A stretch of DNA of 53,417 nt, from the NCBI GenBank assembly GCA_001829185.1, contig MIAR01000054.1:1-53417 (forward strand). Reading direction: 5' to 3'. The stretch comes from Spirochaetes bacterium GWB1_60_80. GTDB lineage: Bacteria > Spirochaetota > Spirochaetia > Treponematales > UBA12059. Under the pieces are notes generated by a model. The model did no database searches. It was given only the letters and a program-made list of their open reading frames with translations, and was not told where the DNA came from. Position 1 is the first letter of the stretch. Each line of letters starts with the position of its first letter. The position numbers were made by a program, and so were the translations under genes. Below are positions 1-53,417 of the stretch, piece by piece.

Positions 1-92
1 TAAATCACCCCATGGTAGAGTCTACTCACAGGGCTAGATTTTACTTATGAGTCAACCACTTTTTTTCGGCTAGATTAATTATGAGTCAATGC
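1..92. repeat. Two-unit direct repeat at left window edge
   Basis: Two related units, at 32-59 and 68-92, share the pattern GGCTAGATT..., then TTATGAGTCAA. Inverted relatives of the same unit occur at 53331-53391. Repeated short binding-site-like units near an edge resemble the multiple terminal repeats of some insertion sequences (IS21 family is one example), but no transposase gene is visible, so the family is not established. If this is an IS end, the element would extend to the left, outside the window. Confidence 0.55.
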
Positions 93-98
93 GGGCGC

Positions 99-127
99 TA
101 TGCGCGCAGGGTTGTAATCGCTATACT
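99..127 (+). promoter_or_regulatory. Weak candidate typA promoter
   Basis: A TATACT -10 box lies at 122-127. The hexamer 17 bp upstream (99-104, TATGCG) is a poor -35 match. The same -10 hexamer appears in better promoters of this window (23477-23482 and, on the minus strand, 18550-18555). Transcription would start about 40 bases before the typA GTG. Confidence 0.3.
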
Positions 128-171
128 GCCGGCATCTCACCTTTGCAGCCGCCTGCATCCAGGAACCAATA

Positions 172-2004
172 GTGCCCCATCGAGACGCATCCAACCCCGC
201 CATTCGCAATATCGCCATCATCGCCCATGTTGACCATGGCAAAACCACCCTGGTCGACGCCATGTTCCGGCAGTCGGGCATGTTCCGGACCGGACAGGAA
301 GCGCCGGAGCGTCTGATGGACAGCATGGATCTGGAGCGCGAGCGCGGCATCACCATCGCCGCAAAGAACTGCTCAGTGCTCTGGGAGGGCGTCAAGATCA
401 ACATTCTGGACACGCCAGGCCACGCCGACTTCGGCGGTGAGGTGGAACGCGCCCTGTCGATGGTTGATGGCGCCATCCTGCTGGTCGACGCCTCCGAGGG
501 CCCCCTGCCGCAGACCCGTTTTGTGCTGAACAAGGCACTGGAAGGCGGCCTGGCCATCGTGGTGGTGATCAACAAGATCGACCGGCCCGACGCCCGCCCG
601 GTGGAGGTGTTAAGCGAAATTTACGATCTGTTCATCGACCTGGGCGCCAACGAGGCCCAGCTGGATTTCCCGATCCTCTACGCTATCGGCAAGCAGGGTA
701 TCGCCCAGGCGGCGCTAGACGTTCCGGGCACCGACCTCGGGCCGCTCTTCGCGACTATCTTGGAGCGCCTGCCGCCGCCGGCCTACACCTCGGGCGAGCC
801 TTTCCAGATGCTGGTGTCCGATTTGTCATATTCCGATTATCTGGGTCGGCAGGCCATCGGCAAGGTGGTCAACGGCCGGGCCGTTGCGGCCGACGGCTTG
901 GTCTGCATCGGCGACGGCGACCGCCGCCAGGACCTCAGTGTCAGCCAGCTGCACACCTACTCAGGCATTAAGCTGGTAACGACCGATTCGGCCGAGCCCG
1001 GCGACATCATCGTTTTATCGGGCATCGAGGACGTGCACATCGGCGATACCATCTGCGCCCGCAGCGCCGTCAAAGCCCTCAAGCGCCTGCTGGTGGACGA
1101 GCCGACCGTGGCCATGCGTTTTTTCGTCAATACCTCGCCGCTATCCGGGCTGGAGGGCAAGAAGGTGCAATCGCTCAAGCTGCACGAGCGCCTGGTTAAG
1201 GAAACTTTGCGCAACGTCTCCATTCAGGTGGAGGAGGCGGCTGCTGGCGGCGGCTTCATCGTCCGGGGCCGCGGCGAGTTCCAATTGGTTATCCTGATCG
1301 AGACTTTGCGGCGCGAGGACTACGAGATCTGCGTCGGTCGGCCGGAGGTGATTTACAAGTTCCCGGAGGGCCGCAAGCAGGAGCCGGTGGAGCACTTGTC
1401 GGTCGATTGCCAGGAAGTGTACGCCGGCATCGTTACCGAGAAGCTGTCGATGCGCAAGGCGCGCATGCTGTCGTATACCGCCCACGACGGCGGGCGGGTG
1501 CGCCTGGAATTCTCGGCTCCCTCGCGCGCCCTGCTCGGCTACCGCGATAATTTCCTCACCGATACCAAGGGGACGGGCATCATGAATTCCTGGTTCTCCG
1601 GTTACGAAGACTACCGCGGCGACTTCAACGAGCACTTTACCGGCTTCCTGGTCTCGGACCGCTCAGGCGTCGGCGTCACCTACGGCCTGTTCCACCTCGA
1701 GCCGCGCGGCCGGCTGTTTATAGTGCCGGGCGACCCGGTCTACGAGGGTATGATCATCGGCGAGCACAATCTGCCGTCCGACCTCAACGTCAACCCGGCC
1801 AAGGAGAAGAAGCTGTCCAATATGCGCTCCACCGGCAAGGACGAGGCCCTGACTCTGACGCCTATCCAGGCCATGACCCTGGAGCGGGCTATCCTCTGCC
1901 TGCAGGACGACGAACTGGTGGAAGTGACGCCGCGCTCCATCCGCCTGCGCAAGACCATACTGCCGGCTATGGGCCGCAAGACCTACAAGCGCGACAACCG
2001 CTAG
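172..2004 (+). CDS. typA: TypA/BipA ribosome-associated translational GTPase
   Basis: 610-residue GTPase of the elongation-factor superfamily; family members bind the 70S ribosome and are needed under stress or low temperature. The GTP-binding motifs are all visible near the N-terminus: [10 protein letters not shown] (G1), GIT (G2), DTPGH (G3) and NKID (G4). They are followed by EF-G-like domains II, III and V and the TypA-specific C-terminal region. Length matches the family norm of about 600-615. The start is a GTG preceded by AGGA at 161-164. No in-frame ATG gives a better fit. The gene stands alone and converges on the FabK-like gene, with only 20 bases between the stop codons. The product would be cytoplasmic. 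Confidence 0.97.
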
Positions 2005-2024
2005 GCGGCGGAGCGTAGGCATGG

Positions 2025-3110
2025 TCAGCCGTTTTCCTCGGCCCGGTATTCGGCGGCCAGGCTGTCTACCAACTGCTGCACCGGCACGATGCCCTCCACG
2101 CGGGCCACGTTGGCGCCGGCGAAGGCGAAGCCCTGATCCAGCTTGCCGCGCTGGGCGTTGAGCAGGGCCCGCGAGATGCAGTAGGGGGCCGTGGCGGCGT
2201 CGCAGCTGGCGATGCAGTGGTAGGGACAGGCGTTGGGCACCTTGCGTCCGGCGGCCACCGCGTCCAGGAAGCCGTTGTTCAAGGCTCGGCCCGGCATGCC
2301 GACCGGGCTGGCGATGATGGTCAGGTCGGATTCCACCGCGTTGATATATGTTTCCTTGAAGGCGGCCGAGGCGTCGCATTCGTCGGTGGCCACGAAGCGG
2401 GTGGCCATCTGGACGCCGGCCGCGCCCAGCTGTTGCAGGCGGTGGATGTCGGCGCCTGAGTAGACGCCGCCGGCCGCGATCACCGGGATGGGCGTGTCGC
2501 CGTCGGCGAAGGGTAGCAGCGCGGCGACCACTTCCGGCACCAGTTTTTCCAGCCTATAGGCCGGGTCGTCCAGTTGCTCGGGCGCGAAGCCCAGGTGTCC
2601 GCCGGCCTTGGGGCCCTCGACCACCACTGCGTCCGGCCGGTAGCTGTAGCGGGATAGCCAGCGCTTGGCGATCAGGGCGGCGGCGCGGGCCGAGGAGACG
2701 ATCGGCACCAGTCGGGTGCGGATGCCTTCCTTGAGAAATTCGGGCAGGTTGACCGGCAGGCCGGCGCCGCAGAAGATGACGTCGATGCCTTCCTCGATGG
2801 CGGTGCGCACCATATCGGCGAAATTGGTCAACGCCACCATGACGTTGACGCCGAGGATGCCCTTGGTCAGTTCCCGGGCGCGGCGGATCTCGCGCCGCAG
2901 GGCGCGGACGCTGGCCCCCACGAAATCGGCCAGGCCGTCGGGTTCCAGGAGGCCGATGCCGGCCGCCGCGATGACGCCGACGCCGCCTGAGTTGGCCGTG
3001 GCCGCCGCCAGTCCGGACAACGAAATGCCCACCCCCATGCCACCTTGTACGATCGGGATCCTGGATATCAGGCCGCCGATGCGCAGTTTTGTCCAGCCGC
3101 TTAGGCTCAT
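2025..3110 (-). CDS. NAD(P)H-dependent flavin oxidoreductase, nitronate monooxygenase/FabK-like
   Basis: 361-residue TIM-barrel flavoprotein of the 2-nitropropane dioxygenase/FabK family (PF03060). Visible marks are PIVQGGMGVGIS near the N-terminus, GPKAGGHLGF at about 167-175 (FMN/active-site His region) and AAGGVYSGADI at about 212-222 (phosphate-binding loop). A cysteine cluster near the C-terminus (C295, C299, C303, C311) is a feature of one subfamily and could bind metal or a cluster. It lies 74 bases downstream of fabF on the same strand, with its own AGGAG ribosome site, so it is probably cotranscribed. That context makes enoyl-ACP reductase (FabK role) possible, but nitronate oxidation or another flavin-linked reduction cannot be excluded. 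Confidence 0.85.
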   Translation of the reverse strand: MSLSGWTKLRIGGLISRIPIVQGGMGVGISLSGLAAATANSGGVGVIAAAGIGLLEPDGLADFVGASVRALRREIRRARELTKGILGVNVMVALTNFADMVRTAIEEGIDVIFCGAGLPVNLPEFLKEGIRTRLVPIVSSARAAALIAKRWLSRYSYRPDAVVVEGPKAGGHLGFAPEQLDDPAYRLEKLVPEVVAALLPFADGDTPIPVIAAGGVYSGADIHRLQQLGAAGVQMATRFVATDECDASAAFKETYINAVESDLTIIASPVGMPGRALNNGFLDAVAAGRKVPNACPYHCIASCDAATAPYCISRALLNAQRGKLDQGFAFAGANVARVEGIVPVQQLVDSLAAEYRAEENG

Positions 3111-3184
3111 CTAAAGGCTCCTTGTGACCACGGTAGTGGCCGAACGTTACTATTATGTAGCACTTACCGTCTGGTAATCAGGTT

Positions 3185-4417
3185 TCAAATTTTGCCGAAG
3201 CACAGCACGCAGTTATGGCCGCCAAAGCCGAAGGAGTTGGAGATGGCGGCCTTGATTGGTACCTTTCGGGCGTAGTGCGGAATGTAGTCCAGATTGCAGT
3301 CCGGGTCGGGATGGTCCAGGTTAATGGTGGGCGGCAGGATGCCGTGGTGGATGGCTAGGATGGTAGCCGCCGCCTCGATGGCGCCGGCCGCGCCCAGGGT
3401 GTGGCCGATCATCGACTTGTTGGAGCTGATCGGCGGCGGTGGGGTAGTGTTAACGCCGAAAACCCGCTTGATGGCCAGGGTTTCGGTCTTGTCGTTGGCT
3501 TGGGTGCTGGTGCCGTGGGCGTTGATGTAGCCGATGTCGGCCGGATTCAGCCCGGAGCGGGTCAGGGCCACCGACATGGCCTGGGCGGCCAGCTTGCCCT
3601 CTGGCTCCGGGATGGCGATGCTGAAGGCGTCGCAGGTGGAGCCGTAACCCAAGAGCTCGGCGTAGATGCGGGCGCCGCGCCGTTTGGCGGACTCATAATT
3701 CTCCAGCACCAGCACGGCCGCGCCTTCGCCGATGACGAAGCCGTCCCGGTCGCGGTCAAAGGGCCGTGAGGCCTGCTGCGGCTGGTCGTTGCGGCTGGAC
3801 AGTACCCGCATGCAGGCGTAGGAGTCGACCACCAGCGGCGTGATGGTCGATTCGGTGCCGCCGGCCAGCATGATGTCGGCATGTCCCAGGCTCAGCATGT
3901 CCATGGCTGCGCCGATGGAGTGGGCGCCTGAGGCGCAGGCCGACAGCACCGCGATGCTGGGGCCCTGGGCGCCGACGTCGATGGCCACGTTGCTGGCGGC
4001 CATATTGGGGATTATCTTGGGGACGGCCAGCGGATTGCCGTGGCCCGGCCCCTTGGCCAAAAGGGTAGAGTGCTGGCTTTCCAGCAGCTGATAGTCGCCG
4101 GCCGCCGCGCCGATGACGCAGCCGAGTCGGCTGGGATCCCCGGCCGCCAAGTCCAGGCCAGAGTCCTTAACGGCCTGGAGGGCGGCGCTGGAGGCGAATT
4201 GCGAGAAGCGGGCCATGCTGCGGACGCGCTTGCGGTCCAGCCAGTCCTCAGGCACGAAATCACGGGCTTCGCAGGCGATGCGGCTGGCAAACCCGGCGGC
4301 ATCGAAGGCGCCGATGGCGGCCGCGCCGGAGTGGCCGGCTACCAGGTTGTCCCAGAAGAGCGGCGCGGTACAGCCGATGGATGAAATAACGCCGATACCG
4401 GTAACGACGATGCGCAT
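3185..4417 (-). CDS. fabF: Beta-ketoacyl-ACP synthase II
   Basis: 410-residue condensing enzyme that extends acyl-ACP with malonyl-ACP in fatty acid synthesis. The Cys-His-His triad is intact: C161 in LSACASGAHS, H301 in NAHGTSTQANDKTE and H339 in SNKSMIGHTLGAAGA, with the supporting K334. The start is the ATG at 4417, which has GGAGG five bases upstream; an upstream TTG would add only seven unconserved residues. No acpP, fabD or fabG lies in the window, so this is not the main fab cluster. It is the first gene of a likely two-gene unit with the FabK-like flavoprotein, under a strong promoter at 4572-4600. Confidence 0.96.
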   Translation of the reverse strand: MRIVVTGIGVISSIGCTAPLFWDNLVAGHSGAAAIGAFDAAGFASRIACEARDFVPEDWLDRKRVRSMARFSQFASSAALQAVKDSGLDLAAGDPSRLGCVIGAAAGDYQLLESQHSTLLAKGPGHGNPLAVPKIIPNMAASNVAIDVGAQGPSIAVLSACASGAHSIGAAMDMLSLGHADIMLAGGTESTITPLVVDSYACMRVLSSRNDQPQQASRPFDRDRDGFVIGEGAAVLVLENYESAKRRGARIYAELLGYGSTCDAFSIAIPEPEGKLAAQAMSVALTRSGLNPADIGYINAHGTSTQANDKTETLAIKRVFGVNTTPPPPISSNKSMIGHTLGAAGAIEAAATILAIHHGILPPTINLDHPDPDCNLDYIPHYARKVPIKAAISNSFGFGGHNCVLCFGKI

Positions 4418-4571
4418 GGAACCTCCGTGGCTGGGCAAGCTGCAGTCCTGTGATGGTGGGCGGTTTTATAATTATTTAACAAAAGAAAGTAATGGCTGAG
4501 TTGGCTCCGGAGCGAGGTCGCTGTCCGCGGCGATACGGCGGCCCTGGCATGGCCGGCAGGAGCTTGGGGAG

Positions 4572-4600
4572 ATTATCGCGGAAGGGGGGGGCTTTGTCAA
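4572..4600 (-). promoter_or_regulatory. Sigma-70 promoter of fabF
   Basis: On the minus strand TTGACA (4595-4600) is separated by exactly 17 bp from GATAAT (4572-4577). The predicted transcript starts near 4565 and has a leader of about 150 nt before the fabF ATG. The match is among the best in the window. Confidence 0.7.
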
Positions 4601-4622
4601 TCAAATTCGCGAATTTTGTCAA
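4594..4622. promoter_or_regulatory. Perfect palindrome at the fabF -35 region, candidate operator
   Basis: A perfect 14-bp palindrome, AAATTCGCGAATTT, occupies 4603-4616, immediately upstream of the -35 box. It is flanked on both sides by TTGTCAA (plus-strand reading), at about 4594-4600 and 4616-4622. Position and symmetry suggest a dimeric regulator of the fabF unit. No adjacent regulator gene identifies the protein. Confidence 0.5.
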
Positions 4623-4685
4623 ATTGGACCAGGCGCGGCCGCGCCGCCCGGGAGACAGCTCTCGGCCGGCCGGCGCAGGGTTTTT

Positions 4686-5135
4686 TCAGTCGCCGCGGAT
4701 CAGCTCCACCACCTCAGCGGCGTTGCGCGAGCCGAGCATGGCCCGGCGGAAGGAGGCTGACTGGACCATGTGGGCGATCTCGGCCAGGGCTTCGATGTGC
4801 GGCCCCGACTTGTCCGGCGGCGCGATAATCAGGAAGAAGATGCGCGACGGCTGGCCGTCCATGGAATCGAAGTCGATGCCGGCCGGAGCGACGCCGACGG
4901 CGATGGCCAGGTCGGCCACGGCGGTGGTCTTGCCGTGCGGGATGGCGATGCCGTCGGTTAGGCCGGTGCTGCCCAGGCTCTCGCGGGCCAAGACGGCCTT
5001 GTAAACGGCCACGCTATCCGTAATCCGGCCGGCGCTAGCCAGGACTTCGATCAGCTCACGGATGATATCGTCTTTATGCGCTGCCGTTAAGGGAACCTTG
5101 ACCAGGGATTCTTGTATCAGTTCGATCAGTGCCAT
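4686..5135 (-). CDS. PTS EIIA type-2 (fructose/nitrogen class) domain protein
   Basis: 149-residue single-domain EIIA of the fructose/mannitol/Ntr class (PF00359). The phosphorylated histidine is H67 in the motif IAIPHGKT. No EIIB, EIIC, HPr or EI is nearby, so a regulatory role (PtsN-like) is more likely than sugar transport. It is the last gene of the V-ATPase operon, 12 bases after the universal stress protein. This suggests a coupling of cell energy state to the ATPase, but the partner is unknown. No rho-independent terminator is evident after the stop; only GC palindromes without a T-tract are seen. Confidence 0.88.
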   Translation of the reverse strand: MALIELIQESLVKVPLTAAHKDDIIRELIEVLASAGRITDSVAVYKAVLARESLGSTGLTDGIAIPHGKTTAVADLAIAVGVAPAGIDFDSMDGQPSRIFFLIIAPPDKSGPHIEALAEIAHMVQSASFRRAMLGSRNAAEVVELIRGD

Positions 5136-5147
5136 GATTGCCGCCTT

Positions 5148-5633
5148 TCAGATTGAGTCATAGAGATCGCCGATGCGATCCTCGTCCTTGGCCACCAGTA
5201 CCGAGCAAGGCACGTTCCTGGCCGCCCGCTCGGTTTCGCCGAACAGCTCGGCCCGCCGGCTGCGGATTTCAGCCACTTCGCCGAGTATCAGGAGGTCGAT
5301 GCCCAGCCGCTTGACCAGGCTTTCGATTTCCATGGACACCGTGCCCGCCGCCTTGTGGACTTGCATGATGATGCCTTTGCGGCGTCCCATTTCCTGCAAT
5401 TTTGCCATGTAGCGCTCGACGTCGCCTTCCAGGTCGCGGCGGTATTCCTCGCGCTCCGACTCCAGGAAGATGTGGGCTTGTACCAGATCCGAAAGGGCCC
5501 TGGTATTGACCACCGACAGCGAGTGTAGCTCGGCCCCGAAGCTGTGGGCAAGCACCACCGCCAGGCGGGCGGCGGCGAAGGATTGCGCCGAGCCGTCGAC
5601 GTAGACCAGAATCGCGCGAATGGGCTGTGTCAT
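5148..5633 (-). CDS. Universal stress protein (UspA family)
   Basis: 161-residue cytoplasmic protein with the UspA fold. It begins with a beta strand (RAILVYVDGSAQSF), has a central helical segment and the typical late strand LGIDLLILGE. The C-terminal nucleotide-binding loop is modified: ATP-binding members carry G-2x-G-9x-G-S/T, and here only a degenerate form (NVPCSVLVAKD) is seen, so ATP binding is uncertain. The start overlaps the stop of V-ATPase subunit D by four bases (ATGA), showing translational coupling to the ATPase operon. A specific function cannot be read from the sequence. Confidence 0.85.
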   Translation of the reverse strand: MTQPIRAILVYVDGSAQSFAAARLAVVLAHSFGAELHSLSVVNTRALSDLVQAHIFLESEREEYRRDLEGDVERYMAKLQEMGRRKGIIMQVHKAAGTVSMEIESLVKRLGIDLLILGEVAEIRSRRAELFGETERAARNVPCSVLVAKDEDRIGDLYDSI

Positions 5634-6268
5634 TCCAGGCTTCCCTCCTGCTTGGCCGCCGCGAGGCGGTTCTTGACCATTTTCATGAGCGTGAAGGTTT
5701 CGCGCTCGTTTTCTTCCAGACGCTCCCGGATAAAGTGAACCGATTCCTCGAGGTCGGGGACGGCGATCTTCTCCAGGGCGTTTACCTTGCGGATGGTGCG
5801 TTTTACCTCGGCCGCCAGCCGCATGATCGACACCTTGAGCTCGGCCAGCTTGCCCATGATGGCGATGGCGTCGCGGAATTCCTTGGCCGCCAGGTCGATA
5901 TTCAGGTTGGTGTCCAAGGGGCTGTAATAGGGCGGCCGGTCGGTGATGGTGGTGTTGACCACCGGCAGGGCCACGCCCATGACGCGTCGCTGGCGCAGGG
6001 CGATGGCCGAGCGCACGTCGATAGCCCGAGCCACCGACGCCAACTTCAGCTTGCCCATGGCCATGGCCGCGTCTTCCAGCGCCCGGTAGGCCTGGCCGAG
6101 CTCCAGCGCCATCTTGTCTTCCAGCGCGGCGGCCTGGTCGACCAGCGTCATCAGCTCGGCCACCAGGATGCTGCGCTTCTGGTCCAAGAGCTCCTGGCCC
6201 AGGCGGGCGAACGACAGCTCCTCCTTGAGCTTGAGCAGGTTGGACTTGGTGGGCGCGACGTTACGCAT
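5630..6268 (-). CDS. atpD: V-type ATP synthase subunit D (central stalk)
   Basis: 212-residue coiled-coil protein forming the rotor shaft inside the A3B3 head. The N-terminus NVAPTKSNLLKLKEEL and the C-terminal region with RRVNALEK-like sequence (IRKVNALEKIAVPDL) are diagnostic for V-type subunit D. Length is normal. The start overlaps the end of subunit B by eight bases, and the stop overlaps the stress-protein start by four. The usual V-ATPase order A-B-D is kept. Confidence 0.96.
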   Translation of the reverse strand: MRNVAPTKSNLLKLKEELSFARLGQELLDQKRSILVAELMTLVDQAAALEDKMALELGQAYRALEDAAMAMGKLKLASVARAIDVRSAIALRQRRVMGVALPVVNTTITDRPPYYSPLDTNLNIDLAAKEFRDAIAIMGKLAELKVSIMRLAAEVKRTIRKVNALEKIAVPDLEESVHFIRERLEENERETFTLMKMVKNRLAAAKQEGSLE

Positions 6269-7694
6269 CGAGTGGTTCGCCTCCGTGGTAGTGGCGGCGC
6301 AGCTCCTCGTCGGTAACGCGGTGCAGCTCCTCGGCCGGCAACAGCTTGAGCGCTTCCCAGCCTAAGTCCAGGGTGCGCTCGATAGGGCGGTCTTCGTTCC
6401 GGCCCTGGTTAATGAAAGTTTTCTCGAAGCTGTTGCCGAAGGCCAGGTAATCCTGGTCCAGCGGCGTCAGTTCGTCCTCGCCGATCACCGAGGCCAGGTT
6501 GCGCGCGTCTTTGACGTAGCTGTAGGCGGCGAACAGCTGGCTGGCCAGGTGGGGGTGGTCGGCCCGGGTCATGCCCGTGCCGATGCCGTCCTTCATCAGG
6601 CGCGACAGCGACGGCAACCCGGCTACCGGCGGGTAGAGGCCGCGGCCGGACATGTCGCGCTCGAAGACGATCTGGCCCTCGGTAATGTAGCCGGACAGGT
6701 CGGGGATGGGGTGCGAGATGTCGTCGTTGGGCATGGTCAGGATGGGTAGCTGGGTGATGGAACCGGGTAGGCCTTTAATCATGCCGGAGCGCTCGTAGAG
6801 CTCGGCCAGATCGGAATAGAGGTAGCCGGGGTAGCCCTTGCGCGACGGGATTTCGCCCCGGATGGTGGAAATCTCGCGCAGCGATTCGCAGTAGTTGGAC
6901 ATGTCGGTCATGATGACTAGGACGTGCAGCCCGCAGTCGTAAGCCAGGTGCTCGGCTAGGGTCAGGGCGACGCGCGGCGTGATGATGCGCTCGATGGACG
7001 GGTCGTCGGCCAACGACAGGAAGAGGGCCACCTTGTCCAGGGTGCCGGTCTCCTCGAAGGAGCGCGTGAAGTAGCGCGCTACGTCGTGCTTGACGCCCAT
7101 GGCCGCGAATACGACCGCGAAGTCGTTGGTGCCGCCGCGCAGCTTGGCCTGGCGGGCGATCTGGGCGGCCAGTTCGTTGTGCGGCAGGCCGTTGCCCGAG
7201 AAGATGGGCAGCTTCTGGCCGCGGATGAGGGTGTTCATGCCGTCGATGGCCGAGATGCCGGTCTGGATGAAGTCGCGCGGATACTCGCGGGCCGTCGGGT
7301 TGATGGGTCGGCCGTTGACGTCGCGTTCTTCGCCGCGAGAGGGGAAGGGGCCGCCGTCGATTGGTCGGCCCAAGCCGTCGAAGACGCGGCCGAGCATGTC
7401 CTGGCTGACGCCGACGGCCAGCGGGTGGCCGCAGAAGCGCACCCGGGAACCGGGCATGGTCAGGCCCTGGGTGCCTTCGAAGACTTGGGCCACCACCACC
7501 TCGTCGCTGGTGTCCAGCACCATGCCCAGCCGGGTGTGGCCCTCGGCGTCGACGCACTCGATCAGCTCGCGGTAGCCCACTGGGTGGGTCTTGCGCACGA
7601 AGACCAGCGGTCCGTCCACCCGCGACAATCCGATGTAGTCGCGCCCGGCCATCAGAGCGCGCTCGAGCTCCGGGTCGACTCGCGGCTCAGGCAT
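6261..7694 (-). CDS. atpB: V-type ATP synthase subunit B (non-catalytic)
   Basis: 477-residue nucleotide-binding but non-catalytic subunit of the A3B3 hexamer. The P-loop is degenerate (FSGNGLPHNELA), as is normal for B subunits. Other family marks are TGISAIDGMNTLIRGQKLP, MTDMSNYCESLREIS and SGRGLYPPVAGLPSLSRL. Length fits the family at about 460-480. The start overlaps subunit A by eight bases and the end overlaps subunit D by eight, so A, B and D are translationally linked, as expected for near-equal stoichiometry of A and B. Confidence 0.98.
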   Translation of the reverse strand: MPEPRVDPELERALMAGRDYIGLSRVDGPLVFVRKTHPVGYRELIECVDAEGHTRLGMVLDTSDEVVVAQVFEGTQGLTMPGSRVRFCGHPLAVGVSQDMLGRVFDGLGRPIDGGPFPSRGEERDVNGRPINPTAREYPRDFIQTGISAIDGMNTLIRGQKLPIFSGNGLPHNELAAQIARQAKLRGGTNDFAVVFAAMGVKHDVARYFTRSFEETGTLDKVALFLSLADDPSIERIITPRVALTLAEHLAYDCGLHVLVIMTDMSNYCESLREISTIRGEIPSRKGYPGYLYSDLAELYERSGMIKGLPGSITQLPILTMPNDDISHPIPDLSGYITEGQIVFERDMSGRGLYPPVAGLPSLSRLMKDGIGTGMTRADHPHLASQLFAAYSYVKDARNLASVIGEDELTPLDQDYLAFGNSFEKTFINQGRNEDRPIERTLDLGWEALKLLPAEELHRVTDEELRRHYHGGEPLDA

Positions 7695-9456
7695 GGTCTT
7701 CCTCCAGACGGTCGACGGCGCGTTCCAGTCGGGCGCTCAGCCGGTCCAGTTCGTCGAGCTGATCGTCGGCGTAGCTGAATTTCATTTTATTAACCTCTTG
7801 GATGACCTTCAGGCGCTTCAGGTCGGACAGCGGCACGCCGCGCTTGATGGCCTGCGCGCCGCGCTGCCAGTAGACCAGGATGATGGCCAGCATGCGCGAC
7901 TGCTTCTCGGCCGAGGAGTAGCGGTCGATGTCGTCGAAGGCGTTCTGCTGCAGGAAGGCGTTCTTGAACAGGCTACAGACGTCGATGATAAAGCGCTGGC
8001 CGTCGGGCAGGGCGTCCGGGCCGACCAGTTTGACCACCTGCAGCAGGCGCACTTCCCGGCGCAAGAGCTCCATGATCTCGGCGCGGCCAACGGCCCAGGC
8101 CGGGCCGACGCGTTCGTCCCACCACGGCTTGACGTCGTCGGCGTACTCGCTGTAGCTGTCCAGCCAGGAGATGGCCGGATAGTGGCGGGCGTTGGCCAGC
8201 TGGCGGTCCAGCCCCCAGAAGCAGCGCACGAAGCGCTTGGTGTGCTGGGTAACCGGCTCCGAAAAGTCGCCACCCGGCGGGCTGACGGCGCCGATGATGG
8301 AGACCGAGCCCTCGGCGCCGCCCAGGCTGACCATGTAGCCGGCCCGCTCGTAGAACTCGGCGACGCGCGTCGGCAGGTAGGCTGGGAAGCCTTCCTCGGC
8401 CGGCATCTCCTCCATGCGGCCGGACAGCTCGCGCAAGGCCTCGGCCCAGCGCGAGGTGGAGTCGGCCATGACGGCCACGTGATAGCCCTGGTCGCGGAAG
8501 TACTCGGCCAGGGTAACGCCGGTGTAGATGCTGGCCTCGCGGGCCGAGACCGGCATATTGGAGGTGTTGGCGATCAGGATGGTGCGTTCCATCAGGCTCT
8601 TGCCGGTACGCGGGTCGACCAGCTTGGGAAACTCGGTTAGGACGTCGGTCATCTCGTTGCCGCGCTCGCCGCAGCCGATGTAGACGATGATGTCGGCGTC
8701 GCACCACTTGGCGATGGCGTGCTGCGTCATGGTCTTGCCGGTGCCGAAGCCGCCGGGGATGGCCACGGTGCCGCCTTTGGCCAGGGGAAAGAGGGTGTCG
8801 ATGACGCGCTGGCCGGACACCAATGGTTGGTTGAGCGGCAGGCGCCTGGCCACCGGCCGGGGCACCCGGATCGGCCAGCGCTGGAAGAAGGGCAGTTCTA
8901 CCTCGCCGGAGACCGTGCGCACCGTGGCCACGGTTTGGGTGACGGTATAGTCGCCCTCGGCGGCCACCGACAGCAGGGTGCCGGAAACGTCCGGCGGCGC
9001 CAGCACCCGGTGCTCGATGCGCGAGGTCTCCTGGATGGTGCCGATGGTCGCGCCTGGCTCCAGCCGGGTACCCGCCTGGACGGACGGGACGAAGTGCCAG
9101 CGCTTGGCGCGGTCCAAGGACTCGGCCGTGACGCCGCGCTCGATGAAGTGGCCGGACAGGCCGCGGATGGCTTCCAGCGGCCGCTGGATGCCGTCGTAGA
9201 TGGTGCCCAAGAGGCCCGGCCCCAGTTCAACCGACATCGGCATGCCGCTGCCGAAGATCGGGTCGCGCGGCGCGATGCCGGTGGCGTCCTCGTAGACTTG
9301 GATGACCGCGCCGTCGCCGGACAGCTTGACCACCTCGCCCACCAGGCGCGACTGGCCGACGCGCACCAGTTCGAGCATGCGGGCATCGGTAACGCCCATG
9401 GCCTCGATGACCGGGCCGTTGACTCTCTTTACCAGACCAATGATTCGTTCTTCCAT
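7687..9456 (-). CDS. atpA: V-type ATP synthase subunit A (catalytic)
   Basis: 589-residue catalytic subunit. Walker A is GGFGTGKT at 235-242. The catalytic glutamate lies in IGCGERGNE, and MADSTSRWAEALRE and SPPGGDFSEPVTQ are characteristic of the family. The bulge ('non-homologous') region typical of A subunits is present before the P-loop. The ATG at 9456 has GAGGCGGG just upstream. A 57-base gap separates it from subunit E, the largest gap in this part of the operon apart from the K-I gap. Together with B it hydrolyses or synthesises ATP at the cytoplasmic face. Confidence 0.98.
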   Translation of the reverse strand: MEERIIGLVKRVNGPVIEAMGVTDARMLELVRVGQSRLVGEVVKLSGDGAVIQVYEDATGIAPRDPIFGSGMPMSVELGPGLLGTIYDGIQRPLEAIRGLSGHFIERGVTAESLDRAKRWHFVPSVQAGTRLEPGATIGTIQETSRIEHRVLAPPDVSGTLLSVAAEGDYTVTQTVATVRTVSGEVELPFFQRWPIRVPRPVARRLPLNQPLVSGQRVIDTLFPLAKGGTVAIPGGFGTGKTMTQHAIAKWCDADIIVYIGCGERGNEMTDVLTEFPKLVDPRTGKSLMERTILIANTSNMPVSAREASIYTGVTLAEYFRDQGYHVAVMADSTSRWAEALRELSGRMEEMPAEEGFPAYLPTRVAEFYERAGYMVSLGGAEGSVSIIGAVSPPGGDFSEPVTQHTKRFVRCFWGLDRQLANARHYPAISWLDSYSEYADDVKPWWDERVGPAWAVGRAEIMELLRREVRLLQVVKLVGPDALPDGQRFIIDVCSLFKNAFLQQNAFDDIDRYSSAEKQSRMLAIILVYWQRGAQAIKRGVPLSDLKRLKVIQEVNKMKFSYADDQLDELDRLSARLERAVDRLEEDHA

Positions 9457-9513
9457 GCCCGCCTCAATATCGGTTAACCGGCGCCGGTCCGCGAAGGCGG
9501 CCGCGCCAGCTGG

Positions 9514-10215
9514 TCATTGTGATGTTTTAGTCTCGTCGCCGAAGGCCGCCTGGATGAGGGCCCGGCTGGCGTTGGCGGCGCGCGCGAAGCGCGTCCGGAT
9601 AGTATTGGTATAGGACAGCCGTCCGCCCTCGGCTACCAGCTCGACGCCGCGCTCGTTCAGGATCGGCCGTTCGGCGCGGCGCAGGCTGACGCGCCGGCCG
9701 CAGGCTTGCGCCGCCAGCGCCTCGGCCGCGCGCAGCAGGCCGTCGTCGAGCAGCGGCCAGTCGGCCGGGCTGGAGTTGACCGTGGCCGGGCCGTCGCCCA
9801 GCCCCACCGCCGCCTCGGCCAGCCAGCTGGCCAGGATGTGGCGGTAAGCGGGCGTCTGGGCTAGTTCGTCGAACTGGGCGCGGGCCCGCGCCTCGACGTC
9901 GCGGTTCAAGCGCTCGCGGGCCGCCAGGTCGCCTTTCTTGCGTTCCAGGGCCAGGCGCGATTCGGCGTTGCGCCGGATGGCTTCGGCCTGTTCCGCGGCC
10001 GTGTTCGCCGCCTCGGCCAGCAAGGCCTCAACCTTGGCTCGGGTGGCGGTGGCCTTGGCGCTGGCGTAGGCCTCGGCGTCGGCCTGCAGCTGACGCAGTT
10101 CGTCGGCCGCGCTGTCGGCGATGCCGGCCAGCAAGGTGTCCAGGCTGTGGAGGGTGTCGGTGGTCGGGGCGGCCGTCACGCCGCGCGCCGTAGCCGGGCT
10201 GCGTAAGTCTGTCAT
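9514..10215 (-). CDS. atpE: V-type ATP synthase subunit E (peripheral stalk)
   Basis: 233-residue protein with a long Ala/Glu/Arg-rich N-terminal helix (about residues 30-125, coiled coil) and a globular C-terminal half that ends in a strand-loop-helix typical of subunit E. Sequence identity in this family is low, and the call rests on architecture and position between F and A. It overlaps subunit F by four bases. Its coiled coil would pair with the small subunit encoded at 14106-14432 to form the stator stalk. The first about 20 residues (TDLRSPATARG...) look disordered and may be an extension. Confidence 0.87.
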   Translation of the reverse strand: MTDLRSPATARGVTAAPTTDTLHSLDTLLAGIADSAADELRQLQADAEAYASAKATATRAKVEALLAEAANTAAEQAEAIRRNAESRLALERKKGDLAARERLNRDVEARARAQFDELAQTPAYRHILASWLAEAAVGLGDGPATVNSSPADWPLLDDGLLRAAEALAAQACGRRVSLRRAERPILNERGVELVAEGGRLSYTNTIRTRFARAANASRALIQAAFGDETKTSQ

Positions 10216-10517
10216 AGCTTGATTCCGATCGCCTGGTTAACCAGGTCCCTGATGCCCGGCCGGCCGGCCAGTCGGCCGGTCCGGTCCGGTATTTCCACCA
10301 CCAGCGGGAAACGTTCCGAGAACATGTAGGCCTCCACCTCGGCCCGGATCATGGCCACGACGCGCTCCGTCATGATGACGATGCCGGCGTCCGGTCTACC
10401 CAAGGCCTCGCGGAAGGCCTCGGTCGCCTCGCCGGCGTTCCGGGCTATCCGGCCGCGCACGCCGGCCAGGCTGAAGCCGAGAATGGTGTCCTCGTCGCCG
10501 ATGGCGAAGTATTGCAC
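10212..10517 (-). CDS. atpF: V-type ATP synthase subunit F
   Basis: 101-residue central-rotor subunit. It has the Rossmann-like start QYFAIGDEDTILGFSLAGV, the middle strand GIVIMTERVVAMIR and the C-terminal helix RDLVNQAIGIKL, all typical for V-type subunit F. It begins eight bases after subunit K and overlaps subunit E by four bases. It sits at the base of the D shaft and regulates coupling. Confidence 0.93.
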   Translation of the reverse strand: MQYFAIGDEDTILGFSLAGVRGRIARNAGEATEAFREALGRPDAGIVIMTERVVAMIRAEVEAYMFSERFPLVVEIPDRTGRLAGRPGIRDLVNQAIGIKL

Positions 10518-10525
10518 GGCTGGGC

Positions 10526-10897
10526 CTAGATTTTTCCGAGGATCATCAGGGCGGTGATGAAGCCGAAGATGACCAAGCCTTCGGCCAGGGCGATGAAGAT
10601 CAGCGCCTGGCTGGCGATTTCCGGCCGCTCGCCGATGGCGCCCATGGCGGCGGCGCCGACGTTGGCGATGGCGATACCGGCGCCGATGGCGCCGAAGCCG
10701 AAGGCCAAGGCGGCGGCGATCAGGCCGAACTGCAGCACCTTGGCCTGCTCCGGGCTGATGGCTGCGGCTGCGGGGGCAGCGGCCTCCTGGCCGAAGGTGG
10801 CCGAAACCGATACCACGGCGAACAGTATCATCAGCCCGAAGGTGACGAAGGTCATGGCCTTCGATCTGGTCTGGAAGGTCTTTTTGGTGTCGTCCAT
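10526..10897 (-). CDS. ntpK: V-type ATP synthase subunit K (c-ring proteolipid)
   Basis: 123-residue membrane proteolipid. After an N-terminal hydrophobic segment (about 15-36, signal-like or an extra helix) come the two c-subunit helices, the second (ALIFIALAEGLVIFG) carrying the ion-binding glutamate. The neighbour of that Glu is Gly rather than Ser/Thr, and no helix-1 Gln is seen at the Na+ site, so H+ coupling is inferred. The start is the ATG at 10897 with AGGAG upstream. A longer frame reads back into a hairpin (10917-10973) and is rejected. Placement directly after that hairpin may matter for the high copy number this subunit needs. Confidence 0.95.
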   Translation of the reverse strand: MDDTKKTFQTRSKAMTFVTFGLMILFAVVSVSATFGQEAAAPAAAAISPEQAKVLQFGLIAAALAFGFGAIGAGIAIANVGAAAMGAIGERPEIASQALIFIALAEGLVIFGFITALMILGKI

Positions 10898-10916
10898 GTG
10901 CAATGCTCCTTGCTTA

Positions 10917-10973
10917 ACAGGGCGTTGAAAAACGCGAAGGCGGCTTTTCAACGCTTCCAAATTTACTACAATT
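10917..10973. repeat. Diverged, 3'-truncated copy of the 131-bp hairpin element between subunits I and K
   Basis: The 57 bases align without gaps to the first 57 bases of the elements at 14912 and 22785 (reverse), with roughly 14 differences. A TA dinucleotide (10915-10916) precedes it, as in the intact copies. The terminal hairpin is kept: the stem starts GCGTTGAAAA here and GTGTTGAAAA in the intact copies, and the opposite arm changes from CAACAC to CAACGC, a compensatory pair. The rest of the element is missing. It lies in the only sizeable gap of the V-ATPase operon between I and the proteolipid K. Confidence 0.7.
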
Positions 10974-10974
10974 G

Positions 10975-13041
10975 TCAGTCTCGGCTGCGAAGCGATATCG
11001 GCCGGTAGGCCCGGCCAGTGCCATTGAAGTACTTGGAGAAGAATTCATAATAATTGAGACGAAGCGACTGGATGCCGGCCGACAGGCCCTCCAGGGCTAT
11101 CACCAGGGCGTTGCCCAGGATGAGCACCACGAGGCCGGGCAGGCTCAGGCCGCCGTCGGGCTTCAGCATGGCGGCGATCTTGGCGAAGGCCAGCATCAGG
11201 CTGGTGTGGGCGATGCCCAAGCCGGCCACGCGCATGAAGGACAGGGTGTTGGCCAGATAGCCGGAGAAAATTTCCAACAGCTCGACGATCCACTCCAGCG
11301 TGAAGTTGAGCAGGGTCAGCGGGCCGAACTTGCGCGGGGCGTGTCCCGGCTTTTTATGGAAGAACTCGAGCGGCGCCTTGAAGGCCAGGGCCAGGCTGGG
11401 AAGGCCCAGAAGCAGCGCCAGCAGCGGCAGGGGTGGCAGTTCTTTATAGGCGTGGCCGACGAAGTAGAAGGCCACCCAGACGCCGGCGCCGTAGATCCAG
11501 GCGCCGAAGAAGCCGGCCTTGTTGAAGAGTAGGGCGAACCAGCGGCGCTGGCGGATCAGGTTGACCCAATTAAGCGCCATGCCGACGCCCAGCACCACGA
11601 TGCCGAAACGGACGGTCAGGCCCAGGATGTCGTAGATGCTGCTGATGGCGCCGCTTCCTCCGTGGCCGGCGGCGCCGTTACCGGCAGCGCCGTTACCGGC
11701 GATGATGCCATGGTAGTCGAACCAGAGGGCCGGCAGCAGTTTTTGGCCGAAGATGGACCCGAACAGGAAGCCGGTGACGATGGCCGCGCCGCCGCAGTAC
11801 AGGATGAGCGTAAACAGGTTGCGGTCCTTGCCGTGTTTACGGGCGTGCAGCCAGCCGAGCAGGCCGACCAGCACCAGCACCAGGCCGTGGCCGGCGTCGC
11901 CGAACATCAGGCCGAACATGCACAAGTAGGCCACCGCCACGAATGGCGTGGGGTCGATGCTGCCGTATTCCGGCGTGGCGTAATTCGATACCAGACGCTG
12001 GAAGGGCCAGAGCGGCCGCGGGTTGCTCATGGCCACGGGCGGGGCCAGTCCCCTGGTTTCGGCGCCGTTGGGTAACAGCCATTCCAGGTAGCAACCCCGG
12101 CTGGCGGCCTGGCGGATGCCTTGCTCCACCTGTTGGCAACGGGCGGCCGGCACCCAGCCGGACAAAAGGATGGTGCGCTCGGTGGTCGAGAAGCCGGCGC
12201 GCACCCGGTTGGTCAGTTCCTCGACGCGCAGTACGGCCCAGCTGCGGCGCAGTTCGTCGGCCTGGCCGTGAAGCAGGCGCTTCAGTTCGTCGGCGCGGGC
12301 GGCTTGTACCGCCCGGAGGGCTGTTTCCTTGCCGGCCAGCTCACGCAGGATCTCCGGTTTCTCCTGCCCGGCCAGGCCGGCCGCAACGGACTCTTCCCAG
12401 CCCTCGCGGCGCAGGCTGTCCAGCAGGCGCTGGGTATCGCGCTTCAGGCTGATGACCAAGAGACTGGTGCTGTTACCCGTCGCGGCCCCGCCTTTGAGGA
12501 TGACGGCCGGCAGGCCGGACAGGTTGCTTTCCAGGCTGGCGAGGCGGCTAGTCGGCAGGCTGCCGGCGCGGAAGTCCAGGAAGGAGCGGCTGCCGGCAGC
12601 CGGTAGGGCGGAGCCCAGGTCGCCGACGGCCTCGATCTGGGCGCGCATGTCCTTGAGGCGCAGCAGTTCGTCCTGGGCGGCCTTCTGCTTCTCGCGGGCC
12701 TCGTTCATGCTGGCCGCCAGGCGGTCCAGCTGCTGCTCGATGGCGGCGGCGTCGAGCGGCCCGGCGCCAGCGTTGTCCGGCCGGTAGCGTTCCAGGTCGG
12801 GCAGCGCCAGGGGCGGGTCGGCTAGTTGGAAAAAACCTTCGGCGCGCTTACGCAGTTCGCCGACCTGGGTGGTTCGGGCGTCGGGGGCTGCCGCCTTGAC
12901 ATCAACGCCTAGATCGCCGGCCAGGTCCTTGATACTGATGGCGTCCATGACGCCCAGTTGTAGCAGGGCGTCGGCCACGGGCTTGGCGTCGTCACGCAGG
13001 ACCGAGGCGAACAGCAGTTTCATCGGGGTGGTGAACATCAT
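10975..13041 (-). CDS. ntpI: V-type ATP synthase subunit I (membrane stator, a-subunit)
   Basis: 688-residue two-part protein. The N-terminal half (about 1-330) is cytosolic with coiled-coil stretches that contact the stator stalks. The C-terminal half holds about seven to eight transmembrane helices, beginning near VAVAYLCMFGLMFGDAGHGL. The family hallmarks FGDAGHG and the final helices with ANTLSFMRVAGLGIAHTSL, which carry the essential Arg facing the c-ring, are present. A Gly/Ala-rich loop (GNGAAGNGAAGHGGSG) is an insertion between helices. It overlaps subunit C by four bases. After its stop comes the hairpin remnant that precedes subunit K. Confidence 0.96.
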   Translation of the reverse strand: MMFTTPMKLLFASVLRDDAKPVADALLQLGVMDAISIKDLAGDLGVDVKAAAPDARTTQVGELRKRAEGFFQLADPPLALPDLERYRPDNAGAGPLDAAAIEQQLDRLAASMNEAREKQKAAQDELLRLKDMRAQIEAVGDLGSALPAAGSRSFLDFRAGSLPTSRLASLESNLSGLPAVILKGGAATGNSTSLLVISLKRDTQRLLDSLRREGWEESVAAGLAGQEKPEILRELAGKETALRAVQAARADELKRLLHGQADELRRSWAVLRVEELTNRVRAGFSTTERTILLSGWVPAARCQQVEQGIRQAASRGCYLEWLLPNGAETRGLAPPVAMSNPRPLWPFQRLVSNYATPEYGSIDPTPFVAVAYLCMFGLMFGDAGHGLVLVLVGLLGWLHARKHGKDRNLFTLILYCGGAAIVTGFLFGSIFGQKLLPALWFDYHGIIAGNGAAGNGAAGHGGSGAISSIYDILGLTVRFGIVVLGVGMALNWVNLIRQRRWFALLFNKAGFFGAWIYGAGVWVAFYFVGHAYKELPPLPLLALLLGLPSLALAFKAPLEFFHKKPGHAPRKFGPLTLLNFTLEWIVELLEIFSGYLANTLSFMRVAGLGIAHTSLMLAFAKIAAMLKPDGGLSLPGLVVLILGNALVIALEGLSAGIQSLRLNYYEFFSKYFNGTGRAYRPISLRSRD

Positions 13042-14102
13042 AGCGCGTCCCGTATCCTTTCTTCGGCGAGCCCGTAGTACTTGGCGTTCAGGATGGCCAG
13101 CGCGACGCGGATATCCTCGTGGCGTAGGCTGGCGTAGGCCAGGGGAATGGCGATGGAGAAAGGGTAGCCGCCCAGCAGGCGCCAGGCCTCGTCGAGGGCC
13201 AGCTGGCGCAAGGCCTTTACCAGCAGGCCCAGGCTGGCCTTGCCGTCGCCGGCGGCGGCGATGAAGCTGGACAGGCGGCCGAGTTGTCCGCCCAGGGCCT
13301 GAACCATCAGGCCGGCGGTGTGGTCGCCGGAGTAAGCCTCGCCTAGGCCGCGGGCCCGACTGGCCGAGCCGTAGGGTATCAGGTAGTCCAGGGCCTCGGC
13401 CGCGTCCAGATTGTAACAGGTCTTGAAGCGGATCAGGCGGTCGGCGTTACTGGCGTCGGCGTCCATCCGCAAGGCCCGCTCGGCGATGGTACGGTCCGCT
13501 TTACTCAGCTTGGCGGCGGCGGCCAAGGCCCCGTCGAAATAGCGGCGGTCTAGGGCCAGCTCTAGCTTGAACAGGTTGCCGCGCTCGATGGCCTCGGCCA
13601 AGCCAACGGCGATGATAGCCGCGTAAGGGGTGCCCTTGAGGGCCGTGGCCACGGCGGCGGCGTCCGTCGCCGCCAGGAGGGCGTCGATATCGATAGCATG
13701 GACGATGGGCTGGCGGTCGAGGTAAGCGGACTGGCCGATGCTATCGCCGCCGCGAAAGCGGCCATCGAACCACAGCCGGAGAACCTGCTTCAGATTGTCG
13801 ATCTCGAAGCGCAGCGACAAGGCTTCGAAGAAGGCGGCGATGGGGCCTTTAACCAGGCGGCGCAGTTCGGCGAAGACGCTGGCGTCGGCGGCGTAAAGCA
13901 GGGCCTCGCCGGCCCGCAGGTCGCCGGTGGCGTTGTACGAAGCCTCAAGGCCTTCAAAACGGGTGCCGCGCAGCAACAAGAAGGCTTCCGGCAGCGATTT
14001 GGCGCGGATCAGGCCGGTAATTGTTTCCTGGGGCAGTAATTGGCTAAGGCGGGTCTTGAGTTTGGCATTTAGGAAGGCGTAAGACCCCAAAGCGCCGGCC
14101 AT
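13038..14102 (-). CDS. atpC: V-type ATP synthase subunit C (AC39 family)
   Basis: 354-residue all-helical protein that connects the central shaft to the c-ring. The start GALGSYAFLNAKLKTRLSQLL and the later segment FEALSLRFEIDNLKQVLRLW are typical for V-type subunit C/AC39. The ATG at 14102 lies three bases after the stop of the small stator subunit, and the end overlaps subunit I by four. Placing C before I is less common than the I-K-E-C-F order of many bacterial V-ATPase operons. Confidence 0.94.
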   Translation of the reverse strand: MAGALGSYAFLNAKLKTRLSQLLPQETITGLIRAKSLPEAFLLLRGTRFEGLEASYNATGDLRAGEALLYAADASVFAELRRLVKGPIAAFFEALSLRFEIDNLKQVLRLWFDGRFRGGDSIGQSAYLDRQPIVHAIDIDALLAATDAAAVATALKGTPYAAIIAVGLAEAIERGNLFKLELALDRRYFDGALAAAAKLSKADRTIAERALRMDADASNADRLIRFKTCYNLDAAEALDYLIPYGSASRARGLGEAYSGDHTAGLMVQALGGQLGRLSSFIAAAGDGKASLGLLVKALRQLALDEAWRLLGGYPFSIAIPLAYASLRHEDIRVALAILNAKYYGLAEERIRDAL

Positions 14103-14105
14103 GGC

Positions 14106-14432
14106 TCAGCGCTTTTCCAGGTCGGTGGCGACGACCTGTTTTAGAACCCGTTGGGCCAGGCCGGCCAATTCGGGCTCCCGAGCCGCATACCAATGGGCGA
14201 CCAGCTTCTCGGCCGCCTGTTGGCCTTCAGCCAGTGTGGCGCTAGCGGCGGCGCGGGCGGCATCGAGTCGCTCCCGCAGTAGCCTGGCGGCCTCCGCTCG
14301 GGCGCTGGCTAGTTGTACCTCGGCTTGGCGGTCGGCCTCGGCCCGCAGCCGGACGGCCTCGGCCTTGGCTGAATCGATGGCTTCCCTGGCTTGGCGCTCG
14401 GCGCCGAGGACTTTCTCGACGACATTTCGCAT
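14106..14432 (-). CDS. V-type ATP synthase small coiled-coil stator subunit (G/H type)
   Basis: 108-residue, almost entirely helical protein rich in Ala, Glu and Arg, with heptad-like spacing from about residue 5 to 85. It is the first gene of the V-ATPase operon, where the G/H (peripheral-stalk) subunit is normally found. It would pair with subunit E. The start MRNVVEKVLGAERQA is the classic beginning of this subunit. The call depends on shape and position because the family is poorly conserved. Confidence 0.85.
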   Translation of the reverse strand: MRNVVEKVLGAERQAREAIDSAKAEAVRLRAEADRQAEVQLASARAEAARLLRERLDAARAAASATLAEGQQAAEKLVAHWYAAREPELAGLAQRVLKQVVATDLEKR

Positions 14433-14616
14433 AGTGCTGGCTTTCTATGGCGGACTCTGGCAGAGCCGCACATGGTGCCCGGCAGGTCGGGTTCGGCTGC
14501 TGACGGGCTCTGGCATGGTTTGAAAGCTGTGGAGCGGACGGCTTCAGGTTCAAATCGACTGACATGAGCCTGAATAATCCCGCTCAGACCATATCCGGCA
14601 ACGCTGGATGGGCACT

Positions 14617-14645
14617 ATTGTCTGCTTATGTAGCTTAAATGTCAA
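14617..14645 (-). promoter_or_regulatory. Sigma-70 promoter of the V-ATPase operon
   Basis: Minus-strand TTGACA (14640-14645) and GACAAT (14617-14622) are spaced by exactly 17 bp. The predicted start near 14610 leaves a leader of about 180 nt before the first gene. The leader contains short GC-rich inverted repeats (for example CTCTGGCAGAG at about 14456), but no recognisable riboswitch. Confidence 0.6.
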
Positions 14646-14814
14646 TAATAAGGTGACAATGTCAGTCGTTTAGTCGTTCGAAAGCTGTTTAGTCACAAGG
14701 TTAGGAAGTGCTAGGAACTGTCACCTCTGGCCTTGAATCCGTATTGACCGCGCTTTTTGTCGGCATCGAACCTGAGGGATCCTATAAAACTAGCTGGGTT
14801 TTAGTACAGTTTAT
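14646..14814. other. Non-coding stretch upstream of the V-ATPase promoter
   Basis: No open frame with coding character lies between the V-ATPase promoter and the intron remnant at 14815. The stretch is lower in GC than the flanking genes. Its right part, up to 14814, may be the degraded upstream portion of the group II intron. No further motif could be assigned. Confidence 0.5.
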
Positions 14815-14885
14815 GAGCCGCCGTATACGGAATCGTACGTACGGTGGCGCGAGAGGACGGCGGGTGTAAGCCCGCCGTCTCCCCG
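14815..14885 (+). ncRNA. Probable group II intron 3' remnant, domains V and VI
   Basis: Positions 14815-14848 form a 34-nt domain V-like hairpin. It starts GAGCCG (catalytic AGC triad at the base), has a 9-bp lower stem with one G-U pair, a two-base CG bulge on the 3' side, a 4-bp upper stem and a GAAT loop. Thirty-four bases, triad, two-base bulge and tetraloop are exactly the domain V layout. A second hairpin (stem arms 14856-14864 and 14871-14879) follows, as domain VI would. No reverse transcriptase or domain I-IV sequence is recognisable, so this is a fossil or a free-standing 3' end. The GC-rich second hairpin plus CTTTT could also terminate transcription. Confidence 0.55.
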
Positions 14886-14911
14886 CTTTTGCCATTATAG
14901 AGGCTTAATTA

Positions 14912-15042
14912 GCAGGGTGTTGAAAAACGCGGATGCGGCTTTTCAACACTTCAAAAGCCGGTACAATTACGCAGCATAGCGCAAGCTATGCGAGGAATTG
15001 TTAAGGTTGTTGAGAAAGCAACCGGCTTTTTCAACAACCTGT
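14912..15042 (+). mobile_element. 131-bp TA-flanked hairpin element (MITE-like), copy A
   Basis: The element begins GCAGGGTGTTGAAAAA and ends with the near-inverse TTTTTCAACAACCTGT, and is flanked by TA on both sides (14910-14911, 15043-15044). It holds three hairpins: a 10-bp terminal stem (GTGTTGAAAA), a central perfect stem GCATAGC closed by a GCAA tetraloop, and a 15-bp stem near the right end. It has no gene for mobility. TA duplication is typical of IS630/Tc1-mariner type transposases, so mobilisation in trans is inferred. By eye it is identical to the copy at 22785-22915. The right TA lies inside the stop codon of the subtilase gene. Confidence 0.8.
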
Positions 15043-16913
15043 TAGAGTTCGTGCGTTACGGTCAGTGTATAGCCGCTGGCCCGCCTGCCAGTATTGGAAA
15101 CCACAATGGTCCAGGTTCCGGCAACAGTTTCGGCGTTATACGACAGACTGGTCGTTCCGGTAGCGACTTGGCTTCCTGCAGGATTGTAAAGCGCCATCGA
15201 AAGTGTAGCATTGCGCACTGTTTTACTCAGGGTTGCTGATATCGTCCCACCGGAGACCACAAAACTGCTGCTTGCAGAAGTGCTGGCATTAAGAGTCCCG
15301 GTGAAAGTCTCTGTAACTAGTACCGGCTCAGGATCTCCACCACCGCCTATTGCAGCGACTGCCGCAGCGGCATCCACCAGGCCATAACCAAAAGTGGTAT
15401 CGTAGCCAACAATACCAAGATCGTGGGCTGAATTGACTAAAATATCCCAAATTTGTTGATTGCTCAGGGCGGGATTTGCGCCTTTTACCAGTGCTGCCAC
15501 CGCAGAAACATGCGGGGTGGCCATTGACGTTCCGTTAAAGGAATCATAATTAGTTGCAAGAATATTCAGGCTGACCACAGGACTGCCGGCGGCAACAAGC
15601 AGCTGCCCGTCTTCCAGACTGATGGTAACACCGGGAATCCAGGTACCGGCTGTACCAAGGGTACCGCTGAAAATTCCAGACTCGTTGTTATAAAGAATCA
15701 CGCCAACAGCGCCAGCATTCTGGGCATTGGTTACTTTATCTGCAAAACTGATTTCGCCACGCTGAATCAAGGCGATGTTACCAGCAACCGTAGCCGGGAA
15801 ATCAGCGGCGCTCAGACCCATACCGCAGTTCACAGCCGGCTTCGTCAGGTTTGTCACAAAGGGAGCAAACTCAAGCGCGTATGCCGCCAGTGTCTGCTGC
15901 CCGTAGACAACATCGGCGGCCTGGCCGGTTCCAACTGGAACAGTAGACAACACATCTACGCCGGGAGCTACAAGATGGATTCCGGTTCCTTGATTGGAGA
16001 AATCGGCTATGGCCAGCGCGCTGTCTACCGCGCCGATAGCCATAGTTGATGCATAACCGGCCGGGTACGAGATGCTAGTGGCACTGTCATTGCCGGTTGC
16101 ACAAATTATCAGCAAGCCGGCATTAAAAGCGTTCTGATAGGCCTTTTCTTCAGTCTTGGAGAAGCGGCCGCCGCCCAGACTCATGCTGGCAATATGCATG
16201 CCATTCTGTACTGCCCAATCCACACCGGCCAGAATGTTGGAGGTGCTGCCAGAACCTTCATCGGATAAAACCTTTACGGCGTACAGATCGACATTATAAG
16301 CCACAGAGGCTACACCGATATTATTGTTGGTAATGGCACCGATAGTACCAGCGCAATGGGTACCATGACCGTTACCGTCAAAAGGATCATTATCGCTATT
16401 TACAAAATCATAACCACCCCGGTAGTTGGCGGCAAGGTCGGGATGATTGTAGTCGATACCAGTATCCAGAACTGCCACTTTTACATTGTCTCCGGTAGTA
16501 GTTGCCCATACCTGCGGCGCATTTACGGCGGTAACGCCCCAAGGTACGGTTTCGCCGAGGGCATAGCGGATATAGTCTGGCTCTATCAGCTCGACATTCG
16601 GATTGTGCATGAGGCCGGCTAAGGCCCGTTCGTTGGGAACCCGGATTGCCATGGCGTGGACAATCGAAAATTCCCTGACGATTTCCGCACCGTTGCCGCG
16701 CACCATATCGCGGTCAGCATTGCCTGGTTTGGCTTTGAACAGGATAATGTAACGGCCTTCCACGGCGTCGGCAGCTGGCACGGCCGCGAGTGAACGGGAG
16801 TTCAGCAGGCCTTCATCCTGCGAAACGATGCCAAGCGGCTGATTCAGCCCGATAGTACAGGAAAACAGAGTGAGAAGCAGGGCAAACGTCGCGGTGATTC
16901 CAACTTTCTTCAT
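15042..16913 (-). CDS. Secreted subtilisin-like serine protease (S8) with I9 propeptide and PA domain
   Basis: 623-residue exported endopeptidase. N-terminal signal with a lipobox-like LTLFSC (Cys19) suggests a lipoprotein. An inhibitor-I9 propeptide spans about 53-118. The S8 domain has catalytic D150 (VAVLDTGID), H183 (NGHGTHC), oxyanion N275 and S463 (NGTSMATPHV). A protease-associated (PA) insert lies at about 332-445. The C-terminal 90 residues form a pre-peptidase-like beta domain. The ATG at 16913 has GGAGG six bases upstream; an in-frame GTG two codons earlier is less likely. Third positions look less GC-rich than in neighbouring operons, which hints at transfer. The stop codon sits exactly at a mobile-repeat insertion. 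Confidence 0.95.
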   Translation of the reverse strand: MKKVGITATFALLLTLFSCTIGLNQPLGIVSQDEGLLNSRSLAAVPAADAVEGRYIILFKAKPGNADRDMVRGNGAEIVREFSIVHAMAIRVPNERALAGLMHNPNVELIEPDYIRYALGETVPWGVTAVNAPQVWATTTGDNVKVAVLDTGIDYNHPDLAANYRGGYDFVNSDNDPFDGNGHGTHCAGTIGAITNNNIGVASVAYNVDLYAVKVLSDEGSGSTSNILAGVDWAVQNGMHIASMSLGGGRFSKTEEKAYQNAFNAGLLIICATGNDSATSISYPAGYASTMAIGAVDSALAIADFSNQGTGIHLVAPGVDVLSTVPVGTGQAADVVYGQQTLAAYALEFAPFVTNLTKPAVNCGMGLSAADFPATVAGNIALIQRGEISFADKVTNAQNAGAVGVILYNNESGIFSGTLGTAGTWIPGVTISLEDGQLLVAAGSPVVSLNILATNYDSFNGTSMATPHVSAVAALVKGANPALSNQQIWDILVNSAHDLGIVGYDTTFGYGLVDAAAAVAAIGGGGDPEPVLVTETFTGTLNASTSASSSFVVSGGTISATLSKTVRNATLSMALYNPAGSQVATGTTSLSYNAETVAGTWTIVVSNTGRRASGYTLTVTHEL

Positions 16914-16938
16914 CAACACCCTCCAGGATCAAGAATAT

Positions 16939-16989
16939 GGTTATTCTATAACCGGTTAAAAGTGTATACCCGATACTGGTAGGACGCAA
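16939..16989 (-). promoter_or_regulatory. Candidate subtilase promoter with dyad
   Basis: Minus-strand TTGCGT (16984-16989) and TACACT (16961-16966) are 17 bp apart. The predicted start falls near 16954. A perfect dyad, GGTTAT-tct-ATAACC (16939-16953), lies right at the start and could be an operator. The hexamers match consensus only moderately. Confidence 0.4.
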
Positions 16990-17176
16990 GTAAATTTCTG
17001 CAAGTATTAAGGCCTGAAAAGGGTTCTCTAGCACCCGCGCAAGTAGCGAGATACCGTTGGCCGTCTGTAAAAGGCTGTATTCCATCCGCCGCCATTTATC
17101 TGGTACAACCGAAGGCGTAGCTGCCCGGCCAGGATTACATGCCGGCCGGGTGCTGTAACGGAAGGTAAGCCGCGGC

Positions 17177-17332
17177 TCAGCCCTTTTTGCGGCTGCCGAT
17201 GCGGTCAGCGGTCCAGATTATAATGAAAAAGATGGTCAGGGTGGCGAAGACGCCAATCAGGCCGCCCAAGCTGACGGCCATGGCCTGCAGGGTGGTGCTG
17301 GCGGCCTGAAAGGTCTCAATGAGTTTATCCAT
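17177..17332 (-). CDS. Small single-span membrane protein, decarboxylase gamma-subunit-like
   Basis: 51-residue protein starting at an ATG with GAGG eight bases upstream, ten bases after the OadB-like gene. It has an amphipathic N-terminus (MDKLIETFQA), one hydrophobic span at about 21-40 (LGGLIGVFATLTIFFIIIW) and a basic tail (DRIGSRKKG). Size, topology and position match the OadG/gamma or delta subunits that anchor biotin-dependent Na+-pumping decarboxylases. Homology is not provable at this length. Confidence 0.75.
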   Translation of the reverse strand: MDKLIETFQAASTTLQAMAVSLGGLIGVFATLTIFFIIIWTADRIGSRKKG

Positions 17333-17342
17333 AGTTATTTCC

Positions 17343-18476
17343 TCACTTGGCCAGCAGCGGCACCAGGGCCAAAACCATGCCGCCGGCGATGATCGAGCCG
17401 AGCTGCCCGGAGACGTTGGAGCCGATGGCGTGCATCAGGATGATGTTGCCCTTTTCTTCCTCGGCGGCCATCTTCTGGATGACCCGCCCGCTCATCGGGA
17501 AGGCCGAGATGCCGGCCGCGCCGATCATCGGGTTGATCTTCTTGTGCGCCGGCAGGAAGAGGTTGATGAACTTGGCGAACAGCACGCCGCCGGCGGTGTC
17601 GAAGACGAAGGCCACCAGGCCCATGCCCAGGATCATCAGGGTCTGGACGTTCAGGAACTTGTCGGCCCGCATGCTGGAGCCGATGGTGATGCCCAACAGC
17701 AGGGTGACCAGGTAGGCCAGCTCGTTCTGCGCCGTCTGGGACAGCCGTTCCAGCACGCCGCATTCGCGGATTAGGTTGCCGAACATCAGCGAGCCGACCA
17801 GCGGCACCGAGATGGGCGCCACGAAGCCGGCGATCATGGTCACCACGATCGGGAACATGATTTTAAGCCAGCGCGGCACGTTGCTTTCATGGTAGGTCAT
17901 GTGGATGCGGCGCTCTTTTTTGGTGGTCAGCAGGCGGATGACCGGCGGCTGGATGAGCGGCACCAGCGCCATGTAGGAATAGGCCGCCACCGAGATGGGC
18001 CCCAGCATGTCGCGGGCGAATTTATTGGCCACGTAAATGGCGGTCGGGCCGTCGGCCGCGCCGATGATGCCGATGCTGGCCGCCTCGCGCAGGCTGAAGT
18101 TGAAGGGCGGCAGGGTGGCGATGATCATGGTGGCGAAGATGCCCAGCTGGGCGGCCGCGCCGAAGAAAATCATGAAGGGGTTCTTGAAGAGCGGCCCGAA
18201 GTCGATCATGGCGCCGACGGCGATGAAGATCAGGATCGGGAACAGCTCGTTGGCGATGCCGCCGTCATACAGGACTTTAAGGAAGCCGGCCGCGCCGTCG
18301 TGTTCCCAGACCACCTGGAGTGGCAGATTGACCAGGATGGCGCCGAAGCCGATTGGCAGTAACAGCATGGGTTCAAAGCCCTTGGTGACGGCTAAAACGA
18401 TCAGCACCGCGCCGACCAGGTACATGACGCCCATCTGCCAGGTAAGTGACGTGAAGCCGATAAAGACCTGTTCCAT
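17343..18476 (-). CDS. oadB: Na+-translocating acyl-CoA/oxaloacetate decarboxylase beta subunit
   Basis: About 377-residue polytopic membrane protein of the OadB/GcdB/MmdB family, which exports Na+ driven by decarboxylation of carboxybiotin. Diagnostic segments are LLPIGFGAILVNLP, GAMIDFGPLF, GIIGAADGPTAIYVANKF, PMIGAAGISAFPMSGR and AIGSNVSGQLGSIIAGG. The start is the ATG at 18476 with GGAGG five bases upstream; an upstream frame extension of about 60 residues is unconserved. The carboxyltransferase alpha subunit and biotin carrier are not in the window, so the substrate (oxaloacetate, methylmalonyl-CoA or glutaconyl-CoA) cannot be told. The symbol is by family, not by substrate. Confidence 0.93.
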   Translation of the reverse strand: MEQVFIGFTSLTWQMGVMYLVGAVLIVLAVTKGFEPMLLLPIGFGAILVNLPLQVVWEHDGAAGFLKVLYDGGIANELFPILIFIAVGAMIDFGPLFKNPFMIFFGAAAQLGIFATMIIATLPPFNFSLREAASIGIIGAADGPTAIYVANKFARDMLGPISVAAYSYMALVPLIQPPVIRLLTTKKERRIHMTYHESNVPRWLKIMFPIVVTMIAGFVAPISVPLVGSLMFGNLIRECGVLERLSQTAQNELAYLVTLLLGITIGSSMRADKFLNVQTLMILGMGLVAFVFDTAGGVLFAKFINLFLPAHKKINPMIGAAGISAFPMSGRVIQKMAAEEEKGNIILMHAIGSNVSGQLGSIIAGGMVLALVPLLAK

Positions 18477-18549
18477 TAATACCTCCGAATCTGCCCATGG
18501 CGGGAAATCCGTCGGCGGCTGGAAATCGGCTGCGGCGGACAGTTCCGGC

Positions 18550-18579
18550 AGTATAGCCAATCGGGCGGCCGATTGTCCA
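18550..18579 (-). promoter_or_regulatory. Promoter of the oadB-like unit
   Basis: Minus-strand TGGACA (18574-18579) and TATACT (18550-18555) with an 18-bp spacer. The transcript would start near 18543, about 67 bases before the oadB-like ATG. The divergent gene at 18646 has no equally good promoter in the same gap; TTGCCG (18582) with TAAGCT (18605) is a weak option. Confidence 0.6.
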
Positions 18580-18645
18580 TATTGCCGGCCTGCCGACTTT
18601 GCAGTAAGCTTCAGGTCAGCGCCGCCTGGGCGCGGGGAGGTTGGC

Positions 18646-20301
18646 ATGCGTTTGACCAAGCGTTTCCTGATCGGGTCTCTGGTGAGTGCGGCGCTGTTCT
18701 GGCTGTACTACGATTTCAGCGCCCTGCCGGCCTGGAACTTTACCAGTTTCGGCTTCTGGCTGCGGCTGGGCTTCATGATAGCCAGCTTCGCCGTCCCGAT
18801 CGGCCTACTACGGGACAGCCGCCGGGCCGTGGCCGGCAGCGTCCTGGCCAGCCTGTCGCCCATCGTCCTGGCCATCGTCCTGTCGGTCGGCTCCTGGGGC
18901 TGCTTCCCGGGCAACGCCGCCCGTTACGCGGCCATGCTGCCGATCGAGGAGCGGGCGGCCGCCAGCTTCGTGGCTGATTTCCGGGCCGAGGTCGGCGCCG
19001 AGGGCACTCAAGTAGGCAGCCATCGCTTTATCCTGCCCATTATCGACAAGGTGCTGTCGGTCAAGGTGGCGCAGGGCTCGCTGGGCCAGTACGGCGCCCA
19101 GTTTTCCATGAACGAGGAAATTTTCACCGCCGTGACGGTCAATCGCGGTGGACAGACCGAGGTGGTGCGCGTCTCGCCACTCGATTATTCCGGCTCCTTC
19201 GTGGCCCTGTCGGCCGGGGCCGCGGGCACGGTGGGCTATCTGGAGGTTAACCAGGCCACCGGTGCGGCCCGCCTGGTGTCAGTGGCCGGCGGCATGAAGT
19301 ATACGCCGGGGGCGGTCTTTGGCTACGACCTCTTGCGCCATGTCCGCTACGCCTACCGCACGGCCCTCTTGGGCGACTTCAGCTTCGAGATCGACGATAA
19401 CGGCCAGCCCTACTGGCTGGTGCCGGTGCTGCGGCGCACGGTTGGCCTGTTCGGCGGCGACCAGTTGGCCGCCATCATCCTGGTCGACCCGGTCTCAGGC
19501 CAGATGGAGCGCTACGCGCCCGGTCTAGAGCCGGCCTGGGTGGACCGCACCGTGCCCACCAGCGTCATGATGACCCAGGCCAATAACGCCCTAACCCTGG
19601 TCAACGGCTGGTTCAACGCCGTCTTCGGCGCCAAGCAGGGCGTGCTGCAGCTGTCCGACGGCTACAATTACGCCTTCTCGGAAGGCTCGGACGGCGGCCA
19701 GACCTGGTTTGTCTCCGGCATCACCTCGCCCAACGAGGCCGACCAGACCCAGGTGGCGGTGCTGCTGGTCAACATGAAGACCCGGCAGGCCCTGCGCTAT
19801 CCGCTGGGTGGTATCACCGAGATGCGCGCCATGGAGATCGCCGAAAGCGACGAGCGGGTGCGCGCCCAGATGCTAACCGCCACCTGGCCGATCCTGACCG
19901 ACGTCGGCGGCCAGCCGGCCTTCTTCTTGTTCCTCAAGAACGAGGTGCAACTGCAGCGCTTCGTCTACATCGACCTGGCCACCGGCAACCGGGTGGCCAT
20001 GGGCCAGACCATCGAGGCCGCCCGCTTCGAGTTTGCCCGGCTGGTCGGCGCCGCCAGCGGTTCCAGCCAGCCGGAGTCCAGCCTGTCCGGCCTGGTCAAG
20101 CGCGTCAGCCGAGCCGGCGACGACCTGTGGTTCCTCTTGTCCGGCGACCCGGTGACCCTCTACTCAGTGGCCGCTGGTTTGGGCAATGGCAGCCGCTTCC
20201 TGGAGCCTGGCGACGAGGTCAGCCTGAACTACCGCGAGTCGTCGGCTACCCCGGGCCAGCGCTTCGTCACCAGGCTGCGCAACCGGTCGATCGGCGAATG
20301 A
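18646..20301 (+). CDS. Uncharacterised membrane protein with N-terminal helices and large soluble domain
   Basis: 551 residues. Three hydrophobic segments (about 7-25, 35-55 and 62-85) precede a soluble domain of about 450 residues. The soluble part contains WVDRTVPTSVMM, NGWFNAVFG, SDGYNYAFSEGSDGG and SGITSPNEADQTQVAVLLV. These resemble a family of uncharacterised membrane proteins seen in other anaerobes. No catalytic motif is recognised. The ATG at 18646 follows GGGGAGG; a longer frame from 18037 is antisense to oadB and rejected. The stop overlaps the MFS start (ATGA), so the two are cotranscribed. Confidence 0.85.
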   Translation: MRLTKRFLIGSLVSAALFWLYYDFSALPAWNFTSFGFWLRLGFMIASFAVPIGLLRDSRRAVAGSVLASLSPIVLAIVLSVGSWGCFPGNAARYAAMLPIEERAAASFVADFRAEVGAEGTQVGSHRFILPIIDKVLSVKVAQGSLGQYGAQFSMNEEIFTAVTVNRGGQTEVVRVSPLDYSGSFVALSAGAAGTVGYLEVNQATGAARLVSVAGGMKYTPGAVFGYDLLRHVRYAYRTALLGDFSFEIDDNGQPYWLVPVLRRTVGLFGGDQLAAIILVDPVSGQMERYAPGLEPAWVDRTVPTSVMMTQANNALTLVNGWFNAVFGAKQGVLQLSDGYNYAFSEGSDGGQTWFVSGITSPNEADQTQVAVLLVNMKTRQALRYPLGGITEMRAMEIAESDERVRAQMLTATWPILTDVGGQPAFFLFLKNEVQLQRFVYIDLATGNRVAMGQTIEAARFEFARLVGAASGSSQPESSLSGLVKRVSRAGDDLWFLLSGDPVTLYSVAAGLGNGSRFLEPGDEVSLNYRESSATPGQRFVTRLRNRSIGE

Positions 20302-21530
20302 GCCAGCCCGACCCAGCCGGCGGACGTCTGGTGCGCCCCGGCGCCGGCCTGCAATACGGCTTGTTCTTCGCCGCCTTCATGCTGTTCGGCACCTCGATGA
20401 CGGTGGTCGGTTCCACCCTGCCCGGCATCCTGGCCGCCTTTGCCTGGGATTACCTGGCGGCCGGCCTGGTGCTGGCCTCTGGCTCGGTGGCCTATTTCCT
20501 ATTTTCATACCTGGCCGGCCGCCTGGTGGACCGGCTGGGCGCCAAGCGCGCCGTGGCCATCGGCCTGCTGGCCGACGGCCTGGCCCTGGCTTTGTTTGCC
20601 GCCGGACCGTCGGTGCCAGCCAACGCCGCGCTCTGGGCCCTGGTCGGAGCCGGCCAGGCCTTCATCGAGGTCGGCGTCAACTGGGCGGTGCTGCGCATGG
20701 AAACCGGCTCCGGCGGCCGGGCCATGGCCGTGATGCACGCCGCCTTCGCCGTCGGCGCGGTGGCCGGGCCGCTGGCGGCCGGTAGCCTGCTGGCCGCCAA
20801 CGTGCCTTGGTCCTGGGCCTTCCGCGCCATCGCCGGCCTATTCGGCCTGACCGCCCTGGCCGTGCTGGCCATGTCCGGCCGCGGCCTGGAACCGACCAAA
20901 ACAGCGTTGAGCGCCGCCGACCGGGCCGGGCTGGCACGTCAGCCGGTCTACTGGCTGGGCTTCGTCACCCTGTTGCTGTACGTTGGCGTCGAGCTGGGTA
21001 TTACCAACTGGAGCGCCGAGTTCTTCGTGCGCGCCTTTGACAGCCCGGCGCCGGCGGCGGCCTTCATGGTCTCGGCCTTCTGGCTGGGCTTACTGGCCGG
21101 CCGTTTCGGCATCCCGCTCTTGTACCGCGGCCAAAGGCGCGACGCCGTTCTGGTGGCTCTGGCCGCCTTGTTGGCGCTGGCCACCCTGCTCTTGGCCCTG
21201 GCCGGTTTCGGCGGTAGCGGTTTCTTCCCGCTGGCCGCGCTGGGCATCGTCCTGGCCGGCCTGGGCTGTTCCTGCATCTATCCCTTCGTGGTGACGCTGG
21301 TGGCCGGCGCCTTGGTCGAGCACCAGGGCGAGGCCATCGGCTTCGCCTCCACCGGCGGCGGGGTGGGCGCCTTCCTGTTTCCGTACTTCATGTCGACCAT
21401 CGCCGCCGCCGCCGGCATCAAGGTCGGCTTCGCCGCCTACGCCGTGGTGGCCGTGGCTACCCTGCTGTCCTGTCTGGCGCTGGTCCGGGCCGAGCGGCGG
21501 CTGCTGCGGGCTCGCGCTGGGCGTGGTTGA
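20298..21530 (+). CDS. Major facilitator superfamily transporter
   Basis: 410-residue protein with about twelve hydrophobic segments. The MFS signature between helices 2 and 3 is present as GRLVDRLGAKRAVAIGL, with VMHAAFAVGAVAGPLAAG in helix 5. The start overlaps the preceding membrane-protein gene by four bases. The layout resembles the sugar/fucose-permease type of MFS, but the substrate cannot be predicted. Upstream in-frame sequence belongs to the preceding gene in another frame. Confidence 0.92.
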   Translation: MSQPDPAGGRLVRPGAGLQYGLFFAAFMLFGTSMTVVGSTLPGILAAFAWDYLAAGLVLASGSVAYFLFSYLAGRLVDRLGAKRAVAIGLLADGLALALFAAGPSVPANAALWALVGAGQAFIEVGVNWAVLRMETGSGGRAMAVMHAAFAVGAVAGPLAAGSLLAANVPWSWAFRAIAGLFGLTALAVLAMSGRGLEPTKTALSAADRAGLARQPVYWLGFVTLLLYVGVELGITNWSAEFFVRAFDSPAPAAAFMVSAFWLGLLAGRFGIPLLYRGQRRDAVLVALAALLALATLLLALAGFGGSGFFPLAALGIVLAGLGCSCIYPFVVTLVAGALVEHQGEAIGFASTGGGVGAFLFPYFMSTIAAAAGIKVGFAAYAVVAVATLLSCLALVRAERRLLRARAGRG

Positions 21531-21595
21531 CGGCCGCTAACCGGCCGGTTGTCAACTGTTTGCGTGTCCAGTCAGTCGATTTTCGCTATGGGGCA

Positions 21596-21624
21596 TCGAC
21601 GTCGCCGCCGGCCGGCGCTACAAT
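21596..21624 (+). promoter_or_regulatory. Candidate promoter of the FMN-binding lipoprotein
   Basis: TCGACG (21596-21601) and TACAAT (21619-21624), 17-bp spacer. A perfect palindrome AACCGGCCGGTT (21539-21550) lies just after the MFS stop, without a T-tract. Confidence 0.4.
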
Positions 21625-21662
21625 AGTAACCATGCCCGCTACGGTGGGCGCGAGGAGTCAAC

Positions 21663-22055
21663 ATGAAACATTTCGAATTCTGGCGTGGTCGCCGGCTGGC
21701 GCTGGCCTGTCTGGTCGTGGTTATCACCAGCTTTAGCGTCGGATGCGCCTCCGCGGCCGACCTGCTTGGCAGCCTGGGGGACGTCGCTATCGCCGCGACG
21801 TCGGATGGCCACTGGCGCGGCAGCTTTTTTTGGTTTCCCAACAAGGTACAGGTTGAGGTGACGGTCGCGACCGGTCGAATAACGGCCATCGATATCCTCG
21901 AGCATTTCCATGGCCAAGGCGAAGCCGCCGAGGCCATCGTCGACACCGTTATCGCCCGCCAAAGCCTGGCGGTGGACGCTGTTAGCGGCGCCACCCATTC
22001 CAGTATCACCATCCTCAAGGCCATCGAAGTGGCTTTGCAGCAGGGCCAGCCATGA
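21663..22055 (+). CDS. FMN-binding domain lipoprotein
   Basis: 130-residue exported protein. The N-terminal hydrophobic segment ends in a lipobox-like SVGC (Cys28). The rest is an FMN-binding domain (PF04205) with the flavinylation motif DAVSGATHSS. By family rule FMN is attached through a phosphoester to Thr111, a step needing ApbE, which is not in the window. Such small flavoproteins carry electrons outside the membrane in Rnf/NQR-like or extracellular electron-transfer systems. Start ATG has GAGGAG eight bases upstream. It lies alone between the MFS gene and the kinase pseudogene. Confidence 0.92.
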   Translation: MKHFEFWRGRRLALACLVVVITSFSVGCASAADLLGSLGDVAIAATSDGHWRGSFFWFPNKVQVEVTVATGRITAIDILEHFHGQGEAAEAIVDTVIARQSLAVDAVSGATHSSITILKAIEVALQQGQP

Positions 22056-22094
22056 GCGCGCTGGTGGGTTGCCAGGCCACCTGTCAGGGGCCGG

Positions 22095-23452
22095 TTAGCT
22101 GGACGGGATTTCCACCCGGCAGTGGGTGCCCTGAGCGTTGGTGATGCTGAAATTGCCCAGTAGCTGGGAAGCCAGCATGCGAACCAGCATCAGGCCAAAG
22201 CCGGACGGGCCGGCGCTGGCGCCAGACGCTTCTAGCGCCGGTTTGGCGTCGGGCGCGACCGGCTCAGCCAGTCCGGTCCCGTCATCGTCGACATCGAGGC
22301 ATAGGCTCTGTTCCTGGAGCGTGAAGCGGATGCTCAGGCAGCCGTCGGGCCCGACCTGCGAAAGCGTATTTGTAGCTGTTGGTTATCAGTTCATTGGCGA
22401 TAAGGCCGATGGTGAAGGCCAGCTTGGACGGCAGTTTGAGGTCTTTCAGTTCGGTATGCACCACCACGTAGTCCTGGGATGGAAACAGGTCGCTGACGGC
22501 GCGGACCAAGTTGGCCAGGTAGGCGCGGCTGGAGACGACGTCGGCCTGGCCATCCAGCAGCAGCTTGTCGTAGAGCAGGCGCATGCTCCGGATGCGGCCG
22601 ATCGAGTCGGTCAAGGCGCTCCTGGTTTCGTTGTTGGTCGACTTGTCCAGCTGCATGCTGAGCAGGCTTTCCACCGAGGCTATGCCGTTCTTCATGCGGT
22701 GGTAGACTTCCTTGATCAGGACTTCCTTTTCCTGCACCTGGGCTTCGAGCCTCTGCTCGACCTCTTTGCGGGCCGTCATGTCTAACAGGTTGTTGAAAAA
22801 GCCGGTTGCTTTCTCAACAACCTTAACAATTCCTCGCATAGCTTGCGCTATGCTGCGTAATTGTACCGGCTTTTGAAGTGTTGAAAAGCCGCATCCGCGT
22901 TTTTCAACACCCTGCTAGCGTGAAACCGGCCAGCCGCCGCTTTCCCCCTTCCAGGGTTATCGGAAATTTTATAGTTGAGAAGAATTTATCACCCAGCTGT
23001 TCGTCCACTTGGATGAGTTCGCCCCGCTCCAGGATGCGCTTGTCGTCGGCGATCATACTTTTGGCCAGGTCGGAAGGAAACAGGTCGTCCATGGTCTTGC
23101 CGATGATATTGTCCAAGGGCATGCCTAGCATAGTTTCGTAGTTGCGGCTGAGGATAGTTGGCCGGATTTCGTCATCCTTGAAAAAAATGTGCACTGGGCT
23201 GTTTTCCAGCAAGGCTTGGAACATGGTCATTTTTTCATGCAGTTCTTGCTCGCGGCGTTTCAGTTTGCCGTTGGCTTCGAACAGTTCAAAGGCCATTTCT
23301 ATGGAAGTCTTGAGCACGAAGTTGCCGGAATTCTTGATGACATAGCCATAGCGGGTGATGCTGCGCACCTTGGTGACGAAATCGTCCTCGGCGTGGGACG
23401 TCAGGAAAATGATCGGGATTTCGCGGGTGGCCGAATTCCGGCCTGGCCACAA
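22095..23452 (-). pseudogene. Broken receiver-PAS-histidine kinase, interrupted by the 131-bp element and frameshifted
   Basis: Reading leftwards from 23452, the second half of a receiver domain (IPIIFLTSHAEDD... to FELFEAN), then a PAS domain with an S-box-like core, stop at the element inserted at 22785-22915. The kinase resumes after it with DMTARKEVEQRLEAQ, the HisKA_2/HWE-type motif EVYHRMKNG and the N-box NELITNSYKYAF. A frameshift near 22350-22370 then moves the rest of the ATPase domain (DVDDDGTGL, GFGLMLVRML) to another frame, which ends at 22095. The first half of the receiver, with the phospho-acceptor Asp, is missing upstream. Removing the element and one TA restores GFT-L-DMTARKE in frame. 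Confidence 0.9.
22785..22915 (-). mobile_element. 131-bp TA-flanked hairpin element (MITE-like), copy B
   Basis: Reverse-complement copy of 14912-15042, identical by eye over all 131 bases, with TA at both sides (22783-22784, 22916-22917). It disrupts the sensor kinase pseudogene. An ATG inside the element (22839, minus strand) opens 19 codons that run in frame into the downstream kinase fragment. Identity of the two copies implies recent movement or gene conversion. Confidence 0.85.
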
Positions 23453-23453
23453 A

Positions 23454-23482
23454 TTGCCAAGCGGCTTAAAGCGGACTATACT
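23454..23482 (+). promoter_or_regulatory. Promoter of the amino acid decarboxylase
   Basis: TTGCCA (23454-23459) and TATACT (23477-23482) with a 17-bp spacer. The start would fall near 23489, giving a leader of about 25 nt with GAGAGG ahead of the ATG. The promoter abuts the truncated 5' end of the kinase pseudogene. Confidence 0.65.
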
Positions 23483-23513
23483 GGAACCTTATTCTGGAGT
23501 ACGAGAGGTATGC

Positions 23514-25793
23514 ATGAAAACCATCGGCAAGCGTTCCTGGCCTGTCCTGTTCGTGTCAGATCAAGTCCAGCAGCAGACCGACGAGGGCGACTGGCTGCGC
23601 GCCATCGTCCAGCACCTGACGGCCGAAAACGGCTGTACGGTCCTGTTCAGCTCGGCCTATGGCGACGCGCACGATATGGTCTACGCCCGCGAGGACCTGG
23701 GCACCATTATCGTCGACTGGGAAAGCAAGGCCTTCGGCCGCCTGCACCAGAAGAACGAGGCCCTGAACGAGGCCGACGCCGCCGCCCGCTTCGTCGCCTA
23801 CGTCCGGCGGCGCAACCGGACCATCCCCATCCTGATCCTGTCCGACCGCTCGTCGATCGAGAGCATCCCCAACCCGGTGCTGGAACTGGTCAACGGGGTA
23901 ATATGGAAGTTGACCGATACGGCGCCCTTCAACGCCGGCCGCATCGAGCGCAGCGTGGTCGACTACATGTACACCGTCCTGCCGCCTTTCTTCCGCAGCC
24001 TGGTGGAGTACGTCCACGAGTACAACTTCGCCTGGCACACCCCGGGCCACATGGGCGGGCAGGGCTTTCTAAAGAGCCCGTCCGGCACGGCCTTCCACAA
24101 GTTTTTCGGCGAAAACGTGCTGCGCGCCGACCTGTCCATCTCGGTGCCGGAGCTGGGCTCGCTGTTGGACCATACCGGCACCACCGGCGCGGCCGAGAAC
24201 TATTCCGCCCAGGTCTTCGGCGCCGACCGCTGCTACTACATCCTGAACGGCACTTCCACTGGCAACCAGGTGGTCTGGCGCAGCCAGGTCTCGCCCGGCG
24301 ACCGCTGCCTTTTGGACCGCAACTGCCACAAGTCGCTCAACCACGCCATGATCATCACCCAGGCAGTGCCGGAGTACATGGTGCCGGTGCGCAATGCCCT
24401 CGGCATCATCGGCCCGGTCGACTTTGCCAAAATCGACCAGGCCAAGGCCTACGTCATGACGGCCCTGACCAACTCCACCTACGACGGCATCTGCTACAAT
24501 ACCATATACGCCAGCCAGCACCTGCAAGGCGCCGGCATCCTACACTTCGACGAGGCCTGGTACGCCTACGCCAAGTTCCATCCCATCTACCGCGATCACT
24601 TCGGCATGGCGCTGGGCAGCCGCGACAAGCTGATCTTCTGCACCCACTCGACGCACAAGCTGCTGACCGCCTTCTCGCAGGCCTCCATGATCCTGGTTAA
24701 GTTCCCGCGCGACATCTTCGGGTCGCCCGAGAAGGAAGACGGCTTCCACGACCTGTTCAACGAGAGCTACATGATGCACGGCTCCACCTCGCCGCAGTAT
24801 TCGATGGTGGCCTCGCTGGAGGTGGCCACCAAGATGATGGACGACAACGGCAGCATCGCCCACGCCGATATTATGGAAGAAGCCATCGAGCTCCGGCGCA
24901 AGATTGCCCGCATCAAGGCCGAGGAATGCGGCGAGGGCGACTGGTTCTTCGGCATCTGGCAGCCGGAGTCGATCGTCACCAAGACCACCCAGGAGCTGAT
25001 CGAGAACCAGGCCAACTGGGTGCTGCAGCCCGGCGACGCCTGGCACGGCTTCCCGGCCGAGGGTCTGTCCGGCGCCTATACCATGCTCGACCCGATCAAG
25101 CTGACCTTCCTCTGCCCCGGCGTCGACGTGCAGGGTCGCTGGCAGGAAATGGGTGTGCCGGCGGCCATCGCCACCCGCTTCCTGGGCGACAAGGGCATCG
25201 TCTGCGAGAAGACCGACTACTACTCCTGGCTGCTGCTCAATTCGCTGGGCACCACCAAGGGCAAACAGGGCACCCTGCTGGCCGAGCTGTTCCGTTTCCG
25301 CGAGCTGTACAAGTCCAACGCGCCGCTGGAGCAGGTTTTCCCGCAGCTGGTGGCCGACTATCCGGCCCGCTACCGCGGACAGGGCCTGCAGGACCACTGC
25401 CGCCAGATGCACGGCTACATCCGCGAGCGCGGCCTGCTCGACAAGATGGTGCAATCCTCCAAGATCATTCCCGACCAGGCCTGCATCCCGGCCGAGGCTT
25501 ACCGGGCCATCGTTAAGAAGCAGGTCGAGTTCGTGCGCCTCGACGCGATCGACCCGGCTGTCAATCCACGCACCACCGCCGTCATGGTGGTGCCGTACCC
25601 GCCGGGCATTCCCATCCTGATGGGCGGCGAGATCATCAACGAGAAGACGCGCCCCATCCTGGAATACCTGCGCGAGCGCCAGAATTTCGAGAACCGCTTC
25701 CCGGGCTACTCCGGCGACATCCACGGCATCGAGCGCAGCCAGCCGGATGCCGATGGCCAGGTCTGGTTCGAGTTCATGCTCATCAAGCAGTAA
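23514..25793 (+). CDS. Orn/Lys/Arg decarboxylase (PLP, acid-inducible type)
   Basis: 759-residue fold-type I PLP enzyme. Residues about 1-130 are the receiver-like wing domain of the large inducible decarboxylases. The PLP domain includes HTPGHMGG, NGTSTGNQ, LDRNCHKS, DEAWYAYAKFHP and the Schiff-base lysine K382 in THSTHKLL. The C-terminal domain follows. Length agrees with AdiA, LdcI and SpeC. Family members decarboxylate a basic amino acid to a polyamine or agmatine, consuming a proton. Arginine is my first guess, but substrate cannot be set from sequence by eye. The ATG follows GAGAGG; a longer frame from 23355 is antisense to the pseudogene. No antiporter is adjacent. Confidence 0.95.
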   Translation: MKTIGKRSWPVLFVSDQVQQQTDEGDWLRAIVQHLTAENGCTVLFSSAYGDAHDMVYAREDLGTIIVDWESKAFGRLHQKNEALNEADAAARFVAYVRRRNRTIPILILSDRSSIESIPNPVLELVNGVIWKLTDTAPFNAGRIERSVVDYMYTVLPPFFRSLVEYVHEYNFAWHTPGHMGGQGFLKSPSGTAFHKFFGENVLRADLSISVPELGSLLDHTGTTGAAENYSAQVFGADRCYYILNGTSTGNQVVWRSQVSPGDRCLLDRNCHKSLNHAMIITQAVPEYMVPVRNALGIIGPVDFAKIDQAKAYVMTALTNSTYDGICYNTIYASQHLQGAGILHFDEAWYAYAKFHPIYRDHFGMALGSRDKLIFCTHSTHKLLTAFSQASMILVKFPRDIFGSPEKEDGFHDLFNESYMMHGSTSPQYSMVASLEVATKMMDDNGSIAHADIMEEAIELRRKIARIKAEECGEGDWFFGIWQPESIVTKTTQELIENQANWVLQPGDAWHGFPAEGLSGAYTMLDPIKLTFLCPGVDVQGRWQEMGVPAAIATRFLGDKGIVCEKTDYYSWLLLNSLGTTKGKQGTLLAELFRFRELYKSNAPLEQVFPQLVADYPARYRGQGLQDHCRQMHGYIRERGLLDKMVQSSKIIPDQACIPAEAYRAIVKKQVEFVRLDAIDPAVNPRTTAVMVVPYPPGIPILMGGEIINEKTRPILEYLRERQNFENRFPGYSGDIHGIERSQPDADGQVWFEFMLIKQ

Positions 25794-25835
25794 TCGATCG
25801 ATACCTGGCCGCCGGAGCGGCCGAAGGAGGCGAAT

Positions 25836-26732
25836 ATGGCCATGACGACACGGCAAGCGGTTCTGGTACTGCGCGGCCGGACGACCCGGGACGGCGCCGG
25901 CGTCAAGCTGCAGCGCATTTTCAGCCACCAAGAGGCGGAACGTCTCGACCCCTTCCTGCTGCTGGACGCCTTCGGTTCGGACGACCCGGCCGACTACCTG
26001 CCCGGCTTCCCGATGCACCCGCACCGCGGCATCGAGACCGTGACCTACCTTCTGGCCGGGTCGGTGCGGCACCGCGACTCGCTGGGCAACGGCGGCGTCA
26101 TCGGGCCGGGCGACCTGCAATGGATGAGCGCCGGCTCGGGCATCATTCACGAGGAGATGCCGCAGGCCTCGCCGGTCGGCGTCCACGGTCTGCAGCTGTG
26201 GGTAAACCTAGCGCCGGCGCAGAAGATGCGGCCACCGGCCTACCGTGGGATAGTGGCGGCCCAGGTTTCGGCAGTGCCGGTGGGCGGCGGCAGCGTCCGG
26301 CTGTTGGCCGGCGAATGGAACGGCCGGCGCGGGCCGGTGGCCGGCGTGGCCGGCGATCCGGCGTACCTGGATGTCCAACTTGAGGCCGGCAGCCGGTTCG
26401 CGCTGGACATCGCCTCTGGCCGCACCGCTTTCGCCTACCTGATAGACGGCAGCCTGGCCGTGGCGCCGCCAGCCGACGCGGCGTCGGGCGGCGGGGCCGG
26501 CTTGGTCTACCACGAGGCCGGCAGCTGCCTGTTGCTGGGCGATGGTCAGATAGCCGCTTTCCTGGCCGGCCCGGCCGGCAGCCGTTTCATCGTGGCCCAC
26601 GCCCCGCCGATCGGGGCGCCGATCGCCTGGGGCGGCCCCATCGTCATGAATACCCAGGCAGAGCTGGACACGGCCTTCCGCGAACTGGAAGCGGGCACCT
26701 TCATCAAAACCAAGCCGGCCGGTGGCGGCTGA
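25836..26732 (+). CDS. Pirin family cupin protein
   Basis: 298-residue bicupin. The N-terminal cupin carries the metal-binding set MHPHRGIETVTY and GSGIIHEE, so the His-His-His-Glu site is intact. The pirin-specific FDPFLLLD-like segment appears as LDPFLLLDAFGSDD. The C-terminal cupin has no metal ligands, as usual. Pirins include quercetinase-like dioxygenases and redox regulators; the role here is unknown. GGAGG precedes the ATG by five bases. A strong terminator follows at 26768-26806. Confidence 0.94.
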   Translation: MAMTTRQAVLVLRGRTTRDGAGVKLQRIFSHQEAERLDPFLLLDAFGSDDPADYLPGFPMHPHRGIETVTYLLAGSVRHRDSLGNGGVIGPGDLQWMSAGSGIIHEEMPQASPVGVHGLQLWVNLAPAQKMRPPAYRGIVAAQVSAVPVGGGSVRLLAGEWNGRRGPVAGVAGDPAYLDVQLEAGSRFALDIASGRTAFAYLIDGSLAVAPPADAASGGGAGLVYHEAGSCLLLGDGQIAAFLAGPAGSRFIVAHAPPIGAPIAWGGPIVMNTQAELDTAFRELEAGTFIKTKPAGGG

Positions 26733-26767
26733 AACGTCAGCCGACAGACTCCTCGGGCTAGGCACAA

Positions 26768-26806
26768 GCGATCAGGCGGCTGGTTTTGCCTGGTCGCATT
26801 TTTTTT
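26768..26806 (+). terminator. Rho-independent terminator after pirin
   Basis: Stem arms GCGATCAGGC (26768-26777) and GCCTGGTCGC (26788-26797) pair over 10 bp with one T-G pair, followed by A and eight Ts. Confidence 0.8.
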
Positions 26807-26816
26807 ATCTTTTTAC

Positions 26817-26858
26817 TTGTGTCATTTAATATAATGTCGTATAATAACCGTAACACAA
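26817..26858 (+). promoter_or_regulatory. Promoter and dyad of the PaaX-like regulator
   Basis: A perfect TATAAT (26840-26845) is 17 bp from TTGTGT (26817-26822). TTGTGT is mirrored by ACACAA at 26853-26858 on the other side of the -10, giving a spaced inverted repeat across the promoter. PaaX-type repressors often control their own operon through such dyads, so autoregulation is plausible. Confidence 0.5.
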
Positions 26859-26883
26859 TAAAATGTTGTAGTAAGCGGAGGTA

Positions 26884-27849
26884 ATTACGCCTGGTTCGAC
26901 CGAATTCCTGATATTCAGCCTCTATGCCGCCATCTTCGAGCACCATCCCAAGGGCTTTTCCTTGTCCTGCCTTTGCGCTTTGCTGGAACCGCTCGACATT
27001 TCGCCCCAGGCAGCGCGGCTGACCTTGTCGCGCATGCGCCAGAAGGGCTATTTCTTCACCCGGCGGCAGGGGCGCCACAGCTTCTACTTCCTGACCGCAC
27101 CCGGTTTGGCGGAGATCACCACCACCGAGGGGCGCAGCCTGCTCCGGGGCGCGCCGCCGGCCTGGGATGGCCGCTTCCATATGGTGTCGTACGAAGTGCC
27201 GGAGGCGCTGCGCGAACAGCGCCAGAACCTGACCACGCTTTTGCGTCAGGCCGGCTTGGGCCGAGCCGCGGCCGGGCTGTGGGCCAGCGCCTATCCTTTG
27301 CCGGGAAGGCTGGCCGCCAGCCTGGAGGCCAGCGAGAGCGCCGGCCTAGTAACTAGGTACCTGGCCGAGCTGCAGGGCGACGCGGCGGCTTTCGCCCGGC
27401 GCATCTGGCGGCTGGACGAGGCGGTTGGACGGCTGGAGGCCTTTCTGACCCAGTACCGTTCGGCGCTGGCCGAGTACCGGGCCGCCGGGGAAAAGGCGGC
27501 CGGGGAAAAGGCGGCCGCCGGCCGGGCCGGGCGGAGTCCAGCTGGGCACCGCGGGCAGCCTGGCCGGTCCGGGCCGGCTGAATGTTTCCGCCGATACTTT
27601 TTCCTGCTCGGCGACTTCATCCCGCTGATGGCCTCGTTGCCGCCGGTGCCGCCGGGGCTGCTGCCCGCCAATTGGCCGGCCGCCGCCGCCCATGAACTTT
27701 TCCTTGCCTGCCGCCAGGCCGTGCACGATGGGGCCGAGGCCTATGTCGACGCGGTCTATGTGCCTTTCGACGATAGCGGGGAGAGCGCGGCCGAGGCCGC
27801 CGCCCGCGCAAACCAGGAGGAGATCGATGAACATGAACCGGAAAACTGA
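26884..27849 (+). CDS. PaaX-like transcriptional regulator with non-canonical start codon
   Basis: About 321 residues. The N-terminal winged-helix region (FLIFSLYAAIFEHHPKGF, then SPQAARLTLSRMRQKGYF) matches the PaaX repressor layout, followed by a central GRFHMVSYEVPEALREQR segment and a helical C-terminal domain. The frame is open from 26875 but has no ATG, GTG or TTG until 26962, which would remove part of the DNA-binding domain. GGAGG lies at 26877-26881, so initiation at ATT (26884) or ACG (26887) is the likely reading. A low-complexity Gly/Lys/Arg insert (GEKAAGEKAAAGRAGR) lies near residue 205. It overlaps the next gene by 23 bases, so it probably regulates that gene. The ligand is unknown. 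Confidence 0.75.
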   Translation: MTPGSTEFLIFSLYAAIFEHHPKGFSLSCLCALLEPLDISPQAARLTLSRMRQKGYFFTRRQGRHSFYFLTAPGLAEITTTEGRSLLRGAPPAWDGRFHMVSYEVPEALREQRQNLTTLLRQAGLGRAAAGLWASAYPLPGRLAASLEASESAGLVTRYLAELQGDAAAFARRIWRLDEAVGRLEAFLTQYRSALAEYRAAGEKAAGEKAAAGRAGRSPAGHRGQPGRSGPAECFRRYFFLLGDFIPLMASLPPVPPGLLPANWPAAAAHELFLACRQAVHDGAEAYVDAVYVPFDDSGESAAEAAARANQEEIDEHEPEN

Positions 27850-30253
27850 AACCGTCCGCCGCCCAGCGGCCCGTGGCTTGCCGCTGGCCATTCTGCTGGC
27901 CCTGGCTGGGCTGGCCGCCGCCGCGCTGCTGGTAACCTGCTGCAGCGGCACCAGCCGCCCGACCTTGCCGGCCGAGCCCGTGGCCTTTGCCCCGGCCGTT
28001 GAGCCGAATCCGGCGCGCTGGCAGGCCGCCCGCGGTACCGCCCTTTTGGTAGTGGACTTGCAGCGGGCGTACATGCCCGCGGCGCGCCAGGCCCAGATAT
28101 TGGCCACCGTCCAGAGCCTGGTGGCGGCGGCCGACGCGGCCGGCGCGCCGGTGATTTGGGTCTACAACCAGGAAGGCTCCGTCCGGCCCGGCAGCCCGGC
28201 TTTCGAGCTGGTAGAGCCGCTGGCGCCGGCCGCCCACCACTACAAGGTCGTCAAGCAGACCGCCAGCGCCTTCGCGGGCACCGATCTGGAGGCCATCCTG
28301 ACGGAGGCCGGCGTCGGCCGCCTAGTCATCTGCGGCCTGGCCAGCACGATATGCGTCCGGGCCACGGTGGACAGCGCCGTCAGCTTGGATTATCACACCG
28401 TGGTGGTAGCCGACGCCCACACCGTGCCGTCCAGCGTCGGCGGCGCCGCCGACATCGCCGACATGAACGAGCGCTGGCGCGCCGACGAGCGCATCGAGCT
28501 GTTGCCGGCCAACGCGGTCAGCTTTGACGCCCGGCCGCTGGCCGCGCTTGGCCTGGGCGCCGCCGACTGGTCGGTATCGCCCGACTTCGCCGGCCGGCTG
28601 GACGCCGATTTCCAGGCCTGGCTGCGGCTGTTGCCGGAGAATGCCACCGACCTGGGCCTGACCGGCTGGGTGGAGCAGGACGACACGCTGATGAACGGCT
28701 TGTCGCCCCAGGCCGTCGCGGCGCTGCAGGCCCAGGAGCGGCTGATGCTGCAGCATCTGCAGGCCGAGGACCGCAGCGGCCTGAGCGCTGGCGACCTGCT
28801 CAGCTTGCTGGCCTGCCAGCGGGCGCTGGAGGATACGGTGGCCCTGCAGCGCTTCACGGAGTACGATTACCTGGTCAATCCGACCGTCTTCGGCATCAGC
28901 TATTCGGTCTACGGCCTGTTCAGCAATTCCCAGCCGCTGGCCACGCCGGTTCAAGCCGAAGCCTACGTCACCCGCTTGTCGGCCCTGGCCGGCAAGTTGG
29001 CGGAAGCCGCCGCCGCCATGGAACGCCGCACCAGATCCCGCCTGATCGCGCCGCGCATCGTGCTGCAAAGCGCCCTGCCGGACCTCGAGGCCCTGGCCAA
29101 CGCCAGCGCCACCGATTTTTACCAGATCCTGTCCGACAAGCTGGCGGCCATGGCCGGCCTGGCGGCGGCCGACCGCGAGGATCTGCTGACCCGGGCCGGC
29201 GATATCATCGCCAGTGCCGTCATTCCGGCCGCCCAGCGCCTGTCCGCGGCCGTCTCTGCCCAGCTGGAGCGGGCCAAGGACGAGGTCGGCGCCTGGACTC
29301 TGCCGGATGGCGCCGACTACTACCAGGCCCTGCTGCGCGCCAAGACCACCACCGACCTGACGCCGCAGCAGATCCACGATAGGGGTCTGGCCGCCCTGGA
29401 AACCATCCATGCCGAAATCCTGCGCGTCGGCCTGGCTGGCGGCCTGGCCGGCAGCACCCCCATGGCGATGGTCGGCCAGGCTTTTTCGGCCGCCAACAAC
29501 GTCGGCCCCGACGAGGCGCTGCGCCTCTATACCGAGGGCCTGGCTGCGGTCCAGGGCCTGGTCCGGCCCTACTTCCCTGATTTTCCGACCGCGCCGGTCG
29601 AGGTACGCACCGCGCCGCAGGGCGGCTACTATGCGCCTGCGCCGCTGGACGGCTCGCGCCCCGGCGTCTTCTTCGTGGCCGCCGGCGCCGGCGCCAACCG
29701 GGCCGGCATCCCGACCCTGCTGCACCACGAGACCATCCCCGGCCACCACCTGCAGATGGCCACCAACAACCAGCTGGTCCTGCCGACCGCCCGCAAGCTG
29801 TTGTACTTCGAGGCCTACACCGAGGGCTGGGCGCTGTACGCCGAGCGCCTGATGGCCGAGCTGGGCGCCTACGACGGCGACCCGGTCGGCAACATTGGCC
29901 GGCTGCAGGCCGAGGCCTTCCGGGCGGCCCGCCTGGTGGTCGACACCGGCCTGCACACCATGCAGTGGACGATGGACCAGGCGGTCGACTTCATGATGGT
30001 ACAAGCCTTCATGCCGCGCCGCGCCGCCGAGAACGAGGTGGTGCGCTACATCAGCCTACCGGCCCAGTCCACCAGCTACTACATCGGCTTCCTCAAATTC
30101 CTGGAGCTGCGCGACAAGGCGCGCGCTGCGCTGGGCGACGGCTTCAGCCTGGCGGCCTTCCACCGCACCGTGCTGAGCTGCGGCCCAGTGCCCTTCGACG
30201 TGCTGGAGGCGGTCGTCGACCGCTACATCGCGCAAGCCCTGGCCGGGCGTTGA
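27827..30253 (+). CDS. Exported fusion: isochorismatase-like hydrolase plus DUF885 metallopeptidase-like domain
   Basis: 808 residues. A hydrophobic N-terminal segment (about 18-39) ending LVTCC suggests a lipoprotein or membrane anchor. Residues about 68-235 form an isochorismatase-type cysteine hydrolase with the triad D77 (LLVVDLQ), K143 (VVKQTASAF) and C176 (ASTICVRA). Residues about 250-805 are a DUF885 domain with the zinc-binding HETIPGHH (634-641) and E666 in TEGWALYAERL. Both active sites look intact. DUF885 proteins are normally about 550-600 residues without this N-terminal enzyme. AGGAGG precedes the ATG by six bases. It is coupled to the PaaX-like gene, which may sense its substrate or product. 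An amidase followed by a peptidase step outside the membrane is my inference. Confidence 0.9.
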   Translation: MNMNRKTETVRRPAARGLPLAILLALAGLAAAALLVTCCSGTSRPTLPAEPVAFAPAVEPNPARWQAARGTALLVVDLQRAYMPAARQAQILATVQSLVAAADAAGAPVIWVYNQEGSVRPGSPAFELVEPLAPAAHHYKVVKQTASAFAGTDLEAILTEAGVGRLVICGLASTICVRATVDSAVSLDYHTVVVADAHTVPSSVGGAADIADMNERWRADERIELLPANAVSFDARPLAALGLGAADWSVSPDFAGRLDADFQAWLRLLPENATDLGLTGWVEQDDTLMNGLSPQAVAALQAQERLMLQHLQAEDRSGLSAGDLLSLLACQRALEDTVALQRFTEYDYLVNPTVFGISYSVYGLFSNSQPLATPVQAEAYVTRLSALAGKLAEAAAAMERRTRSRLIAPRIVLQSALPDLEALANASATDFYQILSDKLAAMAGLAAADREDLLTRAGDIIASAVIPAAQRLSAAVSAQLERAKDEVGAWTLPDGADYYQALLRAKTTTDLTPQQIHDRGLAALETIHAEILRVGLAGGLAGSTPMAMVGQAFSAANNVGPDEALRLYTEGLAAVQGLVRPYFPDFPTAPVEVRTAPQGGYYAPAPLDGSRPGVFFVAAGAGANRAGIPTLLHHETIPGHHLQMATNNQLVLPTARKLLYFEAYTEGWALYAERLMAELGAYDGDPVGNIGRLQAEAFRAARLVVDTGLHTMQWTMDQAVDFMMVQAFMPRRAAENEVVRYISLPAQSTSYYIGFLKFLELRDKARAALGDGFSLAAFHRTVLSCGPVPFDVLEAVVDRYIAQALAGR

Positions 30254-30293
30254 GCTTGGACGGCCGGGACGTAATTAAATTATCAAGGAGCGC

Positions 30294-30938
30294 ATGATGA
30301 GGGCCATGAGCAGGATATGGTTGGCTGTCTGTCTGCTGGGTTTGACGGCGGCCGGCCTCGGCGCCAGCGGCGAGGCCGCCGAATACCGCGACGCCGGCGG
30401 CAATCTATACGGCACGGTGCAGCTGGGCACCCAAGTCTGGATGACGTCCAACTACCGCTGCGCCATCGCCGGCGACGGCACGGCCTTGATCAAAGGCGGC
30501 GACGTCCGCGGTGGCAGCATCGCCGCCCGCTATTACAATTTCGAAGTGGCCGGCGGCGAAGGCGTCGAGACCAATCCGGTCTTTTACAACTGGCCCGGCG
30601 CCCAGGCGGCCGTGCCGTCTGGTTGGCACATCCCCAGCGAGGCGGAGTGGGAAACCCTGTTGGCCTGGCTGGCGCTGGACGGCCAGGGCGGACCCGGTAC
30701 CGACGCCGTGGCCAAGCTGCTCGGCCCGGACAGCAGCTCCGGTTTGGACTTCCTGTACAGCGGCAGCTGGGACGCCGGCAGCTTCTTTGCGCGCGGTACC
30801 TACGCCTCGTTCTGGACCTCCACCCAGTATCCGCGCGACGCCCGCGACATGTGGCAATACCGCTTCGCCGCCACTGGCCACTCCAAGACCTGGCTGGACA
30901 AGCGCTGCGCCTTCAGCCTACGCCTGGTCAGGGATTGA
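30294..30938 (+). CDS. Secreted FISUMP-domain protein
   Basis: 214 residues with a signal peptide (about 1-29) and then a Fibrobacter-succinogenes-type major paralogous (FISUMP) domain. Hallmarks are YGTVQLGTQVWMTSNYR near the start, WHIPSEAEWETLL in the middle, FWTSTQYP and the final FSLRLVRD. The domain is common in extracytoplasmic proteins and its function is unknown. AAGGAG stands three bases before the first ATG. It lies 40 bases after the fusion gene and may share its transcript. It is followed by convergent terminators. Confidence 0.92.
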   Translation: MMRAMSRIWLAVCLLGLTAAGLGASGEAAEYRDAGGNLYGTVQLGTQVWMTSNYRCAIAGDGTALIKGGDVRGGSIAARYYNFEVAGGEGVETNPVFYNWPGAQAAVPSGWHIPSEAEWETLLAWLALDGQGGPGTDAVAKLLGPDSSSGLDFLYSGSWDAGSFFARGTYASFWTSTQYPRDARDMWQYRFAATGHSKTWLDKRCAFSLRLVRD

Positions 30939-30949
30939 AGCCGCGGAAT

Positions 30950-31010
30950 AAAAAAGGGGTGACCCGGTCAGTGCCGGGTCGCCCGTGCCGTTTCCGGCGC
31001 CGGAATTTTT
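30950..31010. terminator. Back-to-back terminators between FISUMP and DUF4382 genes
   Basis: For the plus strand the perfect palindrome TTCCGGCGCCGGAA (30992-31005) is followed by five Ts. For the minus strand the stem GACCCGG/CCGGGTC (30961-30967, 30974-30980) is followed, after ACCCC, by a run of Ts (A-run 30950-30955 on the plus strand). Each gene thus has its own terminator. Confidence 0.75.
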
Positions 31011-31860
31011 AGTCGGCGCTGGCCAGGTCGACGCCCGGGGTAGTGGCGCCCTCGGTCACCACGACATCGTCGAGCAGCTTCAGGATGGTATTGTCCAGCG
31101 GGTTAACCGCCACCAGGCTGTAACTGCCTGCGTCCATGAAGGCCAGCACGAAGCTGCCGTCGGCCTTGGCGGCCGCGCTGGTGTAGGCGCCGGTGAACAG
31201 CAGGCCATCCGCGTTGGCGGCGGTTTCGGTCGCTTCCACCCAGCTGCCGGCGGTGTAGGCGTAGACCACTGAGCCAAGCGGGGCGCTGCCGCTGATGCGT
31301 CCGGCTTCGTTGTCGACGATGGCCCGCAGCACCGGCTTCAGGATGTAGGTTGGCGTGGCCTCGCCGGTGCGAACCAGCGACTTGCGCAGGTCAAAGTCGA
31401 CGGTGATGACCACCGCGCCGGACAGCGGTACCTGGAAGGCATTGACGATCTTCAGTCCGCTGTTCGAGGGCAGGGTGGCCTGGTACTCGACCGTGTCATC
31501 GGTAACCACCACGCTGTCCACTGTCAGGCGGATCTGGTTGATCTGGCTGCCGCCGGTGATGGCGAGCTCGCCCAGGCTCTCGGCCAGGCCGTTCTGCAAG
31601 TCGAGCAGGTGGATGGCCAGCGGCGGGTCAATGACGATGAGCTGCCACGAGCCGTGTCCGTCGGCGATTGTAGCGTCGGCGCTTTCATTGACTGCCACTT
31701 GGCTGACGGTGACCACCACGTCGGTGATCGTGGCGGCGTCGACTGGGGCATCGGTAATGGCGAAGCCGACGCTGACGGGCAGGCCGTCGCTGCAGGACGG
31801 CAGGGCCAGGGCGAGGGCGAAGAGCAAGCCGGTCATCAAGATGACGCTAATCCGTTTCAT
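31009..31860 (-). CDS. DUF4382 domain lipoprotein
   Basis: 283 residues. A signal segment ends in the lipobox LPSC (Cys about 23). The DUF4382 core follows (SVGFAITDAPVDAATITDVVVTV..., LDLQNGLAESLGEL, INQIRLTVD). After it comes a carboxypeptidase-regulatory-like beta domain (GSVVYAYTAGSW..., GSFVLAFMDAGSYSLVAVNP). Start ATG has AGGAGG five bases upstream. An upstream extension to 32004 is rejected. Such lipoproteins are cell-surface proteins of unknown role. Its gene is divergent from the ECF sigma gene and could belong to that regulon. Confidence 0.9.
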   Translation of the reverse strand: MKRISVILMTGLLFALALALPSCSDGLPVSVGFAITDAPVDAATITDVVVTVSQVAVNESADATIADGHGSWQLIVIDPPLAIHLLDLQNGLAESLGELAITGGSQINQIRLTVDSVVVTDDTVEYQATLPSNSGLKIVNAFQVPLSGAVVITVDFDLRKSLVRTGEATPTYILKPVLRAIVDNEAGRISGSAPLGSVVYAYTAGSWVEATETAANADGLLFTGAYTSAAAKADGSFVLAFMDAGSYSLVAVNPLDNTILKLLDDVVVTEGATTPGVDLASAD

Positions 31861-31979
31861 AAGAACCTCCTGTGCTAGCCGGAGCTGACATGCTGTCGGC
31901 GGGCCGGCGCTTGGTATACCTCCGGCCGGCCCGGTCGGTTGCGGCTGAACTGCTTTTTTTTGTGTGTTTGGCCGGCTAC

Positions 31980-32007
31980 TTGAAAAATGAGCCGATTGGG
32001 GCATACT
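31980..32007 (+). promoter_or_regulatory. Candidate ECF sigma gene promoter, possibly leaderless
   Basis: TTGAAA (31980-31985) and CATACT (32002-32007) are 16 bp apart. The ATG at 32014 is only seven bases after the -10 box, where transcription would start. Confidence 0.4.
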
Positions 32008-32013
32008 AGGAGC

Positions 32014-32607
32014 ATGAACCAGTCTCCCGGCGCCACGGCCGGTTCCGACAGCAGTGTCATCGCGCAGATCCTAGCCGGTGATAGCCAGGCCTACGCCCGG
32101 CTGGTCGACCGCTACGGGCCGGCGCTCTTCCGCTTCTGCCGGGTTCGGCTGGGCAATGACGCCGAGGCCGAGGATGCCGTTCAGGACGTCTTGTGGCGGG
32201 CCTTCCGGGCGCTGGCGCGTTTTCGGCTGGGGCAGCCTTTCCCGGCCTGGCTGTTCGCCATCGCCGCCAACCGCGTCAAGACTCGTTATCAAGCCCACGG
32301 TCGCGACCAGGCATTATTTGAGGCCGTCACCAGGGAAGAACGGACCCGCCGCCGGCCCGACGCCGAGGCGGCCGCTCTCGATGCCTTGGTGGCCGATCAG
32401 CTGCGCGCGGCTATCGGCCGGCTGCCGGCGACTCTGCGGCTGTCGGTGGAGCTGTTTTATTTCTCCGGCCTGCCGGTAAAGGAGGCCGCCCGGGTGGTTG
32501 GCGTTGGCTCCGAGGCCTTTAAATCGCGGCTGTTGCGGGCGCGCCGGCGGCTGGAAAAGATTCTGGGTACGGCACCGCAACCGGATGGCGAATCGGAGGG
32601 TATGTAG
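32014..32607 (+). CDS. ECF (sigma-70 family) RNA polymerase sigma factor
   Basis: 197 residues. Region 2 runs from about residue 20 to 90 (LVDRYGPALFRFCRVRLGNDAEAEDAVQDV, with the -10 recognition segment FPAWLFAIAANRVKTRYQ). Region 4 is at about 125-185, with LPATLRLSVELFYFSG and the HTH VKEAARVVGVGSEAFKSRLLRARRRL. Region 3 is absent, as in ECF factors. The ATG at 32014 has AGGAG only one base away, while an in-frame ATG at 31987 has no ribosome site; the true start is uncertain. The next gene, four bases downstream, has the layout of a transmembrane partner. Confidence 0.92.
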   Translation: MNQSPGATAGSDSSVIAQILAGDSQAYARLVDRYGPALFRFCRVRLGNDAEAEDAVQDVLWRAFRALARFRLGQPFPAWLFAIAANRVKTRYQAHGRDQALFEAVTREERTRRRPDAEAAALDALVADQLRAAIGRLPATLRLSVELFYFSGLPVKEAARVVGVGSEAFKSRLLRARRRLEKILGTAPQPDGESEGM

Positions 32608-32611
32608 AGTT

Positions 32612-33274
32612 ATGAGCGTAAAACCCGATGCAGGCAGAAACAATAATGCCAATCCTGGGCCGGAGGGCCGGGGGCCTGTCGCAACGACACAAAGATCGCT
32701 CGCGGTTAAGGGTGCTTTGGATTTTTTGGCCACCCGCGACCGGGAAGCGGCGGCGGCTCCGGAACAAGCTTCCGAAGTCGCCGGTCGCCTCTATCCACGG
32801 GCCGCCGCCGCCGCGGCCGACAGCCGGGAACGGTTGCTAGATCGCATCCGGTCAGCCGGCCCCGGCCTTCGCCTGGCCCGACCCGGTCAGCCTGGCCACA
32901 GGTCTGGTCAGCAGGGCCGCTGGCCGCGCATCCTGGCGCTGGTGGCGGCCGCCCTGGTTCTAGTCATCGTTTCGTCGACCGTCACCGCGGCCGTCATGCG
33001 GCGGCGCGCCTTGGTGGAGATCACCTTCGTGCTAGTGGCGGCCGACGCCCGCAGCGTGGCGCTGGCCGGCGACTTTAACGCCTGGTCGATCGACAGCCAT
33101 CCCTTGCAACCCGGCGCGGTCGCCGGTAGCTGGGAAATAACGCTTCGCCTGCCCAAGGGCCGGGTCTACAACTACAATTTCGTGATCGACGCCCAGCACT
33201 GGGTAACCGACCCGCGCTCGCCGTTTACCTTGGACGATGGCATGGGTGGCATCGTATCGTCGTTGATTCTGTGA
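32612..33274 (+). CDS. Membrane protein with CBM48/AMPK-type glycogen-binding domain, probable anti-sigma partner
   Basis: 220 residues. Residues 1-104 are predicted cytoplasmic and contain an Ala/Arg-rich helix region (about 28-80). One transmembrane helix spans 105-129. Residues about 135-220 form an E-set/CBM48 domain like the AMPK-beta glycogen-binding module (SVALAGDFNAWSID, SWEITLRLPKGRVYNYNFVID, WVTDPRSPF). No classical zinc anti-sigma motif (HxxxCxxC) is seen, so the anti-sigma role is inferred from position and topology. The carbohydrate module would face the periplasm and could sense a glucan. GGAGG lies 12 bases before the ATG. Confidence 0.85.
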   Translation: MSVKPDAGRNNNANPGPEGRGPVATTQRSLAVKGALDFLATRDREAAAAPEQASEVAGRLYPRAAAAAADSRERLLDRIRSAGPGLRLARPGQPGHRSGQQGRWPRILALVAAALVLVIVSSTVTAAVMRRRALVEITFVLVAADARSVALAGDFNAWSIDSHPLQPGAVAGSWEITLRLPKGRVYNYNFVIDAQHWVTDPRSPFTLDDGMGGIVSSLIL

Positions 33275-33300
33275 TCCAGACCGGTCGGAAGGAGTGCATC

Positions 33301-34197
33301 ATGACTAGGAGCGGATTAAAGTTTTCCTGGCGGCTGGTCGGCTGGTCGCTTATCCTCCTGTTGTGGGCCGCGCCGCTGTCGGCCCAGGGCGGCGGCCAGT
33401 CCGGTGGTGGTAGCGGCGGCGGCAATCCCGATGGCGCGACTGGTCCGGCCACTCCCGCCCCGACCGCCGAACCGGCCCGGCCCACTGGATCGGCTTCCGG
33501 CGGCCGCGCCTCGGGCACGGCCGCCAACTCCGAGACTGAGGCCGCTGGCCAGTCGATTAGCCCGGCCCAGCAGCGCGAGCTGGCCAGCCTAGCCAGGTGG
33601 CTGCGTTCGGCCAGCGTCGCGGCCTGGTTGGGCGTCCATGGCGACGGTCTCCTGGAGCAGGCCACTGTCGCCGCCGCCGCCGGCGTTCCGGCCGAACTCT
33701 TCCAGAACCGCTTGCGCGAAGCCGTCGCCAAGCAAGCCCAGCCCGGCCAGATCGCCGACAGCCTGGCGGTCGATGCCGCCAACTGGCGCTTTATCGCCGG
33801 TGTGGTAGCCGGCGACCGTTGGCTGACCGCCCGGCAACGTGTCGCCTTTTTCCTGGCCATTGGAACGGCCTTGCGTAACGGTTTCGCTCAGGCCAGCCTG
33901 GAGGAGGCCGTGTGCTGGGCTAGAACGGCCCGGATCGGCGCCGACCGTCTGGCGGCCGCCACCGCCGCGACGGCGGGTCGCCAGGCTGTGGTGGCGGTCC
34001 AGCCAGCCCCGACGCTGCGCCTGCTGAAGGCTTTGGCGGCTTCGCGTTTGCCTACCAGTCAGTTCAACGAGGCGCTTGGCCTGCTGCAAGCCGCCGTGGG
34101 AAGCGGGGTCAACCCGGAGGTCGCCATTATGGCCCTGGAAGGCAGTCTAGCCGCCAGTGGCAATCTGACGGCCCTGCGCGCCGCCTTGTCGCCCTGA
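33301..34197 (+). CDS. Secreted protein of unknown function
   Basis: 298 residues. A clear signal peptide (about 1-30, ending in PLSAQ) is followed by a Gly/Pro/Ser-rich linker (about 31-85) and an Ala-rich helical domain to the end. No motif or family is recognised. The ATG is preceded by GGAAGGAG. It follows the CBM48 protein by 26 bases and is probably the third gene of the ECF operon, hence perhaps an effector or co-sensor. Confidence 0.82.
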   Translation: MTRSGLKFSWRLVGWSLILLLWAAPLSAQGGGQSGGGSGGGNPDGATGPATPAPTAEPARPTGSASGGRASGTAANSETEAAGQSISPAQQRELASLARWLRSASVAAWLGVHGDGLLEQATVAAAAGVPAELFQNRLREAVAKQAQPGQIADSLAVDAANWRFIAGVVAGDRWLTARQRVAFFLAIGTALRNGFAQASLEEAVCWARTARIGADRLAAATAATAGRQAVVAVQPAPTLRLLKALAASRLPTSQFNEALGLLQAAVGSGVNPEVAIMALEGSLAASGNLTALRAALSP

Positions 34198-34230
34198 ACG
34201 GTTTGCTCCTTGCCTGATCCCGGCCGTCCG

Positions 34231-34268
34231 GTCAGCCACTTGGCTTCGGTTCGGGTGGCCGATTTTTT
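34231..34268 (+). terminator. Probable terminator of the ECF operon
   Basis: Imperfect stem GTC-a-GCCAC (34231-34239) with GTGGC-c-GAT (34255-34263), a 15-base loop, then a T-run to 34268. Confidence 0.5.
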
Positions 34269-34290
34269 GTCGATTCCGCTTTTCGCCCCC

Positions 34291-34319
34291 TTGACAAATT
34301 CGATTTCGCGTATCATATT
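34291..34319 (+). promoter_or_regulatory. Promoter of the ABC-2 exporter operon
   Basis: A perfect TTGACA (34291-34296) is 17 bp from CATATT (34314-34319). The predicted start lies inside the palindrome at 34323-34346. Confidence 0.6.
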
Positions 34320-34322
34320 ATT

Positions 34323-34346
34323 ATTGTACTAGTCAATTAGTACAAT
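34323..34346. promoter_or_regulatory. Perfect inverted-repeat operator ahead of the ABC exporter
   Basis: ATTGTACTA (34323-34331) and TAGTACAAT (34338-34346) are perfect 9-bp inverted arms around a 6-bp centre. It covers the predicted transcription start and would block it when bound. The TGTACTA/TAGTACA half-sites resemble operators of YtrA-type GntR repressors, which often control ABC exporters. No GntR gene is in the window. Confidence 0.65.
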
Positions 34347-34358
34347 GAGGAGATGATT

Positions 34359-35213
34359 ATGCATGCAGCCATTCAGGTTGATTCGATCCAGTATTCTTAC
34401 GGCAGCCATCAGGCCGTCAAGGGCATATCCTTTATGGTGGCCCCCGGCGAAGTACTCGGCTTCCTGGGTCCCAACGGCGCCGGCAAGTCGACGACGCTCA
34501 AGATGCTCACCGGCCAGTTGGTTCCGGCTGGCGGTACCATCCACATCCTGGGCCAGGCGGTGCGCGGCCACTCTTCGGCCATTCACGCCCGCATGGGCGT
34601 CAGCTTCGAGGAGAAAAACCTCTACCATCAGATGAGCGCCGAGGAGAACCTGCGCTTCTTTGCCAGTTTGTTCGGCATCAAGCAGCCGGACATCGACGGC
34701 CTGTTGGAGCAGGTCGATCTCCTGAAACGCAAGAAGGACCGCGTATCGGCCTACTCCAAGGGCATGAAACAGCGCCTGATGATCGCCCGGGCCCTGATTA
34801 ACGACCCGGCGGTGCTTTTCTTGGACGAGCCGACCGATGGCCTGGATCCAGTGTCGGCCCAGGCCATCCAAAACATCATCCGCCAGCGGGCCGCCGCCGG
34901 CACCGCCATCCTGCTGACTACCCACGACATGATGGAGGCCGACAAGCTGTCCGACCGGGTGGCCTTTATCAACGAGGGCCTTATCCACGCTATAGACACG
35001 CCGGAGGCCTTGAAGCTGAAACACGGCCAACGCGCCGTAGTGGTGCGGGTACGGCGTGGCGGGGGCATCGAGGAGATCCAGGTGCCGCTCGACGCCGCGG
35101 CCACCGGCGACAGCCTAAAGCGGGCCGTCGACGGCCAAGAGGTGGTCACCGTCCATACCAAGGAAGCCAGCCTGGAGGAAATTTTTATAACTATGACTGG
35201 CCGGGGGCTCTGA
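34359..35213 (+). CDS. ABC exporter ATP-binding protein (ABC-2/NatA-like)
   Basis: 284-residue ATPase with Walker A GPNGAGKST, Q-loop near FEEKNLYHQM, signature YSKGMKQRL (canonical LSGGQ changed, as in the NatA group), Walker B VLFLDEPTDGLD and switch His in TTHDMMEADK. A C-terminal extension of about 60 residues follows, as in drug/Na+ exporters. The ATG at 34359 is preferred because GAGGAG is six bases upstream; the in-frame ATG at 34353 touches the ribosome site. First gene of a three-gene operon with two permeases. Confidence 0.96.
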   Translation: MHAAIQVDSIQYSYGSHQAVKGISFMVAPGEVLGFLGPNGAGKSTTLKMLTGQLVPAGGTIHILGQAVRGHSSAIHARMGVSFEEKNLYHQMSAEENLRFFASLFGIKQPDIDGLLEQVDLLKRKKDRVSAYSKGMKQRLMIARALINDPAVLFLDEPTDGLDPVSAQAIQNIIRQRAAAGTAILLTTHDMMEADKLSDRVAFINEGLIHAIDTPEALKLKHGQRAVVVRVRRGGGIEEIQVPLDAAATGDSLKRAVDGQEVVTVHTKEASLEEIFITMTGRGL

Positions 35214-35214
35214 T

Positions 35215-36402
35215 ATGGAACGGCCAAAAATAAGCGGGCCGGCCCTGGTGCTGGCCATCATGAAGAAGGATCTGTTGCAGTACTCGCGCGACAAGCTGTA
35301 CTTCTGGCTGACCATCGTCGGCCTGGTGGCCTACGTGGCCATTTTCTGGCTGATACCGGCCGAGGTTACCGAGTACGCCGTGCTTGGCGTTACCTATCGC
35401 GACCTGGGGCCGCTGGACGCCGCCTTCAGCGAGGCCGGCGAGGAAGGCCTGCGCCTGTTGCGCTTTGACGACGAGGACGGGCTGCGGCGGGTGATGGCCG
35501 GGACGGCCGAGGCCTGGCTGGACGCCGATGGAGAGTTGGTGGTGGTGGAACGCGGCGACAAGGACAGTCGGCCGGAGGGTGGTACAAAACAGACGCTGAC
35601 CCTCGGCTTGGCCTTTCCCGACAATTTCCTGCTAGATACCCTGTCTGGCCGCGAGGCGACCGTCCGCCTGCTGGTCAACAACAATACCCCGGTCGAGCTG
35701 CGGCAGGCCATGCGGAGCCTAGTGCGCGAAATGGTCTTCATGATTAGCGGCCATCCCCTGCCGGTCACCGAGCCGGTGGCCGAGACGGTCATCCTGGGCG
35801 TCGACCGGATGGGCGCCCAGATCTCGATGCGCGAGCGGATGCGGCCGATGCTGATTTTCTTCGTGCTGATGATGGAAAGCTTGTCGCTGGCCTCGCTCAT
35901 TTCGGTGGAGATCATGCACTGCACGGTGCTGGCCATCGCCGCCACGCCGGCCAAGCCGTCGCACATCCTGCTGGCCAAGACGCTCTTTGGCATGCTGCTG
36001 GCCTTCGTCCAGGTGGTGGTTATCCTGGCCTTGATCGACGCCTTTGCGGTGGGCAACCTGCCCATTCTGCTGGTGGCGGCGGCGCTAGGTGGGTTGATGT
36101 TCTCCGGCGTGGCCATGTTCGTCGGCTCCATGGGCAAGGATTTCATGGGCACCCTGACTTGGATGATGCTGTTCATCCTGCCCCTGGCCATTCCGTCCGT
36201 GGCCTCGCTCTTTCCGGGCAGCGCGCCGCTGTGGGTGCGCCTAGTGCCCAGCTACAGCCTGATCGACATCCTGAACCGGGCGGCCAATTACGGCGCCGGC
36301 TGGCTGGAACTGGCGCCGGCCTTCGGCGTCCTGGTAGTCTGGCTGCTTGGCCTGTTTGGCCTGGGCTGGCTGACCCTATCGCGAAAGGTGGCGCGCTTAT
36401 GA
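35215..36402 (+). CDS. ABC-2 type permease (NatB-like), first of two
   Basis: 395 residues. One transmembrane helix near residues 28-46 is followed by a large outward loop (about 47-205) and then five to six helices in the C-terminal half. This is the ABC-2 exporter layout. The start lies one base after the ATPase stop. Substrate unknown; antibiotic, peptide or Na+ export are possible. Confidence 0.92.
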   Translation: MERPKISGPALVLAIMKKDLLQYSRDKLYFWLTIVGLVAYVAIFWLIPAEVTEYAVLGVTYRDLGPLDAAFSEAGEEGLRLLRFDDEDGLRRVMAGTAEAWLDADGELVVVERGDKDSRPEGGTKQTLTLGLAFPDNFLLDTLSGREATVRLLVNNNTPVELRQAMRSLVREMVFMISGHPLPVTEPVAETVILGVDRMGAQISMRERMRPMLIFFVLMMESLSLASLISVEIMHCTVLAIAATPAKPSHILLAKTLFGMLLAFVQVVVILALIDAFAVGNLPILLVAAALGGLMFSGVAMFVGSMGKDFMGTLTWMMLFILPLAIPSVASLFPGSAPLWVRLVPSYSLIDILNRAANYGAGWLELAPAFGVLVVWLLGLFGLGWLTLSRKVARL

Positions 36403-37460
36403 ACCTGAAACGGGTTTGGTATATTTTCCGCAAGGACCTGGCGGTCGGGCCGCGCTCGCCGCTGCTGGTCTTCATGCTGGTGCTGCCGCTGGTGATGACC
36501 TTGGCCGTGCAGCTGATCTTCACCGATTTTTCGGGCAGTGATCCGCGGCTGGCGGTCTACGCCGCGGCGCCCTCGGAGCTACTGGTGGAGCTGGAACGCC
36601 TGCCGGGCATCCGCTTGACTAGGCTAGACGGGGAGGGGCGCCTACTGGCGGCGGTGGAGGCTCACGACTTCGACGCCGGCCTGGTGCTGCCAGCCGGTTT
36701 CGACGCCCAATTACGCGCCGGCGACAAGCCGCCGCTCGAACTGTACTTCTCAGGCGAGAGCTACGCCGTGGATCGCATGGTGTTGGCTATCAGCGCCATC
36801 GATGCCATCCGAACCGTGGAAGGCAGCGCGCCGCCGGTCCGGGTCGACCTGATTAACCTGTCGGTCGGCGCGCCGGTGTCGCTGGCCACTCGCTTGATTC
36901 CGGTGGTGGTGTTCTACGCCTTCGTCATCGCCGGCCTGTTCGCTCCGGCCAGCCTCTTGGTGGAGGAAAAGGAGCGCCGTACCCTGGTAGCCTTGCTAAC
37001 CACGCCGGCCAAGATGATCGAGGTGGTGCTGGCCAAGGGGCTCCTGGGCATGTTGCTGGCCTTTGCCCTGGCGGCCATGACCTTGGCCATGAACCGGGTG
37101 GTGGTGGCCGACCTGGGTGGCCTGGCGGTGTCGATGCTGATTACCTCGCTTTTCTGGGCTATGCTGGGGGTGCTGATCGGCCTGGTGGCCAAGAATTCGG
37201 AGATGCTGTTCGGCATCGTCAAAGGTAGCGGCATTGTGCTGTTCGGGCCAGTGGTCTTCTACCTGTTCCCCAGCTGGCCGCAGTGGATAGCCAAATTGTT
37301 TCCGACCTTCTGGGCGGTGGACCCGCTCTGGCAACTGATGGCCAATGACGCTCGGCTGGTCGATGTCCTCTTGCCGCTAGGAGTGGTGGTTGGCATGTGC
37401 CTGCTTATGCTGCCGGCCATCGTCGGCCTTAGCCGGCGGGTGCTGCGCCAGCTCGCCTGA
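36399..37460 (+). CDS. ABC-2 type permease, second of two
   Basis: 353 residues with the same architecture as the preceding permease: helix at about 22-40, extracytoplasmic loop to about 170, then six helices including ASLLVEEKERRTLVALLTTPA, the conserved ABC-2 coupling segment before helix 3. The start overlaps the upstream stop by four bases. The two permeases would form a heterodimer with two ATPase copies. Confidence 0.93.
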   Translation: MNLKRVWYIFRKDLAVGPRSPLLVFMLVLPLVMTLAVQLIFTDFSGSDPRLAVYAAAPSELLVELERLPGIRLTRLDGEGRLLAAVEAHDFDAGLVLPAGFDAQLRAGDKPPLELYFSGESYAVDRMVLAISAIDAIRTVEGSAPPVRVDLINLSVGAPVSLATRLIPVVVFYAFVIAGLFAPASLLVEEKERRTLVALLTTPAKMIEVVLAKGLLGMLLAFALAAMTLAMNRVVVADLGGLAVSMLITSLFWAMLGVLIGLVAKNSEMLFGIVKGSGIVLFGPVVFYLFPSWPQWIAKLFPTFWAVDPLWQLMANDARLVDVLLPLGVVVGMCLLMLPAIVGLSRRVLRQLA

Positions 37461-37547
37461 GTTTTCTCCAAAATGACCAATTCCATACCGGCCAGCCCTT
37501 GCGCGGCCGCTTGGCGTGGCCTAGACTGGAAAGTGATGTGATTGGTG

Positions 37548-37576
37548 GCTGGCTGCCTTGGCAGGCAGCCAGCTTT
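37548..37576 (+). terminator. Hairpin between exporter operon and sensor kinase
   Basis: Perfect 10-bp stem GCTGGCTGCC (37548-37557) and GGCAGCCAGC (37564-37573), loop of six, then only TTT. The T-tract is short, so it could be a weak terminator or attenuator rather than a full stop. Confidence 0.4.
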
Positions 37577-37604
37577 CGCGTACTCAACTATTTACCGGGG
37601 TACT

Positions 37605-40205
37605 ATGCAGGCATGCCGGAATCATTTCTTTCTCAACGCTCCGCGTCAGCCTCTGATGGCCGCGCTGATGGCCGCGCTGATGGCCGTCTGGCTGGCTGCC
37701 AACCTAGGCGCCCAGGGCGCGCTCGGCGGTTCCGCGCCAAGCAGCAAGCGCAATATCCTGGTTATCCATTCCTACAATCCGGGCTTTCAGTGGACCGACG
37801 ACATCCATCGCGCTATTTTTGACCGATTGGGTGGGCTGGACGATCTGGAATTTTACGTTGAATACATGGATGCTAATCGTTATACCAATGATGACTGGCT
37901 CGAGCATCTGATCGAATTATTTCGCCACAAATATGCCGAGCGGCAGTTGCGCTTTGACGTCATTATCGCCAGCGACGACAACGCCTTCAATTTTGTGCTC
38001 GCCAACCGTTCGGAATTGTTTTTCGACGCCCCGTTGGTCTTTTGCGGCGTGAATGACGTCGATCCGGCCCGCTTGGCCGGGCTGAGCGGCGTTTGCGGCG
38101 TTAACGAACGCAAAAGTATGCTCGAAACGGTTGAGCTGGGGCTCAGCCTGCGGCCGGCTAGCCGCCATCTGGCGGTGATATCCGGCAGCCGCCTGGCGGA
38201 ACGCCGCAATCTGGTTGAATTTCAGGCGGTAGCGCCGCTCCTTACCGACCGCCTGGAGATAACTTACCTGTCCGAGTTGCCGGCCGCCGCCCTGCGCCAA
38301 GCCCTGCTCGACTTGCCGCCCGATAGCCTAGTGCTCTTTCTGTCGGCAATGGGCGACGCCACTGGCGCCGTCTGGCCGCTGGATGAGGGCATCCGCCTGG
38401 CGCTGAGCAATCCGGCCTTGCCGGTACTGGTGACGGTTGACCACCACGTCCGTTCCGGCATGCTGGGCGGTATGGTAGCCCACGGCTACGCCCAGGGCGA
38501 GACGGCAGCCAGCCTGGCCGCCCGCTTCCTGGCCGGCGAGCCCTTCGAACATTTGCCGCTCCTGACCGAGAGCCCCAATCGCATCGTGCTTGACGATAAG
38601 GTCCTCCACCGCTTCGGTATCGACAATGCGAAAACTCCCATAGGCACCGAGCTTCTCAACCTGTCGGCCGAGCATTTTATGAGCGACTGGCAAGCCAATG
38701 GAGTCCAGGATTTCTTCGGCTATGAACTGTTCAACAATCATGGCGCCATCATGCTGCTGTTGGAGCCAGGCAGCGGTACCATCGTCGACGCCAATCGCGC
38801 GGCTATGGCCTTCTATGGCTTTCCGCACCTGGTGGGCATGAAGATCACCGACCTCAACAACCTTTCACCGGCCGAGACCCAGGCCGCGATGGAAGAAACC
38901 CGCTTGCAGCGTCGCAACTTTTTCGAGTTCCGGCACCGGCTGGCCGACGGCGGCCAGCGCGACGTGGCCATCTACACCTGGCCAGTGCGCATCAGTAATA
39001 CCGAGTTGCTGTTTTCCATCATTTTCGACATCAGTGACCGGGTGGCGGCTGAGGCCGAGGCCAGGCGCCAAGAGGCGAACTTCCGTGGCCTGATCCTAGC
39101 TAGCCTAGCCTTGGCCCTTGTAATCATCCTGGCGCTGCTGGTGCAGATCGTACAGCGCCGGCGCGCCCAAAAAGCCTTAGAGGCCGAACTCGATCTCAAG
39201 ACCGTATTGTTGGACACCATTCCGAATCCGGTCTTCTTCAAAGACGCTGACGGGCGCTACACGGGTTGCAACCGGGCTTACGAGAAAATTTCAGGCATTC
39301 CGCAGCCAGAGTTGATCGGCAAGACGGTACATGACATCCATCCGCCGGACATCGCCGCCGTTTACGCCGCCAAGGACGCCGCCGTCCAGGCCGATCCAGC
39401 CAGCATCCAGGTCTACGAGTGGGAACTGAAACCGCGCGGCGGCGGCATCCGCAAGGTGCTGTACAACAAGGCAGCCATCCTGGACAGCCAGCAGAAGCTA
39501 AGCGGTATCGTCGGTGTCATCACCGACATCACCGACCAGAAGCGGCATGAAGAACAGCTGCAGCAGAGTCTGGTCGAGAAGCAGACCCTCATCAAGGAGC
39601 TGTACCACCGTACTAAGAACAACATGCAGGTCATCAGTTCCATCGTCGCCATGCAGGCTATTGGCCACCCCGACCCGGCGTTGCACGAGGTGCTGCGCGA
39701 TATCGACCAGCGCATCCGCAGCATGGCCCTGGTGCACCAGATGCTGTACAATTCCGGCGACTTGTCGCGCATCAACTTTGGTGAATACCTGAAACGGCTG
39801 TTTGAGTCGGTGATCCTGGGTTACGAGTCTACCGACCAGCGCCTGTCCTGGCAGATCAAATGTCCAGAAATTCTCCTGCTCATCGACTTGGCCATGCCCT
39901 GCGCCCTGGTAGTCAACGAGCTTCTGACCAACAGCTGCAAGTACGCCTTCCCGGACCGCCGCCCGGGAACTATCGAGCTGACGGTGACCAGGCGGCCGGA
40001 CGGCCTCCAGCTTTACTATCGGGACGATGGCGTCGGCCTGCCACTCGGTTTTGAACCGGAGTCGGCCACCAGTCTGGGGCTAAGCATGATACGGCTGCTG
40101 GTGGAGCACCAGCTGGACGGCAGTCTGCGCATCGACCGGAACGACGGCTTAGCTTATACCATTCTGTTTCCGGACAATTTGTACAGCGAGAGGGTGCATG
40201 CATGA
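37605..40205 (+). CDS. Sensor histidine kinase with periplasmic ABC-substrate-binding-like domain and two PAS domains
   Basis: 866 residues. A signal segment (about 1-38) contains a duplicated MAALMAAL from a 12-base repeat. An ABC_sub_bind-type periplasmic domain spans about 48-330 (ILVIHSYNPGFQWTDDI...). A PAS domain (about 385-480, IVDANRAAMAFYGF) comes before the only internal transmembrane helix (about 495-517). A second PAS (about 530-650) and a HisKA_2 segment with H668 (ELYHRTKNNMQ) follow, then an HATPase with NELLTNSCKYAF and DDGVGLP. The start is uncertain: ATG 37605 has weak GGGG upstream, and ATG 37656 would shorten the signal. It overlaps the response regulator by four bases. 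Confidence 0.93.
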   Translation: MQACRNHFFLNAPRQPLMAALMAALMAVWLAANLGAQGALGGSAPSSKRNILVIHSYNPGFQWTDDIHRAIFDRLGGLDDLEFYVEYMDANRYTNDDWLEHLIELFRHKYAERQLRFDVIIASDDNAFNFVLANRSELFFDAPLVFCGVNDVDPARLAGLSGVCGVNERKSMLETVELGLSLRPASRHLAVISGSRLAERRNLVEFQAVAPLLTDRLEITYLSELPAAALRQALLDLPPDSLVLFLSAMGDATGAVWPLDEGIRLALSNPALPVLVTVDHHVRSGMLGGMVAHGYAQGETAASLAARFLAGEPFEHLPLLTESPNRIVLDDKVLHRFGIDNAKTPIGTELLNLSAEHFMSDWQANGVQDFFGYELFNNHGAIMLLLEPGSGTIVDANRAAMAFYGFPHLVGMKITDLNNLSPAETQAAMEETRLQRRNFFEFRHRLADGGQRDVAIYTWPVRISNTELLFSIIFDISDRVAAEAEARRQEANFRGLILASLALALVIILALLVQIVQRRRAQKALEAELDLKTVLLDTIPNPVFFKDADGRYTGCNRAYEKISGIPQPELIGKTVHDIHPPDIAAVYAAKDAAVQADPASIQVYEWELKPRGGGIRKVLYNKAAILDSQQKLSGIVGVITDITDQKRHEEQLQQSLVEKQTLIKELYHRTKNNMQVISSIVAMQAIGHPDPALHEVLRDIDQRIRSMALVHQMLYNSGDLSRINFGEYLKRLFESVILGYESTDQRLSWQIKCPEILLLIDLAMPCALVVNELLTNSCKYAFPDRRPGTIELTVTRRPDGLQLYYRDDGVGLPLGFEPESATSLGLSMIRLLVEHQLDGSLRIDRNDGLAYTILFPDNLYSERVHA

Positions 40206-40585
40206 GAATCCTGCTGGTCGAGGACGAGGCCATGACGGTCATGCTCATGAAGCTGCTGCTGCGCAAGCTGAACCACGAAGACGTCCAAGCGGTAGCTTCC
40301 GGCGAGAAGGCTCTGGCGCTGATCGACCAGTGGCCGCCGGAACTAGTGCTGATGGACATTCTACTAGCCGGCAAACTAGACGGCATTGACACTACCATCG
40401 AGCTGCGCAAACGGCTCGATGTGCCGGTCGTCTATACCACCGGCTACGATTCCGGTGAAGTGCGCCAACGGGCCGAGGCCTCTGGCGCCGCCGCCTACCT
40501 ACTAAAGCCAGTGTCCAAGGATGATCTGGCCCGGATGATTAGCCAGCTGTTTCCATCGAGCGCTGAACCTTCCCCGGCTTGCTAG
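40202..40585 (+). CDS. Single-domain response regulator
   Basis: 127-residue receiver with no output domain. Acidic pocket E7/D8, phospho-acceptor D52 (LVLMDILLAG), T80 and K102 (LLKPVS) are all present. It is translationally coupled to the kinase (ATGA overlap) and is its likely partner. Output must be by protein contact or a phosphorelay to a protein not encoded here. HisKA_2 kinases often pair with such regulators. Confidence 0.95.
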   Translation: MRILLVEDEAMTVMLMKLLLRKLNHEDVQAVASGEKALALIDQWPPELVLMDILLAGKLDGIDTTIELRKRLDVPVVYTTGYDSGEVRQRAEASGAAAYLLKPVSKDDLARMISQLFPSSAEPSPAC

Positions 40586-40629
40586 GCCGTTACTCGGCTG
40601 TTACTCGGCCGTTACTCGGCCGTTACTCG
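40586..40629 (+). repeat. Four tandem 11-bp units
   Basis: GCCGTTACTCG occurs in four adjacent units (40586, 40597, 40608, 40619), the second with one C-to-T change. They begin at the response regulator stop codon. They could be a variable-number tandem repeat. No protein-binding function is evident. Confidence 0.85.
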
Positions 40630-40786
40630 GCTGACGTACCTTGTCAATAATTGAAACGGCGTATCAAATTTTGAACTTTCGGCTCTATTTGACTTGCCTA
40701 AACCCCTGAATCAGTACTATCATGGGCCAGACTTCCACTCCAGCGGCTGCGCCGGCTGGTCACTTCGAATCGAAACAGGAGCTTGT

Positions 40787-42139
40787 ATGCAAATCAGCGC
40801 CTATTCTGGCGATCTTACAACGATCGATTATTTGTCCATGCTGGTGGTTGACGTCCAGGGCGCCATCCGTTCGGTTTCCCTACCCCGGGCCTATGTTAGC
40901 GCGAAGGTCCTCAAGGAAGGCATCGGCTTTGACGCCAGCAATTTCGGCTATGCCCAGGTACATAAGAGCGACATGGTGGCCATTCCCGACCTGAGCACGG
41001 CCTTCGTGGAAGAGAAAGATGGCTTCAGCATCCTGCATGCCTTCTGCGATGTTTGGACCACCGACGGCGCTTTGTTCGACCAGTATCCGCGCTCGGTAGC
41101 CAAGAAGGCCATGGCCTACCTCAAGGAATCCGGCATCGGCGACGACGCCAAGATGCTGGTGGAACTGGAGTTCTACGTTTTCGACGACGTCCATTATTCC
41201 ACCACTGCCGCCCATTCTTACTATTATGTAGAGAGCGCCGAGGGCATTGGCGACAGCTACGAGGACTCGCCGCGCTTCGGCCTGTCCAAGGGCTACCATC
41301 GCCTGGGGCCGGATGACAAGTATAACCGCCTGCGCAACGAGGTGGTACAGGCCATGCAGTTGGCCGGCATCCCGGTTAAATACCACCACCACGAGGTCGG
41401 CGCCGCCCAGTTGGAGATCGAGCTGAATTTCATCTCGCTGGTTAAGGCCGGCGATGCCGTGGTCCTGTCCAAGATGATCATCAAGACCATCGCCGACGAG
41501 CTGGGCCTCTACGTTACCTTCATGCCTAAGCCGATGTACAAGATCGCCGGTTCCGGCATGCACGTCCACCAGTTCGTCGAGAAGAACGGCCAGAGCATCT
41601 TCCCGGGCGACGAGCTGTACGGCTTATCTACCGCCGGCCTGCAGTACACCGCCGGCGTGCTCAGCCACGCCTTGTCCGGCTCACTCCTGGCCTGGTCGAA
41701 TCCCAGCACCAATAGCTATCGCCGCTTGGTGGCCGGTTACGAGGCGCCGGTGTCCGCCACCTTCGCCAAGGCCAGCCGCGCCGCCGCCGTGCGCATTCCC
41801 GGCTACCTCAAGAAGGGCGAGGCCCGCATCGAGTTCCGTACCGGCGACGCCACCGCCAATACCTATTATTTCCTGGCCGCCATGCTGCTGGCCGGGCTGG
41901 ACGGCATCAAGCGCGGCCTCGACCCGGTCAAGCTCGGCTTTGCCAACACCAAGGAAACCGTTAAGAATATTTTCCCGACCGGCCTGTTCCATGTTTTAGC
42001 CGGGCTGAAGAAGGACTTCGCCTACCTGGCGCCGGCCTTCCCCCGGGAGTTGATCGACGGTTGGATCAGCCTCAAGACCCACGAGGCGGAATACGTTTAT
42101 AACGCGCCCGTACCGCAAGAGTACGAGCTCTATTTCTGA
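40787..42139 (+). CDS. Glutamine synthetase type I-like enzyme
   Basis: 450 residues of the GlnA superfamily. Visible motifs are VELEFYVFDD (metal Glu), HHHEVGAAQLEIEL (200-213), the flap region NSYRRLVAGYEAPV (309-322), GSGMHVHQ (255-262) and EARIEFRTGD. The N-terminal loop is FDASN where most GlnA have FDGSS. The family forms an amide bond from glutamate, ammonia and ATP, but gamma-glutamyl-amine ligases share the fold. An upstream TTGACT (40689) lacks a well-spaced -10 box. CAGGAG precedes the ATG by six bases. It sits 19 bases before iorA, so cotranscription with amino acid fermentation genes is likely. Confidence 0.88.
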   Translation: MQISAYSGDLTTIDYLSMLVVDVQGAIRSVSLPRAYVSAKVLKEGIGFDASNFGYAQVHKSDMVAIPDLSTAFVEEKDGFSILHAFCDVWTTDGALFDQYPRSVAKKAMAYLKESGIGDDAKMLVELEFYVFDDVHYSTTAAHSYYYVESAEGIGDSYEDSPRFGLSKGYHRLGPDDKYNRLRNEVVQAMQLAGIPVKYHHHEVGAAQLEIELNFISLVKAGDAVVLSKMIIKTIADELGLYVTFMPKPMYKIAGSGMHVHQFVEKNGQSIFPGDELYGLSTAGLQYTAGVLSHALSGSLLAWSNPSTNSYRRLVAGYEAPVSATFAKASRAAAVRIPGYLKKGEARIEFRTGDATANTYYFLAAMLLAGLDGIKRGLDPVKLGFANTKETVKNIFPTGLFHVLAGLKKDFAYLAPAFPRELIDGWISLKTHEAEYVYNAPVPQEYELYF

Positions 42140-42158
42140 TCGAGACAGGAAGGTTGCG

Positions 42159-43781
42159 ATGGTTAACGAAACATTGATGGGCGACGAGGCGATCGCCCTG
42201 GCGGCGGTGCACGCCGGCCTGAGCGGGGCCTTCGCCTATCCGGGCACCCCCGCCACCGAGATCATGGAATATTTGCAGGAACTGGCTGCCCGCGTCGCCG
42301 CCGGCACCATGCCTGGAGAGCAATTCGTCGCCCAATGGTGCCTGAACGAGAAGACGGCTTACGAGGATGCCCTCGGCGCCTCCTTCGCCGGCCGGCGGAC
42401 GCTTGTATCCATGAAGCACGTCGGCCTGAACGTGGCGGCCGACCCCTTCGTCAATTCCGGCCTGGTTAAGGTCAACGGCGGCCTGGTGCTGGTGGTGGCC
42501 GACGACCCGGGCATGCACTCCTCGCAGGACGAGCAGGATAGCCGCTGGCTGGCCGACTTCGCCCGCGTGCCCTGCTTCGAGCCGGCCAACCAGCAGGAAG
42601 CCTACGACATGACGCGCCAGGCCTTCGACCTGTCCGAAAAGTACGAGACGCCGGTCATGATTCGCATTACCACCCGCTTGGCGCACAGCCGCTCGGTTGT
42701 ATCGCTGCAGCCGGCCCGCGCCATGAACCCCATCAAGAAGCCGGCTCCCGGCATGGATTGGATCCTGATGCCGGCCGTAGCCCGCCGCCGCTGGAAACTG
42801 GTGCTGGAACGCCAGCGCAAGCTGGAGGACCTGTCCTCGGGTTTCGCCTGCAATACCTACACCAAGGGCGACAAGAAACTGGGCGTCATCACCTGTGGCC
42901 TGGCGCTGCAGTACTACCTTGAGAACCTGGATGACTACCAGGTGCAACGCGGCCAGGCGCCGACGCACCTGCATATCGGCTTCTACCCGATGCCGACCGA
43001 CCGCATCCGCGAGCTGTACGCCAACTGCGACCAGATCCTGGTCATCGAGGAGGGCTACCCGCTGGTGGAGCGCCTGCTGCGCGGCATCATCCAGCCGGGC
43101 AAGAAGATCATGGGCAAGGAGACCGGCGAGATTCCCTACGACGGCGAACTGTCGCCGGATACGGTGCGCGCCGCCCTCGGCCTGAGCCCCCATCAGGGCC
43201 TGGCGGTCAAGGAGCTGATCCCGCCCGGACGGCCGCCGCAGCTGTGCGTCGGCTGCCCGCACGCCGATAGCTATAACGCCCTCAAGGAAGCCCTTCTGGG
43301 CTATCCGCTGCACGCCGTTACCAGCGACATCGGCTGCTACACCCTGGGCGCCTTGCCGCCTTTCAACGCCATCGAAACCACCGTGGACATGGGCGCCAGC
43401 ATCGGCATGGCCCGCGGCGCCTCCGAAGTCGGCCTGATCCCGGTGGTGGCCGTCATCGGCGATTCCACCTTCTACCATTCCGGTCTGTCCAACCTGATCG
43501 ACGTCGTCAGCCACAACACCGACGTGACGGTGCTTATCCTGGACAACGACACCACCGGCATGACCGGCGCCCAGCCGACCATCCTGCCCTCCAGCCGGCT
43601 TGAGCCGGTGCTCAAGGGCATCGGTGTGGCGCCCGAGCACATCCGCGTCATCCGCGCCCACAAGAACGAGCACGACAAGAACGTGGCCGTCATCAAGGAA
43701 GAGTTAGCCTTCAAGGGGCCGTCCGTGGTGGTGCTGGTGCGCGAGTGCCTGGAAGCCATCAAGAAAGCGAGAAAAGCATGA
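42159..43781 (+). CDS. iorA: Indolepyruvate:ferredoxin oxidoreductase alpha subunit without C-terminal ferredoxin domain
   Basis: 540 residues. An N-terminal pyrimidine-type domain (GDEAIALAAVHAGLSGAFAYPGTPATEIME) and a C-terminal TPP-binding domain (VGCPHADSY, TSDIGCYTLG, VIGDSTFYHSG) match IorA, which decarboxylates aryl pyruvates to aryl-acyl-CoA. Typical IorA is about 600 residues or more and ends with a two-cluster ferredoxin domain; here the protein stops after the TPP domain (LECLEAIKKARKA-like end), so those eight cysteines are missing. Electrons would need another carrier. GGAAGG precedes the ATG. It overlaps iorB by four bases. Confidence 0.92.
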   Translation: MVNETLMGDEAIALAAVHAGLSGAFAYPGTPATEIMEYLQELAARVAAGTMPGEQFVAQWCLNEKTAYEDALGASFAGRRTLVSMKHVGLNVAADPFVNSGLVKVNGGLVLVVADDPGMHSSQDEQDSRWLADFARVPCFEPANQQEAYDMTRQAFDLSEKYETPVMIRITTRLAHSRSVVSLQPARAMNPIKKPAPGMDWILMPAVARRRWKLVLERQRKLEDLSSGFACNTYTKGDKKLGVITCGLALQYYLENLDDYQVQRGQAPTHLHIGFYPMPTDRIRELYANCDQILVIEEGYPLVERLLRGIIQPGKKIMGKETGEIPYDGELSPDTVRAALGLSPHQGLAVKELIPPGRPPQLCVGCPHADSYNALKEALLGYPLHAVTSDIGCYTLGALPPFNAIETTVDMGASIGMARGASEVGLIPVVAVIGDSTFYHSGLSNLIDVVSHNTDVTVLILDNDTTGMTGAQPTILPSSRLEPVLKGIGVAPEHIRVIRAHKNEHDKNVAVIKEELAFKGPSVVVLVRECLEAIKKARKA

Positions 43782-44353
43782 AGTACGATATCGTTTTGTG
43801 CGGTGTCGGCGGTCAGGGCGGCATCTCGGTCTCCGTGGTCATCGCCCGCGCCGCCATGGCCGAGGGCCTCAAGGTCAAGCAGTCCGAGGTGCACGGCATG
43901 AGCCAGCGCGGCGGCGAAGTGTTGGCCCACCTGCGTCTGGCCGACAAAGAGCCGGCCAGCCCGACCATTCCGCTCGGCGGCGCCGACCTGATCATCTCCT
44001 TCGAGCCGTTGGAGACCCTGCGCTATCTACCCTGGCTGAACGCCAAGACCGGTCTGGTTATCTCGGCCACCAAGCCGCTCATCAACATGACCGGCTACCC
44101 GGATCTCGCCAAATTGCAGGCCGAGCTGGAGGCCCTGCCCAACAAGCTGTTGTTCGACGCCGACGCCGTGGCCCGCGAGGCCGGCAACGTCAAGGCTGCC
44201 AACATAGTCCTGGTCGGTGCCGCCTCGCGCAGCCTGCCGCTCAAGGAAGAGAGTCTGAAAACCGCCATCCGTGAACTGTTCGGCCGCAAGGGCGAGGCAG
44301 TTGTCGCAGCCAACCTGAAAGCATTTGATTATGGACGCACGGCAAATTCTTGA
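43778..44353 (+). CDS. iorB: Indolepyruvate:ferredoxin oxidoreductase beta subunit
   Basis: 191-residue gamma-type 2-oxoacid oxidoreductase domain. VLCGVGGQGGISVSVVIARAAMAEGL, SEVHGMSQRGGEVLAHLRL and the IISFEPLETLRYL segment are hallmarks of IorB. It binds CoA in the complex. Start is the ATG overlapping the iorA stop; the frame extension upstream is within iorA. Its end overlaps the acyl-CoA synthetase start by 23 bases. Confidence 0.95.
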   Translation: MKYDIVLCGVGGQGGISVSVVIARAAMAEGLKVKQSEVHGMSQRGGEVLAHLRLADKEPASPTIPLGGADLIISFEPLETLRYLPWLNAKTGLVISATKPLINMTGYPDLAKLQAELEALPNKLLFDADAVAREAGNVKAANIVLVGAASRSLPLKEESLKTAIRELFGRKGEAVVAANLKAFDYGRTANS

Positions 44354-46607
44354 GATAACGGCGCGGGCTCGCGCCGAGGGCCGCGACGCCCTAACTGAAG
44401 TCGAGGGTCTCAGGTTGCTGGCCGCGATGGGTATTCCCACCCCGCGCCATCATTTCGTCAAGGGTTCTGTCGAACTGGCCGGGCTGGAGGTCTTAGCCGG
44501 ACCGCGGGCGGTGGTTAAGGTAATTTCACCGGAAATCTTGCACAAGACCGAGATGGGCGGCGTGGCCATCGTCCCCAATGAACCGGCTTCCATTAAGGCA
44601 GCCATGGCCGAGATGGAAGGCCGCTTTGGCAAGTACCGGGTGGACGGCTACACCGTCAACGAGTTCTGCGCCTTTGAGCCCCGGCTGGGCCACGAGATCA
44701 TCGTCGGCTACCGCTTTGCCAAGGATTTCGGCCCGATTATTTCCTTTGGCCCCGGCGGCATCTACACCGAATTCCTGGCCAAGCAGTTCCGCCCCGGCGC
44801 GGCTAATGTTTTCTTCAGCCCGCTGACGGCCGACCGGTCGCTGGTGGAGCGCTGCCTCAAGGAAAACGCCGTCCGAACCCTACTGTGCGGCGGCCTGCGC
44901 GGCACCAAGGCGGCCCTCGACGAGCGGCTGCTGGTGGACGCCGTCATGGCCTTCATCGGCGCCGCCGGCGCCTTGGCCGAGGCTGGCGTTTCCGAGTTTG
45001 AAGTTAATCCCTTCGTGGTCGGCAAGGACGCGGCCGGAAACGGCCGCCTGGTGGCCCTGGACGCCCTGGTCAAGCTCGACGACCTGCGTGGCGATGAGCT
45101 GGCTCTGGCCGGCGGGCATCTGGCCAACCGCAAGCAGCTGGCCAGGCCGGTCGACAAGATTGAGAAAATATTGCAACCAGCCAGCGCCGCCATCATCGGC
45201 GTGTCCGAAAAAGGCATGAATAACGGCCGCATCATCCTCAATAACCTGATCCAGGACGGCTTCGACCGTCAGCGCCTCTACGTGGTCAAGGCCGGGCTTG
45301 ACAGCCTGGACGGCTGCCGCTGCGTGCCCGACCTGGCCAGCCTGCCGGAAAAGGTTGACCTGTTCGTGCTGGTCATTCCGGCCTCTCAGGCCCCTAGCTG
45401 CATCGCCGAGTTGGCCGAGCTGGACAAGGCACAGAGCGTCATCGTCATCCCCGGCGGCCTGGAGGAAAAATCGGGCACCGAGGCGCTGGTGACGCGCATG
45501 AACGCCAGCCTGGAAGCTTCCCGTTCCGGAGTTGGCCGCGGCCCGCTGCTCAACGGCGGCAACTGCCTGGGCATCCGTTCCATTCCCGGCAAGTACAACA
45601 CCCTGTTTATCCCCGAGTACAAGCTGCCCATGCCCGCAGGCAGCGTCGACCCGGTGGCCGTGCTGTCCCAGTCCGGCGCCTTCGCCATTACCCGCCTGTC
45701 CAAGTGCCCGCAGGTCAATCCGAAATATATTATTACCTGCGGTAACCAGATGGACGTCACCATCGGCGACTACTTGGAGTACTTGGCGCAGGATAAGGAG
45801 CTGCAGGTCTACGCGGTCTACGTCGAGGGCTTCAAGCCGCTGGACGGCGAAAAGGTGCTGCGCGCCTGCCGGTTCATCATCGCTTCCGGACGGACCGTCA
45901 TCTTCTACCGGGCCGGCCGCACCGCCGCCGGAGCGGCGGCCAGCGCCAGCCACACCGCCAGCATCGCCGGCGACTACCCGGTAACGCGCGAACTGCTGCG
46001 CCAGCTGGGCGTAGTGATGGCCGAAAGCCTGGACGAGTTCGACGACGCCGTCACCACCTTCAGCCTGCTGCGCGCCAAGCGCTACCGCGGCCTTCGCCTG
46101 GGTGCCGTCTCCAACGCCGGCTTCGAGTGCGTGGCCTTCGCCGACAACCTGGGGCGGTTGACCATCGGCCCCTTCAGCCCGGCCGCCGCGCCGCGCCTAG
46201 AGAAGACCTTCGCCGAGGCCAAGATCAGCGATATTGTCGACGTGCACAACCCGATAGACCTGACGCCGATGGCCGACGATACCGCCTACTTTGACAGCTT
46301 CAAGACCGTGCTGGACGACCAGGCCATCGACGCCGGCATCATCGGCCTGGTGCCGCTGACCGCGCGCATGAACAGCCTGGCCAAAGCGGCTGGCCACGCC
46401 GAGGACATCACTCAGCCCGATTCGCTGACCGTGCGCCTGGGCGATCTTATCAAGCAAGGTGATAAACCCTGGGTGGCGGTAGTCGACTCTGGCGAACTGT
46501 ACGATCCCTATGCCCGCGCCTTGATAGCCAACGGTGTGCCGACCTTCCGCACGGCCGACCGGGCGCTGCTCATGCTGAACCTCTGGCTGGAGGCGCATCA
46601 GCCGTAG
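44331..46607 (+). CDS. ADP-forming acyl-CoA synthetase, fused beta-alpha
   Basis: 758 residues. An ATP-grasp (beta-subunit) domain is N-terminal (about 1-255; VVKVISPEILHKTEMGGV, SFGPGGIYTE, EFEVNPFVV). The CoA-binding domain (about 275-390; IIGVSEKGMNNGR) and ligase domains follow, with the phospho-His near 541 in ASASHTASIAGD. It converts acyl-CoA, ADP and phosphate to acid and ATP. Coupled to IorAB it would complete aryl-amino-acid fermentation. Fused homologues such as PatZ/Acd are mostly alpha then beta; this order is reversed. ATG at 44331 lies inside the iorB end. A terminator follows at 46693. Confidence 0.93.
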   Translation: MDARQILEITARARAEGRDALTEVEGLRLLAAMGIPTPRHHFVKGSVELAGLEVLAGPRAVVKVISPEILHKTEMGGVAIVPNEPASIKAAMAEMEGRFGKYRVDGYTVNEFCAFEPRLGHEIIVGYRFAKDFGPIISFGPGGIYTEFLAKQFRPGAANVFFSPLTADRSLVERCLKENAVRTLLCGGLRGTKAALDERLLVDAVMAFIGAAGALAEAGVSEFEVNPFVVGKDAAGNGRLVALDALVKLDDLRGDELALAGGHLANRKQLARPVDKIEKILQPASAAIIGVSEKGMNNGRIILNNLIQDGFDRQRLYVVKAGLDSLDGCRCVPDLASLPEKVDLFVLVIPASQAPSCIAELAELDKAQSVIVIPGGLEEKSGTEALVTRMNASLEASRSGVGRGPLLNGGNCLGIRSIPGKYNTLFIPEYKLPMPAGSVDPVAVLSQSGAFAITRLSKCPQVNPKYIITCGNQMDVTIGDYLEYLAQDKELQVYAVYVEGFKPLDGEKVLRACRFIIASGRTVIFYRAGRTAAGAAASASHTASIAGDYPVTRELLRQLGVVMAESLDEFDDAVTTFSLLRAKRYRGLRLGAVSNAGFECVAFADNLGRLTIGPFSPAAAPRLEKTFAEAKISDIVDVHNPIDLTPMADDTAYFDSFKTVLDDQAIDAGIIGLVPLTARMNSLAKAAGHAEDITQPDSLTVRLGDLIKQGDKPWVAVVDSGELYDPYARALIANGVPTFRTADRALLMLNLWLEAHQP

Positions 46608-46692
46608 CACCGGCTGGCGTTGGAATAAAAGTGGCGCCAGCGGCGTATCCTTTGGGCCGGCGGCTTGTTTCTTATGTACTCCTCCTCTAGAT

Positions 46693-46730
46693 GGAGCCTG
46701 AGCTGCGTTGCAGACAGGCTCCTCTTTTTT
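46693..46730 (+). terminator. Rho-independent terminator of the GS-ior-acyl-CoA synthetase operon
   Basis: Perfect 8-bp stem GGAGCCTG (46693-46700) and CAGGCTCC (46715-46722), extendable by AGA/TCT, then TCTTTTTT. Confidence 0.8.
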
Positions 46731-46815
46731 AATCTCCTCGGCTGCTTATTCCCTTTTCGGCGATATCGGGCTATAGTAGAGACGACACTCACTATCCTGG
46801 TCGCGAGGCTGTACC

Positions 46816-47886
46816 ATGAAGACAACCAGTCTGGCCGCGGTGCTGTATTCCCAGATCGCCGGCTTTGAGCTCCTGATGAATAGCAATAACACCCTGGCGT
46901 TGCAGCTTCTGGCCCGCTACCAGGCCTTAGTGGCCGAGATACTGCCGGAACACTCCGGCGAGCTGGTCGACGTTACGGGTGACGAAGACCTGATCATATT
47001 CAATAGCGCCGTTCACGCCGTGCAATTTGCCCTGCATCTGGAGCTGGCCGTCAAAGGCTATAACCGCGGGCAGCCTGATTCGGCCGAGCGTTTCCTGCTC
47101 AGTGTCGGCGTCCACTTGGGCGAGATCTGGCGCGAGGGCCAACGCGTTTATGGCAACGGCGTCAACATCGGCGCCCGCGTCAAGCAGGCAGCCCTCCCTG
47201 GCATGATTCTGGTTTCCGAGGACGTCGAGCGCCAGGTGGCCAACAAACTGGATGTCGAGTTTTTTGAGGTCGTTGATCGGGTGCTCAAGAATATCAAGCG
47301 GCCCTTGCGTCTCTATGCCATTGGCGACTGCCAGGCCGAGCTGCGCCGCGCTGCGTCTAAAGCCGAGGCGGACAGCCTGGCCGTCGCGCTGGCTAGGGTG
47401 GAAGGTGACCAGGCGGTGCAAACAGCGGCTGATCAGCCAGTCAGCCCGGAGCCTGATAGCCGCGCCTGGCAGGCTCCGACTGACGTCACCGAGGAGCAGG
47501 CGGCAGGCGGCAGTTTCAGCCTTACCATCGGTACCGTTGAGCCAAGCCAGAAGCGCCAGCCAGCAGGCAACGGGGCGACGGGCGACGAGCGACGGTGCGA
47601 CGGTGCGACGAGCGCCAGCCAAACAGCGGTCCGGTTAACGCTCGAAGAAAAAGTCGACCGGCTCAAGGCGGTTCGCATCAAGGCGTTGGTCGCGATAGCG
47701 CGGTCTTTACTGGTTGGGGCGGCCTTCGGCTGGGCTTACCTGCGCTACGAGAATGCCTGGCTGTTTGTCGGCGCCATGATTCTTGGCTTGCTGCCGCTGC
47801 TTGGCGCCACCAAGCGTTTCCTCGCCACAGGGCCAGACCTGAAACAGGCGCGCAAGGCTATAGCCGCTCCACCGCGTCGGGATTAG
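46816..47886 (+). CDS. Class III nucleotidyl cyclase-like protein with C-terminal membrane helices, catalysis doubtful
   Basis: 356 residues. Residues about 5-175 follow the class III adenylate/guanylate cyclase fold (LVDVTGDEDLIIF, VGVHLGEIWREGQRVYGNGVNIGARV). The first metal-binding Asp of the canonical FxDI motif is replaced (LYSQIAGF), while GDED near residue 55 keeps the second acidic cluster. Activity is therefore doubtful. A low-complexity linker (about 195-275) leads to two hydrophobic segments near 290-335. A possible -10 (TATAGT, 46772) lies upstream. Cyclase modules of this type are often fused to AAA-TPR ATPases like the one at 49303-51816, but here they are separate and convergent. 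Confidence 0.82.
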   Translation: MKTTSLAAVLYSQIAGFELLMNSNNTLALQLLARYQALVAEILPEHSGELVDVTGDEDLIIFNSAVHAVQFALHLELAVKGYNRGQPDSAERFLLSVGVHLGEIWREGQRVYGNGVNIGARVKQAALPGMILVSEDVERQVANKLDVEFFEVVDRVLKNIKRPLRLYAIGDCQAELRRAASKAEADSLAVALARVEGDQAVQTAADQPVSPEPDSRAWQAPTDVTEEQAAGGSFSLTIGTVEPSQKRQPAGNGATGDERRCDGATSASQTAVRLTLEEKVDRLKAVRIKALVAIARSLLVGAAFGWAYLRYENAWLFVGAMILGLLPLLGATKRFLATGPDLKQARKAIAAPPRRD

Positions 47887-47910
47887 CCGGTCGAGGCGGA
47901 TTGCCCGCGC

Positions 47911-47960
47911 TGGTCTGGCTAGGCCGGGCTAGGCCGGGCTGATCAGGCCTGGTCAGACCA
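47911..47960. repeat. Inverted repeat between convergent genes
   Basis: TGGTCTG (47911-47917) pairs with CAGACCA (47954-47960) around a tandem duplication of CTAGGCCGGG. It overlaps the larA-like stop codon. No T-tract is present, so termination is uncertain. Confidence 0.45.
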
Positions 47961-49302
47961 TCCACAAGCCGAGCGCCGGGTTTTTAATAAAGAAAAATTC
48001 CTCACCCTGCCGCTTGTTCCAGCCGGCGGAGCATCCTTCGATCTGGTAGTGTGCGGCCAGCGTCTGCCACTCGGCCCATTGGAAGCCGGCGGCCTCTACC
48101 GCTGCCCGATCCAGCCCGCCGGCGGCCAGACAGATGTCGAAGCGGCCTTCGCTTGAGCCGTGCATCAGGTGGGCGGCCGCCGCCAAGTGCCGGGACAGGT
48201 CGCCGCCGGCCACTAAGGATAGCACCTTGGCCGAACCGCAGTAGCCGTACTGGCGGATGATGCGGTCGATGCCGGCGTCTTCGCCGAAGCAATCGACACC
48301 CGGGGCCAGAATGATCAGGCGTCCGCCGTCGGCCATGGCCAGGCGGCTGCGGTAAATGGCCTTGTTACCCAGCCAGGTGGAGCGGAATTCGGCCGCGTCG
48401 AGCCAGACTACCATGGTCTGGACCGGTCGGCCGGTATGGCTGATGTTGACGGCGGCCGACAAGGCGGCGGCCTGCTCGAAAACCGTCCGGCCGGAGCCGA
48501 TGAACAGGCCGCGCACCACATCGCCATGCCTTGCGTCGTGACCAGCGCCAGCGCCGGCAACGCCGCCGCTAACGGTGTTGTCCGGCGAGTCGACCGGGTT
48601 AACCGGCCCGACCACGGTCAAGGCGTAAACTAGCGGTAGCCCGCCGGCAAAGTGGTTTTGGGCATAATCGAGCAAGGCGCGGACCGGGGTGTCCAGTCGG
48701 CCCAGGGTGCGTTCGATACCCCAGGCCGCTCCCAACCAGTGCGACAGGGCGATGCTATCGCGGCCTCCAGTGCCGACGAAGATGTTTTTACTGTAGTTGG
48801 CCATGCCGACTACCTCGTGCGGCACCACTTGACCAAGCGACAGGATCAGGTCGAAATCGCCCTCGGTTAGCAGGCGATTGACCTGCACTGGCCACTCAAA
48901 ATCGCAGTGTCCGCCGGAAATTTCCCGCACGTAAGCCGACGGGACGCGGCCGAGGGTAACCAGGTCTTCTTTCCAGCGGTGCTCGCGAAACAGGTGTTGC
49001 GGGATACCCGGAAAATGACGCTCCAGCTCGACTGCATCCATCGGCCGGTGGGTGCCGAGGGCCGGCAAGACAGCTTTCAGGGCCGGGCCATAAAAATCAT
49101 AGGCGGCCTTCAACAGAATGCCGGCCCTGGCGTGGGCGCGGCTGCCATCCGGCGGCACCACCAGTACCCGCTGTCGCGGGCCGAGCCTTTCCAGGTAAGC
49201 GACAAGCTGGCTGTTCAAGTCGGATTCATCCAGGCTGGTGTCAGGACTGCCCCGGCACAGGCAGCCGGCGGGCGGGCTTGGATAGTTGGCGCTGGGCATC
49301 AT
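47953..49302 (-). CDS. LarA family nickel-pincer racemase-like protein
   Basis: 449 residues of the lactate racemase (LarA/DUF2088) superfamily. Residues that in LarA bind the nickel-pincer nucleotide and substrate are in place: DGSR (52-55), H85 (GTHRP), H162 and K172 in PHEVVGMANYSKN, and H188. The spacing from H162 to K172 (10) and K172 to H188 (16) equals LarA 174-184-200. The family racemises or epimerises 2-hydroxy acids; substrate here is unknown. LarB, LarC and LarE cofactor genes are not in the window. It starts directly at the stop of the AAA-TPR gene (TGA-ATG), so the two are one operon. Confidence 0.9.
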   Translation of the reverse strand: MMPSANYPSPPAGCLCRGSPDTSLDESDLNSQLVAYLERLGPRQRVLVVPPDGSRAHARAGILLKAAYDFYGPALKAVLPALGTHRPMDAVELERHFPGIPQHLFREHRWKEDLVTLGRVPSAYVREISGGHCDFEWPVQVNRLLTEGDFDLILSLGQVVPHEVVGMANYSKNIFVGTGGRDSIALSHWLGAAWGIERTLGRLDTPVRALLDYAQNHFAGGLPLVYALTVVGPVNPVDSPDNTVSGGVAGAGAGHDARHGDVVRGLFIGSGRTVFEQAAALSAAVNISHTGRPVQTMVVWLDAAEFRSTWLGNKAIYRSRLAMADGGRLIILAPGVDCFGEDAGIDRIIRQYGYCGSAKVLSLVAGGDLSRHLAAAAHLMHGSSEGRFDICLAAGGLDRAAVEAAGFQWAEWQTLAAHYQIEGCSAGWNKRQGEEFFFIKNPALGLWMV

Positions 49303-51816
49303 TCAGTCTGCCTGCCGCTTAATATCGTTCAGGATGCGGGCGTACTCGTCGCGGCCGGTGGCGCTGAACAGGCTGGCAAAGTTGTCCAGGCAAAGCTCGC
49401 GCCAGTGGGGCTGGTCATCCGGCGGGCTGACGCTCAGGAGCTCGAGCCGGGCAAAGGCGCTCCGCTCCGGGCTGGCGCCAGGCGCCTCGGCCAATTCCAA
49501 GAGCTTGCCACGGGCCTCTGTCAGGGCTGTGGCCATCGCGCTGGTTGTTCCTGGCTGCCGGGTGTACAGGTACCAGCGCAAAGGACCGGCCCGGATGATG
49601 ATATCTTCGCGTTCGTCCTCCTTGGCCTCAGCCAGGGCTTGGTCGATCGCCTCGAGGGCGGCGGCGAAATGGCTCTGGGCAGCCAAGGCTTTGCCGTAGT
49701 AATATAAGTATTCGCTGGTGTAATATTTGATGCCGATCTCGCGCCCGATGGCTAAGGCTTCCTGCAGGCGGCTGTACGCTTCGGCGCTGTCCCCCTTCTT
49801 AAGGGCGGCCGCGCCCAGGCCGCAGCGGGCGATGCTGATGCCCAGTCGGTAACCATAGCGGCCGGCTAGCTCAAGCTGGCGCTGGTAGCACTGGATCGAC
49901 TCGGTCAGATTTCCCTTTTCGTCCCAGGCATAAGCCAGGTTGCCGAAGACCTTGGACAGCACCACCGGGTCGCCGGACTTCTCCAGGCGCTCGGCCAACT
50001 GCCGGAGGATGTTGATGGCATCCGTGAATTTAAATTCTCCTAAATAGACCAGCCCGATGTTGTTGAGCGAGGAGACAATGGCCGCTTCGTTGGCGCTGGT
50101 CTGGGCCAGCAGCAGCTTGTGCTGGTAGGCCTCGCGGGCGGCCGGCCAATCCTGGCGGGCGTCCAGCACCATGCCTAGCCGGCCCCAGCTGATCATGGCG
50201 GCGTCGTTGTTGCCTGTCCGTTCAGCCAGCTCGAGGGCCGCTTGCAGCAGCTCGAAAGCCTTGTCGCGCTGGCTTTGCAGGTCGGCGATATGGCCCAATC
50301 CGCTCAGCGCCCAGCATTCTTCATAGTAATTCAGCTGCTGTCGGCTGGTCTCAAGCAGTCGTTGGTAGGTTTCCTTGGCCAGGCTGATGAGGCCGGCCTG
50401 CTGGGCGCTTTCGGCCTTTTTGCGCAGCAGTTCGAAGCTGCCGTCCAGTTGCCGCTCATCCAGGTGCCGCAAGGCTTTCTCATAGTACTCGACGGCTTGG
50501 CGGTGACGGAATTCCTTGCGCGCCAGGTTGGCCGCCCGCTCGTACCAGACGGCCGCCTGGGAGCTGCCGGCCAGCTCGTAATGCCAACCTAACTCGTGGG
50601 CGTAGAAATCGGCGGCGTTGGCATAGCTCGTTTCCATCGCTTCGGCGCAGGCTAGGTTTAGCCGCCGGCGTTCGTCTTCCTCCAGGCCGGCGTAGATACT
50701 GTCCCGCCCGGCCGCCTGGTTGAAGGAGTACTCGTGGTCGACGCCGGGGTGCCAGAAACCTTCTTCGGTACCGTGTTGCAGGCAGGTTTGGGTATTGCTG
50801 CCTTCCATGTTCCAGGCCGCCAGGCAGACGCGTTCCAGCAGGTCGGCGTTAAAATGCAGACCGCAGACGCTGGCCGCCTTGATGCAACGCTGCAAGTTGG
50901 GCGGCAAGCGGGAAACGCGGCCGTTGATGATGTCAACCTCGCTGCCTGGCAGGACGGTATCGAATTCCACCTTGTCGGAATTATTGAGCAGGTTGTCCTG
51001 CAACAGTAAGGTCATCTGTTCAATCAAGTAGGGAATGCCGCCGGTTTTCTGGTGAATCACCCGGCAGACCGATTCGTTGAGGCTGAATTCGCAGCTCTGG
51101 CCGCTGCACAGTTGGTTTACCAAGCTGCGGGTTTCCTCGGCGTCCAACGGCGCCAGATCCAGGCTGTCGTCGGCTTGTTCGAGCAGGGGCTGCAGGCTGG
51201 CCGGGACGGCTAGATCCGAGCGCAGGCTGGCCATGACGATGATACCGCTGTTGGACAGGTTAACCAGGAGGCGGGTCGACTCGAAATCCAGCCATTGGCT
51301 GTTCTTGACGCACAGCGCCAACGGCTGCAGCTCGGTTTCGGCGTTTAGCAGACTGCGCAGGGCATTGGCTGCCAGGTCGTACAGCGTCTCAGGCTTCAGT
51401 TTCTGGATATGTTCCGGCTGGCTGATGCCGCTCAACCACAGCAGCCAGGCTTCGCCCGGTTCCATTTCAGCCCGCCGGCGATAGGGTAGGCTCTCCACCA
51501 GCCGGCGGTAACTGCGGCTGAAGGCCGAGGCCGGGTCATTGTATTTTAGCGACGAAGGCCCCAGGAAACGCTTGCGCAGCCATTGCCCGAACACTTGGTA
51601 GGGTTTCTGCAGACTGGCCTCGCAGTGCAGTAACACCTGGTTTATCGGATGGTCGCTATTGGTGCAGGCCGCGTCAATCAGACGGGTTTTGCCCATACCG
51701 GCCGGACCGCGTACTAACACCACGCCGTGCTTAACGGTGATGGCGGCCTTCAACCAAGCGCTGAGGTTCTTGAATTCAGTCTCTCGGCCGATCATGCTTC
51801 CTGGTCTCAATTGCAT
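49303..51816 (-). CDS. AAA/STAND-type ATPase with TPR repeats
   Basis: 837 residues. An NTPase domain (about 8-290) has Walker A GPAGMGKT (37-44). The expected Walker B acidic pair is degenerate (ALCVKNSQWLD), so ATP hydrolysis is uncertain. A winged-helix-like section follows, then about ten TPR-like helical repeats from about 420 to 740 (for example AVEYYEKALRHL, AISWGRLGMVLDARQDWPAAREAY). This is the STAND/MalT-like plan found in signalling ATPases, often with N-terminal cyclase or C-terminal HTH domains; neither is present. The ATG at 51816 has GAGGAG upstream; the in-frame TTG five codons earlier lies within that site. Operon partner is the LarA-like gene. Confidence 0.9.
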   Translation of the reverse strand: MQLRPGSMIGRETEFKNLSAWLKAAITVKHGVVLVRGPAGMGKTRLIDAACTNSDHPINQVLLHCEASLQKPYQVFGQWLRKRFLGPSSLKYNDPASAFSRSYRRLVESLPYRRRAEMEPGEAWLLWLSGISQPEHIQKLKPETLYDLAANALRSLLNAETELQPLALCVKNSQWLDFESTRLLVNLSNSGIIVMASLRSDLAVPASLQPLLEQADDSLDLAPLDAEETRSLVNQLCSGQSCEFSLNESVCRVIHQKTGGIPYLIEQMTLLLQDNLLNNSDKVEFDTVLPGSEVDIINGRVSRLPPNLQRCIKAASVCGLHFNADLLERVCLAAWNMEGSNTQTCLQHGTEEGFWHPGVDHEYSFNQAAGRDSIYAGLEEDERRRLNLACAEAMETSYANAADFYAHELGWHYELAGSSQAAVWYERAANLARKEFRHRQAVEYYEKALRHLDERQLDGSFELLRKKAESAQQAGLISLAKETYQRLLETSRQQLNYYEECWALSGLGHIADLQSQRDKAFELLQAALELAERTGNNDAAMISWGRLGMVLDARQDWPAAREAYQHKLLLAQTSANEAAIVSSLNNIGLVYLGEFKFTDAINILRQLAERLEKSGDPVVLSKVFGNLAYAWDEKGNLTESIQCYQRQLELAGRYGYRLGISIARCGLGAAALKKGDSAEAYSRLQEALAIGREIGIKYYTSEYLYYYGKALAAQSHFAAALEAIDQALAEAKEDEREDIIIRAGPLRWYLYTRQPGTTSAMATALTEARGKLLELAEAPGASPERSAFARLELLSVSPPDDQPHWRELCLDNFASLFSATGRDEYARILNDIKRQAD

Positions 51817-52117
51817 CAACGTACTCCTCAATTATAATAGCTGACATGCTAGAATCCGGCAAGGCGGCAGACCAGCAATAGTAGCTTCGGTGGCAACGAT
51901 TGCTGGTAACGAAATTGGAGAAACGCAAGCGATATATCAGTTTTTTTCGGTAGTATAGCGTCAAAATTCGACAAAAAACGATGCTAAAAAGTTGCTTTTT
52001 CCCAGTAGTATGCTATATTATCAATCTTGTCGCAGTATTGTCCAATATGTGCAGTCATCCGGCAAGTGGTACTCGATAGAATGTATCAATTTCAACCAAA
52101 ATACAGCGGGGGTAGGA
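51817..52117. promoter_or_regulatory. Divergent intergenic region between AAA-TPR and sigma factor genes
   Basis: For the sigma gene, TTGCTT (51992-51997) and TATATT (52014-52019) are 16 bp apart, with TGC before the -10 (extended -10). The leader is about 90 nt. For the AAA gene, minus-strand TTGCCG (51857-51862) and TATTAT (51834-51839) are 17 bp apart, but the start would fall in the ribosome site, so that promoter is doubtful. The region is AT-rich compared with the genes. No other gene or RNA is recognised in it. Confidence 0.5.
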
Positions 52118-53131
52118 ATGGAACCGGCAACCAATCGCAAGGTCGCGGCGCGCAAACGTCGAAAACCGACTACTGTCGTTTCGGTCAAGAAAATCCACAA
52201 GGCTCCGGTTGAGGGAGAAAGCGACCCGCTGGCATTGTACCTCAAGCAGATTGCCCGGTACAATTTACTCAGTGCCGATGAAGAGCAGACTATCGGCCAG
52301 GCCATCCAGAAATCGCGGCATGCTATCGCGGCGGTAGAATTGCTTTTTCAGAACGGTTCCCTGGCCGAATCCGAATTCCAGGTTCAGAAAAAGCGTCACG
52401 AAACCGAATTGCTGGCCAGTAAAAACCGGATGATTTCCAGCAACCTGCGCCTGGTGGTCAGCATCGCCAAGAATTACCAGCATCGTGGCCTGGCGCTGCT
52501 TGACATCATCGATGAAGGCAATATCGGTCTCATCGAAGCCGTTGAACGTTTCGATTACACCCGCGGTTGCCGTTTTTCCACCTATGGAACCTGGTGGATC
52601 CGGCAGGCTATTATCAAGAGCCTAGCCGACAAGGGACGCGTCATCCGTATCCCCATCCACATGCTAAACACCATCAAAAAGTGCTATTTTGTCGCCAAAC
52701 AGCTTACCCAGGACCTAGGCCGCGACCCAAATCCGGATGAACTGGGCGAAAAACTGAATATGGATCCGCGCAAGGTCAAGGAAATCATGAAGCTCTCCCA
52801 GGAAACAGCCTCGTTGGATACCACCGTCGACGAGGACAACATCACCCACCTGGCCGACCTGATTAGCGACGATTGCAATATCGAGCCTTTCGACGCCGTT
52901 TTCGCCATGACCCTGCAGGATACCTTGGGCAAGGTGCTGCAGAACCTGAACGACCGCGAAATTACCATTATCACCCTACGCTATGGCCTGAATGGCGAAG
53001 GCCCGCTCACCCTAGAAGAAACCGGCAAACTGCTCGGCATCACCCGCGAGCGCGTCCGCCAGATCCAGGAAAAGGCGCTGCATAAGCTGAAGGATCTTCA
53101 GCAACTGAACGAATACCAAGAAGTCATGTAA
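52118..53131 (+). CDS. RpoD-family (group 1/2, RpoS-sized) RNA polymerase sigma factor
   Basis: 337 residues. A basic N-terminus (about 8-28) replaces region 1.1. Region 1.2 starts at [21 protein letters not shown] (about 36). Region 2 includes [21 protein letters not shown] and [14 protein letters not shown] (152-165). Region 3 is RVIRIPIHM to about 235. Region 4 ends in the [28 protein letters not shown] (297-321). The short size and lack of region 1.1 suggest an alternative (RpoS/RpoH-like or second RpoD) rather than the housekeeping factor, though that is uncertain. The ATG at 52118 follows GGTAGGA; the frame extension to 51992 overlaps the promoter. The stop overlaps the first base of a long hairpin. 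Confidence 0.95.
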
Positions 53132-53255
53132 CGCCTTTCTTTGCCAGGGTATCTACGTCGTTGGAACGGGCCAGGTGATGCTCGCCGTACAAAAGTACGG
53201 CTTCGCGTCGCCTGGCCCGTTCCGCCTTGTAGCTCCTCCTGGCAAAGAAAGGCGT
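53131..53255. repeat. 125-nt interrupted hairpin starting at the sigma gene stop codon
   Basis: Outer arms 53131-53148 and 53238-53255 are perfect 18-bp complements (ACGCCTTTCTTTGCCAGG). An inner perfect 11-bp stem, AACGGGCCAGG (53165-53175) with CCTGGCCCGTT (53211-53221), and a terminal stem CCGTAC/GTACGG around AAAA lie inside. No T-tract follows. It could stabilise or terminate the sigma mRNA, or be a palindromic repeat element. Confidence 0.8.
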
Positions 53256-53270
53256 CTCTTGGCTGTGGAG

Positions 53271-53303
53271 GCCAGGGTATCTACGCCGTTGGAACGGGCC
53301 AGG
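53271..53303 (+). repeat. Partial direct copy of the hairpin's left half
   Basis: 33 bases repeat 53143-53175 with one difference (T to C at 53286 relative to the first copy). The right arm is not repeated, so this copy cannot form the full hairpin. It marks the unit as a duplicating repeat. Confidence 0.75.
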
Positions 53304-53330
53304 CGATCCGCTGCGGTGGGCTGGGAGCGT

Positions 53331-53417
53331 GTTGCCTCATAATAAAATCTAGTCCTACGAGGTGGTTGCCTCATAAGTCAAATTCTAGTCCAAGGATAAG
53401 CTTGGACTAGAGTTTCC
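53331..53417. repeat. Repeat array at right window edge, inverted relative to the left edge
   Basis: Two units read on the minus strand (53331-53355 and 53362-53391) share GGACTAGA...TTATGAGGCAAC with the units at 32-92. A 15-bp stem with one T-G pair (53380-53394 with 53401-53415) follows, so a third, opposite half-site is present. If these are insertion-sequence ends, the element continues beyond the window. Confidence 0.6.

Follow-up and report, generated by a model that had tools for sequence, protein, structure and literature searches.

An apparently exported isochorismatase-like–DUF885 fusion protein that recurs in a spirochaete family

The window, which is the whole stretch of 53,417 nucleotides analysed here, encodes an 808-residue protein in which an export-type N-terminus, an isochorismatase-like cysteine hydrolase domain, and a DUF885 domain occur in a single chain, with both sets of active-site residues intact. 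The fusion is found again in two further spirochaete genomes, and among the genomes surveyed here the plan is confined to one spirochaete family. This combination of two known families is real and conserved, and it is apparently undescribed: the original prediction knew of no enzyme with this plan, and our literature search likewise returned no paper naming both "DUF885" and "isochorismatase".

Domain plan, catalytic residues, and export-type N-terminus

The fusion gene and its parts are as follows:

27815–27822, plus strand: ribosome-binding site AGGAGGAG, read from the sequence, 4 nt 5' of the fusion ATG
27827–30253, plus strand: fusion gene, 808 aa (export signal, isochorismatase-like cysteine hydrolase, and DUF885), identified by its open frame, its Pfam domains, and its recurrence in genomes G020 and G001
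27827–27943, plus strand: export signal, residues 1–39, ending in Cys38-Cys39; probable lipid anchor with a non-canonical lipobox, identified from the sequence and the Cys that follows the h-region in close homologues
28037–28468, plus strand: isochorismatase-like domain, residues 71–214 (structural extent about 68–233), with D77, K143, and C176; identified by Pfam, the invariant triad, and a structural match to 5ha8
28535–28606, plus strand: linker, residues 237–260, conserved about as well as the domains (54% identity in G020, 46% in G001)
28634–30217, plus strand: DUF885 domain, residues 270–797, with HExxPGH at 634–640 and E666 as the putative zinc site; identified by Pfam, a model, and structure matches

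The gene is one uninterrupted frame containing both Pfam domains, as originally predicted. A longer open reading frame begins at 27692, but we prefer the start at 27827 because AGGAGGAG lies 4 nt before this ATG; the alignment with homologues also begins at 27827, which rules out the longer start.

The N-terminal domain matches PF00857 at residues 71–214 (E = 1.3e-30; 107.2 bits against a cut-off of 27), and D77, K143, and C176 do not vary among seven relatives or among the three fusions. It does not reach the cut-off of the NCBIfam equivalogs for RutB, biuret hydrolase, nicotinamidase, YcaC, or PRK11440, the best score being 47.6 bits for RutB against a cut-off of 377.95. Among solved structures the best sequence match is MhIHL, a gamma-lactamase from Microbacterium hydrocarbonoxydans (5ha8, 5hwg, 5hwh; E = 6.8e-19; PMC5353710), which has the same Asp-Lys-Cys triad and fold (the model of the spirochaete domain matches 5ha8/5hwg with Z 19.6 over 161 residues at 2.6 Å) but is a 187-residue chain with about 29% identity to the spirochaete domain and no second domain. 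Replacement of Asp13, Lys78, or Cys111 of MhIHL by Ala removes most or all of its gamma-lactamase activity (PMC5353710). MhIHL serves as a guide to the chemistry of the N-terminal domain, though not to its substrate. An isochorismatase-fold domain is also part of the multi-domain EntB/VibB-type fusions (2fq1, 3tb4), where, in contrast to the spirochaete protein, the partner is an aryl-carrier domain and the role is in siderophore synthesis.

The C-terminal domain matches PF05960 at residues 270–797 over the entire model (positions 1–532 of 532; E = 3.4e-128; 430 bits against a cut-off of 32.4). H634, E635, P638, G639, and H640 are invariant across eight aligned DUF885 sequences, and E666 is retained in all three fusions. 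The claim that the catalytic residues of both domains are intact thus stands, while the motif as first given, HETIPGHH, holds only in its HExxPGH portion: the second His of the final pair, H641, is replaced by Ile in one relative.

When modelled alone, DUF885 (pLDDT 81, pTM 0.84) resembles the family structures 3iuk, 3o0y, and 3u24 over the entire domain (Z 32–37). The region of the HExxPGH motif aligns with the DUF885 lipoprotein of Colwellia psychrerythraea (3o0y) and with 3iuk; 3u24, like 3o0y, is termed a lipoprotein, and all three differ from the fusion in having no cysteine hydrolase domain. Similarity to M32, M3, and M2 peptidases is modest. M32 carboxypeptidases and M3 oligopeptidases give Z of about 12–13 and ACE about 10, at 5–7 Å rmsd, values within the range that helical folds can reach by chance (Z of about 13), and Foldseek E-values against M2, M3, and M32 are 1e-3 at best. 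DUF885 also departs from the canonical HExxH of these peptidases, its HExxPGH motif being two residues longer. Because such Z values can arise by chance, the case for peptidase kinship draws additionally on the motif and on the published assignment of DUF885 to the Peptidase_MA clan; the survey that makes this assignment also predicts a two-His/one-Glu zinc site in one DUF885 protein (PMC12572635). A DUF885 domain likewise forms the C-terminal half of a two-domain Talaromyces protein, but its N-terminal partner is nucleoside-phosphorylase-like rather than a cysteine hydrolase (PMC8478523). In the literature searched, DUF885 is named in few papers (13 of 5.39 million), whose titles and abstracts offer no function for it. 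A further DUF885 protein, this one stand-alone and with a hydrophobic segment at its N-terminus, is encoded next to a methyltransferase gene in the genome from which the window comes (G000; L077 1015-2826, G000:C52).

The full-length AlphaFold model, built from a five-sequence alignment and without inter-domain error (pLDDT 68, pTM 0.63), was used for fold identification only and not to judge whether the two sites share a cleft.

The N-terminus reads as a basic n-region followed by a hydrophobic h-region and Cys-Cys at positions 38–39. The lipobox, LVTC or VTCC, departs from the canonical [LVI][ASTVI][GAS]C. Nevertheless, a Cys directly follows the h-region in seven of seven close homologues, in canonical form (LAAGC) in G014 and in relaxed form in the others, so the protein is probably membrane- or lipid-anchored. 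At the level of sequence, then, the export signal of the original prediction is borne out. The isochorismatase-like family is generally regarded as cytosolic, and the EntB/VibB-type fusions are not known to be exported. The accompanying premise, that isochorismatases are normally cytosolic single-domain proteins, nonetheless fails here, where five stand-alone relatives of the N-terminal domain from the same family have an export-type N-terminus and a lipobox-like Cys. Predicted export is therefore not a product of the fusion and appears to be a trait of the whole N-domain group.

Recurrence and origin of the fusion

Among 149 relatives searched, genome G020 carries the whole fusion on a single 67-kb contig, with 54% identity to the window protein. 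In G001, contig C142 ends within the gene, whose front portion is found at one end of contig C389. These two contig ends have an exact stretch in common, from CATACCGTG to GGATTGACA, whose 141 bases equal the k-mer size in the contig names, and reading the contigs together yields an 860-residue fusion. Identity to the window protein is 54% (G020) and 50% (G001) in the cysteine hydrolase domain and 56% and 58% in DUF885, compared with 31% and 23% in the export/tether region, and all catalytic positions are retained in both. A scan of 84,980 species genomes with two peptide patterns specific to this DUF885 subfamily returned only the G020 and G001 loci, which belong to Spirochaetes bacterium MAGs (isolates MM_PW_MetaG.mb.34 and mb.28).

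An assembly or annotation artefact that joined two genes might be suspected, given that the window comes from a draft MAG of 59 contigs. However, the same join is present in two further MAGs, once within the 67-kb contig, and these independent copies exclude an assembly join and leave the artefact a negligible chance.

DUF885 is rare in the phylum, occurring in 11 of 393 sampled Spirochaetota genomes and in only one of eight genomes from the genus of G020. No other well-matched DUF885 gene among the 393 genomes lies in a frame long enough for the fusion. Plasmid and phage records gave no match covering 80% of the fusion query, and no isochorismatase relatives were found in viral contigs.

Both halves also occur alone. 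Stand-alone versions of the N-terminal domain are encoded in the sister genomes G019, G020 (a second gene), G011, G004, and G014; each has a hydrophobic export-type segment followed by Cys and terminates at or near the point where the fusion continues (F233-D234). In the tree, stand-alone and fused N-domains form one group (support 97/95). The three fused DUF885 halves group together as a clade (100/100), apart from the stand-alone DUF885 proteins of the same family, which are found in G000, G007, G010, and G278. The fused N-domains are not recovered as one clade in the tree, and the AU test is borderline (p = 0.0385), so domain loss, domain exchange, or more than one joining event are all possible. 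At two loci (L075 4382-6213; L009 1420-3159), a gene for a WD40-repeat protein lies directly 3' of a stand-alone exported-type cysteine hydrolase gene, in G020 (Pfam-checked) and in G019 (by eye).

A PaaX-type regulator and the surrounding genes

Upstream of the fusion we identified a regulator gene, which overlaps the fusion start, and a candidate operator:

26818–26857, plus strand: candidate operator, a dyad TGTGTCA-N26-TAACACA enclosing TATAAT, upstream of the PaaX gene; no other dyad in the window reaches 12/14
26887–27849, plus strand: PaaX-type regulator gene, overlapping the fusion start by 23 nt; identified by Pfam PaaX, PaaX_M, and PaaX_C, with orthologues in G001 and G004

The Pfam matches to PaaX, PaaX_M, and PaaX_C are stronger in the G001 orthologue than in the window protein. 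The window gene has no in-frame ATG, GTG, or TTG before TTG 26962, yet homology extends to an in-frame ACG at 26887, which corresponds in the alignment to the Met of the G004 orthologue and has GGAGGT 4 nt upstream; this codon may be an ACG start or a point change.

A PaaX-type gene precedes the fusion in both genomes of the genus, the orthologue in G001 (43% identity) lying directly upstream of its fusion. The G004 orthologue (44% identity) is about 0.9 kb from a stand-alone exported-type enzyme, from which an alpha/beta hydrolase gene separates it. PaaX-type genes are present in only 6 of the 23 family genomes, and G000, G001, and G004 each have a single copy. No PaaX gene was found in the G020 genome, where the fusion adjoins sugar-ABC-transporter-like genes, so PaaX control is not general for the fusions.

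The G004 orthologue scores 121.7 against NCBIfam TIGR02277, the PaaX of the phenylacetate operon, below the cut-off of 264.55, and the usual PaaX inducer is doubtful here because the genome of the window has no phenylacetate-CoA ligase match. The penicillin G acylase promoter of E. coli is a binding target of PaaX, and phenylacetyl-CoA releases the regulator (PMC9493321). This offers a parallel for an exported-amidase gene tied to a PaaX-type regulator, rather than evidence for the same ligand; the acylase belongs to an unrelated enzyme family, and in the spirochaete, unlike E. coli, the regulator gene is adjacent. The candidate operator has a similar dyad in G004, while at the matching place in G001 there is a different, perfect 15-bp palindrome. 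Because the motif was picked after the sequences had been seen, its shuffle counts are descriptive and the dyad is a lead only.

Directly 3' of the fusion, on the same strand, 30294–30935 encodes a protein that has a Fib_succ_major domain behind an export-type N-terminus; neither the G001 nor the G020 fusion was seen to have such a neighbour. Farther along, following a glutamine-synthetase-like gene (40694–42136), genes for IorA-like, IorB, and ADP-forming-type acyl-CoA synthetase proteins lie in a row (42159–46604) and resemble a module for amino-acid fermentation. The match of the IorA-like protein scores below the NCBIfam cut-off and reaches only position 539 of 595. We claim no association between IorA and PaaX, as IorA-like matches occur in 23 of 23 family genomes and are only weak in the PaaX-bearing G004. 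On the minus strand, 15045–16919 encodes a subtilisin-like S8 protease with a PA domain and a lipobox-like N-terminus (LFSCTIG); its third-position GC is 0.52, against 0.8–0.9 for most neighbours, and it was perhaps acquired.

Possible function

We see about an even chance that the fusion protein is exported and, probably held by a lipid anchor, works as a bifunctional hydrolase of blocked or amidated peptides that is switched by a PaaX-type regulator in this genus. The N-terminal domain would hydrolyse a C-N bond, of a small amide, a lactam, or a carbamoyl type, through its Cys nucleophile (Asp-Lys-Cys), and the C-terminal domain would cleave short peptides as a zinc metallopeptidase resembling the M32/M3/M2 (carboxypeptidase/oligopeptidase) enzymes. 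Acting jointly outside the cytoplasm, in the periplasm or at the surface, the two domains would break down peptides that are blocked, amidated, or cyclised, and the products may feed amino-acid fermentation. In this genus the gene is probably co-transcribed with, and controlled by, the adjacent PaaX-type regulator.

The main rival to a bifunctional hydrolase is a mere tether, in which two independent exported enzymes with separate substrates are joined for co-secretion and shared regulation and the join has no kinetic or channelling meaning. The occurrence of both halves as stand-alone proteins, cysteine hydrolases in five genomes and DUF885 in four, is consistent with this, and the link between the domains may be loose because the fused N-domains do not form one clade. 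A linker conserved about as well as the domains argues against a mere tether, as does maintenance of the fusion at about 55% identity across two genera, and we regard this alternative as somewhat unlikely. A protective role, in which the enzyme would inactivate peptide antibiotics with lactam or amide bonds at the cell surface, much as SttH opens the lactam of streptothricin, is improbable: SttH and the gamma-lactamase have the triad in common and both act on lactams, and the spirochaete protein appears exported, but no resistance, transport, or immunity genes directly adjoin the fusion, and a PaaX-type regulator points to catabolism.

Isochorismatase-fold proteins are frequently oligomeric, so that one domain could serve in binding or oligomerisation without catalysis, its active-site residues being fossils. 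This has a slighter chance still, because the three fusions have preserved D, K, C, HExxPGH, and E in full, although 42–50% of positions per domain differ.

A more specific form of the bifunctional hydrolase, in line with the two-step extracellular degradation suggested by the original prediction, is an exported enzyme that carries out two steps on one chain. The cysteine hydrolase would first take off a blocking group (amide, lactam, or carbamoyl), and DUF885, as a metallopeptidase, would then digest the freed peptide; the conserved linker would hold the sites in a fixed arrangement, and a PaaX-type repressor would switch expression. We consider this version quite unlikely in its entirety, but if it is correct, it would give DUF885 its first physiological role. 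A group of apparently exported isochorismatase-like enzymes is now documented in spirochaetes. DUF885 is a family of many members, some with solved structures, and the search for what its enzymes cleave is narrowed by two features of the locus: natural fusion to a cysteine amidase whose triad can be read from the sequence, and a neighbouring regulator from a family with a known ligand type.
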